64,000 nucleotides of DNA from Methanosarcina sp. Ant1 (GTDB lineage: Archaea; Halobacteriota; Methanosarcinia; Methanosarcinales; Methanosarcinaceae): NCBI GenBank assembly GCA_001714685.2, contig MDTP02000008.1, positions 1 to 64,000 of the forward strand. Direction: 5' to 3'. Numbering within the stretch: the stretch's first letter is position 1; the number at the start of each line of letters is the position of its first letter. The notes under the pieces are model-generated. The model was not told the DNA's origin and did no database searches. It saw only the letters and a list, made by a program, of their open reading frames with translations. The position numbers and the translations under genes are program-made. This document shows, in pieces, positions 1 through 64,000 of this stretch.

Positions 1-369
1 ATTACATAAATATAGAATTATAAATTTTATGTAATGGTGTTACACTTACTTTTATCACTGGATTTTGGAACTGAGTCCTTTATTAATTCCAACAATATCT
101 CTTTAGAAAACTACGTTTCTGGAAAGTATCTTGAATCCTATTTTCAAACGAAAATCCGTTGTCCTGTTTCAAAATGGTAAAAATTTGAGTGAAAATAGAT
201 CGCAAAACCTGCAAGAATGAGTTAATTTGACAATGTCAAAATACAACTCTTTTTATTTTATTTAATTATCCCTATTCTCTTTTATTCCATTTTCTTGTCC
301 TTTAATTCATTTTGTATTAATTCATTTTTTGGTCGTGTATAAGAGTTATTGATCAATTCCGAAAAAGCG

Positions 370-415
370 AGTATATATCCTGTATTTGAGGAAGTATATA
401 TCCTGTATTTGAGGA
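370..415. repeat. 23-bp perfect tandem duplication
   Basis: Two adjacent identical copies of a 23-bp unit (370-392 and 393-415) containing the TATA-like string GTATATATCC. It lies in the origin-like region, far from any coding start. It could be a duplicated protein-binding site or simple slippage. Confidence 0.8.
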
Positions 416-920
416 AAATGTAGAGAGATTCTTGTGCTTACGGTTTGCAATAACTCACACTCACGACACATTTTTTATCTCTTTCACAAATCTAAAATCT
501 TTTCTTAAAACTTTCACCATATAAATACTTTTTAAAAACAAATTAGTATAAAAAGTATTTAAGGAGATTCTTCTGATAAAAAAGTACTATAATTGCTACC
601 TAAATTCTATTTAGGATGTCTAATTGTATAAATAAAATTTTATAATTTTTGTGTAAAGTGAAATTATGAAATAAAATAGTACACATAATATGTTTAATCT
701 TAAATCGAGAAATTAAACTACCTTAAAACAGTCCGATTATATATAAAAAAATTTTATACTTAGAATCAAAATAATAAACTAAAAAAATTTTATACCATTT
801 CCATATGAAAAAGGGGATTTAAATTTGACCTCCATTGGTTCTGGAATTCGAAGTATTTTATTTTAATAAATAAGCCTCTATTGATATTGATTTCTTTGGT
901 GGATATTTAAGGAGAAAGAC

Positions 921-945
921 CTTTCCAGTGGAAATAAACGGGTCT
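921..945 (+). promoter_or_regulatory. Origin recognition box (ORB) for Orc1/Cdc6
   Basis: The segment reads TTTCCAGTGGAAATAAACGG then GTC. It has the dyad TTCCAGTGGAA followed by A-rich bases and a G-run, which is the layout of archaeal ORB/mini-ORB elements bound by Orc1/Cdc6. The G-run is short (GGG). It sits about 730 bp upstream of cdc6. Confidence 0.6.
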
Positions 946-1554
946 TAACCATAACTATTAATACGGTGTACTTCCATTGCATCTACTGCAAATGTGGCTT
1001 AAAATTACAACTTTATAATTAATTCTATCTAAAATTTTGATTACAGAATATTCGTAATATAGGCTTTATCAGCAATTAATTAGTGCTTTGATGTGTTTGA
1101 TTTGCCCTCCATTTTATCAGCAGTTTAATAGAGAACAAGGATTTCAGGCATTAACTTTAAACAATATGTAATATCTATCCCTTTCTCTTCATTACCCCGG
1201 ATATACTCCAATGCTATAACCATCTAAAAAACTATTAGTAGCCATCGAAAACATCAGAGTCATTAAATGTCTGAAAGTCACTCAGTAACTATTAGAATAT
1301 TAACCTAAAGCTCGCCGAGGATTGAAGTTAAAATTTGCAGGCTTATCCTGCAGCTGAAAGTCTGGAAAATACGAATAATACAACTCTCCAAACGTAATGC
1401 CTTAAACATAACTCCTAAAACAATACTTTGAATTACTCAAACTTATGGTGATAATTATTAATAAAAACAAAAAAAGTTATATGATCTTAACTGTGCCAAT
1501 AAATCCAATATAAATTCCAATAAATCCAATATAAATTCTCTGAATACGAATTGT

Positions 1555-1592
1555 CTGTATTAGAATACAGATTGATCTGTATTGGAATACAG
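1555..1592. promoter_or_regulatory. Two tandem palindromic operator-like sites upstream of cdc6
   Basis: CTGTATTAGAATACAG (1555-1570) and CTGTATTGGAATACAG (1577-1592) are 16-bp palindromes with identical 7-bp arms, centred 22 bp apart, about two helical turns. A further half-site CTGTATT begins at 1605. Their place 84-121 bp before the cdc6 start suggests a dimeric regulator or Cdc6 itself binds here. The binding protein is unknown. Confidence 0.5.
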
Positions 1593-1675
1593 ATTATTTA
1601 TTATCTGTATTATTGTGTATTAACTGTCTCAACCCATCGTGTCTTTGATTTATTAACTTTTATAGAGGATCATTC

Positions 1676-2920
1676 ATGATAAAAGCTCAATCATTAGATG
1701 GCTTATTCGAAAAATTACTTGACGGAAAATCAATTTTCAAAAACAAAGAAGTTCTTCGGCCTTCTTACACGCCTGATCTTTTGTTACATCGGAATGAACA
1801 GATCAATAGTCTTGCCACAATCCTTGTTTCTGCACTCAGGGCAGAAACCCCTTCCAATGTGCTGATCTATGGGAAAACAGGAACAGGAAAGACTGCGGTG
1901 ACCCGTTATGTGGGAAAGGAACTTGAGAGGGTAAGTGAAGACAAGTCACTTTTTTGCTCTGTTGTGTATATTAATTGTGAAGTTATCGATACGCAGTACC
2001 GACTCCTTGCAAATCTTGCCAGACATTTCGAAGAAGAAGTTCCTATGACCGGGTGGCCGACTGATCAGGTCTTCACGAAGTTTAAGGAAGCAATTGATTC
2101 CCGAGAGCAGGTCATTATCATAATTCTGGACGAGATTGACAAGCTGATCAAAAAAGGCGATGATGTCCTCTATAATCTTTCCAGAATTAATACAGACCTG
2201 CGGAAAGCCAAGGTAAGTATGATAGGGGTTTCAAACGATCTAAAATTCACTGAGTTTCTAGATCCAAGGGTTAAAAGTTCCCTTGGTGAAGAGGAATTAA
2301 TTTTCCCACCTTATGATGCTGAGCAGATCAGCGATATCCTGAAGCAAAGGGCAAAAATGGCCTATAACGATGGAGTACTGGGTGAAATGGTAATTCCCCT
2401 ATGTGCTGCTTTTGCAGCCCAGGAACATGGCGATGCCCGCCGCGCACTTGATCTCCTGCGCGTATCAGGAGAAATTGCAGAAAGGGAAAATCAACCCCAG
2501 GTCCTTGAAGAACATGTCAGGCGTGCTCAGGAAAAGATCGAGGTTGACCGTGTAGTGGAAGTAGTAAGGACCCTCCCTACACAGTCCAAACTAGTGCTCT
2601 ATAGTATTATCTTGCTGCGGAGTCGGGGCAGAGAAGGTAAAAATGTTACAACCGGAGAAATGTACAATGTCTACCGCCAGCTCTGCCACCATATTGACGT
2701 GGATATTCTGACCCAGCGCAGAGTTACTGACCTGATGTCTGAACTTGATATGCTGGGTATAGTCAATGCAGTGGTCGTAAGCAAAGGTCGTTACGGCAGG
2801 ACAAAAGAAATTTCCCTTAGCGTTCCTGTAGAAAACACTCGCAAAGTGCTCCTTGAGGATTATAGGCTCAAGCCTCTTGTGGACTTTAAGGCTTCAGTTT
2901 TCAACAAGATGTTTTCATGA
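1676..2920 (+). CDS. cdc6: Orc1/Cdc6-family replication initiator ATPase
   Basis: Archaeal initiator that binds ORB sites and helps load the MCM helicase. The 414-aa protein has Walker A GKTGTGKT (residues 66-73), Walker B IIIILDEID (147-155), sensor 1 GVSND (184-188) and a sensor 2 segment GDARRALDLLR near 252, followed by a C-terminal winged-helix region. Length and domain order are normal for the family. The start has an AGAGG ribosome-binding site. Two tandem palindromes and an ORB lie upstream, so the gene sits beside its likely site of action. Autoregulation is plausible but inferred. Confidence 0.95.
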   Translation: MIKAQSLDGLFEKLLDGKSIFKNKEVLRPSYTPDLLLHRNEQINSLATILVSALRAETPSNVLIYGKTGTGKTAVTRYVGKELERVSEDKSLFCSVVYINCEVIDTQYRLLANLARHFEEEVPMTGWPTDQVFTKFKEAIDSREQVIIIILDEIDKLIKKGDDVLYNLSRINTDLRKAKVSMIGVSNDLKFTEFLDPRVKSSLGEEELIFPPYDAEQISDILKQRAKMAYNDGVLGEMVIPLCAAFAAQEHGDARRALDLLRVSGEIAERENQPQVLEEHVRRAQEKIEVDRVVEVVRTLPTQSKLVLYSIILLRSRGREGKNVTTGEMYNVYRQLCHHIDVDILTQRRVTDLMSELDMLGIVNAVVVSKGRYGRTKEISLSVPVENTRKVLLEDYRLKPLVDFKASVFNKMFS

Positions 2921-3256
2921 GGGTTTTCAAACCCTCCAATTTACCATATCTAGTTTTTTCTTGCCTTCCTTCCTTGCCTTCTTCCTGGCCTTTTCCTTGC
3001 CTTTCTTTGTCTTCTTTCTGCCCTTTCCTTGCCCAAGCTTACTTTTTCATTACTTCAGGTGTTCAGTTTTCAGGAAATAATATATATGATCCTGTGGTTT
3101 GACTAGGATCATATCATGTTTGATCATATCATGTTTGATCATATCACATTCATACGTTAACGTACAGGTTCTATTATTCAAGTTATTATCCAAGTTATTA
3201 TTCAAGTTTTACATAGGTTTGATATTAAGATTTATTGACTCCTGAGCTTTCAAGTC
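2921..3256. other. Intergenic pyrimidine tract and short repeats
   Basis: No gene supported. About 2955-3035 is a C/T-rich plus-strand tract immediately downstream of cdc6. At 3108-3150 a TGATCATATCATGTT-type unit occurs about three times. The tract may help transcription termination; that is inference. Confidence 0.5.
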
Positions 3257-3411
3257 AAGTTAATTATTCAAGTTAATTATTCAAGTTAATTATTCAAGTT
3301 AATTATTCAAGTTAATTATTCAAGTTAATTATTCAATTTAATAGTTCAAGTTAATGGTTCAGTTAATGGTTCAAGTTAATTATTCAAGTTAATGATTCAA
3401 GTTAATGATTC
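3257..3411. repeat. 13-bp tandem repeat array (about 12 copies) before the UPF0200 gene
   Basis: Consensus AAGTTAATTATTC is repeated head to tail about 12 times, with point variants near the 3' end and one 12-bp copy. The array ends 21 nt before the ATG of the downstream gene, so it occupies the place where promoter and leader should be. No spacers separate the units. Confidence 0.85.
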
Positions 3412-3432
3412 AACTTTAAAAGGTAATTTTTA

Positions 3433-4002
3433 ATGAAGATGATAGCATTCGTAGGCATGCCGGCTTCTGGAAAATCAGAAGCTGCTAGAATTGCCGCTGG
3501 AATGAGCATTCCAGTTGTTAATATGGGTGATGTAATCCGGAAGGAAGTCTTGAGGCGTGGGCTTGAGCCAAATGATTCTAATACCGGAATGGTTGCGACG
3601 GACCTCCGCAAATGTGAAGGCATGGACACAGTTGCTAAACGCTGCATTTCTCAGATCAGGGAAAAGGGTTCTGAACTTGTGGTCGTGGACGGTGTGCGTG
3701 GAATTGCCGAAGTGGAATGCTTCAGGCGAGAGTTCGGAAAAGATTTTATTCTTATTTCCATTTATGCTCCAATTGAAATTCGCTTTTCCAGAGTCCAGAA
3801 AAGAGGCAGAAGCGATGACATGAATAATATAGAAGGGCTCCGCCACCGAGATGAGCGAGAACTTGGCTGGGGCATGGGAGAAGCTATAGAAGCATCTAAT
3901 GTTGAAATTGAGAATAATTTCTCTCTGGAGACTTTCAGGAAAGACGTTGTCGAGGTTTTGAGTAATTATCTCTGCGCAGATTCGGGAAACAACTCTCAAT
4001 GA
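3433..4002 (+). CDS. UPF0200 family P-loop nucleotide kinase-like protein
   Basis: The 189-aa protein starts with a P-loop GMPASGKS (residues 8-15) and continues with nucleoside-kinase-like features: a D-V-I-R-K-E segment and a VVVDGVRG segment that resembles Walker B. It matches the archaeal UPF0200 family, which resembles adenylate and dephospho-CoA kinases. Substrate is not established from sequence. An AAAGGT ribosome-binding site precedes the ATG, directly after a 13-bp tandem array. The next gene (UPF0201) is a common neighbour in archaea, suggesting a shared process. Confidence 0.85.
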   Translation: MKMIAFVGMPASGKSEAARIAAGMSIPVVNMGDVIRKEVLRRGLEPNDSNTGMVATDLRKCEGMDTVAKRCISQIREKGSELVVVDGVRGIAEVECFRREFGKDFILISIYAPIEIRFSRVQKRGRSDDMNNIEGLRHRDERELGWGMGEAIEASNVEIENNFSLETFRKDVVEVLSNYLCADSGNNSQ

Positions 4003-4050
4003 CAAATTTGAAAAAAACAATTATCTGAACCAAATTTTATTTAATAATCC

Positions 4051-4140
4051 GGAACAAACACTTTTCGGAACAAATACTTGGAACAAACACCTTTCAGAAC
4101 AAATACTTGGAACAAACATCCTTTGGAGCGAATACCTTTT
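4051..4140. repeat. Degenerate tandem repeat before the UPF0201 gene
   Basis: Six variant copies of a GGAACAAAYACTT-type motif occur in a row, in units alternating between about 16 and 13 bp. The array ends 20 bp before the start of the downstream gene, the same arrangement as the array before the UPF0200 gene but with an unrelated unit. Confidence 0.7.
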
Positions 4141-4160
4141 AGATTTATTGGAGTAAATTT

Positions 4161-4640
4161 ATGATACACATCGAGGTTTCAGCACCTGTATATCCTACGG
4201 AAAATCCGGAAAAGGTTATTAAAGCAGTTTTAGCCCTTTTTACTGACATGAAAATTGAAAGGAAGGTTATTGAGAACATCGCAGCTGAGACAGGAGTTTC
4301 TCCTTCTTTATTCCTTTCAGGAGAAGGAGGGCTTGACCTCCTGGTAACCCTGCATGGGCTCATTCGCAGAGAAGAGATTATAGATAGTATCCGCAACAAG
4401 GTTTTCAATAAAGGCTTATCCAATGACGGGCTTTCAGTCCGCTTTTTACTCAACAAGCAGGCTGCTTTTGTCGGTATCCCCAATATTCCTGCTCAAAAAG
4501 AGTCTCTCGGATCCATCGAAGTTGTTATCAGGGCTGACTCCCAGGAAGAAATGGAAAGACTTTTTGAGTGGCTTTTGCCTATTACCGAAGAAGGAAGACC
4601 GGTTGTTGAAGTGGAAATGGACTATGTGGAAAGGAGTTGA
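4161..4640 (+). CDS. UPF0201 family protein
   Basis: The 159-aa protein begins MIHIEVSAPVYPTENPEKV, typical of the archaeal UPF0201 family, a small alpha/beta protein often described as RNA-binding-like. No catalytic motif is visible. It follows the UPF0200 gene in the same direction after a 158-bp gap filled by a tandem repeat, so it probably has its own promoter. Function is unknown; the recurring pairing with UPF0200 is the best clue. Confidence 0.85.
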   Translation: MIHIEVSAPVYPTENPEKVIKAVLALFTDMKIERKVIENIAAETGVSPSLFLSGEGGLDLLVTLHGLIRREEIIDSIRNKVFNKGLSNDGLSVRFLLNKQAAFVGIPNIPAQKESLGSIEVVIRADSQEEMERLFEWLLPITEEGRPVVEVEMDYVERS

Positions 4641-4801
4641 AGTTTTCTCAAGCTTGTAACTTCCCTCATAATGCTCTGTATGTCTATAATACTCTGTTGA
4701 AGTCCACTGAAAGAGGTCGTTAAACTAACCTGAGTTTAGTAACTGTATCTTAATTCCATCTACAAATCTATATTAATAATGAAAAGGAATGAATTGTCCT
4801 C

Positions 4802-5575
4802 ATGCAGTTGCACAGAATCAGCTTTTCATCGCATGCAGCCGTTGAAGATCCTTTCAAATGGGCTTACACGCTCGAAGATCATGGGTATACTGGTTGGGAG
4901 ATCGTACAGGAAGGATCTCAGTGCCTGAACAGTAAGAACATCCAAAATTTGAAAAATATCGATGAAACCACTGGTCTTGAACTGACCCTACACCTGCCTT
5001 TCTCGGATATGAATCTGGCAGGTCTGAACAACTCAATCCGGGCGGAGGTTCTCAGGCAGATGAAACACTATCTTACCCTGGCTTCGAACTACATCAACCT
5101 GGCAGTAATTCACCCTGGCTACCTTTCCGCGTATGGGGTGCAGGTTCCGCAGGCAGCTTACCTGACGAATCTTGCCGCCCTTCAAGAAATCTGTGACTTT
5201 GCAGCGGATTTTGGAATTCTCATTGCTGTTGAGAATATGCCAGATTTTCCGAAAATCTTCGGAAAATATCCCGACGAAATGCTCGAGATGCTTGACTCAA
5301 TCGGAAGCCATAATGTGGGTTTTACATTTGATGTCGGTCACGCAAACACCGTTGGGCTTGTTAATGATTTCCTGGATCTTCTCGCAGATAGAATTTCCCA
5401 TGTGCACATTCACGACAACATGGGCAAAAAAGACGAACATCTCCCTCTGGGAAAAGGTACAATAAACTGGAAACTGGTTATGGAGAAACTTTCAGACTAT
5501 AAGGGAATCTTTGTTACCGAAATGGGTTCGGTTGAAGAGGGAATTCAAAGTCTTGAGTTTTTAAGGAATTTATAA
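4802..5575 (+). CDS. Sugar phosphate isomerase/epimerase-like TIM barrel protein
   Basis: The 257-aa protein belongs to the xylose isomerase-like/AP endonuclease 2 TIM-barrel superfamily. Visible signatures are VENMPD, FTFDVGHANT, the metal-site segment HVHIHDN and HLPLGKGTINW. Members bind two or three divalent metals and either isomerise sugars or cleave abasic DNA; the short length and lack of added domains fit the isomerase-like group, but substrate is unknown. A TATA-like CTATATTAATA lies about 26-36 bp before the ATG, so the leader would be short. It appears monocistronic, followed by a pyrimidine-rich tract (5580-5750). Confidence 0.8.
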   Translation: MQLHRISFSSHAAVEDPFKWAYTLEDHGYTGWEIVQEGSQCLNSKNIQNLKNIDETTGLELTLHLPFSDMNLAGLNNSIRAEVLRQMKHYLTLASNYINLAVIHPGYLSAYGVQVPQAAYLTNLAALQEICDFAADFGILIAVENMPDFPKIFGKYPDEMLEMLDSIGSHNVGFTFDVGHANTVGLVNDFLDLLADRISHVHIHDNMGKKDEHLPLGKGTINWKLVMEKLSDYKGIFVTEMGSVEEGIQSLEFLRNL

Positions 5576-5719
5576 AAAGAGACACCTGTAATCTTTCTTT
5601 CCATTCATTTTCAATTTTCTATTTTGGTTATCGCAATTTTTTTTCCAGTTATTTTCGATTTTCTCTTTTCGCTTATCTCATTTTCTTTTTTCAGTCATTT
5701 TTCAATTTCCTATTTTCGC

Positions 5720-6121
5720 TTACTGTAACCTTTCTTTTTTACTTTTCTCGCTCTTTTCTCTCAGATAATGCACCCAGTCACCATGCTCTATTTTTTCCGT
5801 TTCAGGCTTTTCATCATAGACATAGATGAAGCCTCTGATTTTCTTATTCTCTATTTCAAGGTCTACCGAATCTCTATGGTACCCTCCGAAAAGTTCCATA
5901 TAGTCGATTGATTTCGCGACTTCAAGCTGTTGTTTTCCTGAAAATCTGCGTACCTCGGCGACCACAACTGAGCTTTCTGAAGGGTAAATCCCGGGGTAAG
6001 GGCCTAGAGAGTAAAGGGCGTATCCTTTTACTTTTGTCATTCCTAAAAATTCTGATCTATTTTGTAGGTCGAAACGCTGATAGTTGTAGAGACCGTTTCG
6101 GAGGCTACCGTATAATGCCAT
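5720..6121 (-). CDS. Gamma-glutamylcyclotransferase (GGCT)-like family protein
   Basis: The protein opens with MALYGSLRNGLYNY, the YGSLR signature that binds the gamma-glutamyl group in GGCT-fold proteins, followed by a YALYSLGPYPGI segment and a conserved-type SIDYMELFGGYHR region. It is about 133 aa, normal for the family. I place the start at 6121 (or ATG 6127), because GGTGAGGAG sits just upstream; the open frame extends to 6298 but its extra N-terminus looks non-homologous. Substrate is uncertain: GGCT-fold proteins release 5-oxoproline from gamma-glutamyl compounds or act on related amides. Confidence 0.75.
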   Translation of the reverse strand: MALYGSLRNGLYNYQRFDLQNRSEFLGMTKVKGYALYSLGPYPGIYPSESSVVVAEVRRFSGKQQLEVAKSIDYMELFGGYHRDSVDLEIENKKIRGFIYVYDEKPETEKIEHGDWVHYLREKSEKSKKERLQ

Positions 6122-6555
6122 TATCATCTCCTCACCTTTCGGTCTCTGATAAGAACGCTGCCAGCAAACATTTCTGTGAAAAACATTCCCGTAAAGAGTC
6201 CTGTCCTTTACTTCATTTTTTCTGTCTTCACATATTCTCTTATTTTGCCCTGAACCGTTTTCCATGAAGTATTCCCTTGAAAATTCTTTAAAAATCATTT
6301 CGTTTTTGAAGTTTCTTCAAGATTGTTCTCTTTATAAATTGGTACAATTTAGACAACTAGATTTAACTAATTTAGCGATTCAAATAATTTAGCGATTCAA
6401 ATAATTTAAAATAAATAATTTAGTCCTCACAATAAAAATCAACACTTCATAAACTAAATAAGGTGCGTTTAATTTGTGTTTAAAAGCTTAATTAATTAGT
6501 GAGTTTACTATAACTTGATTATCTAAATTATTCATCTTTCTAATCGATGCGAAAT

Positions 6556-7626
6556 TTACTTCAAAAAGCCATAAGCTGCAAAACGCTGAGGAAGATCCAG
6601 GTTTGCCAGCAGGAAGCGGTCCTCTTTACTGTAAGCCACTTTTTTGTTGCCGGAAAGGTTCAGCACACAAATACTGCCCGGTTTTGCTTCTTTGACTTCT
6701 TGCCTGTCAATAAAGATCTTTTCTACGCGTACAGGTTCTGATTGCAGGCCAACGAAGAGATGGAGTACACTTGATATTTCAATTTTCCTTGTGAACTTTG
6801 AGATGGTGCATTCCAGTGTGTAATCATTACTTACGATTTCTTTATCGGAAATAATAAATCCCCTTTCTATGTCTTTGGCCTGCACGTTTTTAAGGCGCAT
6901 CCCAACCCTGGTGCCTGTCGGGGCACTCTCGATATCCACATCATGGCTCTGAATGGAACGGATTTCAATCTCTCTGTCTAAAGGGAAAATTTTTGTCTTG
7001 TCTTTCTCTTTTGAAATTCCCTGTTTGACAATCCCTAGAACAACACAGCCTTTCCCTATGACATTGAAGGCGTGATCTATAAACACCCTTGCAGGAAACT
7101 GGTTCAACTCAGCCTGTTCGGCTTCGATTTTTTCTGCCATCGTGTTAATTATGGCTTTGAGATCTTCGACACCTTCAAAAGGGTTTTTTGCGCTTTTGTT
7201 GGTATTTAAGGAAATGCATTCCCAGTCCTGGATAGAAGTGCCTGAAGTCATTACTTTTATTTTATTTTTCAGCTCATCTATTGCATGAATATTCGTGCTG
7301 TCAGACTTTGTTAGGGCGATTATCCCATGTTTAAAACCGAGCAAATCCAGGGCGACAATGCATTCTCCGGTATGAACACTTGCCGGATTGTCTCTTTCCA
7401 GACCATTAGGAGGGATGCAGAGAATTGCCATCTCGGAAATATTCAGTGCCGTGACCAGCGGTTTTAAGGTTTTCGGATAACCTTGAGGGTCCACAAAAAC
7501 CATTTTCCGACTCTCTTTATCATTATTGTACATTGTTATATCGGAAGATGTCCCTTTTTTCCCGAGGTTTGCGGCAAGGGAGGTTCTTCCGCTTTTTTCT
7601 GTCCCGATTATTGAAAGGTTTGTCAT
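6556..7626 (-). CDS. SelB-like translational GTPase homologue with altered P-loop (archaeal SelB-like family)
   Basis: The 356-aa protein has an elongation-factor G domain followed by EF-Tu domain 2- and 3-like segments. G1 reads GTEKSGRT (8-15), with Arg in place of the usual P-loop Lys; G3 is DPQG (46-49); G4 is TKSD (106-109) rather than NKxD. This fits the SelB elongation factor-like proteins described across archaea that need not encode selenocysteine. GTP binding is therefore doubtful. No role in selenocysteine or pyrrolysine decoding can be read from the sequence. The RNA ligase gene lies upstream on the same strand, 194 bp away, and could be co-transcribed. Confidence 0.75.
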   Translation of the reverse strand: MTNLSIIGTEKSGRTSLAANLGKKGTSSDITMYNNDKESRKMVFVDPQGYPKTLKPLVTALNISEMAILCIPPNGLERDNPASVHTGECIVALDLLGFKHGIIALTKSDSTNIHAIDELKNKIKVMTSGTSIQDWECISLNTNKSAKNPFEGVEDLKAIINTMAEKIEAEQAELNQFPARVFIDHAFNVIGKGCVVLGIVKQGISKEKDKTKIFPLDREIEIRSIQSHDVDIESAPTGTRVGMRLKNVQAKDIERGFIISDKEIVSNDYTLECTISKFTRKIEISSVLHLFVGLQSEPVRVEKIFIDRQEVKEAKPGSICVLNLSGNKKVAYSKEDRFLLANLDLPQRFAAYGFLK

Positions 7627-7820
7627 GGTGTGTCCCTTTATAACTACTATTTAGATTCGGATTATTGGAATATAATAAATTTAATTTCACAATACTTTCT
7701 GAAATCTGTCACTGATATTTATTCTGTCACTGGTATTAATTATACTGTAATATATTTCTTTTCGAATCGTTCTCAAAAAGGGCTCTTAAGATTCAAACCC
7801 CGAATTGCATTCAGGGGTGG

Positions 7821-8993
7821 TTACCAGAGTTCCCCCTGCCAGATCGCCTGGGTTTTATCGCTTGTACTTTTGTTGAGCTTCCTAATCTTTACCAAATACT
7901 CTTCTCCGACAGCTTGAGGCTCTTCAAAAACTGCATCTACCCCAAGTCTTTTAAGATAATCTTCGAAATCGGCTACAGTTTTTAAGTCTCTTACCCGGAT
8001 CCTTGCTTCTTCATAGATCCTCTGGCCGTCCTTTACACTCCTGATTGATTCCCTGAGGGGGTCCAGTATGCTTTCTCCTAGCTGCATACAGCGTTTTTTG
8101 AACTCAGCGTCTTTTTCTTTCCACTCCACTGTCTGGAAACCTTCTCTGACAATCCGGGAGAGCATATAGTCTCTGCCTGTCTCGTTGTAGAATTTAAAGG
8201 CATGCCTGAGATCCGAGCAATTACTCTGGGAGGAAGTATATTTTAATTGAGAAAGAATCATTTCGGGGTCTTTTATCACGACGCCTTCATACTCTTTTTC
8301 CCCAAGTTCCCGGATGATTTTTTCGATTTCTTTAGGGGCAGTTTCCAGGGGAATTTCCCCAAAAAACCTTACCTGAAAAAAACCATATTTTTCCAGAATT
8401 TCCTGCTTTTTGCTTATCGAAAGAGGCTTACCGCTGTTTTTCTCTCGAATATCGAAAATATAAAACTCTACCGATTCGACGTTATAGATATCTTTTGAAA
8501 CATAAGGATTGTCAGGACCTACTATTTCCCCGTAGAGTACAAATTCCGGAAAATCTTCAAAAAATTTCAGGTTCAATTTCTCTTTTGCTTTTTGGGTCGT
8601 ATAAGGGCAGATATATCCGCTCCGTGTAATTGCAATAATCTCTTCGTTTGCAGTTGCTATCCGGACATTGTATCCGTTCATTTTCTCTTCCACGGCTACT
8701 TTCTCAAGGCCGATAAAGTGTTTTTTGATTGTAGGGTCCAGTACCATAGCTCTCCGGATCTTTGGAAATCCCATGATTATCTCGAAAGAACTGTCCTTCT
8801 CATAAAGCACTGTCCCCCTCTCGATATGGGAAATTTCCTTGTCGAAACGGAGCAAATACTCGTATTTTCCCCAGTTCCGGGCAAGATAATCCTTCTCAAA
8901 AAGGTGATGAACCCTTTCCTTATCAAACCCCAGGCAATCGGCAAGCCTAGCTATAAATTCAGGATCTTTTTCTTCATTCCACTCTCTACTCAT
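7821..8993 (-). CDS. ATP-dependent RNA ligase, archaeal Rnl3 family
   Basis: A 390-aa nucleotidyltransferase. Motif I is EKMNGYN with the predicted AMP-accepting lysine at residue 104, motif IIIa-like FYIFDIR, motif IV EGVVIKD and a motif V-type LKYTSS. The asparagine after the lysine (KxNG) and the long helical C-terminus are characteristic of archaeal Rnl3 ligases such as the Methanothermobacter and Pyrococcus enzymes, which join or circularise RNA 5'-phosphate and 3'-OH ends. No ribosome-binding site is seen before the ATG, so the message may be leaderless. The biological substrate is unknown. Confidence 0.88.
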   Translation of the reverse strand: MSREWNEEKDPEFIARLADCLGFDKERVHHLFEKDYLARNWGKYEYLLRFDKEISHIERGTVLYEKDSSFEIIMGFPKIRRAMVLDPTIKKHFIGLEKVAVEEKMNGYNVRIATANEEIIAITRSGYICPYTTQKAKEKLNLKFFEDFPEFVLYGEIVGPDNPYVSKDIYNVESVEFYIFDIREKNSGKPLSISKKQEILEKYGFFQVRFFGEIPLETAPKEIEKIIRELGEKEYEGVVIKDPEMILSQLKYTSSQSNCSDLRHAFKFYNETGRDYMLSRIVREGFQTVEWKEKDAEFKKRCMQLGESILDPLRESIRSVKDGQRIYEEARIRVRDLKTVADFEDYLKRLGVDAVFEEPQAVGEEYLVKIRKLNKSTSDKTQAIWQGELW

Positions 8994-9349
8994 ACTTATT
9001 TATTTATTTTCAGGCATGAAATAAGTTGTCATTCTTTTGCACGTCTTCAGAATAACCCGTTTTTCAGGAATATATATAAGAAAAGGTACAATCCATCAAG
9101 AGTCTTTTTAAATATTTAGTTTCTAATTTTTAGTAGAGCTCATCACAAAAGCTATTTTATTCTTAGTCATCATTTTTGGAGCTTATCCTTAGGCTATTTT
9201 ATTCCTAATCATTAAGCCCATTCCGCAGATGTAAGTATATATAAAATTTATTTATATAGAATTTATTTGCCTAGTTGGCCAATATTGTTCATGATTAAAA
9301 AGTTGCTGAAACTCCAAGCTGGAAGGAACATTTTTCTCTCACCTATAAA

Positions 9350-9592
9350 TTTAAATACTCTTTACAATTATAACTATAGTTACTATACAAATAATCAGGA
9401 GATTATTGCCTGGTTGATCTCAAAGAGTTGATCTGAAAACTCGCAATTTGCTTCTTTAAATCTCGGATTTTGGAAATCAAGCGAGTTTCAGATTATGGAA
9501 TATAGCCCTATAAATCTCAATAATTCAGAACAAGATGGGGATTTTTGATCAACTCGTGTGTATAAATTTCCTAAAAGATTGGAGATCGCGAA
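9350..9592 (+). promoter_or_regulatory. Promoter and long leader with inverted repeat before the AIM24-family gene
   Basis: A TATA-like TTTAAATACTC lies near 9350-9360, implying a start near 9382 and a leader of about 210 nt. In that leader, ATCTGAAAACTCGC (9431-9444) and GCGAGTTTCAGAT (9481-9493) form a 13-bp stem with one bulge around a 36-nt loop. The stretch from 8994 to 9350 holds nothing else I can support. Confidence 0.4.
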
Positions 9593-10387
9593 ATGGCAGA
9601 TGAAATTGATTACGAGATTATTGGCGACGATATGCAGATCGTTGAAATTGAGCTTGATCCAGGCGAGGCTGTTCAGGCAGAAGCTGGAGCTATGGCGTAT
9701 ATGGGGCCAGGAATCGAGATGCAAACCAGCATGGGTGGTAATGAAGGCGGCGGATTCATGGGAGGCCTGAAAAAGGGACTGAAACGAGCCCTGACAGGAG
9801 AGAGTTTCTTTATTACAAGTTTTATTCACAAAGGTTCCGGAAAAGGGCATGTGGCCTTTGCTGCTCCGTACCCAGGCAAGATTATTACCCTTGATCTGGC
9901 CAAGTTTGGCGGTAGTATCCTCTGTCAGAAAGATGCTTTCCTCTGTGCTGCCCGCGGAATAGAAGTCGAAGTGGCTTTCACCCGCAAGCTTGGAGCAGGG
10001 CTTTTCGGTGGGGAGGGTTTCATTCTTCAGAGGCTGAAAGGCAGCGGCTTGGCCTTTGTCCATATAGGAGGCACAGTGATAAGAAAGGATCTGGCAGCTG
10101 GTGAAACTTACCATATTGATACTGGTTGCGTGGCAGCTTTTACCGAAACAGTGAGTTATGATATCAAATGGTCAAAGGACTTTAAAAATGCCCTATTTGG
10201 TGGTGAAGGAGTTGTTCTCGCAACCCTTACAGGTCCGGGCACCGTGTATCTGCAGAGCCTGCCTTTCTCCCGCCTTGCTGATAGGATCTTAGCAGTTGCA
10301 GCCTACGGCCGTAACCGTGATGAACATAGTGGCATCGCCGGAACCGGAGTCCTGGGTGGCTTGATTGGCGGAGGTAAATCCTTCTGA
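9593..10387 (+). CDS. TIGR00266/AIM24-family protein
   Basis: The 264-aa protein matches the AIM24/TIGR00266 family: an N-terminal QIVEIELDPGEAVQAEAGAM segment, a glycine-rich GGNEGGGFMGGLKKG region, then repeated beta-strand segments and a C-terminal GTGVLGGLIGGG tail. The fold is a beta-sandwich. Eukaryotic members affect mitochondrial organisation; the prokaryotic role is unknown. No membrane segment is obvious. The gene stands alone, with its own promoter and a strong downstream hairpin terminator. Confidence 0.85.
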   Translation: MADEIDYEIIGDDMQIVEIELDPGEAVQAEAGAMAYMGPGIEMQTSMGGNEGGGFMGGLKKGLKRALTGESFFITSFIHKGSGKGHVAFAAPYPGKIITLDLAKFGGSILCQKDAFLCAARGIEVEVAFTRKLGAGLFGGEGFILQRLKGSGLAFVHIGGTVIRKDLAAGETYHIDTGCVAAFTETVSYDIKWSKDFKNALFGGEGVVLATLTGPGTVYLQSLPFSRLADRILAVAAYGRNRDEHSGIAGTGVLGGLIGGGKSF

Positions 10388-10497
10388 AACAGAAATTAAC
10401 TGATAAAGCTATCAATACTAAAAATAAGTAGTACTAGAAGCAGGTAAAACTGAAAACTTGAGAAGTTCAAAAGCTGAAATTCCAGAAGAGTAAAAGA

Positions 10498-10525
10498 CCT
10501 GTCCTTTCGGGACAGGCCCCTTTTT
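10498..10525 (+). terminator. Hairpin terminator after the AIM24-family gene
   Basis: CCTGTCC TTTC GGGACAGG forms a 7-bp stem with a short loop, followed by CCCCTTTTT. It lies between convergent genes, 111 bp after the AIM24-family stop codon. Confidence 0.7.
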
Positions 10526-10587
10526 AATCACTCCGCTTTTGCTATTTTGATTAGTTTTTTCTCTAAGTTTTTTCTATGAAATTTAGC

Positions 10588-11373
<786 letters not shown>

Positions 11374-11532
11374 CTAATGCGTATCCAGAATTTTTAATTG
11401 TATTTTCGCAATTTTTTGCGTGTTTTCTTCATCCGTTTTTCTACATTCTTACTTCGCATCCTTCTTGTTTTTTGTTGTCGTTACCTGTTGTTATTTTTTT
11501 CCTTTGCCTTATGTGCCTCCATGCGCTGTATT

Positions 11533-12378
11533 TCAGAGGATAGCTTTCATGATATCGGTCCTGCTTAGTATGCCCACTATCTCGTCGCCATCACTGACAG
11601 GAAGGGCAGTTACTCTTTCCGCAATCATTTTTTTTGCAGCTGTACTGACGTTTTCATTTACGTCAATCGAAATTATCGGAGAAACCATGATATCTTCTGC
11701 GGTCAAGGGTACTTCTTTTATGTACCTGTAGATCTTCTGACCTCCAGGGGAAGATTTGCGGGCCATTTTGATATTTTTTGTGGAAAGTTCGCCTTCATTG
11801 TCAGTTAAGAGGTTTAAGGCAAGGTTTTTCCTGGAGACGATCCCGACAGCTTTTCCTGCATCATCTTTAACAACTACTCTTTCTATCTCGTTTCTGTTCA
11901 TTTCATCGATTACGTGGTTAATAGTGTGATGTCTGTGAACAGAGACAATATCCTCAGTCATTAGTTTAGGTATTTTTGTTTTTATTTCCTCGGTATTTTC
12001 TGCGACATAGCGCACGAGATCTGTCCTGGTGACAATACCTACAATGTCGTTCTTTACCACTGGAATGTTATGCACCCTGTTCTCAAGCATTAAGGCAACT
12101 GCCTGAGAAATGGAGGCTTCTGGGTAGATGGTGATGACTGACTCGGTCATCAGCAGCTTTATAGGGATCTGGTCTATTGGCCTCCTCCTCCAGAGGGGTT
12201 CGGCCTGAGCCAGACGGTTGCCGATGTCTGATTTCGTGACGATTCCCACCATCTTGCCCTCGTTCAGAACAAGCAATGTACTGATTCTATATTTTAACAT
12301 CAGTTTTCTTGCATATGATACGGGCTCATCTGCGTTTAGGACATAAACAGGTGAACTCATGATGTCCGCCACATTCAT
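11533..12378 (-). CDS. Four-CBS-domain protein (CBS cluster gene 4)
   Basis: The 281-aa protein consists of four CBS motifs. Typical phrases are [17 protein letters not shown] near the start, [33 protein letters not shown] and [19 protein letters not shown] basic linker of about 25 residues (around 195-220, [16 protein letters not shown]) separates the third and fourth motifs and is the only non-CBS sequence. An excellent GGAGGT ribosome-binding site lies 5 nt before the ATG. It is probably a nucleotide-sensing regulator whose target is unknown. Confidence 0.87.
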
Positions 12379-12645
12379 GAAATACCTCCTTCATTTTTAC
12401 AATATATAAGTATCAATAATTATAGTTTTTGAATCGGATGCGAACTTCGCAGTTTGTAGCTGTAAATGTCAAATTTTTAGGGTAGTAATACATGCTTTTT
12501 GCTAAAGTGAAAACTAATTTTAGAAATATCCTTTTTATTTGGGAACTGTGTTATTTTAGATCATTTACAACTAAGATATTGAAGATTCAGAGTATAGAGT
12601 TGCTTCTGGGTCTATCCAGCCAGTATTGTCCTTCTTTCTAAAACT

Positions 12646-12677
12646 TTCGAAAAATTGAGCCCGAAAATTGTCGGGCT
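12646..12677 (-). terminator. Hairpin terminator of CBS cluster gene 3
   Basis: Read on the minus strand, AGCCCGA and TCGGGCT form a 7-bp stem (12658-12677) with a 6-nt loop, followed by CAATTTTTCG. It lies 112 bp past the stop of the 330-aa CBS gene and suggests the cluster is not a single transcript. Confidence 0.6.
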
Positions 12678-12718
12678 TCATTTTAATTCCAATTAAGCTT
12701 CATTTTAATTCCAATTAA
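12675..12718. repeat. 22-bp perfect tandem duplication
   Basis: Two identical adjacent copies beginning GCTTCATTTTAATTCC (12675-12696, 12697-12718), overlapping the distal edge of the terminator hairpin. Confidence 0.8.
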
Positions 12719-12788
12719 GCTTATTTGGTTTTGGACCAGTTTGATTATACATCCTAGATATTTATCCCAAATACATATCCCTAAAATT

Positions 12789-13781
12789 TCATTCAAAAGA
12801 TTTCAGGAAATCACTTTCTGTAATGATGCCACGTAATAATCCTTCTTCGAGGACCGGGAGTGAACCTATTTTTCTCTCGAGCATAATTTCCATCGCTTTT
12901 CCCATGTCTGTTCCCGGACTGGTCCAGATTAGTTCTTGCGAGACAATGGAACCCACAGGCTGGTCAAGGGCTTCATGAATATTTCCTGTTATCAGTTTGC
13001 TGAAAGCGTCTCCCCTTCCAAGGAAGTGGACAATATCAGAGGCGGTTACTATTCCAGCAAAGATTCCATCCTTCACTACGGGGAGTCTCCGGAGCCTGTT
13101 CTCTACCATTACTTTTGCTGCTTGTCCAATGGGTGTATCAGTTGCCACCATTTTGACGTTCCTGGTCATGTATTCATCAACAGTTTTGTTTGTTACGATC
13201 CCGCCCATGAGTTCTATTGCATTCCTTTCGGTAAAGATTGCAACTACATGCATATCATCGTTCACGATTGGCAGGCCGCCGGTCCTCCTTTTAAGCATCG
13301 TTGAAACAGCTTCTTTGAAGTCTGCCTTCTCATTGAGGTAGGCAATATCGGTTTCCATTATCTGTCGTACTTCTTCGTTTATTGCAGCCAGCAGGTTTCC
13401 CTTGAAGCGATTCTCAACTAGCAGATTCTTTTTTCCCCCTCCCAGGAAGTCGATAATATCCACGGAAGTAACGACTCCTTCCAGTCTCCGCGTTCCAGCA
13501 TTTGTAATAGGAATGCGCCTGAACCTCTTCTCAGTCATAATCTTAATTGCTTCCATAATGGTTGCTGTGGGAGGAAGAGTCACTACATTTCTTGTTGCTA
13601 GGGCTAGGATCCGTCCCGGATGTTCCGAGATGCGGGACTTAAATTCCACAGGACCCAAACCCATTGTGCCCGTACTGCTTACCATTTTCGGGTCGTTCCG
13701 CTGCACTCCCCTGTCCACTTTGTTCAGTTTTCCCTGAACTTTCATTTTTTCGGCTGACGAAAATGTCGTATTTTTGTTCAA
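12789..13781 (-). CDS. Four-CBS-domain protein with basic N-terminal extension (CBS cluster gene 3)
   Basis: The 330-aa protein has an unusual polar, basic N-terminus of about 55 residues, then four CBS motifs. Recognisable segments are [53 protein letters not shown] and [18 protein letters not shown]. The start I accept is a TTG at 13781 because GGTGATC, matching the 16S 3' end, sits just upstream; an internal ATG at 13745 has no such site. The extension could contact nucleic acid or a partner, but that is speculation. Confidence 0.83.
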
Positions 13782-14151
13782 TTGATCACCGAATTCGATT
13801 TGCAGTTAATTGTTTTTTTCATATGCTGTTTTTCCTCTTCCTGCGTGGTTGAAGGAATTTCTCTGGGGCCTGTATTTTATTTCTCAGCAGACCCAGGCTT
13901 GCTTCTGGAAAAAACAAAACCTGAAAGCAATTTCTCCCAAATCTTTCCGAAAGGTTTTCTGTATTATCAATTATAATCATTATAAATGACAATCTCTGAT
14001 GTTATATTCTTTTTGCGTGAGAGTTTGCCCGTTATCGCCTCACATTAATTTTCTGGCCAATTTTATTATTTCACTGGAAACTTTTCTTTCAAAAAACGGT
14101 CAGAGCTATCAAAAACAATTAATTAAACCCCGATTCCGGTCATTTGGATAT
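13782..14151. other. Intergenic DNA, nothing recognised
   Basis: AT-rich DNA between two CBS genes. Short open frames exist, but none has a recognisable product or ribosome-binding site. Confidence 0.5.
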
Positions 14152-14946
14152 TTATTCCGTCCATCCGCTGACGATGGCTCTCAGAAGATCCTGTCTGTCA
14201 GCAATTCCAGATACTTTGCCCTTTTCATTTACTATGGTGACTCTTCCGATATCATAGTGAAGAATCATCTCAATTGCACTTCGGAAGGAATCGCTTTCTG
14301 AAAGAGTATATGTGGGAGTTGACATTACCGTTTCAACTTTCGGGCTGTCATTAGGCCTTATGGCTCGTTCGTCTTCCACCGAAATTCGCACAACGCCTGA
14401 TTTGATTATATCTCTTCTGGTTATCATTCCAATGGGTTCGCCCTTCTTTGAGACGACTGGTATACCTGTATAATCTGTCTCGAGTATACGCCCCCAAATC
14501 TTGGCCACCCTCTCATCCGGCGAACAGGTTTCGACTTTCTTTGTCATGATTGCTTGGATGGTTTTGGGAACGTTTCCTGGAATCTCCACTTTTCTTAGAA
14601 TATCCACATCACTCAGGACGCCAACAACTGTATGGTCAGTAGTTGATACGACAACCGGAACCCTGTTTTGTTTCGATTGCACCATCAGTTTTGCAGATTT
14701 CATGACATCCATATCCGGAGTGACCGTAGGGGATGCCCTTGCATATCCGCCCACAGTGACATTCGAGCGAGTGGACGTAACCCTCAGGATGTCCTGATCA
14801 TTCAGCATTCCTATAAGCTTGTTCCCTTCGTCAACAACAACAAGACTTCGAAGGAAGTGATCACGCATCAGCTGACGGGCGTGAGTTACGAAGACCCCTT
14901 CTTTGACACTTACAGGCCCTTCTGACATAATTTCGCTGACATTCAT
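14152..14946 (-). CDS. Four-CBS-domain protein (CBS cluster gene 2)
   Basis: The 264-aa protein is built of four CBS motifs with little else: [17 protein letters not shown] at the start, [38 protein letters not shown] and [28 protein letters not shown] site precedes the ATG. It lies 61 bp downstream of the zinc-ribbon CBS gene and may share its transcript. It is likely a nucleotide-binding regulatory protein; no ligand can be assigned. Confidence 0.86.
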
Positions 14947-15007
14947 TGTTTACCTTCCTATGCTTTTTAAGACAGACGATCTGAAAATCGAGATGCAAAA
15001 TTGTAAT

Positions 15008-15637
15008 TCATTCGTAGTTCTCCCCTTCTTCTTGCTGACATTTTCCGCATAAGTACCTGCCATCCACGAATTTAAGGTCAAATGAATAAGTCTCACAGGA
15101 TTCACATACTCCTGTACTGAACTCATCTGAAATCTCTTCAATTGAGGGGATGGAGAGGAGAGCCTCCCGGTTCATATCAATAAGATCTTTGAGTATAGTA
15201 TTGAGCCCAGGTGTTACCATCAGAATATCAGTATTCGAAACCACCCCTATTATTGTATTATTCTCCAAAACTGGCAGCCTTTTGATATTTGCTTTCAACA
15301 TGATTTCGGAAGCTTCTATTACACTTGTTTCAGGCTCAACGGTTACCAGCGGAGTTGAGAGGATCTCGCTCGCCTTCATTTCACTTGGTCTTCTGTCCTT
15401 TGCAACGATATCCTCCACAAGATCCCTTTCAGTTATGATCCCCATGGCCTTTCCTTGTTCAGTAATGATAACGCTTCCTGCTTCGCGACTGACCATTTCC
15501 CTTGCAATAGCAGGAATATCTGAACTGATATCCATTATTATGACTGCTTTATTCATAATTTCAGCAACAGAGACTTCTCTCTCGATCTCTCTGTTGTGAA
15601 TATCAGTACCTATTTCCTTTTCAGGGTCATCTACCAT
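15008..15637 (-). CDS. Two-CBS-domain protein with C-terminal zinc ribbon (CBS cluster gene 1)
   Basis: This roughly 209-aa member has only one CBS pair (VAEIMNKAVIIMDISSDI and ILSTPLVTVEPETSV) and ends with CESCETY then CGKCQ, a CxxC-x15-CxxC zinc ribbon. CBS plus zinc-ribbon proteins are known in archaea; the ribbon suggests contact with nucleic acid or protein. I place the start at ATG 15637, preceded by GGGGGAA; an in-frame GTG at 15685 would add 16 residues. A 14-bp tandem array lies 84 bp upstream. First gene of the CBS cluster. Confidence 0.85.
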   Translation of the reverse strand: MVDDPEKEIGTDIHNREIEREVSVAEIMNKAVIIMDISSDIPAIAREMVSREAGSVIITEQGKAMGIITERDLVEDIVAKDRRPSEMKASEILSTPLVTVEPETSVIEASEIMLKANIKRLPVLENNTIIGVVSNTDILMVTPGLNTILKDLIDMNREALLSIPSIEEISDEFSTGVCESCETYSFDLKFVDGRYLCGKCQQEEGENYE

Positions 15638-15713
15638 TGACTGCCGTTCCCCCTTTACCTTCAACCTTCCAAACCGGCAATTCACAATATAAAATCTCTT
15701 CAGACTTCCGGTT

Positions 15714-15851
15714 TCCTTTGGAAAATCTCCTTTGGAAAATCTCCTTTGGAAAATCTCCTTTGGAAAATCTCCTTTGGAAAATCTCCTTTGGAAAATCTCC
15801 TTTGGAAAATCTCCTTTGGAAAATCTCCTTTGGAAAATCTCCTTTGGAAAA
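15714..15851. repeat. 14-bp perfect tandem array (about 9.8 copies)
   Basis: The unit GAAAATCTCCTTTG is repeated nine times without mismatch from 15721 to 15846, with partial copies on both sides. There are no spacers, so it is not a CRISPR. It lies in the promoter/leader position of the zinc-ribbon CBS gene. Open frames across it exist only because of the repeat. Confidence 0.95.
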
Positions 15852-16191
15852 TTTTCCTGTCAAAAAACATTCCAGATTGCTTTCGTTTGCCCTCTTAATT
15901 CAGGCCCGAAATTATAACTTTTCAAATCATGGATTCAGGTGAATATGTTGTTTCCAGATGTATTTTCTTGTCCGCTCCCTCTAAGCTGTCATTCCCGCAC
16001 TTTTCGGACGTTTTTATGGCATTTACATCTCATTTATATATACGAATCAATGGTACATAATGATAACGGGAATTGTTTTAATGGGGTTTGTTTTTTTGTA
16101 AGACCTGAAGCCTGCATAAGTCAAAAGTGCATTTTTGATATTTCCGCAGTGTGCCTTTGCTGCTTGATTCTAGTGAAAAATATATGAAAGT

Positions 16192-16236
16192 CCTACAGGA
16201 AATTTTTCAGAACCCCCATGTTTCCACTGGAGATTT
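16192..16236 (-). promoter_or_regulatory. ORB-like element, copy 1
   Basis: The minus strand reads TCTCCAGTGGAAACATGGGG then GTT: a TCCAGTGGA dyad, A-rich bases and a G5 run, a close match to archaeal ORBs. It is part of a repeat of about 45 bp, starting with ACAGGAAATTTTTC on the plus strand, that recurs at 16373. Confidence 0.65.
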
Positions 16237-16372
16237 TTGCTGAGAATGAAAAAATACCTAAATCGTCTGAAGAAGATATCAGGAAGAAGTGCAGAAGAAA
16301 AGTATATTTCAGAAAACAGGTTTATACAGTTCAAAAACAACCTAAATTATATTTCTAATGGTATTGACTTTT

Positions 16373-16416
16373 CTCACAGGAAATTTTTCGGACCCCCCCA
16401 TTTCTACTGGAAACGA
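16373..16416 (-). promoter_or_regulatory. ORB-like element, copy 2
   Basis: The minus strand reads TTTCCAGTAGAAATGGGGGG then GTCC, with a G7 run. It shares the flanking ACAGGAAATTTTTC with copy 1, in the same orientation and about 180 bp away. Two ORBs in one orientation flanking AT-rich DNA resemble an origin or a Cdc6-binding regulatory region. Confidence 0.65.
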
Positions 16417-16461
16417 CTTTGTAATTTTTTTATCGTGCAAAATAACAGATTTAAGGACTAA

Positions 16462-16592
16462 GAGCCTATCCGAAAAGTGCTTACCTGCTATAACTTTTAC
16501 AATATGCAATATGCAAAACCGGAACGGATACTCCGATATTATAGACATATTGTGACTTTTCAACATGCATTACTGACTTTCCGGATGGGCTC
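16462..16592. mobile_element. MITE-like element, 131 bp with terminal inverted repeats
   Basis: The ends are GAGCCTATCCGAAAAGT and, inverted, GAGCCCATCCGGAAAGT (15 of 17 identical). The element is flanked on both sides by TAA (16459-16461 and 16593-16595), consistent with a 3-bp target duplication. It has no transposase. The terminal sequence and TNA-type duplication resemble IS5-group elements, so it was probably mobilised by a transposase encoded elsewhere. Family assignment is inference. Confidence 0.65.
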
Positions 16593-16647
16593 TAAGCAAA
16601 AAAGCAAAAGCTGGATGCAAAAAGGGAGAATATAGAGTATACAATAA

Positions 16648-18102
16648 TTAGAGTATAATCACTCTGCTCCGGTTCCCAACACTCAGCTCGATTTCTTCGT
16701 TCAGGCCAGATTTGGCATAAGCGTTAATGATCTGGATTTCGGAGTCGATATCAAGATCCTCGATAACATAAGCTTGATCTCCCCATAGAGTTAGTTTGAT
16801 ACTGCCTGTTTTGTCCTTGAGTTCGAGATTTGCGACCACATTTTCGGTTCCATCTTCCCGTTCAAACTCCCGGAGTTCTCCTATTTCTGAGACCTTCCCC
16901 TGGACTGAATAACTTTCCCCTGGGATAATATCTGCAATATTTGTGATTTTTTCACTGTACTCAACCTTTTTTTCGGTCTTCTGGATGATTCCTCTGGATC
17001 CCAGGTTCAGTTCTATCTGCTGGTTGAAGGCATTTTCTCGAGAATAAGCATGGAGAACTTCTATGGTCTCGTCAAAATCAATTTCATCAAGGAAATCGGT
17101 TTTTTCATCCCAGAGTGTCAGCCTGATTTTGCCCGTGGGATCGCCGAGAAGGAGATTTCCTACTCTACCTGCAGACCCGTCTTTTTTCTCAAAAGTCCGG
17201 ATTTCCGCAACATCAAGTACCCTTCCGGAGATGTTAATATTATCCGCATCAGCCTTGATATCCGCAATCGGGGTAAATTTTTCTTGGTACTCGACTTTTT
17301 TTTCACTTTTCCTGATTATACTTCGGTTTCCGATCTGGAGTTCTACCTTTTGAGTAAAGGCGTTTTCCCGGGCATAAGCATTGACTATCTCTACAGTATC
17401 CCCGTATTCCAGCTGGTTCAAAAATTCGGTCTTTTCATCCCAGAGAGTCACCCTGAGTGTGCCTGTAGCATCTCCCATCAGTAAATTTCCTACCCTCCCG
17501 GTGCTTCCGTCCTTCTTCTGGAAGGTTCGAACTTCAGAAATTTCAAGGACATTTGCTGTCAGGTTCAGGTCTCCCATGCCATCCTTGATGTCCTTTATCT
17601 TCTGGCTGCTCGCAGCCACATCGATTTCCTCTTCACTTTCGGTCAAGACACCATTGTTTCCGACATTGACTTCGACTCCAGAGTATCCTTGCTTTGCATA
17701 GCCGCTGATCTGGAGGTTTTGTCCTGCCTTAACTTTTTCAGCTTTTATCAGGTCTGCCATATTATCCCAGAGAGTTACCCGAATTTTCCCTGTTTCATCT
17801 CCAACAATCAGGTTTCCTACTCTACCTATAGTCCCATCGTTTCGGGTGAATTCTTTGGTATCAAAAACTGAAACTACCCTCGCAACAAAACTAACTGGCC
17901 CGCTCTCAGCTGTGATATTTCCAATTTTCACACTGTCCCGACCTACATCTGAAAATCCAAGCTCGTTGGCAACCAGCATGGCAGCCATAGGTTCATCGCA
18001 AAGCCCTCCCATATTCTCAACCTTATCCTGGATACGTTGCAGGAAGTCTTCCTTACTTATTAAATGGCTGAGCTTTTTATAGATCGATTCAATATCTGTC
18101 AT
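16648..18102 (-). CDS. rpa1: Replication protein A, four OB folds (RPA1 type)
   Basis: The 484-aa single-stranded DNA-binding protein has an N-terminal helical region (about 1-60) and four tandem OB-fold repeats. Each carries a version of GRVGNLLxGDxTGxxRxTLWD; the second and third are most alike, the fourth more diverged. This organisation and length match Methanosarcina RPA1, which binds DNA without a zinc finger. It protects ssDNA in replication and repair. GGGGATA precedes the ATG. Its 3' end faces the ORB pair and MITE, placing it near other replication signals. Confidence 0.93.
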   Translation of the reverse strand: MTDIESIYKKLSHLISKEDFLQRIQDKVENMGGLCDEPMAAMLVANELGFSDVGRDSVKIGNITAESGPVSFVARVVSVFDTKEFTRNDGTIGRVGNLIVGDETGKIRVTLWDNMADLIKAEKVKAGQNLQISGYAKQGYSGVEVNVGNNGVLTESEEEIDVAASSQKIKDIKDGMGDLNLTANVLEISEVRTFQKKDGSTGRVGNLLMGDATGTLRVTLWDEKTEFLNQLEYGDTVEIVNAYARENAFTQKVELQIGNRSIIRKSEKKVEYQEKFTPIADIKADADNINISGRVLDVAEIRTFEKKDGSAGRVGNLLLGDPTGKIRLTLWDEKTDFLDEIDFDETIEVLHAYSRENAFNQQIELNLGSRGIIQKTEKKVEYSEKITNIADIIPGESYSVQGKVSEIGELREFEREDGTENVVANLELKDKTGSIKLTLWGDQAYVIEDLDIDSEIQIINAYAKSGLNEEIELSVGNRSRVIIL

Positions 18103-18950
18103 ATTATCCCCTTTAATGTGTAATGCTACCTTCAGTGTTTGTTATTTGCCTCGATTCCTTTTGGCAATATCTGTCGGTGTTTGTCATTCTGATTCTAGTT
18201 CCGGTATTATAGCACAAGGTTTCAAAAACTGTTTTGTGAGATTTTTTGATTAATAGACTGAAAATTGTTATGAAATTCAAACATTTCAGATGAAGTTTGA
18301 GGTGAAGCTTAGATTAGATGCTTTACAAACTTTATATATCCTTTAATGAATGTTGATAGAAGTGATTATTAATTAAATATTATTTAGTAAGCCTTTACTT
18401 ATTTTGTTTTTATATTTCCTTTATTTTAAGTTTTTTTGTGCTATTTTTGTCTCTGTTGGAGCAGTGATTCTACTGGTACTACAGTGACATTAGGAACTGC
18501 AATATCTTCCCAGGTACTGCCTATCTTCCCAGGTACTGCCTATCTTCCCAGGTACTGCCTATCTTCCCAGGTACTGCCTATCTTCCTGGGTACTGCAGCT
18601 TGATATTATGCATGGAAATTAAGTCCGGATAAGTACCTGAAGAGCCTGCGGAAAAAATTTCGACTTAAAGTCGAAACATTGAATTTACCTTTCAGGATAA
18701 TGCTCATTTTAAGTCTGAACACGACGGCCTGACAAAAGTACTTCAAATTTCGTGCTACGGTATGCAAGGCACCTTACTAAAGATTACCGTATGCTCAATG
18801 AAAGTATTCTCACATAAAGAAAAAAATGTTAATAAATTATTCTCATCTAGATCGAGGAAAAACTGCTATTATACACAAATAATTTCAAAAAATAAGGCTT
18901 GTCAAAACAAAACCTTATTTATGGTAAAGCTTCATTATGTACATGATATC
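18103..18950. other. Intergenic DNA between RPA and kptA
   Basis: No other gene supported. It is AT-rich, with a 19-bp tandem array at 18503-18597, and should hold the divergent promoters of RPA and kptA. Confidence 0.5.
18503..18597. repeat. 19-bp tandem array, five copies
   Basis: TATCTTCCCAGGTACTGCC is repeated four times exactly, with a fifth diverged copy. It lies about 350 bp upstream of the kptA start. Confidence 0.9.
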
Positions 18951-19574
18951 ATGATTCGAAGATGCACTGAGCACGGCTATTTTAGAGGAGGCAGCTGTCT
19001 GCAGTGTAAACACCCTGGCAGATACCTGTTGGATGACGGCAAGGAGGAAAAGCTTGGCAGGTTTGTATCAGGCACCCTCCGGCATTTTCCAGCGTCTGTA
19101 GGAGTTGAAATGGACAAGTGTGGCTGGGTGAATCTGAATACTTTCTGTGAAGTCATGAAGAAACGGTATAACTGGATGAGGAAGGAATACCTTTATGCCC
19201 TTGTAGAATCCGATGAAAAGGGAAGGTACGAGGTCCGTGATTCCAAAATCAGGGCACGCTACGGGCATTCTGTCAATATTGACTTGGACTATCCGGAAAG
19301 TAACTTTTCATACCTTTATTACGGGGCAAGCCCCGAGGAAGTTGATGTTCTGCTGGAGAATGGAATTTTTCCGATAAAGCAGCGCTACATCCACCTCAGC
19401 ACTTCATATGAAAAGGCGGCAGAAGTAGCCCTCATTCATACTGAAAATCCTGTGATCATTCAAATCGACGCTTTGAGAGTTCAGGAAGAAGGGATTTCCC
19501 TGAAACTTGCAACCGATTATATAGTACTTGCAGAAAAAATATCTCCTGAATACCTTTTTGTTGTTGAGGATTGA
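18951..19574 (+). CDS. kptA: RNA 2'-phosphotransferase, KptA/Tpt1 family
   Basis: The enzyme transfers an internal RNA 2'-phosphate to NAD, giving ADP-ribose 1'',2''-cyclic phosphate; in yeast it completes tRNA splicing. The 207-aa protein shows LGRFVSGTLRHFP, the IRARYGHS segment with Arg and His of the active site, YYGASPEEVDVLLENGI and IHLSTSYEKA. A leading CxEH-x8-CxxC region looks like the short zinc-binding N-terminus of some archaeal members. I start at ATG 18951 because family homology begins there; a longer frame starts at 18762. TATA-like CTTATTTATGG about 28-38 bp upstream suggests a leaderless message. It is convergent with rtcA. Confidence 0.9.
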   Translation: MIRRCTEHGYFRGGSCLQCKHPGRYLLDDGKEEKLGRFVSGTLRHFPASVGVEMDKCGWVNLNTFCEVMKKRYNWMRKEYLYALVESDEKGRYEVRDSKIRARYGHSVNIDLDYPESNFSYLYYGASPEEVDVLLENGIFPIKQRYIHLSTSYEKAAEVALIHTENPVIIQIDALRVQEEGISLKLATDYIVLAEKISPEYLFVVED

Positions 19575-19662
19575 TTTTCAATTTTTTCCCGCATATTCTT
19601 TACGCTATTTTCTATTTTTTACTCTTTTGATTTCTTTCCCTCTCTATTCTTATCCTCTGCTT

Positions 19663-20658
19663 TCAGTTCACGGATACTTCAAAAAGGCCTTTCTTTTCCT
19701 CTATCTTGAATTTCACGTCTAGAAATTGTTCAGTGATCCAGATATTTGTTGCAGTATGAAGAGAAAGTTCCCTGACAGTGTAAGAACTATTTCCTGCAAG
19801 AGCCATATATGGGATCAGCTGATCTGCCAGATGTATGTCCACAGAGCTCCCTGCACTCATTTCGGAGATAATTTCTTCTGCAGCATGTTTGCCTACCTTT
19901 TCTGCAGGAAGCCCCCTCTCCCCAAGAGCGCTTCCCCCTAGAAAGCCTGCCCATAAGGTTATTCCACTTCCAGTTGAAAAAGCCTCAAAGGATTTGGTTT
20001 CAATCTGGGATGGGTATCCAGCTTCCTGAAGCCTAATTCTGGCAGCTTCTGCCTGGCGCAAAGGCACATGAGCCGGAAGATTCGAAGCATGAGAAATTCC
20101 TCTTATTTCGTCCTCTTCTTTTAAAAAATGAAATCCTTGAAGCCTGCATGGTTCAAAAGAAGCTGAAACTCTACCTCCTCCCTTCGGGTAGTAACCATGT
20201 TCCTTTAGGACCACTTTGCCTGCATAGCCCAGTTGTTCCAGAGCCTTAAAAGTTACTTGCTGCAGGTAGTCCATTGTCGGAGCCCAGGCCACATCAGTTC
20301 CTCCCCTTATCGTGAGTTCGACCTTTTCTTTTGCAAAAGGCAGGGCAGGCATAAGACACTGGAGAAACAGGGTTATGCTTCCTGCGGTTCCGATATTAAT
20401 ATCATATTTGCCCCCCTTTATTTCCACTGGAGCAAAGGAGAGCTCTGTTGAACCTGGAAAAAGCCCCGAAACTCGAGCTTTACAGATTCTGGCTGCAGTT
20501 TCCAGAGCTTTTAAATGCTGTTGCTTCAAGCCTGGATTTTGTCTGTTTTTTCTAATCTTTGTGACTCTGATCTCTCTTCCCGTGACTGCGGAAAGAGCAA
20601 CAGCGGTCCTGACTAATTGGCCTCCACCCTCCCCGTAAGAGCCGTCAATTTCTAACAT
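19663..20658 (-). CDS. rtcA: RNA 3'-terminal phosphate cyclase
   Basis: Converts RNA 3'-phosphate ends to 2',3'-cyclic phosphate using ATP through an adenylated histidine. The 331-aa protein begins with DGSYGEGGGQLVRTAVALSA, the family signature, and carries the C-terminal HLADQL motif with the expected nucleophile His near residue 276. Length is typical. It converges with kptA, leaving 88 bp between the stop codons, so two RNA 2'/3' end-modifying enzymes are adjacent. No ribosome-binding site of note. Confidence 0.94.
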   Translation of the reverse strand: MLEIDGSYGEGGGQLVRTAVALSAVTGREIRVTKIRKNRQNPGLKQQHLKALETAARICKARVSGLFPGSTELSFAPVEIKGGKYDINIGTAGSITLFLQCLMPALPFAKEKVELTIRGGTDVAWAPTMDYLQQVTFKALEQLGYAGKVVLKEHGYYPKGGGRVSASFEPCRLQGFHFLKEEDEIRGISHASNLPAHVPLRQAEAARIRLQEAGYPSQIETKSFEAFSTGSGITLWAGFLGGSALGERGLPAEKVGKHAAEEIISEMSAGSSVDIHLADQLIPYMALAGNSSYTVRELSLHTATNIWITEQFLDVKFKIEEKKGLFEVSVN

Positions 20659-20713
20659 TCTCTCTCCTACACTTAAATTTTAATTTCATCTCTAGCTCTT
20701 TTTAATTTCATCT

Positions 20714-22183
20714 TTACTTCGTTTTATTATCTTCCATCATGTTTCTAATTGCAGCTATTACCGCCGGCCGGAGAGGATCCACAAGCATGGAGACTGGTGG
20801 AGCGTAGCAGGTCTCCGTATCAAGGAGATCTCTGATTGTTGCTTTCTTCCTGACTGCAAGGCAGAGAGCATCCACTCTCTCTTTTATACCCTCTCCTCCA
20901 GCAAGCTGCGCACCTACTAGACAATCATCTTTAAACAAGAGTTTGATATACAGGTCTTTTCGACCTGGATAATAGGAAGCTCTTGTGCGCCCGCGGGAAA
21001 ATCCAGTAATCAATCTCATTCCATTGCTCTCAGCTTTCTCCGAGGTAATTCCCACTCCACCGAACTGCAAATTTCCTGCCACGGCTACCCAGGGGTCCGT
21101 CAGAGACCCGAAAGTGGTACGCTTTCCTGTTATATTGTTGCCAATTACATCGGCCATACGCCTGGCTGTTGTACCCAGCTGACTGAGTCTGGCTTCTCCT
21201 GTTATAAAGTCAGTTACTTCTACACATTCTCCACCTGCATATACATAAGGAAGAAATTCATATCCTGCTTTCACCTGGAGCATTTCGTTTACAACTATTC
21301 CTCCGGCTTTTCCTATCTCGATCCCGGCCTTAAGAGCAAGGGAAACTTCAGGTTTTACCCCACTTGCCAGAAGCACAAGATCTGCAGGAAACTGCTTATC
21401 TCCTACATGTAAAATTTTTTCTTTCCAGAATCTTTCAGGAAAGACCACTGATTCCCCGGAAATTACTTCAACACCCAAAACTTGCAGGTACTCCCTTATA
21501 ATCTCAGCAATATCAAGATCAAGTTGTCTGGAAAGCAGGCTTTTGCTCCTGGTTACAAGAAGAGTTTTAATTCCCCTCCTAGCAAATGCCGCGGCACATT
21601 CGATTCCTATTGTCCCCCCACCTATGATGCAGACTTTCCCGGCAGTTTCCAGGGCTTTTTCAAAGAGCATGCCGTCAGCAAGGCTCCTCAAGGTAAATAT
21701 GCCATAAGGGAGAATATTTAAGCGACTTGTTCGGGGTACAAAGGGCAGACTGCCTGTGGAAATCACGAGTTTGTCAAAAGGATAAACTCCCTCCCCTGTC
21801 CGAACAGTTCTTAAATCCAGATCTATTGACCTGACACTCTCATTTAGCCTGACATCTATTCTTTTTTTCCTAAAAAAATCCGGGGGTTTTACTACAAGTT
21901 TTTCAAAGCTATCAATTTCCCGGCTCAAAACAAAAGGGATTCCGCAGTGACTGTAAGCAGTGTGAGAATCTCTTGAAAGTACAGTTATTTCATAATCACT
22001 CTGTCTTCTAATTTTGGTGGCAGCTGCCATGCCGCAGGCTCCTCCTCCGATAATGACGATTTTTGAAGGGCCTTTCTTTTCTGGATTTTGTGCGGAAACT
22101 TTGCTCGAAAATTCTTCCTTAATTCCAGCCGCTTTCTGGACTTTTTCATCTACAGCATCTTGTGTGCAGAAATTGCTTTCCAT
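20714..22183 (-). CDS. FAD-dependent NAD(P)H oxidase/CoA-disulfide reductase-like protein
   Basis: The 489-aa flavoprotein belongs to the NADH oxidase/CoA-disulfide reductase group. It has an FAD-binding GGGACGMAAA near residue 46, the redox cysteine in SHCGIPFVLS (Cys80), a second dinucleotide fold VCIIGGGTIGIECAAAFARRG, and the FAD segment VYAGGECVEV. A C-terminal dimerisation domain ends with a CYAPPVSMLVDPL segment typical of these enzymes. The first 38 residues are an uncharacteristic polar extension. It may reduce disulfides, CoA-SS-CoA, polysulfide or oxygen; sequence does not decide. Only 55 bp from rtcA on the same strand. Confidence 0.85.
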   Translation of the reverse strand: MESNFCTQDAVDEKVQKAAGIKEEFSSKVSAQNPEKKGPSKIVIIGGGACGMAAATKIRRQSDYEITVLSRDSHTAYSHCGIPFVLSREIDSFEKLVVKPPDFFRKKRIDVRLNESVRSIDLDLRTVRTGEGVYPFDKLVISTGSLPFVPRTSRLNILPYGIFTLRSLADGMLFEKALETAGKVCIIGGGTIGIECAAAFARRGIKTLLVTRSKSLLSRQLDLDIAEIIREYLQVLGVEVISGESVVFPERFWKEKILHVGDKQFPADLVLLASGVKPEVSLALKAGIEIGKAGGIVVNEMLQVKAGYEFLPYVYAGGECVEVTDFITGEARLSQLGTTARRMADVIGNNITGKRTTFGSLTDPWVAVAGNLQFGGVGITSEKAESNGMRLITGFSRGRTRASYYPGRKDLYIKLLFKDDCLVGAQLAGGEGIKERVDALCLAVRKKATIRDLLDTETCYAPPVSMLVDPLRPAVIAAIRNMMEDNKTK

Positions 22184-23079
22184 ACTCTTAATAATGGTGT
22201 TTCACGTTTATTATAGGTTTTTAAAGGGCCGGAAAGCTTTCAGCTTTCTGAATCAAGAGCCATTTGAGAACAGAGGAATATTGATGCTAGTTTAAAGGTG
22301 CTGAACGAGCGAAGGGGGCTGAACGAGCGAGTTTGGGAGTGGGGGGTTAATACATAAAAAAGTTTCTATGCCTCGCCCGTTCAATTTTTTACAAGTCTTT
22401 TGTTTTATATATACTTTTCTAAATTTTTCTAGTTTATTCTTTTTTACAATTTCTAAATTTTCCCCAGAGGTGTTCCGAAAATTTATTTCTCTCAAAGATA
22501 TCGGGTACGAAATAAATAACTTGGGTTTAATGGAACTTTTTAAATAACCACAAAGTTCTTAAGTCCTGGCGGCATTAAACATTCTGGATTTAAAATATGT
22601 GACGTACAGGGTACCTGTTTTGCCGAAATTCTTTTAAAGGCAGGCGGGAGCTGTGCTGTCAGGTCGTATCAAAATTAACAACTTCATCCATTCATCATTG
22701 CTGAATTCGTAAAGACAACCTAATGTAACTAATTCGCATGCAAATGTAAAAATTTCAGATTTACATACGTTACCACTCAGGGCTAAAATTATTCAATATA
22801 AAATTTAAATTCATAATCGTCACCCATGAAATAAAAGTCAAAATGTGCTATCGATAAACCTGATACATTTCACTTACTACTTTACCACTTATCGTTAGGG
22901 AGTTCCTTGGTTACGGGATAAGGCGTCTGGTGCACTTTAGTTGCTCATGCCAGGATTACCCGCTTTTCGGGGTTATTTCTGAAAAATTCAGTTATCAGGT
23001 ATTGAATGATAAACACTAAATTTGGCTTCTCACTCTGAAATGTATCTCAGGGTTATAAATAAAAACTTATGTTAGGAAG
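22184..23079. other. Long intergenic region upstream of dnaG, first part
   Basis: No protein gene is supported. Near 22302-22330 the motif GCTGAACGAGCGA occurs twice. Around 22895-22990 the DNA is more GC-rich and includes a CCCG-CTTTT-CGGG hairpin, possibly part of an RNA, but with no clear boundaries. Confidence 0.4.
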
Positions 23080-23340
23080 AGGATTTTCGGGCATATTTGG
23101 AAGGTCTCAGAGACATTGCGGGTATTATTGTCTGCTGCGCCGGCTCGGAGTTCAGGAATATCTCTATCTAAGAGGGCTTTAAGCTAGGCTAACGCACGGC
23201 TGACACTTTACTTGGCTTTCAAAGATAAAAGCTTCCATCAAATAAGGTCACTCCGGGCATTCTGCCGGATTAAGTCTCCTGGCATAGGTGATAATGAATT
23301 ACGGGCAGAGCCGGAATTATACTTCCGGTCGCAATTATCT
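23080..23340 (+). ncRNA. Candidate structured RNA of unknown type
   Basis: A TATA-like GTTATAAATA (23051-23060) sits about 25 bp before a locally GC-rich segment with several small hairpins: GTCTC-A-GAGAC near 23104, a bulged CCGGGCA/TGCCGG stem near 23254-23270 and CCGGAA-TTATAC-TTCCGG at about 23311-23328. There is no long open frame. I checked for RNase P, SRP and tRNA signatures and found none. It could also be an unusually structured dnaG leader. Confidence 0.25.
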
Positions 23341-23600
23341 TTAATTCTTAAATCTGCCTCTTCAAGGGTGTACTATCTCTGACTGGTCTTGAAATCTGAT
23401 TTTTACTATTTTTGCATGTTCTAAACCTTTACGAATTTTCAGAGTAGAGGTAGGTTTGTATTATCAGAAAACTGCTTGGATTCAAAATTCAGAAAAGTAA
23501 TTATATCGTAATTGTTCGGGAATACCAAAACAATTTACTGTGGGAATTAGTTTAAAAAATTGTTAACGATAAATCATTCACAATATCAAGGAGAATTTAC

Positions 23601-25193
23601 ATGCAAAATACGGATACTACAAAGTACATCATTCATTCTAAAATTAACGCTGATGGGGTAATTGAACGCCCTGATATCGTAGGGGCTATCTTTGGCCAGA
23701 CCGAGGGATTACTCGGGGCTGATCTTGATCTGCGTGATCTGCAAAAGACCGGTAGGATTGGCAGGATCGAGGTAATGGTTACTGCTAAAGGGGGTAAGAC
23801 CAAAGGAAATATCTTTGTTCCTTCAAGTCTTGATAAAGTTGAGACATCCATTCTTGCCGCAGCTCTTGAGACAATTGATAGGGTGGGACCTTGCAGCGCC
23901 AAAATTGAGGTTTTCCAGGTAGAAGATGTGAGGGCTGTAAAGCGCAAGAAGATCATTGAAAGGGCAAAACTCATTTTCACCAAAATGTTTGATGAGACCG
24001 TACCCGAATCTCAGGAACTTGCTGATGAAGTTAGGCAGTCTGTAAGGGTTGACGAACTTACTTATTACGGAAAGTCCAGAATTCCATGTGGGCCGAACGT
24101 TCTTAATTCTGATGCCATTATTATTGTTGAAGGTAGGGCTGACATCCTGAACCTACTCCGCTACGGTATAAAAAACACTATTTGTGTAGGTGGAACAAAC
24201 ATTCCCCCTGAAGTTGCAGAGCTTACTAAAAAGAAGACAGTAACTGCTTTTACGGATGGAGATCGCGGAGGAGAACTCATCATTCGTGAGCTCCTACAGG
24301 TGGCAGATATTGACTACGTTGCTCGTGCTCCAGATGGAAAATGTGTAGAAGATCTTGTCCAGAAAGAAATTATCAGAACCCTTCGACGGAAGGTTCCTGT
24401 GGAGCAGATAATTGAAAAATACGGAATTCAGGAAAGGGAGAGCGAGGAAGGAGCCTGCAGGCTGGAAAGGATTCCGAAAAGAAAGATAAGGGCACCCGAA
24501 GTTGTCCCGAGGGTTGCGGAGAAGAAACTACACAAGCGCGTTAAGGTACATAGAGTCTCCTCAAAGCCAGACCTTTACGGAGAGGAGCTTTCGGAAGAAG
24601 AGCTGGAAGGGGTAGGTTCTGAAAAAACCTTTGAAAAAGCTCCTGAAAGGGTTTATGAAAAAACCCCTGAAAAAGTTCCCGAAAAAACCTTTGAAAAAAT
24701 CTCTGAAAAGAATCCTTTGATAACAGAACAAGTCGAGGCAAAATCTGTCGCCGTAAAACCCCAATTTTCGGCCGGCCTAGCTCCTGCTTCAAGAGTTCCG
24801 AGAGGAAAGCCTCAAGCTGATAAGGTTGTTCCATCCGTGAAAGTTCCCGGGGGTGAGGCTGTCAGGGTCTCTCCTGCTCCGGTAAAGGCAGCTCCTGTTT
24901 CTCCCGAGGCTATCAGGTTCAGACCTCATGCTGAAGCCCTTAAAGGGACTCTTACAGCCAGAATTCTGGATACTGAGGACAAAGTAATAGAAGAAATTGC
25001 AGTCAGGGATCTTGCCAGCAGATTGAAGTCCTATAAAGATAACGTCCGAAGTGTGGTTTTCGATGGCGTAATTACTCAAAGACTCGTGGATATAGCGTCT
25101 AGCAATTCGATAAAAAACCTCATCGGTGTAAAAATAGGTAACATTGCAAAAGCCCCGGTTGATATGGAAATCTTGACCTCCAGTATGCTCTGA
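23601..25193 (+). CDS. dnaG: Archaeal DnaG-type primase with Pro-Glu-Lys-rich linker
   Basis: The 530-aa protein has the archaeal DnaG N-terminal region, a TOPRIM domain with EGRAD (177-181) and DGDRGG (219-224), and a conserved C-terminal segment after about residue 430. Between them lies a low-complexity region of about 150 residues with [18 protein letters not shown]-like repeats. Archaeal DnaG has primase activity in vitro and is also found associated with the exosome. AAGGAGA lies 8 nt before the ATG. The variable linker is longer than in compact family members and probably disordered. Confidence 0.93.
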
Positions 25194-25668
25194 GAGGTCT
25201 TTTACTTCCTTCATTTTTATTCATTTTTTTACTCATTTCATTTTTATTTCATTTCTTTTTTGTTTCTTACAGATTTTTCTTTCTTTTTTGTTTCTTTTTG
25301 GCTTCGAAACCTTTAATTTTTTTATTAATGTGCGAATCTTTCAGATGCGACTATATCTTTCCCTATCGATTTTCTAAAATTAATATTCTTGCATCCTTTA
25401 TTTACTTTCTAAAGTTAAACCTCGTCTGGCTGATCTCTTCTATATAATATTTATTTCCAGGACGTGTGGAATCACTACTATTTGGCATGATTTCACACTA
25501 CGATGATAAATTTCACACTTTCTTCCATAATCCTTCATTATTTATCATAAAGATTATATGAAAAACTTTATTACTGTAAACTAGGAACTATATTTCCTCG
25601 GGCAATTCTTTTATCTGGATTAAGATAATATTACATTGATCTTGTAATATTATGTAGGTCTGTTCGCT
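25194..25668. other. Intergenic DNA, T-rich
   Basis: A T-rich plus-strand tract (25200-25330) follows dnaG and may end its transcript. No gene or strong structure is seen in the rest. Confidence 0.5.
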
Positions 25669-25947
25669 ATGCACAAGGAAGAGCTCATACAATTGCACAC
25701 ATATATGGCGCAAATGAAGAGATACTTTGAAAGGCACGGAATAACGCACGAATTCGATGACTACAAGGCTTTATCCATAAGCCCTGTCCACATTCACCGG
25801 AGCAAGGCAGATCACAAGCGCGCAATTTTTATTTTAGGAGGCGAGCTTGCAAACCTTATGTCCCGGGATGACCCTATCTTTGAGGAAGGATCAGTCCAGA
25901 TGAGGGAATCTCTTAATTCCGTCATCAAGCTCATGGGTAGTAACTGA
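25669..25947 (+). CDS. UPF0058 family protein
   Basis: The 92-aa protein matches the archaeal UPF0058 family, with the characteristic YKALSISPVHIHRSKADHKR stretch whose histidines may bind metal. Function is unknown; the family is widespread in euryarchaea. No clear ribosome-binding site precedes the ATG. Its last 17 bp overlap the 3' end of the convergent acetyltransferase gene, so transcription of the two could interfere. Confidence 0.85.
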   Translation: MHKEELIQLHTYMAQMKRYFERHGITHEFDDYKALSISPVHIHRSKADHKRAIFILGGELANLMSRDDPIFEEGSVQMRESLNSVIKLMGSN

Positions 25948-26461
25948 TAGGGCCCCTGAAAGTGGTAAGGAATTCGTTGTCCGAAAATAAGGGTTTGAGA
26001 TATTTTTGTTTTGAGATCAAAAGACGGTATGGATGCAAGTGCATTTTCATAACCATACCATCTTCCCCATCTGAATAATATTTTTTTTCGGTCCAGCAGG
26101 GTACGAATCCTATGGATCGGTATAATTTTTGCGCTCCTTTATTGCTATTTCTTACTTCCAATCTTGCGTATTTAAGCCCATTTGCAACAAATATATCGCA
26201 GATCTTATGGATCAGTTCTGTACCTATCCCTCTTCCCCGGTATTCTTCTTTGACTCCAACGGAAAAAATATGCCCTTCATTTTCTGCGGAACGGTAGCCT
26301 ACGATATACCCAACGACTTTTCCGTTCTGTTCCGCAACAAGGAAGCCGTCTACGACCATTTCGTAAAAACTCATATACACCAGGGAGTTATGCTCCGAAA
26401 AAGCCTCTCTTTCAATTTCGACTATTTCCTGGAAGTCCTCAGGTGCAAAATGCCTTATCAT
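25931..26461 (-). CDS. GNAT N-acetyltransferase, RimI-like
   Basis: The 176-aa protein has a complete GNAT fold: an N-terminal EDFQEIVEIEREAF, beta-strand VGYIVGYR, the acetyl-CoA loop KEEYRGRGIGTELI (motif A) and LEVRNSNKGAQKLYRSIGF (motif B), a combination typical of RimI protein N-terminal acetyltransferases. About 30 residues beyond the fold are not conserved-looking. Archaeal RimI-like enzymes acetylate N-termini of many proteins; the substrate here is unknown. Its 3' end overlaps the convergent UPF0058 gene. Confidence 0.85.
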   Translation of the reverse strand: MIRHFAPEDFQEIVEIEREAFSEHNSLVYMSFYEMVVDGFLVAEQNGKVVGYIVGYRSAENEGHIFSVGVKEEYRGRGIGTELIHKICDIFVANGLKYARLEVRNSNKGAQKLYRSIGFVPCWTEKKYYSDGEDGMVMKMHLHPYRLLISKQKYLKPLFSDNEFLTTFRGPISYYP

Positions 26462-26661
26462 AATATCTAATATATTCCTGCCATTTTATTATTTCTTCGA
26501 GGGAAAATTTTCCTTACAGATTCTTCCAGTTCAGATATTCAACAAATCTGATTTATAACTCATGGGTTACAGAACCTGTTACGATCCAAACTGGCAGGAT
26601 CAAATCCAAAGGTTAGAACCCTAAGCTTGCATAGCCTCATTTTGAGAATTAGCGTGCAGGC

Positions 26662-28536
26662 TCAAAGTTTCTTAACGTGTCTGAGATCCACCGCAACTCC
26701 TCTACTGGATTTTACCATTTCATTTCCGCTCATCGAGGCTCGACCTACACAAAGGGCGCTCTCTCCAAGAACAATCACTTCATCATTAGGCCTAATTTGC
26801 GGATCTGCCTGAAGCACGCCAGGAGCAAGAATTGAACCACGCGGGACAAAATCGTCAATTTTTACTATATATTTTCCACTTTTTAACATCAGTTCCGTCC
26901 CCTCGAGAGAAAGAGCAAGCATCCCGTACTGCGGAACTAAAGTCGCAAGCTGCTTTTTCCCGACAAAGAGCTGGTACTTAGGGAAACGGCCTTTGACCAC
27001 AAGCTTTCCGGCTTCTTCAGAAAAGAGAAATCTGGCATCTTCTCCGAACTGATAGCCTGCAATTGCCCTTAGAAAATTCTTTTTCTCCTCTTCCGCATTC
27101 AAGCTTTTCTTGCTGAAATCTTCGGCTGCGCAAAGGGATTCAATAATGCTCTTCAGATTTGAAAGAGCTTCCATAGACACAAGACTTTCTTTTGCAGTGT
27201 ATGTAATTTCAATTCCCAATTTGCTGGCCACTCTTTCGCAGATTTCTCTGTATGCCCCTTCAACATGGGCAACTACTGCCTTATATTTGTATTTTGAGAG
27301 ATATGCCTCAAGACAGCTGGAAACCCAGGCTTTTTCCTCTTCGTCCCAGTGCCCTGTCACCGCGGTGTCGTAATGGGCTGCAGGATATGTCAGTTCCAGT
27401 TCTCTGGGCACTATCCCAAGAGGTGAAGTTAATATCACTTCATGCACAAACTTCCGATAGTTTCCAAGGCTCAGAATAAATTTCTGATGGGATTGAGAGG
27501 TTGAATAGGGTTTTCTTGCAGCACATGGGAGGAGCAGGAGGACATCAAGGTCAGGAGGTGTATACCTTTCCTGTACGCGCTGCGCAAACCTTGCTACTTC
27601 TATTCGGGATAGGGCTTCGGAAGTATCTGCAAGGAGCTGGTTTTTCCGGAAAGCAGGAACTTTTTCCTCAAGGTAAGAATATTCGAAATCCCCGAGGCGA
27701 AGCAGGGCTGTGAGCCAGGGTCTGACCCTGCACTGGCCTTCAACGTATTCCCTCAATGTTCCTGCCCGTATTCTTTCCCGGACAAGGGAAAGCTCTGCCT
27801 CGAGAGCATCCCTGTTATGGGCTGTAATAAATTTTGCTCTATCGATTTTCGGGAGGTTTCGTAGCTCTGAGGGCCTGGCAGAAGCACATACCCTGCACCT
27901 GCAGGGAAACTCTGCCAAGGAGTCAAGATAAAAACTGCCTGAAGCTGTCAAATAGATGTCTGAATAAGCTGCAATTTCTGCCCTCGTATCATCCAGAACA
28001 TCGATTCCAAGATAGGCCAGCATTGCTACATTTTCAGGAAGCGCAAGGTTTGGAGCATATAAAGCCGTATCTGGAGGGATGCGGTCTTTCAGCTCAAGAA
28101 GGGTTTCGAGAAACTTTCGAGCATTGTTTTCAAGGGTTCCTGCCCCTTCCATTATATAAAGGTCACTTTCCAGAATCTCTCCTTCTGCTCTGAGAATGGA
28201 ACCTGTTGGGCCGTCCGTTTTTTCGCCATCGTTAGTGGTAAATGTTTTCGTTTTTCCTCTTGAATCGGCTGAGATATAAGGGGGATAAGCCTGGTGCGGC
28301 AGGATTATCAGAGTCCCGTTTCCTGCTTTTTCCCGGATTTGTTTTACGCGGGCTTCAAGCGCTGCCTGAGATTCGACACCCCAGGAGCTACCTGCATCGA
28401 CAACAGGGCCAGGACTTTCAAGGTTTCCGAGCTCTGCAGTACTTAGAATGCAGGGTGTACGAATTTCTGGAGAAAGCAGGAGTTTCCCGATCCTGGCTGC
28501 CCCATCTCTCTGTTCTATCTCAAAGTACTGTGTCAT
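26662..28536 (-). CDS. arcS: Archaeosine synthase (TgtA2/ArcS family)
   Basis: Converts preQ0 at position 15 of archaeal tRNA to archaeosine, or its lysine adduct. The protein of about 624 aa has a TGT-like N-terminal barrel that includes QYFEIEQRDGAARIG, a CRCRVC cysteine cluster, a middle domain with LLLPCAARKPYSTSQSHQKF and a C-terminal PUA domain (about the last 75 residues). The LLPC..KPY..S segment is a hallmark of the archaeosine synthase group. The start at ATG 28536 is chosen because AGAGGA lies 5 nt upstream; an in-frame start at 28581 is less likely. Confidence 0.9.
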   Translation of the reverse strand: MTQYFEIEQRDGAARIGKLLLSPEIRTPCILSTAELGNLESPGPVVDAGSSWGVESQAALEARVKQIREKAGNGTLIILPHQAYPPYISADSRGKTKTFTTNDGEKTDGPTGSILRAEGEILESDLYIMEGAGTLENNARKFLETLLELKDRIPPDTALYAPNLALPENVAMLAYLGIDVLDDTRAEIAAYSDIYLTASGSFYLDSLAEFPCRCRVCASARPSELRNLPKIDRAKFITAHNRDALEAELSLVRERIRAGTLREYVEGQCRVRPWLTALLRLGDFEYSYLEEKVPAFRKNQLLADTSEALSRIEVARFAQRVQERYTPPDLDVLLLLPCAARKPYSTSQSHQKFILSLGNYRKFVHEVILTSPLGIVPRELELTYPAAHYDTAVTGHWDEEEKAWVSSCLEAYLSKYKYKAVVAHVEGAYREICERVASKLGIEITYTAKESLVSMEALSNLKSIIESLCAAEDFSKKSLNAEEEKKNFLRAIAGYQFGEDARFLFSEEAGKLVVKGRFPKYQLFVGKKQLATLVPQYGMLALSLEGTELMLKSGKYIVKIDDFVPRGSILAPGVLQADPQIRPNDEVIVLGESALCVGRASMSGNEMVKSSRGVAVDLRHVKKL

Positions 28537-28810
28537 ATTTGTCCTCTTATGTCTATCAGGATGTAAAGGTTTGTCCTGCACTAATCCTGAGAGTTTCTTC
28601 TTTCTGTCTGATTTCTTTAAACCTGAAGAGCTCTCTCGATTATGCTTATCTTTTAAATGTCTTTCCAGGAAGAAGAAGGGTGATATATTTTTATATATTA
28701 TTAATATTGATTACGTGCTGCAACTGTGCTGCAACTTATCTCTCATTTATCTGTCTCCAGCCGTGACAGAAATTCTATTTTTCACATCTGATTTTAATTA
28801 GAGGTCTATA

Positions 28811-30181
28811 ATGGATATAACTACAGAACTTCGAAAAATCGTCGGCTTACGGCTCTCGGTCTCGCCTTCGGAACTTTATTGTTATTCTTCTGATGCATCC
28901 CAGGTCAAAGGGACGCCTGATTACGTAGTACGCCCGAAAAGCACCGACGAGGTAAGCCGTATTGTCAAGCTCGCCTATGAGAATGAAATACCTGTGACTG
29001 CAAGGGGAGCAGGCACCGGACTTGCAGGCGGTGCGGTTCCCGTCAGAGGAGGCATCGTACTGGATATGTCGGGCATGAATCGAATTCTTGAAATCGATAT
29101 TGACAACATCCAGGTAGTTGTGGAGCCTGGAATTATTCAGGATGCTCTTAATGACGCACTAATACCGTATGGCTTTTTCTTTCCTCCCAATCCTGGCAGT
29201 TCTGCAATGTGCACTATCGGGGGCATGATAGCTTACAATGCAAGTGGAATGCGCTGTGTTAAATACGGCACTACCAGAAACTATGTTCGCGACCTGGAAG
29301 TGGTTCTTGCGGATGGGACAGTCATCCACACCGGCTCAAAAATGCTGAAATCCGCTGCAGGCTATGATCTGACCCAGCTTATTATAGGGTCTGAGGGCAC
29401 ACTAGGGATCGTCACGAAAGCGGGCCTGAAAATAGCTCCTCTCCCGAAAACCCGCAAACTGGTCATAGCTTCCTTTGAAAATGCAGAAATTGCAGGGCAG
29501 GCAGTTGTAAAGACTTTTTCAAACGGGGTTATTCCCTCAGCCTGCGAGATTCTGGACAGAGTTTCCCTCCAGGTTCTCAAACGCTACGACCCGAAGCTTG
29601 TGCTCCCTTCAGAAGGTGATGTTCTTCTCTTCGAGGTGGATGGCACTGAAAATTCGGCACGTGAAGCTGCAGAGCAGATAATTGAGGTTTGCTCGCCTCT
29701 GGCTCTTTCCATAAAGCTTGCAGAAAGTGAAAAAGAAATGGCAGATATCTGGGCCGCGAGAAAGCTTGTAGGAGCCGCAGTTTCCCGCCTGGACCCTACA
29801 AAGACCCGTATTTATGTCGGAGAAGACGTGGGAGTTCCTATAAAAAAGATTCCAGAACTGCTAAAAAGAGCACAGGAAATTTCTGAAAAATTCAACCTGC
29901 ATGCTATGAAATACGGGCATATAGGGGATGGAAATCTGCACCTTGCCCTTTTCATTGATGTTCTGAATAAAGACGAGTGGGACCGCCTGAATCAAGTCGC
30001 AGATCTGATTCACAGGACAGCAATCGAGCTCGGAGGTACTGTCAGTTCCGAGCATGGTATAGGTGCAGCCAGGGCTGAGTATATGAAAGCCCAGTGGGGA
30101 CCTGCCTTTGAGGTCATGCGTGCAATCAAAAAAGCCCTTGACCCGAAAGGTATACTGAATCCGGGTAAATTGGGGTTGTGA
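28811..30181 (+). CDS. FAD-linked oxidase, glycolate oxidase GlcD / D-lactate dehydrogenase family
   Basis: The 456-aa flavoprotein has the PCMH-type FAD domain with ARGAGTGLAGGAVP, PPNPGSSAMCTIGGMIA and YGTTRNYVRDLEVVLADG, and a C-terminal FAD-oxidase domain with SEHGIGAARAEYM and ALDPKGILNPGKLGL. It oxidises 2-hydroxy acids such as glycolate or D-lactate, passing electrons to its partner. AGAGGT precedes the ATG. The stop codon overlaps the GTG of the following Fe-S gene, so the two are translationally coupled and probably form one complex. Confidence 0.88.
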   Translation: MDITTELRKIVGLRLSVSPSELYCYSSDASQVKGTPDYVVRPKSTDEVSRIVKLAYENEIPVTARGAGTGLAGGAVPVRGGIVLDMSGMNRILEIDIDNIQVVVEPGIIQDALNDALIPYGFFFPPNPGSSAMCTIGGMIAYNASGMRCVKYGTTRNYVRDLEVVLADGTVIHTGSKMLKSAAGYDLTQLIIGSEGTLGIVTKAGLKIAPLPKTRKLVIASFENAEIAGQAVVKTFSNGVIPSACEILDRVSLQVLKRYDPKLVLPSEGDVLLFEVDGTENSAREAAEQIIEVCSPLALSIKLAESEKEMADIWAARKLVGAAVSRLDPTKTRIYVGEDVGVPIKKIPELLKRAQEISEKFNLHAMKYGHIGDGNLHLALFIDVLNKDEWDRLNQVADLIHRTAIELGGTVSSEHGIGAARAEYMKAQWGPAFEVMRAIKKALDPKGILNPGKLGL

Positions 30182-31338
30182 AAACCGTGAAAAACAAAGA
30201 AAAAAGGGAAATCAAGCGGGCAAAAGAGCTGGATAAAAGCGAAATAAGTGAAATGAAAGGCAAAAATCAGCCCTTTGAACTTGACCGCAGGTCAGTTTAC
30301 AAATGTGTGCAGTGCGGAACCTGCCGTTCGGTTTGTCCTGTCTTTAATGTAGTAGGCTGGGAGTCTGCTAACACACGCGGCCGAATGCTTATAATCAAAA
30401 GCCTTCTCGAGGGCAGACACCCTTCAGAAGATGTTCTCCCAAGTCTGGCTTCCTGTACAACCTGTAGGATCTGCGCTGCCAAATGTCCTGCAGGAGTGAA
30501 CCCACCAGAAGTTGTGGAAGCTGCCCGTGCCCAACTGGTTAAATGCGGCATTACAACTGAAGTCCAGGAAAAACTCAGGGCCTCAGTCATAACTAGCGGA
30601 AACTCCTTTGGAGAAGCAAAAGACCGCACACACTGGCTTTCCGAGACAGAGCGTTCGCAGCTTCCTGAGAAGTCAGATTATGTTTATTTCGTAGGCTGTT
30701 TCGACTCTTACCGCTATCCGGAATTTGCGGAAAAAACATTTAAGGTTCTGCAGCGCTTCGGAGTAACTCTCCTTCCGGATGAGCAATGCTGTGCTTCTCC
30801 CCTTCTGCGTACTGGATTCAGGGAGGACGCAGAAAAGGTTATGAAGCGTAATCTTGAGCAGATCAGGAAGGTAGGAGCCCACACGATTATCACGAGCTGT
30901 GCCGGCTGTTATACCACTCTCAAGAATAATTATCCCGAAGAACTCCACGTCATCAGCCTCCCCGAGTTCCTTGCCGAGCATCTGGATGAACTCAAGCTGA
31001 AGAAACTTGACCTTACAGTCACCTACCATGATCCCTGCCACCTGGGCAGGCACAATAAAATCTACGAAGCTCCAAGGAAAGTTATCCAGGCGATCTGCAC
31101 ACTCAAAGAAATGAAAAATATCAAAGAAAACTCCCGCTGCTGCGGCGGCGGAGGTGGGGTCAGGATAGGATATCCGGATATTTCTCTCGAGCTTGCCCGA
31201 AATAGGCTTGAAGACGTACCAGAATGTGTGGACTATATCGTTACCTCCTGTCCTCTTTGTGTGAGAAACCTCAGAGACGCAGGCGGCGATATCGAGGTCA
31301 TCGATATTGTAGAACTCGTGGCAATGGCAATGGAATAA
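30178..31338 (+). CDS. Iron-sulfur subunit, GlcF/HdrD-like with two CCG domains
   Basis: The 386-aa protein carries two 4Fe-4S motifs, CVQCGTCRSVCP and CTTCRICAAKCP, then two cysteine-rich CCG domains including CCASPLLRTGF and CCGGGGGVRIGYP. This resembles GlcF and the catalytic subunit HdrD of heterodisulfide reductase. The GTG start overlaps the stop of the FAD subunit, and a lysine-rich stretch of about 30 residues precedes the clusters. The pair could feed electrons from lactate or glycolate to methanophenazine or a disulfide. Physiological donor and acceptor are inferred only. Confidence 0.87.
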   Translation: MKTVKNKEKREIKRAKELDKSEISEMKGKNQPFELDRRSVYKCVQCGTCRSVCPVFNVVGWESANTRGRMLIIKSLLEGRHPSEDVLPSLASCTTCRICAAKCPAGVNPPEVVEAARAQLVKCGITTEVQEKLRASVITSGNSFGEAKDRTHWLSETERSQLPEKSDYVYFVGCFDSYRYPEFAEKTFKVLQRFGVTLLPDEQCCASPLLRTGFREDAEKVMKRNLEQIRKVGAHTIITSCAGCYTTLKNNYPEELHVISLPEFLAEHLDELKLKKLDLTVTYHDPCHLGRHNKIYEAPRKVIQAICTLKEMKNIKENSRCCGGGGGVRIGYPDISLELARNRLEDVPECVDYIVTSCPLCVRNLRDAGGDIEVIDIVELVAMAME

Positions 31339-31745
31339 TTTAGTTGCTTAGAGGTTTAGATATTTGTGAATTTAGCTACTTGTTTCTCAGTTGATTCTTA
31401 CTGTGAGTAAACTTTGTATAGCTCAATTCATTCTATTTTCCACTCCAGAGGAGTAATTTTATCTTTCCGGTCGCACATTAGTAAACTTCGGTGTTTTATC
31501 AACAGCATATTTTAACAACATATTTTTATTTCTGGAAAATGATTCTTGTTCAAGCGGTCTCAAAACTCAAGACATTTCTACACTAAGGTCAATTTGTATC
31601 TGAATTTCGGAAAAACTTCTAACGAATTTAACTCCAACATTGCCCGTCATCCAATTGTAGGATCAAGTTTAGTTTTGAGACAACCTGCTTGTTACTAAAT
31701 TTTACGGCTGACATAAGCTTTGAGATAGTTTAGGAGAACAGAATC
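31339..31745. other. Intergenic DNA, nothing recognised
   Basis: AT-rich DNA after the oxidoreductase operon. No gene or strong structure is seen; it should hold the promoter of the following small-protein pair. Confidence 0.5.
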
Positions 31746-32003
31746 GTGAGCTGCAAACCAATAACGTTTCGTAACGTTTCGCCTGATACGTTCAAATGTA
31801 TGAAAAAGAAGCTTCAGGACTATGGTATCCATGTCCCGCCCGGGAACAAAGGAGAGCTTTCAGGGGCGGGAATTATGGCGAATTTCGAATGGGATGAAGA
31901 GTCGGCTCTCACCATTACAATCAAGGAAAGGCCTTTTTTCGTCAGCTGTGAGATTGCAGCATCTAAATTAAAACAATTCGTAGTAGAATGCAATGGTTCG
32001 TGA
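31746..32003 (+). CDS. Small hypothetical protein, first of a tandem paralogous pair
   Basis: An 85-aa protein starting at GTG, with AGGAG about 9 nt upstream. I do not recognise the family. It is clearly homologous to the next gene: ITFRNVSPDTFKCMKKKLQ aligns with IRFKNVTPEVFSCMKKKLQ, followed in both by a Gly-rich turn, a FxWD segment, an IKER strand and a final F-V-x-E-C. A beta-rich single domain seems likely, with no membrane segment or known catalytic motif. The genes overlap by 11 bp and are surely co-transcribed. Confidence 0.75.
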   Translation: MSCKPITFRNVSPDTFKCMKKKLQDYGIHVPPGNKGELSGAGIMANFEWDEESALTITIKERPFFVSCEIAASKLKQFVVECNGS

Positions 32004-32307
32004 GGAAAAGTTCGGGATTAAGAATATGGGCGAAAGAAAACTGGATGCTGAAGGCTGCCAGGGGATTCGGTTTAAAAATGTGACTCCTGAAGTGTTTTCC
32101 TGTATGAAGAAAAAACTCCAGAACTATGGGGTCGGAATTTCATCTGGAAATTCCGGAGTGCTTGAAGGAAATGGAATAGTTGCCCACTTTAGCTGGGACG
32201 GGGAGGCAAACCTGGTAATTGAGATCAAAGAAAGGTCTCTGAATACCTACTGTGGGCAGGTAAGCGGAAAACTGAGGTCTTTCGTGCGCGAATGTCAGGG
32301 ATTATGA
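31993..32307 (+). CDS. Small hypothetical protein, second of a tandem paralogous pair
   Basis: A 104-aa paralogue of the preceding protein; identity is high over MKKKLQ-YG, the Gly-rich turn and IKER. Its start overlaps the upstream gene by 11 bp; an internal ATG at 32026 would give a 93-aa product closer in length to its neighbour. Two cysteines, in the CMKKK segment and the terminal V-x-E-C, are kept in both. Function is unknown; the coupled duplication hints at a heterodimer, which is inference. Confidence 0.75.
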   Translation: MVREEKFGIKNMGERKLDAEGCQGIRFKNVTPEVFSCMKKKLQNYGVGISSGNSGVLEGNGIVAHFSWDGEANLVIEIKERSLNTYCGQVSGKLRSFVRECQGL

Positions 32308-32408
32308 AAGAAGATCAGGCTCTCCAATAATAAAGATCTGTCATTAGATAGTTCCAAAATTTCGAAATATAATTACGATATTCTAAGAATTTGAGACCTC
32401 GCAAATCT

Positions 32409-34622
32409 TTAACTCCCTTTTCTTCTTATCAAGCAATTATGGGCGTTTCCCACAAGATCGAGTCTTCCTGCCTTTTCCAGAGCTTCATACACAAGTTCGT
32501 AATTTGCAGGGCTCCTGTAGTGCATAAGGGCTCTCTGCATTGCTTTTTCTTTTTTGTTTTTTGCAACATACATTTTTTTGCCTGTGAAAGGATCAAGCCC
32601 TGTATAATACATGCAGGTCGCTACTGTCATAGGGGTTGGGGTAAAGTCCTGTACCTGTTCTGTATAGCCTCCATGGTCTCGCACATATTCTGCCATTTCG
32701 ATCATATCTTCAAGAGTGCAGCCCGGATGCCCTGACATCAGGTAGTTTACAATATACTGTTCTTTGCCGTATTTTCTGTTGAGGCCAGCAAATTCTCCGG
32801 CGAATTTTTCGTAGGTTTCCCTTCCTGGTTTGCACATTGCATTCGTGACCCTTTTTGAGAAATGTTCAGGTGCGATCCGCAGTTGTCCGCTGATATGGTG
32901 GGCGCAAAGTTCTTCGAGGTATTCGTTATCCTCAAGAGCCAGGTCGTAGCGCACTCCGTAGCCTGTGAATACCTGCTTGACTCCTGGAAGTTCGCGCAGG
33001 CGGCGCATGAGTTCGAGCAGCTTTTTGTGGCTAGTATTCAGAGCAGGGCAAATTCGAGGGTAAAGGCAGGATTTGTCGAGACAGACTCCTTTCTTCCCCC
33101 AGGTTTTACATTCCATTCCGTACATGTTGGCACTTGGACCGCCGACTCCGTTTATAATGCCTTTGAAGTCTGGCTTTCGTGTAAGTTTTTTTGCCTCACG
33201 CAGGACTGACTCAATACTGCGGCTTGCAATCATGCGCCCCTGATGCTGTGTAATGGCGCAAAAGGCACAGCCTCCAAAGCAGCCCCTGTGCGTTGTCAGG
33301 GATAACTTTACCATTTCCAGGGCAGGGACAGGTTCTTTATAGGAGGGGTGAGCCTCGCCCGTGAAAGGCAGCTCGTATACATGATCCATTTCAGCTTCTG
33401 TCAGAAGCCGCATAGGCCTGTTCTGCACGATGACAGTTTTTGGGTGAGGCTGGACAACACCTTTTCCAGTAACAGGGTTATGTTCCAGGAAATGCATGCA
33501 AAAAGCCTTTGCAAAAGCTTCTTTATCCTGAGAAACGTCTGAAAAAGAAGGAATTTCAACATAATCCTTGAAAAATTCTGATGCTTTTTCACATACTTCG
33601 AAATCTTTCTCTTTGTATATATCCTGTTGTTTATCCTTCTCTTGTTTGTTCTTCTCTTGTTTGTCCTTCTCTTGTTTGTCCTTCTCTTGTTTATCCTTCT
33701 CTTGTTTATCCTTCTCTTTGACTCTTTCTTTGAGTTCTTTCCAGGCTTTAACTTCCATCTTCCAGGCCGTGCCCGGAATGCCCCTGATCTCCCTGATATC
33801 TTCCCCTGCCTGCAACCTTCTTGCAAGCTCTACAATTTGAAGTTCTCCCATACCGTAAATAACGAGATCTGCAGGTGCATCAGCCAGAATTGATTGCCTA
33901 ACCTTATCCGATAGATAATCGTAATGTGCTAAACGCCGCAGGGAAGCCTCAATGCCCCCCAGTACAATTGGCACCCCGGGAAAGGCTTCTTTTATTTTAT
34001 TAGAGTAAATAATCACAGCTCGACTTGGGCGAAGTCCTGCTTTGCCCCCAGGAGAATAAACATCCTTATCCCGCGGTTTCAGACCTGGAGTAAGGTTGCT
34101 GACCATGGAGTCAGTGTTTCCAGCGCTTAATGAAAAGAAAAGCCTGGGCTTTCCAAGTTTCCTGAAGTCCTCTGAATTATCCCATCTGGGCTGGGCAATG
34201 ATGCCAACCAGGAAGCCAGCATCTTCAAGAACTCTTCCAATGATTGCAGTCCCGAAACTGGAATGGTCCACATAGGCATCTCCGGTGACAAGAATAATGT
34301 CAAGTTCCTTCCAGCCTCGGGCTTTTACTTCCTCAGGAGTCATTGGAAGGAATTCTGATGCAGGTATGCGTGAAGAAACGTGTTTTTCGGACTTCTTTTC
34401 TCTTTTTTCCTGCTTTTCCCTTGTTTCTACCGGGGGTTTTACATTTGCCTGTTCGGATTTTTTCCTGGGCTTCGCTCCTGATTCCAATTCGTCTCTTGCT
34501 TCGAGTCCCGCCTCTGCTTTTTTTGGGGCAAAAAAGCCGGTTTTTCTGCCTGACTTTTCTTTATCCGATTTTTCTATGCTGGATTTTTTGTTTTTTTTCG
34601 GAAATGCTGTGTCTTTCGCCAT
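32409..34622 (-). CDS. YgiQ-family radical SAM protein with lysine-rich extension and repeat insertion
   Basis: The 737-aa protein has the UPF0313/YgiQ N-terminal domain (MTPEEVKARGWKELDIILVT onward), a radical SAM core with CFGGCAFC that binds the 4Fe-4S cluster, and a C-terminal domain with FTPTPMTVATCMYYTG. The reaction of this family is unknown. Two oddities stand out: a Lys/Glu-rich N-terminus of about 105 residues and an insertion at about residues 299-334 made of KDKQE repeats, both in front of the catalytic core. The start has GAGGAG upstream, somewhat distant. Confidence 0.87.
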   Translation of the reverse strand: MAKDTAFPKKNKKSSIEKSDKEKSGRKTGFFAPKKAEAGLEARDELESGAKPRKKSEQANVKPPVETREKQEKREKKSEKHVSSRIPASEFLPMTPEEVKARGWKELDIILVTGDAYVDHSSFGTAIIGRVLEDAGFLVGIIAQPRWDNSEDFRKLGKPRLFFSLSAGNTDSMVSNLTPGLKPRDKDVYSPGGKAGLRPSRAVIIYSNKIKEAFPGVPIVLGGIEASLRRLAHYDYLSDKVRQSILADAPADLVIYGMGELQIVELARRLQAGEDIREIRGIPGTAWKMEVKAWKELKERVKEKDKQEKDKQEKDKQEKDKQEKNKQEKDKQQDIYKEKDFEVCEKASEFFKDYVEIPSFSDVSQDKEAFAKAFCMHFLEHNPVTGKGVVQPHPKTVIVQNRPMRLLTEAEMDHVYELPFTGEAHPSYKEPVPALEMVKLSLTTHRGCFGGCAFCAITQHQGRMIASRSIESVLREAKKLTRKPDFKGIINGVGGPSANMYGMECKTWGKKGVCLDKSCLYPRICPALNTSHKKLLELMRRLRELPGVKQVFTGYGVRYDLALEDNEYLEELCAHHISGQLRIAPEHFSKRVTNAMCKPGRETYEKFAGEFAGLNRKYGKEQYIVNYLMSGHPGCTLEDMIEMAEYVRDHGGYTEQVQDFTPTPMTVATCMYYTGLDPFTGKKMYVAKNKKEKAMQRALMHYRSPANYELVYEALEKAGRLDLVGNAHNCLIRRKGS
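33620..33725. repeat. 15-bp in-frame tandem repeat inside the YgiQ gene
   Basis: A CTCTTGTTTGTCCTT-type unit, read on the plus strand, is repeated about six times in frame and encodes KDKQE pentapeptides on the minus strand. The copies differ by single bases only, so expansion is recent. Confidence 0.9.
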
Positions 34623-34723
34623 AATCTGTTTTCGAGCTCCTCATTTTTCTCGATTCCCAGTTAGACAGGTACTAGAGTTATTTTCATACCCGAGCTGTCT
34701 TTTCAGGGTTCCCTATATCTTTT

Positions 34724-35365
34724 TTATACTCCCATCATCATTTTTAACATCGTGTATGAGGCCATAATCTGGTTGTTTCCATCCCTGTCCGTAGGGGCTC
34801 CATGTCCAGAATATAGGTTCTTCACATCTAGTTTTGTGAGTTTTTCAACTGAGCCAAGCATTTTGTCGGGTTCTGAACCTTCAAAATCCATTCTTCCAAA
34901 CCCTCCACCCGGAAATACAGTGTCCCCAGAGAAGAGACTTTTTGAGACTGTTTCATAGAGGCAGATACTCCCCATCGAATGGCCTGGAGTATGAATCACT
35001 TCAAGGTATTCCCCATTTCCTATGGCAATTTTGTCCCCTTCTTCATATGTAATTGTGGGCTTGACAGCAGGTGCACTGTTTCCGAAGAGCACGGATACAC
35101 TAAGGTATTCATCGTTTACGCCTTCCAGGTCGGCTTTGTGCACTCCTACTTCTGCACCGCTCTTTTCTGCAATTGCTGCTGCTGCAGCTGTATGGTCGTA
35201 ATGGCAGTGAGTCAGAATAATGAGCTCCAAATCTGTAAGCTTGATGTATTTTTCCAGTTGTTTAATGATCAGGTCACTATTCATGCCCGCATCGATCAGA
35301 ACTTTCCCATTTACCAGATAGACACTGGAATCGTAAGCTGTAGGGCAAATATACCGGACTTCCAT
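34724..35365 (-). CDS. Metallo-beta-lactamase-fold hydrolase
   Basis: The 213-aa protein has the MBL signature THCHYDH, a further metal-binding segment HTPGHSMGSICLY, SGDTVFPGGGFGR and SGHGAPTD. It resembles glyoxalase II-like single-domain hydrolases, which bind two zinc or iron ions. Substrate is unknown. AGGAGG lies close before the ATG, an excellent ribosome-binding site. It lies 101 bp from the YgiQ gene and 123 bp from tatD, all on the minus strand, and might be co-transcribed. Confidence 0.85.
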   Translation of the reverse strand: MEVRYICPTAYDSSVYLVNGKVLIDAGMNSDLIIKQLEKYIKLTDLELIILTHCHYDHTAAAAAIAEKSGAEVGVHKADLEGVNDEYLSVSVLFGNSAPAVKPTITYEEGDKIAIGNGEYLEVIHTPGHSMGSICLYETVSKSLFSGDTVFPGGGFGRMDFEGSEPDKMLGSVEKLTKLDVKNLYSGHGAPTDRDGNNQIMASYTMLKMMMGV

Positions 35366-35488
35366 CTTTTTTCCTCCTTTATTCCTATTTTCCTCTATCC
35401 TTTTTTCATTTCTTTCTTACTTTTTCCTTACACTTTTTTGCATTCTTTTCATCGATTACTTTGTCTTTAATGCGTAAGTCTGAGAATT

Positions 35489-36262
35489 TCAGATGTTAAA
35501 AGCCCTGCGCGCGTTTTCAGTAGCTAATTTAGCAATCTCTGCCGGCTCCATATCCTTAAGTTGCGCTACCGCAGGAATTGAATCCACTATAAAGGCAGGT
35601 TCGTTTCTGCCTTTGCGTGAAGAAAGATAGGGACTGTCGGTTTCCAGAAGCAAGTTTTCAGGTGGCACCTCGGTTGCGAGAACCTGATGATGCTCGGAAA
35701 AACAGACAAGAGTTGCCAGGGAAATGTAGTATCCCATATCCACTATTTCCCGCATTGTCTCAACAGAGCCGCTGTAACAGTGGTAGATAACTGTATCTAC
35801 ACCCTTTATTAGTTTCAGAACTTCAGCTTCAGCCAGCCGGGCGTGCACCACAAGGGGTTTGTCCAGATCTTTTGCAAGCTCGATTACTTTTTCGAATGAC
35901 GCTGTCTGCTTTTCACGTTCCTCATTTGTTTTGCAGTCCTGAAAATCCAGGCCTGCTTCCCCAATACCTGCTGCTTTTTCTGCATTAGCTTCAATCTGGG
36001 CAAGGATAGCATTTATTTCTTTATCATCGCCTTCCCTGCCAATATCAGGGCTCAGGCCAAGTGTTGCATGAATATCTCCATACTTTTCCGCAAGTTCAAG
36101 ACTCATGCAGTTGCCCTTAAGGGAAATTCCGGAATTGATCATTCCGACAACTCCTGCATCCCTGGCTCGGAGAATAGTCTCTTCCCGATCGCGGTTGAAT
36201 TTAGGAAAATCAAGGTGACAGTGAGAATCAATAATTGGATAAGGCATGGATTTGTATTCCAT
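35489..36262 (-). CDS. TatD-family metal-dependent hydrolase
   Basis: The 257-aa TIM-barrel protein shows DSHCHLDFPKF with the HxH metal ligands, the glutamate in GEAGLDF, HAR, HCYSGS and the final ETDSPYLSSR segment. TatD proteins are DNases or related phosphodiesterases. A TATA-like TATAAAAAG lies about 23 bp before the ATG at 36262, suggesting a leaderless transcript and supporting this start over the internal ATG at 36247. The exact substrate is unknown. Confidence 0.87.
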   Translation of the reverse strand: MEYKSMPYPIIDSHCHLDFPKFNRDREETILRARDAGVVGMINSGISLKGNCMSLELAEKYGDIHATLGLSPDIGREGDDKEINAILAQIEANAEKAAGIGEAGLDFQDCKTNEEREKQTASFEKVIELAKDLDKPLVVHARLAEAEVLKLIKGVDTVIYHCYSGSVETMREIVDMGYYISLATLVCFSEHHQVLATEVPPENLLLETDSPYLSSRKGRNEPAFIVDSIPAVAQLKDMEPAEIAKLATENARRAFNI

Positions 36263-36447
36263 CTCATTTTATTTTACTTTTTATACGTTATTTGGGAATA
36301 CAAACCTGAAAAACGAATAGGCACTAATCCTTATCCTACCTTTTGTCTTTTAACTGTACTATGAACTATACTTTGGACTATACTTCGGACTATAGTCTTC
36401 GGGTTCTTTTAGCCAGTTCTGTCAGTTTCATATTAGTTCTGTCAGTT

Positions 36448-37956
36448 TTATCTTTTTGCTTCTTTTTTATACAGCAGGTTCATGGCGTTCACAAGGGCTT
36501 CTACAGAGGCCATTACTATATCCGGGTTTGCGGATCTCGCAGTTACAATTCTACCCTGTTCGTTTTCGAGACCTATGTATACATCTGCAAGGGCATCTGC
36601 TCCTCCGGTAATGGCATCAATTCTGAAATCCTGGAGCTTGAAGTGGTTAGTCTCTCCGAGGATGTCCCTTACGGCATTAAGGGCTGCATCTACTGGGCCA
36701 ACCCCAACTCTTGCTGCAATAACTTCTTTGCCATCGATTTCTGCCTTAACAACGGCTGTGGGCGTGAGGAGATTTCCGGTCATTACGGATACTTCTTTGA
36801 GTTTGATCAGTTCCTCATCGGAACTTGCTTTTCCAAGTACTGCGGAAGCAACCGCATAAAGGTCGGCATCGGTTATTTGTTTGCCTTTGTTTGCAATCTC
36901 TTTGATTCTGGAAACAATTTCATCGAGTTGCTTATCATTGCTTATTATTCCGGCAGATTCCAGGGACTGCTTGACTGCATGTTTGCCTGTATGTTTGCCG
37001 AGGACAATACGCCGTCTGTGACCTACCATTTCCGGAGTCATTATCCCAGGTTCGAAAGTATCGGATCTCTCAAGCACTCCCTGGCTGTGGATTCCCGATT
37101 CGTGGGAAAAAGCATTTTGGCCGACCACAGGAGTGTTTGGAGGAAGCCTGATTCCAGTATAGTTTTCAACCATTTTCGAGCTTTCTACAAGGTATTCTGT
37201 CCGAATATTCGTTTTTGCCCCGTAAATTGCCTTAAGGCTCATGACTGTCTGGGAAAGGTCGGCATTTCCTGCTCTCTCTCCTATCCCATTTATCGTGACC
37301 TGTGCCTGGGATGCGCCTGCCTCGATGGCCATGAGGCTGTTTGCTACCGCAAGCCCGAAATCATTATGGCAATGCACATCGATGGGAATTGTTATTTCGG
37401 CTGCGATGTCCTTTATCTGCCTGTACATCGCGGACGGAACCATAATCCCAACGGTATCTGGTACGTTAATGATATCGCACCCTGCTTCCTGGACCGCCTT
37501 GAAAACCTTCATTAGATACTCAGGATCAGTCCTTGTAGCGTCCATTGCAGAAAACATGCACTTCAGTCCGTGATCTTTGATGTACTGGACAGCTTCCACA
37601 GCCAGTTGGATGACTTCGTCCTGGCTTTTTTTGATAGTATATATCCTTTGTACATCTGAGGTAGGGACGAAAGTATGCACAAGGCCAACGTCGCTTTCAA
37701 AACAGGCATCGATATCTTTTTTCAATACACGAGCAAGTCCACAGACTACAGCGTCCAGCCCGGCATTAGAAATCGATTTTACGGATTCTTTATCTCCTTC
37801 TGAGGAGATGGGAAATCCAGCTTCTATTATGTCTACCCCGAGTTTGTCAAGTTGACGGGCAATTTCCAGCTTCTGTGTAGAAGTCAGGGATACCCCGGGG
37901 GTTTGTTCTCCGTCACGCAGTGTTGTGTCAAAAATAGTTACTGTTTTATTCTGCAT
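36448..37956 (-). CDS. 2-isopropylmalate synthase / citramalate synthase family
   Basis: A 502-aa enzyme that condenses acetyl-CoA with a 2-oxo acid. The N-terminal HMGL-like barrel starts FDTTLRDGEQTPGVSL; metal-binding VHCHNDFGLAVANS and NGIGERAGNADL follow. The C-terminal region after about residue 370 is the LeuA allosteric dimerisation domain, with VGVGPVDAALNAVR and the DFRIDAITGGADALADV segment, so feedback regulation by leucine or isoleucine is likely. Methanogens use both LeuA and the related citramalate synthase CimA; the sequence alone does not let me choose. No ribosome-binding site is evident. Confidence 0.88.
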   Translation of the reverse strand: MQNKTVTIFDTTLRDGEQTPGVSLTSTQKLEIARQLDKLGVDIIEAGFPISSEGDKESVKSISNAGLDAVVCGLARVLKKDIDACFESDVGLVHTFVPTSDVQRIYTIKKSQDEVIQLAVEAVQYIKDHGLKCMFSAMDATRTDPEYLMKVFKAVQEAGCDIINVPDTVGIMVPSAMYRQIKDIAAEITIPIDVHCHNDFGLAVANSLMAIEAGASQAQVTINGIGERAGNADLSQTVMSLKAIYGAKTNIRTEYLVESSKMVENYTGIRLPPNTPVVGQNAFSHESGIHSQGVLERSDTFEPGIMTPEMVGHRRRIVLGKHTGKHAVKQSLESAGIISNDKQLDEIVSRIKEIANKGKQITDADLYAVASAVLGKASSDEELIKLKEVSVMTGNLLTPTAVVKAEIDGKEVIAARVGVGPVDAALNAVRDILGETNHFKLQDFRIDAITGGADALADVYIGLENEQGRIVTARSANPDIVMASVEALVNAMNLLYKKEAKR

Positions 37957-38159
37957 GGGTTCGATGTAAAAATCGATCCCTTCTTTCGGTTCTTACAGTC
38001 ATAGTAATCACCTATAAGGATGTTCATTTCTGGTATATAAATACCATGTGCGTTTGTGAATGCTTTACTGAAATTTAACTTTTCGAGCTTCGGGTGAGGA
38101 AAATTATTTATACTAGATGCCCTATTCTAGGGTTGCTTCTAGGGTGTCACAAGACATCT

Positions 38160-38281
38160 AAGAGGTAAAAAACGAGACTTGAAAAACGGGACTTGAAAAA
38201 CGAAGTTTAAAAGGTGCCGAAAAACGGAATCTGAAAAACGAAATCAGATGGTGCCTGAAGGCGTTGTTTGCTAAAACAACG
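38160..38281. repeat. 14-bp degenerate tandem motif and hairpin upstream of the rRNA promoters
   Basis: GAAAAACGGGACTT-type 14-bp units occur as two pairs separated by about 10 bp (about 38180-38245), each starting GAAAAACG. Next, CGTTGTTT-GCTA-AAACAACG (38262-38281) forms a perfect 8-bp hairpin. The block lies 110-230 bp before the first rRNA promoter and may be an upstream activator region, which is inference. Confidence 0.6.
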
Positions 38282-38391
38282 GCTCATAAAACGGACAAAG
38301 TTAAGGATTCGAAAGTACAACTCTTTTGAAATCTTTTTAACTACTCTATTTCCCTCTTTCAAATTTGTTCAATCTCCTTCGCGGGAGAACA

Positions 38392-38448
38392 TTTATATAC
38401 AAGAAAAGCATAGTATATTGTCCTCACATAACTCAAAAATGTGTGGGG
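38392..38448 (+). promoter_or_regulatory. rRNA operon promoter P1 with 5' hairpin
   Basis: TATA box TTTATATA (38392-38399) followed by CAAGAAA. About 29 bp after the box, TCCTCACAT and ATGTGTGGGG form a hairpin (38421-38448) that would lie at the very 5' end of the transcript. The same arrangement recurs 70 bp downstream. Confidence 0.65.
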
Positions 38449-38461
38449 CGGTAATACAAAG

Positions 38462-38517
38462 CTATATATACAAGAAACGTCTTATATGTATCCCTCACAC
38501 AAAGCAATTGTGTGGGT
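38462..38517 (+). promoter_or_regulatory. rRNA operon promoter P2 with 5' hairpin
   Basis: TATA box CTATATATA (38462-38470) followed by CAAGAAA, with CCCTCACAC and TGTGTGGG forming a hairpin about 29 bp downstream. It is a diverged duplicate of P1 with the same spacing, indicating that the box plus hairpin is a functional unit. Confidence 0.65.
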
Positions 38518-38572
38518 TGATTACGAATCTCTTTCATCTTTTAATGGAGCCAGGAGTTTTTTCCTGTCTGAC

Positions 38573-38606
38573 GAGGATTTTGTCGGTTCGGTTAATTCTG
38601 GTTGGT
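38573..38606 (+). other. 16S rRNA processing stem, 5' arm
   Basis: GAGGATTTTGTCGGTT (38573-38588) and TCTGGTTGGT (38597-38606) are perfectly complementary to 40218-40233 and 40200-40209 just after 16S. The long stem would form the bulge-helix-bulge substrate of the archaeal splicing endonuclease. Confidence 0.75.
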
Positions 38607-38709
38607 AGTTGTTTTACAAAAAACATCTATCGCGAAACCTAAGAATAACTGAATTGATAGTTGTTAGTGCAAGTTTCTGCGACCAATATCTTTTAAGTGT
38701 GTCATAACA

Positions 38710-40187
<1,478 letters not shown>

Positions 40188-40369
40188 AAGCAAAAACACA
40201 CCAACCAGATGCCGATAAACCGACAAAATCCTCAACCCATTTCATTCAAATTTCATTCTCTAATGCACCCGGTAAGTAAATTATCGGGGAAGGACGGATT
40301 GCCTGCGCCGACGCGCAGGTCCATGAAGTCATGTATAGGTGCTGTATATTGAACGCTAACTGGACCTGG
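40188..40369 (+). other. 16S-23S spacer without tRNA
   Basis: About 180 nt. It carries the 3' arm of the 16S processing stem (40200-40233) and the 5' arm of the 23S stem (40326-40368). No tRNA-Ala or other tRNA fits in it. CCTGCG/CGCAGG near 40300 forms a small hairpin. Confidence 0.75.
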
Positions 40370-43264
<2,895 letters not shown>

Positions 43265-43285
43265 CATCCGTTCCTTTCACCATAT

Positions 43286-43330
43286 CAGGTCCAGGCGAAA
43301 TTCAATATGCAGCACATCTATACATGACTT
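43286..43330 (+). other. 23S rRNA processing stem, 3' arm
   Basis: CAGGTCCAG, TTCAATATGCAGCAC and CTATACATGACTT are complementary, in order, to 40360-40368, 40339-40353 and 40326-40338 upstream of 23S, with one or two mismatches. This closes the 23S precursor stem. Confidence 0.75.
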
Positions 43331-43360
43331 TCTGTCTTTTCACAATCCCCTTTATAGGTA

Positions 43361-43487
43361 GAGTCTGGCGGCCATAGCGGCAGGGTCACTCCTGTACCCA
43401 TTCCGAACACAGAAGATAAGCCTGTCCACGTTCCTTACTGTACTGAAGTACGCGAGTCTTCGGGAACTCTGGATCGCTGCCATACTC
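43361..43487 (+). rRNA. rrf: 5S ribosomal RNA
   Basis: It contains TACCCATTCCGAACACAGAA, GATAAGCC and a GAGTCTTCGGGAACTC stem typical of archaeal 5S. The GGTAGAGTCTGGCGG and GCTGCCATACTCACC ends pair. Length is about 125 nt. It is linked to 23S by about 100 nt and ends the operon; no tRNA follows it. Confidence 0.93.
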
Positions 43488-43998
43488 ACCCTATACTACT
43501 TCAATTTCAGATTGTTTTTTTGATACTGTTTGGATATTTCTATTTTGAATTGTTTTTGTATACTTTACTCTGTAGAAATCTCTGTAGAAATTGTCTTCTT
43601 AATTTCTTGCTGTTTCTGTCTATTTTTCTTACCGACTACTCTTCAAATTTTTAATTTTGCTTTTCGGCAAATCACTCTAGACGAGGCTTGTTAAGATTGG
43701 GCTTTCTAATTACGGCAACTTGTCCCAGTCCCTAAGGGCAAATATCACTCAATTGGCTTTTAGCGGGCGATTTTTCCTAAAAAAAAACGTTAAATTCTTT
43801 GAATAAAAGACAAAAATGAATGGGAGTACTTTTTACCTCAACTTTTTTGACTATTAATTCCATCATTTATTGAGCAGGGAAGTTATATGAATTTGGTTTT
43901 TAAAACCGTTTAAAAACGATTCAGTGGATTACTAATGAAGGCTTAAATGTTCCTTTATTCATTGTATAAATTCCATAACTTCACTCTCGAATTAAAGA
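43488..43998. other. rRNA operon terminator region and intergenic DNA
   Basis: A run of seven T on the plus strand (43515-43521) follows 5S and is a likely archaeal oligo-T terminator, with further T-rich stretches to about 43620. No gene is supported in the rest; an 8-A run occurs near 43780. Confidence 0.5.
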
Positions 43999-44538
43999 TT
44001 AAAATTGATCAAGAAGCGAAACCATCGTTTTTACGCTTTTATACATATCCCCAATCATAGGCGTAGTAATATTAGACTCTCCCATCGTTGAATTAGCAGC
44101 TTTGATCATTCCATCCGGGTATTCGAGGCTAGAGTTGATCTGTGCCATGGTTTCGTTTAAGGAACTCAGGGTAACATTTGTATCATTCGGGTTATCAGGA
44201 TTCAATTCCATGACAGCGATTATTGAATCCACTGTTTTTATGCCTTCATTAGTCCCTTCGATTGTAGGTTTCAGGAAGGGGTATTCTTTGAGATGGGCGT
44301 TCAGGGTTTCGTTTATAAGGTTAAGATTGAGGTCAAGCATTTGCAGCATGGATGTAAGGAAATGGATGTTCAGGGCTATTTCCCGTTCCACGAGTCCAGT
44401 TTCGTTATACGAAGACGTTAGGTTTTCTATCGGATTTGTTTCGTTGGTTGCATTTGTCTCTGCTGAAGCTGAAATTACAGATATTATAAGTAAGAGTCCT
44501 GCGGCTACCAACAGGTAAATAACATTACACCTGTTCAT
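43999..44538 (-). CDS. Exported, asparagine/threonine-rich hypothetical protein
   Basis: A protein of about 179 aa with an N-terminal signal peptide (basic MNRCN, hydrophobic VIYLLVAAGLLLIISVISA, then SAETNA as a likely cleavage region). The mature part has at least eight N-x-S/T sequons, fitting an N-glycosylated surface or secreted protein, and predicted helical stretches. No family recognised. I start at ATG 44538, because GTGAGGGGA lies 7 nt upstream and the frame's earlier GTG is part of that site. Isolated gene. Confidence 0.7.
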   Translation of the reverse strand: MNRCNVIYLLVAAGLLLIISVISASAETNATNETNPIENLTSSYNETGLVEREIALNIHFLTSMLQMLDLNLNLINETLNAHLKEYPFLKPTIEGTNEGIKTVDSIIAVMELNPDNPNDTNVTLSSLNETMAQINSSLEYPDGMIKAANSTMGESNITTPMIGDMYKSVKTMVSLLDQF

Positions 44539-45163
44539 ACAAATTCCCCTCACTATTAAGTTGGAACTTAATGGAATTTCTTTCTATTCAGAAATAAACT
44601 GAGCCGTATATAATAACATAGGAATTTGTATGAAATAAATGAGTAAAAAGATGACCTGAAAATGGGAAGAATAAAGACTTTGAAGGGGTTTGCATATCTT
44701 TTTTAAAATTTAAGCTCCTTTATATTAAAAATTTAAAAATAAGGCTCGAAGCTCTATCGCAGAAGACGAAATATTGGTAGAATCTATTCAAAAAATTTAT
44801 ATAATAGTATTCATTTTAAATATAATTTTATATTCATATTAATAAAAAAGTACATCTATCAGGGAGTAAAGTCCTCCTTTTTTCTTTCTTCTATCAAATC
44901 ACTATCATTGGGACACGTGGGCGCGTCTAACCAGACACAATAAATCGAAACTAAAATATTTTTTCCATTTGACTTTCCTTCTCGAAGTGCCCGACGTTCC
45001 GAACTCTCTCCTAAGCTTGAGCAAAACTAAAATGACTGAGTGATGTTTCACTTTTTGTAATGCCGGCGAAGCATTTACATGCAAGGCGAGCATAAAGTGC
45101 ACAAAAAGTCAACAAAAAGACAGGTCACATCTAAATCGGATAAAAGACGGCAGAGGAAGAGAA
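44539..45163. other. Intergenic DNA upstream of the cyclophilin gene
   Basis: AT-rich to about 44870, then a more coding-like stretch (44900-45043) whose plus frame ends LEVPDVPNSLLSLSKTKMTE before a stop. I do not recognise it; it could be a gene remnant. No tRNA seen. Confidence 0.4.
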
Positions 45164-45631
45164 ATGGCTTTATGGAAGGGAAAGAAAGTTATTCTGCATA
45201 CTACTATGGGCGACATAACAATCGAGCTTTTTGAGGACATGCCGATAACGGCAGGGAATTTTGCAAAACTTGTAGATAAAGGATTCTATGACGGAGTTAT
45301 CTTCCACAGGATCATTGATAAATTCATGATTCAGGGCGGAGATCCGACAGGAACGGGTATGGGAGGTCCAGGCTATGAAATCCCGGACGAATTCACAAAG
45401 CATAACCGGAACGATAAGGGGACTCTCTCCATGGCAAATGCAGGCCCAAATACGGGTGGGAGCCAGTTCTTTATCAACCTTGTGAACAATAGCCATCTTG
45501 ACAGGATGCATCCCGTTTTCGGGAAGGTAATAGCTGGCATGGAAGTTGTAGACGCTATGGGAAAGGTGAAAACTGAACGCCAGGATCGCCCTAAAACCGA
45601 AGTAAAAATTATAAAAGCTGAACTGGTCTGA
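45164..45631 (+). CDS. Cyclophilin-type peptidyl-prolyl isomerase
   Basis: The 155-aa protein is a single cyclophilin domain: FHRIIDKFMIQGGDPTGTG with the catalytic Arg (FHRxI), GGSQFFINLVNN and FGKVIAGMEVVDAM. It catalyses cis-trans isomerisation of prolyl peptide bonds during protein folding. There is no signal peptide, so it is cytoplasmic. AGAGGAAGAGAA precedes the ATG. Monocistronic as far as can be seen. Confidence 0.95.
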   Translation: MALWKGKKVILHTTMGDITIELFEDMPITAGNFAKLVDKGFYDGVIFHRIIDKFMIQGGDPTGTGMGGPGYEIPDEFTKHNRNDKGTLSMANAGPNTGGSQFFINLVNNSHLDRMHPVFGKVIAGMEVVDAMGKVKTERQDRPKTEVKIIKAELV

Positions 45632-45967
45632 AGTTTCTTGATTTCAGGTCAATCCTAATTTTTCATTTTTTATGTACTGGACTTTTCGAATATCATTTAA
45701 TGTTTTCAATCTCTCCTTCAGATTCTGTTTCCTAATTCGATCATTTTCTCCGATCATTCTTTTCTGATTATGCTTGTTCTTCCAATTATGGTTAATAGTT
45801 ATTTTTTTAGAGTTGCTACTCCTAATTATTCCTTCTAAACATTCTTCCTGATCACAATTTCTGATCGAATTTTCGGATACAATGATAAAAAATCCCGTAT
45901 AATATTAGTATAACTTCTTTTAGCGAAAACTGAAGCCTGCTGAGAATTCACAGGAGAAGAGATTTTT
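45632..45967. other. Intergenic DNA, nothing recognised
   Basis: T-rich after the cyclophilin stop. It should contain the nrdJ promoter; no structure is evident. Confidence 0.45.
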
Positions 45968-47632
45968 GTGTGCGGAACTAAAGAAAGATGGGATGTTCTG
46001 ACTATTGAAACCCTTACCAGGTATCTGCAAGAAGGGGAGAGAGATTGGGAGGACATCTGTGACAGGGTGGCAAAGGCAATTGCAACAACTGAAGAAGAAT
46101 CTATAGAATTCCGAGACTTGATGATCAGGAAGATTTTTCTCCCGAGTTCGCCCACGCTCATGAACGCGGGTATTGAATTCGGGCAGCTTGCAGCCTGTTT
46201 TGTGATTCCTGTGGAGGATAGTATAGAGGAGATTTTCGATGCCATCAAAACTGCGGCCATGATCCAGAAAACCGGTGGAGGTACAGGATTTGATTTTTCA
46301 AAATTAAGCCCCGAAGGTTCTCCTAGTCTATGCGCTGATGGTGCTGCTGGTGGTCCTGTAGCCTTAATGAAGCTTTTTAACGAGGCAACCCATGTTATAA
46401 AACATTTTGGAAGACGCCGAGGGGCCAATATGGGCGTCCTCAACATTTCACACAAGGATATTATTTCTTTTATCAGGGCAAAGCACCTGGAAGGAGAGTT
46501 GAGCAACTTCAATATCTCTGTTCTGATTCCTGATGCCTTCATGGAGCTTGTTGAGGCAGGTCGGATCTATGAAATCTGGAATAAGCAAACAGGCATGAGT
46601 GTTGGAGGCATTTTTTCCGAGATTGTTGAAGGGATTTGGAGAAACGGTGAACCAGGAATCCTTTTTTATGACCGTATAAACAGAGATAATTTTACTCCGT
46701 CACTTGGTGATATATCTTCCACAAACCCATGTGGAGAAGAGCCACTCCTGCCTTTTGAATCCTGCAACCTTGGCAGCATAAACCTTTCCCTTTTCGTTAG
46801 AGAGGGGAAAATCAACTGGGACTTTCTCAGGGAGACAGCCGGAAAAGCTGTCCGCTTCCTGGATAATGAAATTGATAAAAATACATACCCGATTCCTGAA
46901 ATTGAGACTGCGACAAAGAAGACCCGGAAAGTAGGGCTTGGAGTAATGGGCTTTCATGATATGCTTTTGAAGCTTGGGCTGCCCTATGACTCATCAGAAT
47001 CTAGGGAGCTCGCAGAAAAGCTTATGGAGCAGATTAGCTGGGCTGCAGTCCGGGAATCGAGAAAACTTGCCACAGAAAAGGGACCTTTTCCGGAACATGA
47101 TAACTCCACATGGGAACTTCCAATGAGAAATGCTTCATTGACTGCAGTCGCCCCTACCGGTACAATCAGCATTCTTGCTGGCTGTTCTGCAGGAATCGAG
47201 CCTGTGTTCAGCTGGGTGTACAGGCGGACTCAGACAGTGGGAAAGGAATTTATGCTTGTCCATCCGTTTTTCGAGGCGCATTTCATGCCAAAGCTTTCCG
47301 ATGTTGACTATGACTGGCTCCTCGAGCACGTCTATATGCACGGCACCCTGCAGAATGTGGAAAACCCGAAAATTGTAAGCGAAGAAGAAAAGAGAATCTT
47401 CAGGTCAGCGCTTGACATAGACTGGAAGGCTCACATTAATGTGCAGACGGCGTTCCAACGCCACTGTCATGCCGGAATTTCTAAAACAATCAATATGCCC
47501 GAATACGCAGGAAAAAAAGATATCGAACAAGCTTTAATTTACGCCTGGAAGCAGGGACTCAAAGGACTTACAATCTACAGGACTGGGAGCAGACAGCATG
47601 TAGTTCTCAGCCTGAAAAAACAAGGAAACTGA
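45968..47632 (+). CDS. nrdJ: Adenosylcobalamin-dependent (class II) ribonucleotide reductase
   Basis: The 554-aa protein is the catalytic core of NrdJ. Cys77 (AACFVIP) and Cys266 (ESCNLGSIN) match the active-site redox pair and Cys255 (NPCGE) the radical cysteine; APTGTISILAGCSAGIEP is also typical. It makes deoxyribonucleotides using B12. The start is GTG with GGAG about 14 nt upstream, so an alternative start is possible; residue 2 would be Cys. The protein stops shortly after TIYRTGSRQ and lacks the C-terminal CxxC tail usual in NrdJ, so the reductant must reach the active site some other way. Confidence 0.92.
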   Translation: MCGTKERWDVLTIETLTRYLQEGERDWEDICDRVAKAIATTEEESIEFRDLMIRKIFLPSSPTLMNAGIEFGQLAACFVIPVEDSIEEIFDAIKTAAMIQKTGGGTGFDFSKLSPEGSPSLCADGAAGGPVALMKLFNEATHVIKHFGRRRGANMGVLNISHKDIISFIRAKHLEGELSNFNISVLIPDAFMELVEAGRIYEIWNKQTGMSVGGIFSEIVEGIWRNGEPGILFYDRINRDNFTPSLGDISSTNPCGEEPLLPFESCNLGSINLSLFVREGKINWDFLRETAGKAVRFLDNEIDKNTYPIPEIETATKKTRKVGLGVMGFHDMLLKLGLPYDSSESRELAEKLMEQISWAAVRESRKLATEKGPFPEHDNSTWELPMRNASLTAVAPTGTISILAGCSAGIEPVFSWVYRRTQTVGKEFMLVHPFFEAHFMPKLSDVDYDWLLEHVYMHGTLQNVENPKIVSEEEKRIFRSALDIDWKAHINVQTAFQRHCHAGISKTINMPEYAGKKDIEQALIYAWKQGLKGLTIYRTGSRQHVVLSLKKQGN

Positions 47633-47850
47633 ACTTTTTGGTCGGTAAAATAAATTTGTAGAACTGATATATCTGTCATTTATTTGTAGCTTATTGATCT
47701 AATGCTTAGTCATTGAGTTATTGAGTATATAGTGTCTTATGATGTCGTATTTGTGTTTAAAATAAAGCATCAGATTAAAATTTTGGAACTAAATTATTGC
47801 TTACTCATGAAACTTTTGTCCATTCTAATAAATGTTATCTTACTAAAAAT

Positions 47851-47882
47851 ACATATATATTTGTCTGTTTCTAAATAATATA
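47851..47882 (+). promoter_or_regulatory. Promoter of the first DMT transporter gene
   Basis: ACATATATAT at 47851-47860 is centred 26 bp before the ATG, placing transcription start at the start codon. The message would be leaderless, and no ribosome-binding site is seen. Confidence 0.5.
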
Positions 47883-48847
47883 TGACTGCCACCTCTAAGC
47901 ACCATTTTGAGCTACTAACTGCTTGCATAATTTATGGTACCGTTGGGATTTTCATGGAAGGATTACGGGAAATGACCGTAGGTTCAATTATATTTTTTAG
48001 AGTTCTATTCGGACTTTCAGCCATTCTATGTTATCTTGCAATTACCGGTAACTTAGGCCAGCTTTCTCTAAAAAGAAAGAAAAATTACCTGCTTCTTCTG
48101 GGAATCCTGTATGTTTCGCAAATGTTTTCCTATTACTCTGCAATTAGGTATTTGGGAGCTTCTTCGGCAGTCCTGCTCCTTTATACAGATCCCATATATC
48201 TGACTTTTCTTGCACCTCTCCTGCTAGGAGAAAAAAACACACAAAAAACTATTCTTGCCCTTTTCCTTGGCCTGATAGGCGTCTTCTATATAACAAGGCC
48301 TGAAGGGGGTTTTGAACATCTCGATTTTGGCAGCAGTTACCTTAAAGGAGTGTTTTTCGGACTTGCAGGAGGCCTTTTCAGCAGTGGAGTAATAATTTCG
48401 GTTCGTTACCTCAAAGACGAATATAGTGGACTTACTCAACTCTTCTGGCAGAGTGTAATCAGTCTGGTCTTTCTTTCACCCTTTGCAATTTCCGTACCAG
48501 GACATGTGCTTGCCGCAAACCTTCAAATCCTTATGCTCTTTGGAGTCTTGATTACTGGCGTAGGGGCAGTACTCTATATAAGAGGTGTTGCAGGAGTAGA
48601 TGCTATCACAGGTAGCATTCTCACTCTTCTTGAACCTGTTTCCTGTATCTTTTTTGACTATACGGTACTTGGAAACCCTATTCATAGAGGGATGCTTATT
48701 GGCTCCATTTTTATACTGGCTGCAGCAATTATAATAAGCCTGGATAATATCGTTTTAATCAAAAAGCTGATCTTTGGAGAAAAGATAACTTTTAGTAGAC
48801 AGATATTTTTCGGGAATAAAGAAGTGTTAAGAGCACAGGATGAATAA
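47882..48847 (+). CDS. DMT superfamily (EamA) transporter, paralogue 1
   Basis: The 321-aa membrane protein has about ten hydrophobic segments and two EamA repeats, each ending with a segment like SSAVLLLYTDPIYLTFLAPLL or GSILTLLEPVSCIFFDYTVL. Members export or import small metabolites such as amino acids, nucleosides or sugars. A charged tail of about 25 residues follows the last helix. A close paralogue lies 103 bp downstream and a third at the window end. Substrate unknown. Confidence 0.88.
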   Translation: MTATSKHHFELLTACIIYGTVGIFMEGLREMTVGSIIFFRVLFGLSAILCYLAITGNLGQLSLKRKKNYLLLLGILYVSQMFSYYSAIRYLGASSAVLLLYTDPIYLTFLAPLLLGEKNTQKTILALFLGLIGVFYITRPEGGFEHLDFGSSYLKGVFFGLAGGLFSSGVIISVRYLKDEYSGLTQLFWQSVISLVFLSPFAISVPGHVLAANLQILMLFGVLITGVGAVLYIRGVAGVDAITGSILTLLEPVSCIFFDYTVLGNPIHRGMLIGSIFILAAAIIISLDNIVLIKKLIFGEKITFSRQIFFGNKEVLRAQDE

Positions 48848-48915
48848 ATCCTGTAATCCAATTTTACACTTTCTAAATAAATGTACATTACTTTACAATT
48901 CTGTAGTTTGTCCAT

Positions 48916-48950
48916 AAAATATATATCTGCAGTCCTTTAATTCTCGACCA
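48916..48950 (+). promoter_or_regulatory. Promoter of the second DMT transporter gene
   Basis: AAAATATATAT (48916-48926) is centred about 28 bp before the ATG, so the transcript is leaderless or nearly so. This is the same layout as for the paralogue upstream and shows the two genes have separate promoters. Confidence 0.5.
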
Positions 48951-49825
48951 TGCCTGTACAGGAAGATTCTTTCAAACCTTACTCCGAAGTTATAATCGGC
49001 AGCATAATCTACGGTACTATAGGGGTTTTCCTGGATAAGGTTCAGGATATGTCCGTTGGGTCTATTCTTTTCTCAAGGCTCTTTTTTGGTCTCTGCATGA
49101 TGTTTATTTACCTGCTTTTCAGTCGAGGGCTCGGACAGCTCAAACTTATAAATAATAGAAAATATCTTCTGCTGCTAGGGTTTCTGAATGTAACTACAGG
49201 CATATGCTACTTTTCTTCTATCAGATATAGTGGGATTTCCGTTGCTGTCCTTCTGCTTTATACAGCCCCTATATATGTTAACCTGCTTGCTCCTTCAATC
49301 CTTGGGGAACTAAACAGTAGCAAAAGCCTTCTACCTCTCCTCCTTGCAATTGCAGGGGTGTTACTTATTGCCCGTCCGGGGGAAGTTTTGATGAGCTTAG
49401 ATAAGGGCTCCGATTTTCTGAAAGGTCTCATTTTCGGCCTGCTGTCGGGGCTGTCATTCGGTATAACTATAGTCACGGTTCGCTACCTGAGGCACGATTA
49501 TACCGGGTTGGCTCAGACTTTCTGGATGACTGGAGTAGGTCTTCTCATCATGCTGCCGTCTGCACTTTCAACTCCTTCTCCCCTATTCCTTAATAATTTT
49601 AGTACTCTGATGCTCTTCGGTTTCACTATTACATTCGCTGCCGTTATCTACCTAAAAGGCATCTCAGGAATCAGGGCACAGACAGGCAGTATTCTTGCCC
49701 TTTTAGAACCCGTATCAGGTATCTTCTTTGACAGTACTGTCCTGAAAAATCCACTCTATACCTCGACCATTCTGGGCTGTGGTTTCATTATCACAGCAGT
49801 TTATATTGTAAGTAGAAGGGAATAG
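48950..49825 (+). CDS. DMT superfamily (EamA) transporter, paralogue 2
   Basis: The 291-aa membrane protein is a paralogue of the preceding transporter: IIGSIIYGTIGVFLDKVQDM aligns with its N-terminus, and GSILALLEPVSGIFFDSTVL with the second EamA repeat. About ten transmembrane segments are visible, without the charged tail of paralogue 1. It is transcribed from its own promoter. Substrate unknown; the tandem copy suggests divergence in specificity. Confidence 0.88.
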   Translation: MPVQEDSFKPYSEVIIGSIIYGTIGVFLDKVQDMSVGSILFSRLFFGLCMMFIYLLFSRGLGQLKLINNRKYLLLLGFLNVTTGICYFSSIRYSGISVAVLLLYTAPIYVNLLAPSILGELNSSKSLLPLLLAIAGVLLIARPGEVLMSLDKGSDFLKGLIFGLLSGLSFGITIVTVRYLRHDYTGLAQTFWMTGVGLLIMLPSALSTPSPLFLNNFSTLMLFGFTITFAAVIYLKGISGIRAQTGSILALLEPVSGIFFDSTVLKNPLYTSTILGCGFIITAVYIVSRRE

Positions 49826-49972
49826 GATTAAAGCCATGAAAGTTTTATATCCGGAAAAGACAAGATTCTGTCCGAAACCTGGGTTTTAGTATGGTATTCT
49901 ATCTGCCCAAAAGATCTTTACTTAAGAGACCCTCTATTTTTAATATAATCGCTTTGAAAACATAGGAAAAGC

Positions 49973-50656
49973 ATGACAGAAGAGAGTCTAATTATCGAGC
50001 TTAAAAACCTGACAAAAATCTATAAAAACGGAATGGAATTTCACGCGCTCGACAATGCAAATCTGAGAATTAAAAAGGGGGAATTCGTGGCAATTGTCGG
50101 GCCATCGGGTTCAGGCAAAAGCACTCTTATGCACTTGATAGGCTTGCTGGACACCCCGAGTTCCGGGACTCTCCTTATAGACAGTAACGATGTAACAAAA
50201 CTGTCGGACAAGGAACGTTCCGAAATGAGAAACAGGATGCTTGGTTTTGTTTTCCAGTACCATCACCTGCTTCCGGATTTCACAGCCCTGGAAAATGTAA
50301 TAATGCCCCTCTTGATTGCGGGAAAAAACAGGAAAGAAGCAAAGGCAATTGCCGAAAAGCTTCTGAAGGAAGTTGGGCTTGAAGACCGGATGGATCATAG
50401 ACCTGGTGAACTTTCAGGAGGGCAGAACCAGAGAGTTGCAGTAGCAAGGGCGCTGAGCTGTTCCCCTGCAATCGTGCTCGGGGATGAGCCTACAGGCAAT
50501 CTTGATACAAAAACAGGTGATATGATCTACGAACTGCTAAGGCGGCTAAACAAGGAGTATAATCAAACATTTATTGTGGTTACTCATAACGAGGACCTGG
50601 CCTCAAAAGCTGATAGGATTATCAGGCTTGTGGACGGGAAAATTACGGATCAGTGA
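49973..50656 (+). CDS. ABC transporter ATP-binding protein, LolD/MacB type
   Basis: The 227-aa ATPase has Walker A GPSGSGKST, the Q-loop FQYHHLLPDFTALENV, signature LSGGQNQRVAVARAL, Walker B IVLGDEPTGNLD and the switch His in VVTHNED. The TALENV segment and length place it with MacB/LolD ATPases that partner FtsX-like permeases. The only such permease in the window is 3.3 kb downstream (54004), with three unrelated genes between. The next gene starts 9 bp after its stop, so the two form an operon. Confidence 0.92.
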   Translation: MTEESLIIELKNLTKIYKNGMEFHALDNANLRIKKGEFVAIVGPSGSGKSTLMHLIGLLDTPSSGTLLIDSNDVTKLSDKERSEMRNRMLGFVFQYHHLLPDFTALENVIMPLLIAGKNRKEAKAIAEKLLKEVGLEDRMDHRPGELSGGQNQRVAVARALSCSPAIVLGDEPTGNLDTKTGDMIYELLRRLNKEYNQTFIVVTHNEDLASKADRIIRLVDGKITDQ

Positions 50657-50665
50657 GGGGAAAAT

Positions 50666-51121
50666 ATGGAGTATGCAAAAGGAAGTATAGGCAGGGTCTT
50701 TACAGTCAGAATTGATCATGGAGATGACCTGATTCTGGAACTGATCAAACTTGCGGAGCTGGAATGTATTGAATCTGCTGTTTTTACCCTTCTCGGAGCA
50801 TTAAAAGAGGGAAACCTTGTTACAGGCCCGAAAGAAAGTATGAGACCTCCGGAACCTGTTTGGTCTGGCTTTGATAATGTCCATGAGATTCTTGGAATTG
50901 GGAACATTTTTCTTGAGGACGGGAAGCCGAAGATCCACCTGCATGTAGGAACAGGCCGGGGAGATAGTGTTAAATTGGGATGTTTGAGGGGGGAAAGCGA
51001 GGTTTTTATGGTTGTTGAGGCATTCATCCTCGAGCTGGAAGGTATTTCTGCCAGAAGAGTTACAGATAATGAACAGGGATTTGCTCCCGTGAGCTTCGGA
51101 AAGATCCCGGATTTGGAATGA
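50666..51121 (+). CDS. PPC (DUF296) domain DNA-binding-like protein
   Basis: The 151-aa protein is a single PPC/DUF296 domain: FTVRIDHGDDLILELIKLAE at the start, GIGNIFLEDGKPKIHLHVGTGRGD in the middle, then VVEAFILELEG. The paired histidines in IHLHV match the metal site of the family. PPC domains form trimers; in plants they are joined to AT-hooks, while in prokaryotes they stand alone with unknown roles. It follows the ABC ATPase by 9 bp with GTGAGGGG as ribosome-binding site, so it is co-expressed with it. Confidence 0.85.
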   Translation: MEYAKGSIGRVFTVRIDHGDDLILELIKLAELECIESAVFTLLGALKEGNLVTGPKESMRPPEPVWSGFDNVHEILGIGNIFLEDGKPKIHLHVGTGRGDSVKLGCLRGESEVFMVVEAFILELEGISARRVTDNEQGFAPVSFGKIPDLE

Positions 51122-51228
51122 TACCTTGTTTAAAATAAGCCTACAGCAGTACTCGAAAGTTTGAATTATAATAATTAAATTATTGAGGGTGCTGTCCGGA
51201 AAAGTGAATCTGGCAGTTCTCTTCCAGT

Positions 51229-51618
51229 TCAATTTTGCAATAAGGTCTCTAGTTCCCTGAGCCGTCTGAGAGCAATTACTTTTTCTGTATTATCTTTTAA
51301 AAATTCCTCTTCAAGTGCCTGTACTATCTGTGTGAAGGGTACTGTTAGCTGGTAATATTTTACAGGTCTGCCTTTTCCCTTATTCTTTTTTTCGGGTCTT
51401 TCGTCCACCCAGCCCCTGTTCTTAAGGGGACGCATAGCTACACTTACTTCTGGCTGCCTTAGCCCTGAAACAAGCTCTATGTGGAGGGACCTGAGTTCCC
51501 TGCAGTCTTTCAGACATACGATTGCGGTGGCCTCTGTCCTCGGGAGACCCAGGCTCTGGAGCATATCAATAACTGAATACTCTTTATCTGTGAAATTAAC
51601 TGGAGAATCGTCGATCAT
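51229..51618 (-). CDS. Winged-helix transcriptional regulator (TrmB/MarR-like)
   Basis: The 129-aa protein has a winged helix-turn-helix over about residues 20-95: LGLPRTEATAIVCLKD, a recognition region LRQPEVSVAMRPLKNRGWV and a wing KGKGRPVKYYQLT, then a short coiled-coil-like helix that could dimerise. This resembles TrmB- or MarR-type DNA-binding domains without a ligand domain. It is convergent with the ABC-PPC operon. Its target is unknown. AT-rich DNA with TATA-like TATATATTTTATG lies just upstream. Confidence 0.82.
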   Translation of the reverse strand: MIDDSPVNFTDKEYSVIDMLQSLGLPRTEATAIVCLKDCRELRSLHIELVSGLRQPEVSVAMRPLKNRGWVDERPEKKNKGKGRPVKYYQLTVPFTQIVQALEEEFLKDNTEKVIALRRLRELETLLQN

Positions 51619-52142
51619 TAAAAGTAAATAATACTTTCATGTTTATATATTTTATGTAGATAAAATTGTTTTTCTAAATAAATTGAGTATAGTTAAAGAG
51701 TAAAATTCCATCTAACCCTTTAAGTCTTTTTTGTGGATATTTGGTATAAAAGCTTCTAATAAAAATCTCCGGGAAAAACCTATTTCGTAATCTAACCAAA
51801 ACCTTTAAGGCTAGTGTTTACAGGAAATAGACATCTTGAAATATGGATTACAAAATTAGGGAATATACGTAAATACTCCAAAGCCCAATACTTCCTGAAC
51901 TTGTACTGAGCTAATATGGATCCCTGAAGCAAAGGCGTTTTCGGAATCCGGAATCCGAATCTAATCTATAAATGTTGAAGTAAACTTCTTTAAGAAACGA
52001 GCGTAGAACTTAATTAAAATTATTCTTTTTGACCGGATAAAGAATTAAATACAATTCGGACATGTAACGGTTAAGTTGAGCTAAGGTTAAGCTTCAAATA
52101 ACAGAATATATGTATAAATAGATCATAAATAAAAAGGGTGAA
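51619..52142. other. Intergenic region between the regulator and enolase
   Basis: Divergent promoters are expected here. On the enolase side, ATATATGTATAAATAG (about 52103-52118) is a good TATA region. No gene seen. Confidence 0.45.
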
Positions 52143-52145
52143 ATG

Positions 52146-53432
52146 ATGTCGTATATCGGTCTACAGCAGGATTCTGGAGAATATAAAATCCAAAAGATAC
52201 ATGCCAGGGAGATCCTGGATTCCAGGGGAAATCCCACTATCGAAGTTGATGTGTTTACACCTAAGGGATTTGGCAGAGCCAGTGTCCCTTCAGGGGCTTC
52301 CACTGGTACCAATGAAGCTCTTGAACTGCGGGATGCAGACCCTAACAGGTATGGGGGAAAAGGAGTTCTAACTGCCGTTAAGAATGTGAATACAATTATC
52401 CAGAAAGAATTGCTTGGACTTGATGTGCGAAACCAGCGGGAAATCGATGAGTTTATGATCGAGCTCGACGAGACCGAGAACAAATCAAATCTGGGAGCAA
52501 ATGCTATTCTTGGTGTATCTATGGCTGTCGCAAAAGCAGCTGCAGACTCCCTCAATATTCCTCTTTACCGCTATTTTGGAGGTTCAAATGCCTTTACCCT
52601 GCCAGTACCCACTATGAATGTCCTCAACGGGGGCAAGCACGCAGGCAACGAGCTTGCAATCCAGGAATTCATGATTCAGCCCAAAGGTGCGGAAACCTTT
52701 TACGACGCTCTACAGATCGGGACAGAAATCTACCAAGTCCTGGGAAAGTCACTGGAGAAAAAATACGGCCGATCTTCTACAAATGTGGGCTATGAAGGCG
52801 GGTATGCCCCTAAAATGAGCGCGTCTACAGAAGCTCTTGATGCTCTTGTACAGGCTATTGAGGAAGCAGGGTACACCGAATCCGAAGTTACAATAGGGAT
52901 TGATGCTGCAGCATCCGAGTTCTATGAAGATGAATTCTACGCAATCGACGGAAAGAAACTTACTGCTCCAGAATTACTGGATTATTACGTCGAACTTGTT
53001 AACTCCTATCCGATCCTTTCAATCGAAGATCCCTTCTATGAGGAAGCCTTCGAGGACTTTGAAGCCCTGACAAATGAACTCTGGGATACAATCATTGTTG
53101 GCGACGATCTCTTTGTTACGAACATCGAGAGGCTCTCCAAAGGTGTGGATATGGGGGCGGCAAATGCACTCCTTTTGAAGATTAACCAGATAGGCACTCT
53201 TTCTGAAGCCTTTGACGCTGCAACCATGGCCTCCAGAAACGGCTATACAGTGATTGTAAGCCATCGTTCCGCCGAAACCGAAGACACCACCATTGCGGAC
53301 CTCGCAGTTGCCATCGGGGCAGAAATGATCAAGACCGGAGCCCCAGCACGCGGCGAAAGGACTGCAAAGTACAATCAGCTCCTTAGAATCGAGGAAGATC
53401 TGGGTGAGGTTGCACATTACGTGCAGCTCTAA
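52146..53432 (+). CDS. eno: Enolase
   Basis: The 428-aa glycolytic/gluconeogenic enzyme interconverts 2-phosphoglycerate and phosphoenolpyruvate. Features are [18 protein letters not shown] at the N-terminus, VPSGASTG, metal-binding acidic residues in SIEDPF and GDDLFVTN, the base Lys in [10 protein letters not shown] and the signature [18 protein letters not shown], with Ala where many enolases have Gly. Start: the second of two adjacent ATGs fits best, 4 nt after GGTGA; the first is at 52143. A 260-bp pyrimidine tract follows the stop. Confidence 0.96.
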
Positions 53433-54003
53433 CCTTTCTTTCTTATTTCCATTACTTTTTCCTTATTTCTTTTACTTTTTCCTTATTTCCCTTATTTGTC
53501 CTTTATTTTCCTTTTTTCCCTTACTTTTCCTTATTTTTTTATTTTCCTTATTTTCCCTTATTTCCCTTATTTGTCCCTTATTTTCCTTATTTCTTTATTT
53601 TCCTTATTTCTCTCCCCATTTCTCTCTACTTTTCCTTTTATTTACTTATTCTTCCTTGCTTTCTCTTTCTTTATATTTCCCTTATTTTCTATTTTAAATT
53701 TAGAATTCGTTTCGAAAGTGTTAGAAACTGATATATAAGAAACTGATTTATAATCAGCTTCACAAGAATAAATTAAGAATGAATTACAAGAATGAATTAC
53801 AAGAATGAATTACAAGAATGAATTACAAGAATGAATCATAGAATGAATTTTAAGAAATTAACAAGTCTGAAGTAAGAATCCAATAGAGTTGAATAATAAT
53901 TATCCGGATAATTTGAAATTTTAGCAGGTTTAACTTCCGCAAATTGTGATAATTTCCCGCTGACTGAAAAATCCCTAACTATTCAGGTCAGGAGTTTGTC
54001 CTA
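53433..54003. other. Pyrimidine tract and 13-bp repeats between enolase and ABC permease
   Basis: From 53433 to about 53695 the plus strand is nearly pure C/T in imperfect CTTATTTCC-type units. At 53764-53850 a 13-bp unit, AAGAATGAATTAC, occurs about six times with variants. Open frames in the tract are products of its base composition. No gene supported. Confidence 0.7.
53764..53850. repeat. 13-bp tandem repeat array
   Basis: About six copies of AAGAATGAATTAC, exact in the centre and decayed at both edges. It ends about 150 bp upstream of the ABC permease start. Confidence 0.85.
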
Positions 54004-55170
54004 ATGTATGAACTGAAAATCGCTTTGAGGCAGGTTTTGTCCAGAAAAAGGCAAACCTTTTTTGCTATCCTGGCAGTTGCCCTTGCTGTATCTGTAATCA
54101 CTGTGATGATGGCGATGCTTTCAGGTTTCCAGGGGGAACTTATTAAATCAAGTATCGAAAACAGTCCTCATATCGTTATCAATCCTCAGACTGAAGGGAA
54201 TTTCATTCACCTCTACAGGTACACCTCAACTCAGATTGCGGAAAAAGAAGGGGTTGTAGCCGTATCTCCCAAATATCTGGGCCAAGCTGCGTTGAAGTAC
54301 CGGAATAATGCTGAAGGGATTTCTCTTCAGGGAATTGAACCCGAGGCTGAAGATACGGTTTTGAGGGTTAGCAAGGATGTAGTTGAAGGAGACTTCATTG
54401 CCCTTTCCCATACGAGATATGGAATAGTGTTGGGAGACAAGCTTGCAGAAAATCTTGGAGTTCAGTTGGGAGACCGCGTAGATGCAGTCTTTCCGGGCTC
54501 GAAAACAACTTCCTTTAACGTTATAGGTCTTATCTATACAGGAACTGCAGCAGACGAGGTAACAGCATATGCAAGGCTGGATTCAGTACAGGATTTTTTC
54601 AATGAACCAGGGGTTGTAAGCACAATAGGAGTCAGGATTGCAGATCCTTACCAGGCAGATGTTATTGCAAGTTCAATTGAAAGAGAAACCGGGCTTAATG
54701 CAGTAAGCTGGATAGAGGCAAATGCAGAAATCCTTAATCTGCTGAACACTCAGATGGCCCTCACAAACGTTTTCTATGCCCTTATATACGGGATTGCAGG
54801 TTTCGGGATTGCAAATACCCTGATCACCATTGTTGCCCAAAGAACCAGAGAAATAGGCATTCTCAAAGCCATGGGAGCTTCTCAAAAAAGCATAATGGCT
54901 GTTTTTCTTTTTCAGTCCATAATCCTTGGAGCCATTGGTCTGCTGCTCGGCACTATTCTTGGCTACGTTGCAACCGTTGCTCTCCAGAGCTATAGAATCG
55001 AGGTCCCTCAGGAAATGTATTTCGGGCTGCAGACCTTGCCTCTTGAAGTCCAGCCTCTCAATTTTGTATATGCTGCTTTCTTTGCCTTTATAATCAACAT
55101 AATCTCAGGCATTTACCCTGCTCGGAAGGCTGCAAAGCTTGATCCTGTAAAAGCTATTGAAAGCGCTTGA
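54004..55170 (+). CDS. ABC transporter permease, FtsX/MacB family
   Basis: The 388-aa protein has an N-terminal membrane helix (FFAILAVALAVSVITVMMAML), a large extracytoplasmic MacB-type domain (about residues 45-250) and three C-terminal helices ending with GIYPARKAAKLDPVKAIES, the family's terminal motif. It would pair with a LolD/MacB ATPase to move lipoproteins, peptides or signals across the membrane. CAGGAG is about 9 nt before the ATG. The expected ATPase gene is not adjacent but lies at 49973. Confidence 0.92.
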   Translation: MYELKIALRQVLSRKRQTFFAILAVALAVSVITVMMAMLSGFQGELIKSSIENSPHIVINPQTEGNFIHLYRYTSTQIAEKEGVVAVSPKYLGQAALKYRNNAEGISLQGIEPEAEDTVLRVSKDVVEGDFIALSHTRYGIVLGDKLAENLGVQLGDRVDAVFPGSKTTSFNVIGLIYTGTAADEVTAYARLDSVQDFFNEPGVVSTIGVRIADPYQADVIASSIERETGLNAVSWIEANAEILNLLNTQMALTNVFYALIYGIAGFGIANTLITIVAQRTREIGILKAMGASQKSIMAVFLFQSIILGAIGLLLGTILGYVATVALQSYRIEVPQEMYFGLQTLPLEVQPLNFVYAAFFAFIINIISGIYPARKAAKLDPVKAIESA

Positions 55171-55226
55171 GCAGGAATGGATTTTTTCCAACAGTTTTGG
55201 AAATTTCCTTTCAGCAGTTCTGTTTT

Positions 55227-56039
55227 TCAAACAACTCCAATCATTTTCAGCCCTGCATAGGTCATCAGAAGTACAAAGAGATGTTTCAGATGTTCCGGGT
55301 TTACAAGATGGGCAACTTCAGCTCCTTTTCTTGCTGCAAGAAATCCCGGGACTGCGAGTAAAATCCAGTTAAGGAGATTGATGTATCCAAGAGAATAAGA
55401 AGGAAGCCCAGGCTGTCCCCATCCATTGATTATATACCCTATTGATCCTCCAAAAGAGGTAAAGATTATTACCGCAGCCGAAGTTCCGACGGCTTTCCGC
55501 ATGTCAAAATGTAGAAAAATCAGCATGATTGGAACTCCAAGTACTCCTCCTCCTATCCCAAGAAGCCCTGAAAAAAAACCTATAGAAATACCAGCAAAAA
55601 TATAAGATACTGGATTGGAGCTGATTTTGTCCTTTTCCTTAAAAGCAGGCGTCATATAAGTTCTAAGTGCTCCAATTATGACCACGATCCCGAAAATTGT
55701 GCTCAATGTTGAAGCCGGCAGGTGAGAAGCTACCGCCGCTCCTCCAAAACTGAAAAGTGCTCCGGAAATTCCCATAATCTTTGCCTGTTTCCAGAGCACT
55801 GCTTGCTTTTGCTGATATTTTTGAGTAACACTTATAGAGTTTAGCAAGACAACGAAGAGGCTTGTCCCGAGAGCCATCCTTAGAGCCAGGTCGGGCTGCA
55901 GTCCGGTTTCCTGCAAAAGCCAGTACTGGATAGGAGACATGATAAAGCCCCCTCCCACACCCAGCAGACCTGAGATAATGCCCGTAAAAGCGCCTGTGAG
56001 AATGAGAATTCCAAGATAAAAGGGGTCTGTAGGGGTCAT
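55227..56039 (-). CDS. Sulfite exporter TauE/SafE-family permease
   Basis: The 270-aa membrane protein has about eight helices and the internal duplication typical of TauE/SafE: GIISGLLGVGGGFIMSP in the first half and GFFSGLLGIGGGVLGVP in the second. Members transport sulfite, sulfoacetate or other organosulfur anions. It converges with the ABC permease. Specific substrate unknown. Confidence 0.9.
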   Translation of the reverse strand: MTPTDPFYLGILILTGAFTGIISGLLGVGGGFIMSPIQYWLLQETGLQPDLALRMALGTSLFVVLLNSISVTQKYQQKQAVLWKQAKIMGISGALFSFGGAAVASHLPASTLSTIFGIVVIIGALRTYMTPAFKEKDKISSNPVSYIFAGISIGFFSGLLGIGGGVLGVPIMLIFLHFDMRKAVGTSAAVIIFTSFGGSIGYIINGWGQPGLPSYSLGYINLLNWILLAVPGFLAARKGAEVAHLVNPEHLKHLFVLLMTYAGLKMIGVV

Positions 56040-56490
56040 TTCCAGCTCAGCATTTTCTTTTAATTTCCTTATTTAAGAACAGGCTTCTGATTGTTTTCTA
56101 CATGGAAATGCAAGTTTATTCAAGTTAACAGTATCTGACTGAAAACATACAGTGCTGTCACTGATGATAAAACGGAAAAATCCGGAACTTGCGGAAAGGT
56201 TGTACTTGAAAGAATAAATCATGGATTAAGGGGCGATCATTTTTCTTAAATAAATTCCCCTCACAAAATGAAGCTTAGTTTCTTAAACTCTGACCTGATT
56301 TCGATTTCCCAGGTCTTGATGGATATTCCTTAAGAGAAATTGGGCTAAATGTAAAAGTTAAAAATGAAAGTATCCTGAGCAACAAATATTTAAAATGAGT
56401 TATAAGTTATTAGCCATACATAGATTTAATAAATTATTTCCCACACGCGTTTACAAATTATTTAGCATATAAGGATTAAGAGGCGCTCTT
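56040..56490. other. Intergenic DNA
   Basis: AT-rich promoter region for the divergently transcribed TauE and ThyX-like genes. Nothing else recognised. Confidence 0.45.
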
Positions 56491-57144
56491 ATGATTGAAT
56501 TAAAATTACATGGTACATACAATATTTATTTTGCAATTCTTGGAATGCGAAATCCCATGAACTCCTGGCATCTGATGGACAGTAGTGAGCCTGATCAGGC
56601 AGGGAACTGCAAGCTTGGAGAAAAAGACCTGAGCCTGGCCCAGCGGCTGACACTTGCAGGAAATGAACACGGTAAGTTTTTAAGGTTTATTACGGTCTGT
56701 TTTGATCTCACAGCTCCTTTCTACTGGTGGAAGGAGTTTGACACTTATAAGTTCGCAGAAAAGAACTCCTGCTCCACAATGCATAAGCTGACCAGCAGAG
56801 ACCTGGCTCCTCACGACTTTTCTTTTGACAAACTGACAGATTACAGGAATGCCCAGATCCGGCATCTAAATGATCTCATCAAAGCCTACAAATCCCGTGA
56901 AGGGGATAGTGAAGAAGACACTGAATACCGAAAATCCGTCTTCAGGGAACTTATCCAGGACCTTCCGAGCGCTTACATGCAGAAACGGACAGTCATAACC
57001 AACTATGCCGAACTCCGGAATATTTACTTCCAGCGCCGTAATCACAAGCTTGAGGAGTGGAGAGAGTTCTGCAACTGGATGAAAGAGACGCTGCCATACG
57101 CAGAAGAGCTCATTTGCCTGGAGAAAAATGAAGCTAAAAACTAA
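56491..57144 (+). CDS. ThyX-like protein lacking the canonical RHR signature
   Basis: The 217-aa protein resembles flavin-dependent thymidylate synthase (ThyX) in length and pattern. AGNEHGKFLRFITVCFDLTA corresponds to the ThyX His-Glu-His strand region, and the WWKEFDTYKFAEKNSCSTMH stretch takes the place of RHRxxSxNExSxR, whose arginines are missing. Downstream it has QKRTVITNYAELRNIYFQRR and a HKLEEWREFCNWMKETLPY tail. If related, substrate binding has changed and dTMP synthesis is doubtful. I would not call it thyX without structure comparison. AAGAGGCG precedes the ATG. Confidence 0.55.
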   Translation: MIELKLHGTYNIYFAILGMRNPMNSWHLMDSSEPDQAGNCKLGEKDLSLAQRLTLAGNEHGKFLRFITVCFDLTAPFYWWKEFDTYKFAEKNSCSTMHKLTSRDLAPHDFSFDKLTDYRNAQIRHLNDLIKAYKSREGDSEEDTEYRKSVFRELIQDLPSAYMQKRTVITNYAELRNIYFQRRNHKLEEWREFCNWMKETLPYAEELICLEKNEAKN

Positions 57145-57350
57145 AAATGAATCAGCTAAACAGGGCTCTTTAAAGTAGCTCTGTTTCTCAGTAATTTAAG
57201 GTCTGCTTTTCTAATATTTATTGCCTATTTTTCCATTTATTCTCTGCCTTGTCCGATATTTCCGGTGGGATACACATGATGACCCGGAAAGTCTGCTGGG
57301 AAACAAATTAATATTACAAAATATTTTACTGGTTGGCTTAAGGGATGTAA

Positions 57351-58682
57351 ATGACCGAACTCGGAAAAACAATTAGCTTGAGAAGAGGTATAGGGCTTGC
57401 AATCTGCATGCTCATAGGCACAGGAATCCTGGCACTGCCTGGTCTGGCGCTTGGCGTGGGAAATGTCCATGAGGCAATCCTTGGGTGGCTGCTTATAATT
57501 ATTGTTACCATTCCGCGGATCCAGATCTGCTCTCGGCTAGGCCTTAAATTCCCTTCAACTGCCGGTCTTGCAGGGTATGCCGAGGAAGCAGTCGGGCCCT
57601 GGAGCAGGTACTCTATCTCTTACCTTGTAGGCGGTTCTTATCTCTTTGGGCTTCCTGCTGTTGCTTTTATTGGCAGTGAATATATGCGGCAGCTTTTTTC
57701 GCTCTCCGAATCGGGAGTGACCTTTTGTGCAATCCTTCTTGTAACCTTGATGTTTATTTCAAACCTGTTTGGAATAAGAGCTATTACCCTGATCAACTAT
57801 CTGGCCCTTACCGTACTTTTCCTGCTTATAGGAATGCTTATTGTCTTTAACTTTGACTTTCTCGGTTCCGGGCTAGGGATTGCAAGAGAAGCTCTGAATG
57901 GGAGCGGAAATGTGGACTCACACATAGTGTGGAATGTTACAGCCCTCCTTTTCTGGGCCTTTCTGGGCTGGGAGAACCTTTCTTTTTCCCTGGGTGAGAT
58001 GAAAGATCCCGAAAAAAACGTTCCTCGCCTCTACTGGCTGAGCTTTATTCTGGTCGCTGCCATATATATTTTACTTGCCCTGATAAGCGTCGGAGCCAGT
58101 GTTGCAGGTATTTCTCTTAAGGGAGCTGCCGGCCTTTCAGGTCTGGTTCTTTTTACTCCAGGTGGAAGCTTACTCATATGGCTTATCATTATAGTGCTTG
58201 CAGCAAACGCATGTTCCTGGAACTTTACGGCAAGCCGCTTAATCTATGCCGGAGGCAGGACAGGTGTTTTCCCTGCAGTATTTGGAAAGCTCTCAAAGAG
58301 GAATATTCCTGTATCCAGCCTTGTGATTCTATATGCTCTGTCTGTTTTCGTGATTACAGGATGTTACTTCTTCAAGGTTCCTGTTACTGCTATGATGCTG
58401 CTCGTAAATCAGAACTTTATTTTCCTATGTGGCTTTATCATAATTGCTTACTGGAAAACAGAAATCGGATGGCAGAGGTGGATCTTCTCGGTTCTTTCGT
58501 TTATATCCCTGAGCTTTCTGACCTCTGGATTTACCTGGAAGATTATATATCCGATCTTTCTAATCGGGCTTGGTTACTTCAGGTTTATCGGAAAAAAGGG
58601 AGAAATAACAGCTTCACGGTCCGGACAGGAGCTCCTTCTTCGTGAAGATGCCTCGGAACTTCCCTGCCTCACAAAACACTGA
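57351..58682 (+). CDS. APC superfamily amino acid permease
   Basis: The 443-aa membrane protein has about 12 hydrophobic segments. The first contains IGLAICMLIGTGILALPGLAL, matching the unwound helix 1 with GxG that binds the amino group in APC carriers; ENLSFSLGEMKDPEKNVPR is a typical loop after helix 6. It probably moves an amino acid or amine by proton or sodium coupling. AGGGATG lies just before the ATG. Substrate unknown. Confidence 0.9.
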   Translation: MTELGKTISLRRGIGLAICMLIGTGILALPGLALGVGNVHEAILGWLLIIIVTIPRIQICSRLGLKFPSTAGLAGYAEEAVGPWSRYSISYLVGGSYLFGLPAVAFIGSEYMRQLFSLSESGVTFCAILLVTLMFISNLFGIRAITLINYLALTVLFLLIGMLIVFNFDFLGSGLGIAREALNGSGNVDSHIVWNVTALLFWAFLGWENLSFSLGEMKDPEKNVPRLYWLSFILVAAIYILLALISVGASVAGISLKGAAGLSGLVLFTPGGSLLIWLIIIVLAANACSWNFTASRLIYAGGRTGVFPAVFGKLSKRNIPVSSLVILYALSVFVITGCYFFKVPVTAMMLLVNQNFIFLCGFIIIAYWKTEIGWQRWIFSVLSFISLSFLTSGFTWKIIYPIFLIGLGYFRFIGKKGEITASRSGQELLLREDASELPCLTKH

Positions 58683-58693
58683 AAACAAGATTT

Positions 58694-58757
58694 CTGGCAG
58701 TAATCTGTCCTTGCAGTAATCTGTCCTTGCAGTAATCTGTTCTGGCAGTAATCTGTT
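58694..58757. repeat. 16-bp tandem array, four copies
   Basis: CTGGCAGTAATCTGTC and one- or two-base variants are repeated four times, starting 12 bp after the stop of the APC permease gene. The rest of the gap to 58986 is AT-rich and likely carries the SET gene promoter. Confidence 0.85.
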
Positions 58758-58986
58758 ATGAAAAGGTCTGTCTCGATGTCTCAATCTCATTCTGTTTTTC
58801 TAAAGTTTTGTTGATTCGGGGAAATATGAGTAATCTATAAGCTGTGGAATTTTCCCTATTGTTTGTAAATTACCTTCTGATCTTTCGGAGAATCTTTTTG
58901 AAGGGAAACTTATAAATCCGTTTACTTACTCAAAATAGTAAAATAGTTCACCATCAATTCTTAATATCCTGCAGGAACCTGATTAT

Positions 58987-59373
58987 ATGTCGTTGATAAG
59001 TGTTAAAGAATCACCTGGAAAGGGTAGAGGAGTATTTGCAGAGAGAAATCTTAAAAGAGGAGAGATAATAGAAAGCTGTCCTGTTATAGTCCTCCCAGCT
59101 GAAGAAGTGGATGCTTTTGAGTTAACCCAGCTCTACAATTATTATTTTGCATGGGGTGAAGCCTCGGAAGAAGCAGCAATTGCACTGGGCTACGGGTCTC
59201 TTTACAACCATTCGTATACTCCAAATGCCAAGTACAGGAAAGACTTCGATAACAGCCTTTTAAAATACATTTGTATCAGAGATATCCAGAAAGATGAAGA
59301 AATCACCATTAACTATAATTTTGACCCTGAGGACAAAACTCCTGTCTGGTTTGAACTTGCAAGCCAGAACTGA
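58987..59373 (+). CDS. SET-domain protein lysine methyltransferase
   Basis: The 128-aa protein is a minimal SET domain: GKGRGVFAERNLKRGEII, the SAM-binding YNHSYTPNA (NHS motif) and the knot segment EEITINYNFDPED. There is no post-SET cysteine cluster. A SET protein from Methanosarcina mazei has been reported to methylate the chromatin protein MC1-alpha, so this may be its orthologue. It would act in the cytoplasm on DNA-bound or other proteins. Monocistronic. Confidence 0.9.
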   Translation: MSLISVKESPGKGRGVFAERNLKRGEIIESCPVIVLPAEEVDAFELTQLYNYYFAWGEASEEAAIALGYGSLYNHSYTPNAKYRKDFDNSLLKYICIRDIQKDEEITINYNFDPEDKTPVWFELASQN

Positions 59374-59805
59374 TCTCAGGATTTGTACTCTTCATTTTTT
59401 ATAACTATTAATTATATCTTTAAAATCCCACATAAAATCTGGTTACTGTTTTAAATGATGCGACATTTTGTGCTTACTTTTGATAGTTAAATCTTTCATA
59501 TAATAGAAGTCAGCATATATGGATACTTCTAATTTAGGATGCTGATTAATTTCAAGGAATAAAATAGAGAATCCAAAGAGTAGGGAAAGATGTTGAAAAA
59601 TCGTAGACCATAAGTGGGAATAAAAAAAGTAATGCCTGAATATAAAAAGAATCCTGGACTGGAATGAACAGTTTCCTTAGTTTCTGAGGTAAAAGTATCA
59701 AGGGAGGGATTAAATCCCGGAAGATTACAACTTCCTGTTCCCTTTAAGCCGTTTACTTTTAAAGTGCTTAATTACAGCAGCTCATTTACCTTAAGCGCAA
59801 TTTGA
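59374..59805. other. Intergenic DNA, nothing recognised
   Basis: AT-rich gap between convergent genes; no gene, hairpin or tRNA signature that I can support. Confidence 0.45.
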
Positions 59806-60105
59806 TTATCTTTTGCATGCACAGCCTTTGTTGCATTTAGATATCGCTTTGCCGTTTTTCATAATCTTTTTGCATTTTTTGCAGGATTTGCACGATTTGC
59901 AGGATTTTTTGCATGTAGCGCAACTCTTACATATGGGGGAAGTGCAAGTATAACCTGTCTTACAGGATTTGGCAGTGAGTGTTTTTTCTTTTGCGGCTGT
60001 TTTAGTGGATTTTGCATCTGCATAAGGACATGCTGCTGCTGTCATGGATATGACAAAGAAGACTAATGTAAAAATACATACTGCTTTAATAAAATTTTTT
60101 TGCAT
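59806..60105 (-). CDS. Small exported cysteine/lysine-rich protein
   Basis: A 99-aa protein with a signal peptide (MQKNFIKAV then hydrophobic CIFTLVFFVISMTAA) and a mature part with about a dozen cysteines, spaced mostly as CxxC in CKSCATCKKSCKSCKSCKKC and ending CNKGCACKR. It is lysine-rich and lacks aromatic residues in the repeat. Such a peptide could bind metal or Fe-S, or act extracellularly like metallothionein; none of this is shown. An excellent AAAGGAGGATA site lies 7 nt before the ATG. Family not recognised. Confidence 0.75.
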   Translation of the reverse strand: MQKNFIKAVCIFTLVFFVISMTAAACPYADAKSTKTAAKEKTLTAKSCKTGYTCTSPICKSCATCKKSCKSCKSCKKCKKIMKNGKAISKCNKGCACKR

Positions 60106-60540
60106 TATATATATCCTCCTTTTTCTAGTACTTCACCCGTAATTATCTCGTAATCAAAAATTTTTCTAGTAATTCATTTTCCTACTTCATTTGTTCCGAG
60201 ATTACCCTTAATGATTTGAGAATACTCGTAACCAAAAACTCACACGGAAAATTAACATATAAACATACTTATTTTTATGATATTAAAATAAAAATCGAAA
60301 AACGGATTCAAAGCTTTGTAATACTTTAGTTTCGTATCTAAAACATTATCACATTGAAAAATGCCTTAAACTATATTTAATATCATTTAAAAACAAAATG
60401 TAAGTCCTTTAAGGAGGTTTAATTAATTTATCTCTTTAGATTATCCTTCATATTCTAACAAGTCTCCTATATGAGGCTATTTTCTGCAGCCATGGACTAT
60501 TAAGGTCCATCATTCCAGAGATGCAGATTTGCTGGGATTC
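60106..60540. other. Intergenic DNA upstream of the cysteine-rich gene
   Basis: Strongly AT-rich promoter region; nothing else seen. Confidence 0.45.
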
Positions 60541-61020
60541 AAGAGAAATAAGTCCGCCGCTCAAGTCATAGAATGATGAAATTTTTTATTCGGGATTTTT
60601 TAGTGCTCAAATACCGCATTTATGAAGGCCTAGAAGCCATTGGAATCTGTTTTTCTATGAGGTATCTTAAGTTGTTCCCATTAATCGTGACCAGGCATTT
60701 TCTCGAGCCTTGGCTCGCCATTTTTAATTATAATTTAAGTAAGACTGTCAGTAATGGCTTCGCCGTCAAAGAGTTTTTGTCATCGACAAGTCGACTAGTG
60801 TTCATATTTGCGGCCAGTCATAAGGTTAACAACTCCTTCTTTTTCGAAAATTCTTTTGCGCGGATCTTCTCAGCCCTCAGGCCATTTATCATCCTTATTT
60901 TTAGTTCAAATTTTCGTAACCGATGTGAAAAAAGGAATAATATACTTTTATTTCAGTTCCCCACTGGTTTGAATCTTAAAGATGGTCTTCCATTGTTAAA
61001 CAGTTGATAATTTGCGACTC
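60541..61020 (-). pseudogene. Possible decayed coding region
   Basis: On the minus strand one frame reads ANYQLFNNGRPSLRFKPVGN, then continues with coding-like composition but with several stops (near 60958, 60817 and further on). I do not recognise the product; a degenerate transposase is possible. A CGAGCC-TT-GGCTCG hairpin (60704-60717) followed by TTTTT on the plus strand lies inside. The plus-strand 144-codon frame across it is very Phe-rich and unlikely to be real. Confidence 0.25.
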
Positions 61021-61100
61021 TACCCTTTTCAGTACTTCTTAAGATTGCGCTTTAATTTACTCGAAGCCCTCCGGCTCAAGAGGTGAGGCGCATATAATAA

Positions 61101-61292
61101 AGACTTATATATCTCATTCAGTTCGCTCATAAAGATATACATCGATTTTCCAAGGAGCAACGACGGATTCAACCTGAAAAAAATATTCTAAAAACAATTT
61201 GTGAGTATGCAGATGTTAATGCCATAGATCCGCTCACTCCAGGCGCTGTGAAAATCCCTCAAGGCAGGGTATTGGCAAAAATGATAGAATAA
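61101..61292 (+). pseudogene. Possible gene remnant, C-terminal fragment
   Basis: A plus-strand frame without a proper start reads HRFSKEQRRIQPEKNILKTI and ends VNAIDPLTPGAVKIPQGRVL-AKMIE before TAA at 61290-61292. The composition is protein-like, but the frame is closed upstream by a stop at 61098. It may be the end of a broken gene; family not identified. Confidence 0.25.
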
Positions 61293-61389
61293 ATGTGTGA
61301 TGATATGGGTAAGGGAGTAGAGGAGTGAAATGCAGAAAAAAGGTCTGCATAGCAATACAATGCCTCTTTTCCTCCTCAACACTAATTGC

Positions 61390-62874
61390 TCATCTTTCAT
61401 TCTTCTGTGTATGCTCTGAGATCCAGTTCCCTATCAGCTCCAAAGCGGCTGGAGAAATGGTCTCTTCAATCTTTGCGTACTCTATGGGGGACCCGGTTTT
61501 GGCAGTCTGGAATAAATGATTGAGCCCTGGCATCTCTTTTACTGTATAGTCCTTATTGCCTCCGGCTTTGAGAGCATCGTCGATAGCACGGAGGTTTTCT
61601 TCAGGCGGAACCTGGAGATCTTTTTCGCCATTTATTGCCAGTACGGGGCATTTCACCTTCATCAATGTCAGTTTGGGGTCATATGTCAGGAAAAAACGCA
61701 TCCATCGCGATAAAAGTGCCTGGGTTTGAGCGTCAAGGTTAGCTTCAGAGTAGCCTAAATGCTGTTTTTCTTTTTCGCTCATGTTTGCCATCTCATCATT
61801 TAGAAGTTTGTGAATTTTCTCCCCGGCGATTGTATTATTTTGTTCTTCCTTTACTATGGAGAACATACTTTTCATGAGAGCTTCATTTAGGGCAATAGTC
61901 TCGTTGTTTGCCCCTCCTGCCCGGGCAATCAGGGCACTCTGCAAGTACAGAATTTCTTCTCCTGTCAGGCCAGGACCTGCCATCATCACGATGAAAGAAA
62001 CATCAGAAGAATTAACTGCTACGATAGGAGCAATAAGACCTCCTTCACTGTGCCCGATCAGGCCGATATGGTTCGGGTCTATCTCCTTGCGGCTTTTCAG
62101 GTATTCAACGCCTGAGAGTACGTCCCCTGCAAAATCTTCGCTCGTGGCCTCTGAGAAGTTTCCGGTTGATCCTCCAATTCCCCGGTCATCTACCCTGAGT
62201 ACAGCAATACCCTGGCGTGTCAGATAATCCGAAAGTACAAGGAATGGACGGTGACCTACTATCTCTTCATTACGGTTTTGCGGGCCGGAGCCGGTTATGA
62301 GCACTACAGCTGGAAATGGCCCCTCCGACCTGGGAAGTGTTAACGTCCCTGCCAGTTTTACTCCTGCTTCCTTATTTCCATAAACAACTTCTTCTTCAGC
62401 ATACGGATAAGGTTTTACAGGGTCCTGCTCTCTGCGCAGATCAGGTGCTTTATCAATATGGTTAAGCACAAGTGGAAAAACTGATCCGGCCTGCTTCCAT
62501 TTCCCTTCGATAGTTTTACCGTCCTCTTTAGCTGTTCCTTCAAAAACACCCCTGACGGATTTCACTTCAAGGCTCAGCTTGCCACCTTTATAAGTAACTG
62601 TTTCTACAGGTATGCCGCTTGCTCCCTGATCAAGACTGTCCATTGTGGCAACAGTTGAACCATCAGGTTTAGTGGAAATATTGAACAAAATTCTTAGTTC
62701 CGCCCCACCTGGGACTTTCAGACTTCCCTGCCAGAGGCCTTCGATATTCGTGATGTCTTCGGTACTGTTATCATGCGTAATATTTTGTTGTAGACTCTCC
62801 GGTTTCGAGATGCATCCTGGGCCAGTTATAGTCACAATTAATAAAACTACGCAAATTATGGTCTTACCATTCAT
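61390..62874 (-). CDS. Exported alpha/beta hydrolase, probable lipoprotein
   Basis: A protein of about 494 aa with a signal peptide ending in a lipobox-like TGPGC, an N-terminal beta-rich domain of about 110 residues (IEGLWQGSLKVPGGAELRIL) and an alpha/beta hydrolase domain. In the latter, GHSEGG holds the nucleophile Ser, the DDRGIGGS strand is present and MPGLNHLFQ holds the catalytic His. It resembles the YqjL/BAAT-like serine hydrolases with an N-terminal DUF3887-like domain; substrate unknown. I start at ATG 62874 with AGAGGA upstream, but an in-frame ATG at 62892 has the same context because the site is duplicated. Confidence 0.85.
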   Translation of the reverse strand: MNGKTIICVVLLIVTITGPGCISKPESLQQNITHDNSTEDITNIEGLWQGSLKVPGGAELRILFNISTKPDGSTVATMDSLDQGASGIPVETVTYKGGKLSLEVKSVRGVFEGTAKEDGKTIEGKWKQAGSVFPLVLNHIDKAPDLRREQDPVKPYPYAEEEVVYGNKEAGVKLAGTLTLPRSEGPFPAVVLITGSGPQNRNEEIVGHRPFLVLSDYLTRQGIAVLRVDDRGIGGSTGNFSEATSEDFAGDVLSGVEYLKSRKEIDPNHIGLIGHSEGGLIAPIVAVNSSDVSFIVMMAGPGLTGEEILYLQSALIARAGGANNETIALNEALMKSMFSIVKEEQNNTIAGEKIHKLLNDEMANMSEKEKQHLGYSEANLDAQTQALLSRWMRFFLTYDPKLTLMKVKCPVLAINGEKDLQVPPEENLRAIDDALKAGGNKDYTVKEMPGLNHLFQTAKTGSPIEYAKIEETISPAALELIGNWISEHTQKNER

Positions 62875-63096
62875 AATAGGTCCTCTATTCATAATAGGTC
62901 CTTATTCGTTTCTTTTTACTCTTCATTTAACCTTCTCTTATTCTCTCTTTTATTATTTTAACTCATTTTCATTACAATTCCCAGGTGCAATTGAAATCTC
63001 AGCTAATCGATCGAGATAAATTTTGTAAATAGGTCATGATTAATTTGTTGAGTATCCCGGCAAATTCTTTAAGCTGGAAGTCTTTTTACTCGTCCT

Positions 63097-64000
63097 GTGT
63101 TTCAGGTAAAAAAGAATGCTCTTCTGGCAGTGTTGATTGGCTGTGTACTCTACGGGATGACCGGATTATTTCTCTCCCGCATCCATGACATGCCGATAAC
63201 GTCCATCATATTTTACAGATTATTCTTTGGCCTTTGCCTGATATTCACTTTTCTTCTGGTAACGAACAGGCTAGGAGAGCTGAAACTCGGGAAATGTAAG
63301 TTTCGGCTTCTCTTACAGGGCATCTTTGTCCTGGTTAATATGTTCCTTTATTTCATGTGCGTAAAGAAAACCTGTTTTTCCACAGCTATCCTGCTCGAAT
63401 ATACTGCTCCGGTCTACGTAATGCTGGCTTCTCCTCTCGTTTTGAAAGAAAATGTTGGAAGGGAAAGCATTGCAGCACTTTTCCTGGCAATGGCAGGTGT
63501 TTATCTTGTTATTAGGCCTAATGGAGGGTTTAATACTCTTGAATTTTCCAGTGATCATTTCATAGGTATCGCATCGGGACTTTTTGCAGGATTGGTCTTT
63601 GCAGTTATCATTATGAACGTAAGAATCCTGAAAAGAGACAACTCCGAATTTGCAATTGCCTTCTGGGGAACTGCTATCAGCTGCCTTCTGATGGTACCTT
63701 TCGCTTTTGAGACTTCCTTTTCAGTGCTGGTCTCCAATCTAGTTTCGCTGCTAATTTTTGGGGTTGTCTCTGTTGGGATCGGAGGGGTTCTAACTACTAT
63801 AGGCTTTGCAAATCTTAAATCTCATAAGGGAAGCCTACTTGCTCTGATAGAACCCGTAGCTGGTGTCTTCTTTGATTTTGCAGTGCTTGGAGTTGCCCTT
63901 TCAGCAGGTTCGCTTGCAGGCTGTATGCTAGTTCTTACTGCAGCTCTAATTGTCAGTTGCAGAGGTTCTTCAAAAACGAAAGTTAATCAAAGGACTTTCT
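63097..64000 (+). CDS. DMT superfamily (EamA) transporter, paralogue 3 (3' end beyond the window)
   Basis: The frame is open to the window edge, giving at least 301 codons. It repeats the pattern of the two transporters at 47.9-49.8 kb: VLIGCVLYGMTGLFLSRIHD, TAILLEYTAPVYVMLASPLV, and GSLLALIEPVAGVFFDFAVL in the second EamA repeat, with about ten hydrophobic segments. The start is GTG 63097, the only reasonable start codon after a stop at 63070; no ribosome-binding site is clear. Substrate unknown. Confidence 0.82.
   Translation, partial: MFQVKKNALLAVLIGCVLYGMTGLFLSRIHDMPITSIIFYRLFFGLCLIFTFLLVTNRLGELKLGKCKFRLLLQGIFVLVNMFLYFMCVKKTCFSTAILLEYTAPVYVMLASPLVLKENVGRESIAALFLAMAGVYLVIRPNGGFNTLEFSSDHFIGIASGLFAGLVFAVIIMNVRILKRDNSEFAIAFWGTAISCLLMVPFAFETSFSVLVSNLVSLLIFGVVSVGIGGVLTTIGFANLKSHKGSLLALIEPVAGVFFDFAVLGVALSAGSLAGCMLVLTAALIVSCRGSSKTKVNQRTF

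Follow-up and report, generated by a model that had tools for sequence, protein, structure and literature searches.

The datA locus of Escherichia coli is a non-origin locus that titrates DnaA and thereby restrains re-initiation. Among the archaea, the ORB-rich oriC2D region of Haloarcula hispanica is devoid of ARS activity and restrains oriC2, for which titration of Cdc6 has been proposed; it holds 11 ORBs within 722 bp directly after cdc6E, and two ORBs already have a partial effect (PMC3936714). For Methanosarcina mazei, a single origin upstream of cdc6 was predicted by Z-curve analysis, a prediction cited in PMC5333045 and PMC4164010. The origin count in M. mazei is known in silico only (PMC5333045), and initiation control is all but unmapped in methanogens whose origin is linked to cdc6. 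Here we compare with these systems a pair of direct repeats beside the RPA gene of Methanosarcina sp. Ant1, situated in a contiguous stretch of 64,000 nucleotides that was analysed as a whole (the window). Judged from the sequences of the window and its relatives, this pair forms a conserved ORB site that is a satellite of the origin and not the origin itself. The features of the window on which the comparison depends are as follows.

1 to 1675, no strand assigned: right-hand part of oriC, 73% A+T; the remaining ORB cluster is expected in an assembly gap
924 to 943, plus strand: cdc6-side ORB TCCAGTGGAAATAAACGGGT with a G3 run, the only visible member of the oriC cluster
1676 to 2920, plus strand: orc1/cdc6, 414 aa, putative ORB-binding initiator (Pfam Cdc6_C, 4.5e-32, and Cdc6_lid)
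15008 to 15685, minus strand: CBS-domain gene, immediate neighbour of RPA on the 3' side, with the ORB pair in its upstream region
16033 to 16069, no strand assigned: TATA-plus-block TTTATATATACGAATCAATGGTACATAATGATAACGG / TATATACGAGTCAATGGTACATAATGATAACGG, conserved, promoter-like, single copy in the genome
16195 to 16236, minus strand: satellite ORB R1, farther from RPA, minus-strand reading TCCAGTGGAAACATGGGGGTTCTGAAAAATTTCCTGT with a G5 run
16376 to 16416, minus strand: satellite ORB R2, nearer RPA, minus-strand reading TCCAGTAGAAATGGGGGGGTCCGAAAAATTTCCTGT with a G7 run
16648 to 18102, minus strand: RPA, 484 aa, several OB folds, with the ORB pair 3' of the gene
19663 to 20658, minus strand: RNA 3'-terminal phosphate cyclase gene (Pfam RTC, 8e-84), host of an intragenic ORB
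20412 to 20431, minus strand: intragenic ORB TCCAGTGGAAATAAAGGGGG of the RNA-cyclase gene, oriented like the pair

The proteins encoded by cdc6 and RPA in the window are 96-99% and 81-90% identical, respectively, to their counterparts elsewhere in the genus, and the window therefore comes from a Methanosarcina-type genome. An earlier note on this DNA had described two ORB-bearing direct repeats beside the RPA gene, about 180 bp apart in the same orientation and 14 kb from cdc6, and this description holds in full: ACAGGAAATTTTTC occurs twice in the window (16195-16208 and 16376-16389), both copies read as ORBs on the minus strand, their start-to-start distance is 181 bp, and 14.5-14.7 kb separate them from cdc6. 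The two boxes share 91% identity over a 23-nt core and flank a stretch of 139 bp that is 71% A+T; they are direct in all relatives. Their identity as ORBs is likewise borne out. An ORB motif for Methanomicrobia, published independently of this analysis, is TCCA[GC]T[GT]GAAA[CT][AG]A[AT]GGGGT (PMC4164010). The window repeats differ from it by 2 and 3 mismatches and many orthologous copies by 0-1, and the whole 4.29-Mb assembly contains the core CCAGTRGAAANNNGGGG without mismatch at R1 and R2 only. A reversed control pattern scanned across the genus gave 0 matches in most genomes and a maximum of 2, so that the ORB matches are not due to chance. A longer pattern of 36 bp, applied genus-wide, matched the window only and was too strict. 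Both boxes carry a common 3' extension, TCTGAAAAATTTCCTGTGAG, and an extension of the form GGGGT(T/C)(C/T)TGAAAAATTTCCTG(TGAG) characterises the RPA pair, the boxes at oriC having other extensions. A search of Rfam with the region from 15.0 to 17.0 kb of the window returned no match at threshold. A perfect 12-bp inverted repeat (GCACTTTTCGGA / TCCGAAAAGTGC, 15997-16008 and 16469-16480) lies on either side of the ORB pair, its left arm being partly conserved among relatives.

The earlier note had named a lack of conservation in relatives as an outcome that would count against it, and the relatives show the opposite. We inspected the region 3' of RPA in 30 Methanosarcina loci, two of which are broken by contig ends, and found two ORBs in the same orientation in 27 of the 28 genomes with enough sequence, the exception being a bog genome with a single box. 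Apart from three of these pairs (173, 168 and 247 bp), R1 and R2 are spaced 177-180 bp apart. The pair also occurs in three sister lineages of the Methanosarcinaceae (L282, L284, L286), and all four Ca. Methanoperedens records have a single ORB on the RPA strand, 27-28 bp past the RPA stop and about 155 bp ahead of the radA start, which is exact in three of them; in one Ca. Methanoperedens genome RPA lies about 6 kb from cdc6, the oriC geometry there being taken from match coordinates only. The region 3' of RPA yielded no box in Methanolobus, Methanococcoides, Methanomethylovorans, Methanosalsum or Methanohalophilus. In one genome (G010), a third ORB in direct orientation stands between the pair and RPA, at a distance of about 575 bp from the former. 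On the other side of the pair, the TATA-plus-block stands about 350 bp before the CBS-domain gene and keeps a distance of 145-169 bp to R1 in most relatives, whereas R2 lies anywhere from about 83 to 706 bp from the RPA stop; pair and promoter-like block move together as a unit. Farther along, upstream of the CBS-domain gene, lies a tandem array with a 14-bp unit, CTTTGGAAAATCTC (15715-15855).

The origin itself has to be sought beside cdc6. An ORB cluster that includes an inverted box is the usual layout of archaeal origins, and complete relatives have 4-5 ORBs from 0.6 to 6.7 kb upstream of cdc6, one of them inverted against the others. Only one box is visible near cdc6 in the window because its contig (C8) starts 1675 bp upstream of the gene. 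Another contig of the assembly, C70, carries the far side of the oriC region in its last 440 bp, with no further box assembled; the assembly breaks inside the oriC core, C70 and C8 flanking a missing ORB cluster whose presence is predicted from the relatives, most of their boxes being located in the part that is absent here. The earlier note had rated the repeats as better ORBs than the single site next to cdc6. The G runs do differ as it described (G5 and G7 against G3), but the single site is an effect of the contig end, and the comparison was therefore made with a truncated oriC.

Strand asymmetry places the origin at cdc6 as well. Skew reflects the long-term average of origin use. In 11 complete relatives, the T-A skew calculated from 4-fold sites with a correction for gene strand has a value of -0.08 on the left side of cdc6; from cdc6 to RPA it is +0.08, and past RPA it is +0.08 to +0.10. 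The best change-point falls -2 to 0 kb from the start of cdc6 (bootstrap -5 to -2 kb), and none of 500 bootstrap replicates placed it at 10 kb or farther, none of them at RPA. The interval from cdc6 to RPA has the positive sign of the right arm in 12 of 12 genomes including the window (+0.116), and in these same 12 genomes the corrected skew does not change sign at RPA. Given this change-point and the positive interval, the RPA pair sits inside the right arm. The left side of one genome with an anomalous left arm (G008) was excluded from the change-point fit; its skew to the left of cdc6 has the right-arm sign, possibly owing to an inversion or an assembly join near oriC. Neither the raw GC skew of 11 genomes between -38 and +58 kb nor sparse sampling of skew along the whole chromosome of one genome gave a clean signal, both being confounded by gene orientation.

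The pair is not the only site of its kind outside oriC. Strict ORBs are few and tend to be grouped: of the 59 present in nine complete genomes, 57 lie at oriC, at the RPA pair, in the RNA-cyclase gene or in a distal cluster. The RNA-cyclase ORB could be a coincidence of the coding sequence (P-V-E-I-K-G), an explanation that we reject on the grounds of third-position conservation, which extends across the family: in 35 sequences it reaches 0.96 over the ORB, where the gene averages 0.55, and ranks first among 323 windows of the gene, and at the codon preceding the ORB the amino acid varies, yet the common codons all keep a third-base T. A further ORB-like site lies about 20 kb to the left of cdc6 (contig C70, around 24509; -20 to -28 kb in relatives), antisense within a gene; its third-position conservation is 0.92 versus 0.71 in 9 genomes, the codon in the variable spacer of the ORB varying while the remaining codons are constant. 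Both intragenic sites are best read as ORBs under selection as DNA. A site at +54 kb, in an AroE-like gene, is weakly supported (4 sequences, with 8.5% of windows equally good). All ORB-like sites that lie less than 60 kb from cdc6 and outside the oriC cluster point towards cdc6 in the 12 genomes, on the plus strand to its left and on the minus strand to its right, the number of independent sites being small. The distal cluster is conserved as well and as a rule comprises 2-3 boxes in direct orientation. It lies where radical-SAM and DeoC-like genes converge, beside a dCTP deaminase, and its distance from cdc6 is mostly 275-700 kb; in the present assembly it is the following.

Contig C113, 13125, 13412 and 14163, minus strand: boxes of the distal cluster

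Around this cluster the skew differs among the 8 genomes compared, with a minus-to-plus switch in three, none in three and a mixed picture in two, and speaks neither for nor against a second origin there.

Three readings of the pair had been offered in the earlier note: the true origin, a second origin, or DNA regulated by Cdc6. A true chromosomal origin at the pair, with a secondary site beside cdc6, is suggested by the window taken by itself, where the G runs are longer at the RPA boxes, but this is hardly tenable when the asymmetry switches at cdc6 and not at RPA and relatives have a full ORB cluster with an inverted box at cdc6. The pair moreover lacks two features of an oriC, since no initiator gene adjoins it, cdc6 being 14.5 kb away, and strand asymmetry does not switch there. 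A second origin in regular use finds no support, the skew being unchanged across RPA. A secondary, dormant or rarely used origin seems to us unlikely too: two good ORBs flanking an intergenic, A+T-rich stretch near replication genes would suit it, and dormant origins are known from Haloferax mediterranei (PMC4595724), but the interval between cdc6 and RPA has the sign of the sequence beyond RPA in every genome, the boxes are direct and not inverted, and the canonical cluster is at cdc6. This leaves Cdc6-regulated or Cdc6-bound DNA as the surviving option of the three.

Within that option, regulation could mean that Cdc6 or a paralogue binds the pair as an operator for the promoter-like block leading into the CBS-domain gene. 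The fixed distance between pair and block beside a variable distance to the RPA stop, the uniqueness of the block in the genome and the position of the Ca. Methanoperedens ORB ahead of radA all argue for such a function, and the constant distance in particular keeps transcription control under consideration; we nevertheless regard it as somewhat unlikely, given that the downstream gene depends on the lineage (CBS or radA) and that the other conserved satellites are intragenic or lie between convergent genes, without promoters. Since those satellites have no promoter, we favour a general part for the sites in the control of replication. A different role, which we hold to be improbable, would be to organise or segregate the origin region in a parS-like manner, by polar, oriC-pointing Cdc6 sites within about 25 kb on either side. 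The uniform polarity near cdc6 is consistent with this role, as are R1-R2 spacings of 177-180 bp (close to 17 helical turns) and 167-168 bp (close to 16), but the independent sites are few and mostly co-inherited, the phasing does not hold for spacings of 173, 247 and 135 bp, in 2 of 8 genomes the distal cluster points the opposite way, and we know of no partner protein.

The explanation that we prefer, with about even confidence, is that the pair and its counterparts are non-origin Cdc6-binding satellite sites that modulate oriC, perhaps by titration. Cdc6 made beside oriC would also bind the RPA pair, the RNA-cyclase ORB and the other satellites; these, being close to oriC, would be duplicated just after firing and would then take up Cdc6, damping re-initiation in a manner similar to that of oriC2D and datA. 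In favour of these satellite sites we count the match to the published motif, the conservation of the pair with its spacing and direct orientation, the concentration of strict ORBs at a few places, the third-position conservation of the intragenic boxes, the skew switch at cdc6 and the precedent of oriC2D, as well as the presence of ORBs off oriC but on the same replicon and near an initiator gene, as expected of a titration region. A dense ORB cluster, however, is not seen, there being 2 boxes in about 220 bp together with scattered single sites, and two or three boxes are few against the 11 of oriC2D. The near-constant distance to the promoter-like block would be needless for a pure titration site, and the absence of the RPA-side boxes from Methanolobus, Methanococcoides, Methanomethylovorans and other members of the family also counts against the satellite explanation. 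More tentatively, and with more doubt than conviction, we suggest that the Methanosarcinaceae keep a polarised set of satellite boxes around oriC, some of them in coding genes under nucleotide-level selection, which would form a cis-acting system, new in this form, that couples Cdc6 to control of the origin domain (timing of initiation, or organisation and segregation) and is anchored at the RPA gene. A literature search that was thin on subscription papers found no report of satellite ORBs in Methanosarcina, and this novelty is provisional. A small conserved set of boxes off oriC provides a defined list of sites at which titration and origin-domain architecture can be told apart; it also means that predicting origins from ORBs could yield false ones here, where skew can help to distinguish origins from satellites.

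In relation to the described systems, the RPA pair has the same ORB core and presumably the same initiator as the Methanosarcina oriC, but oriC has 4-5 boxes with one inverted, whereas the pair is direct, has a 3' extension of its own and is without a skew switch. The case of boxes in DP1 is similar in that initiator boxes are tied to a replication gene near oriC; the gene is a different one, as the boxes of the window lie 3' of RPA and inside the RNA-cyclase gene. The pair would resemble datA as a proposed non-origin initiator-binding locus, although initiator and boxes are unrelated. With oriC2D it has in common that ORBs are found off the origin core and near an initiator gene, oriC2D having no origin activity and the pair no origin-type skew switch; it differs in consisting of 2 boxes 15 kb away beside RPA, accompanied by intragenic and distal sites, and in belonging to another archaeal lineage.
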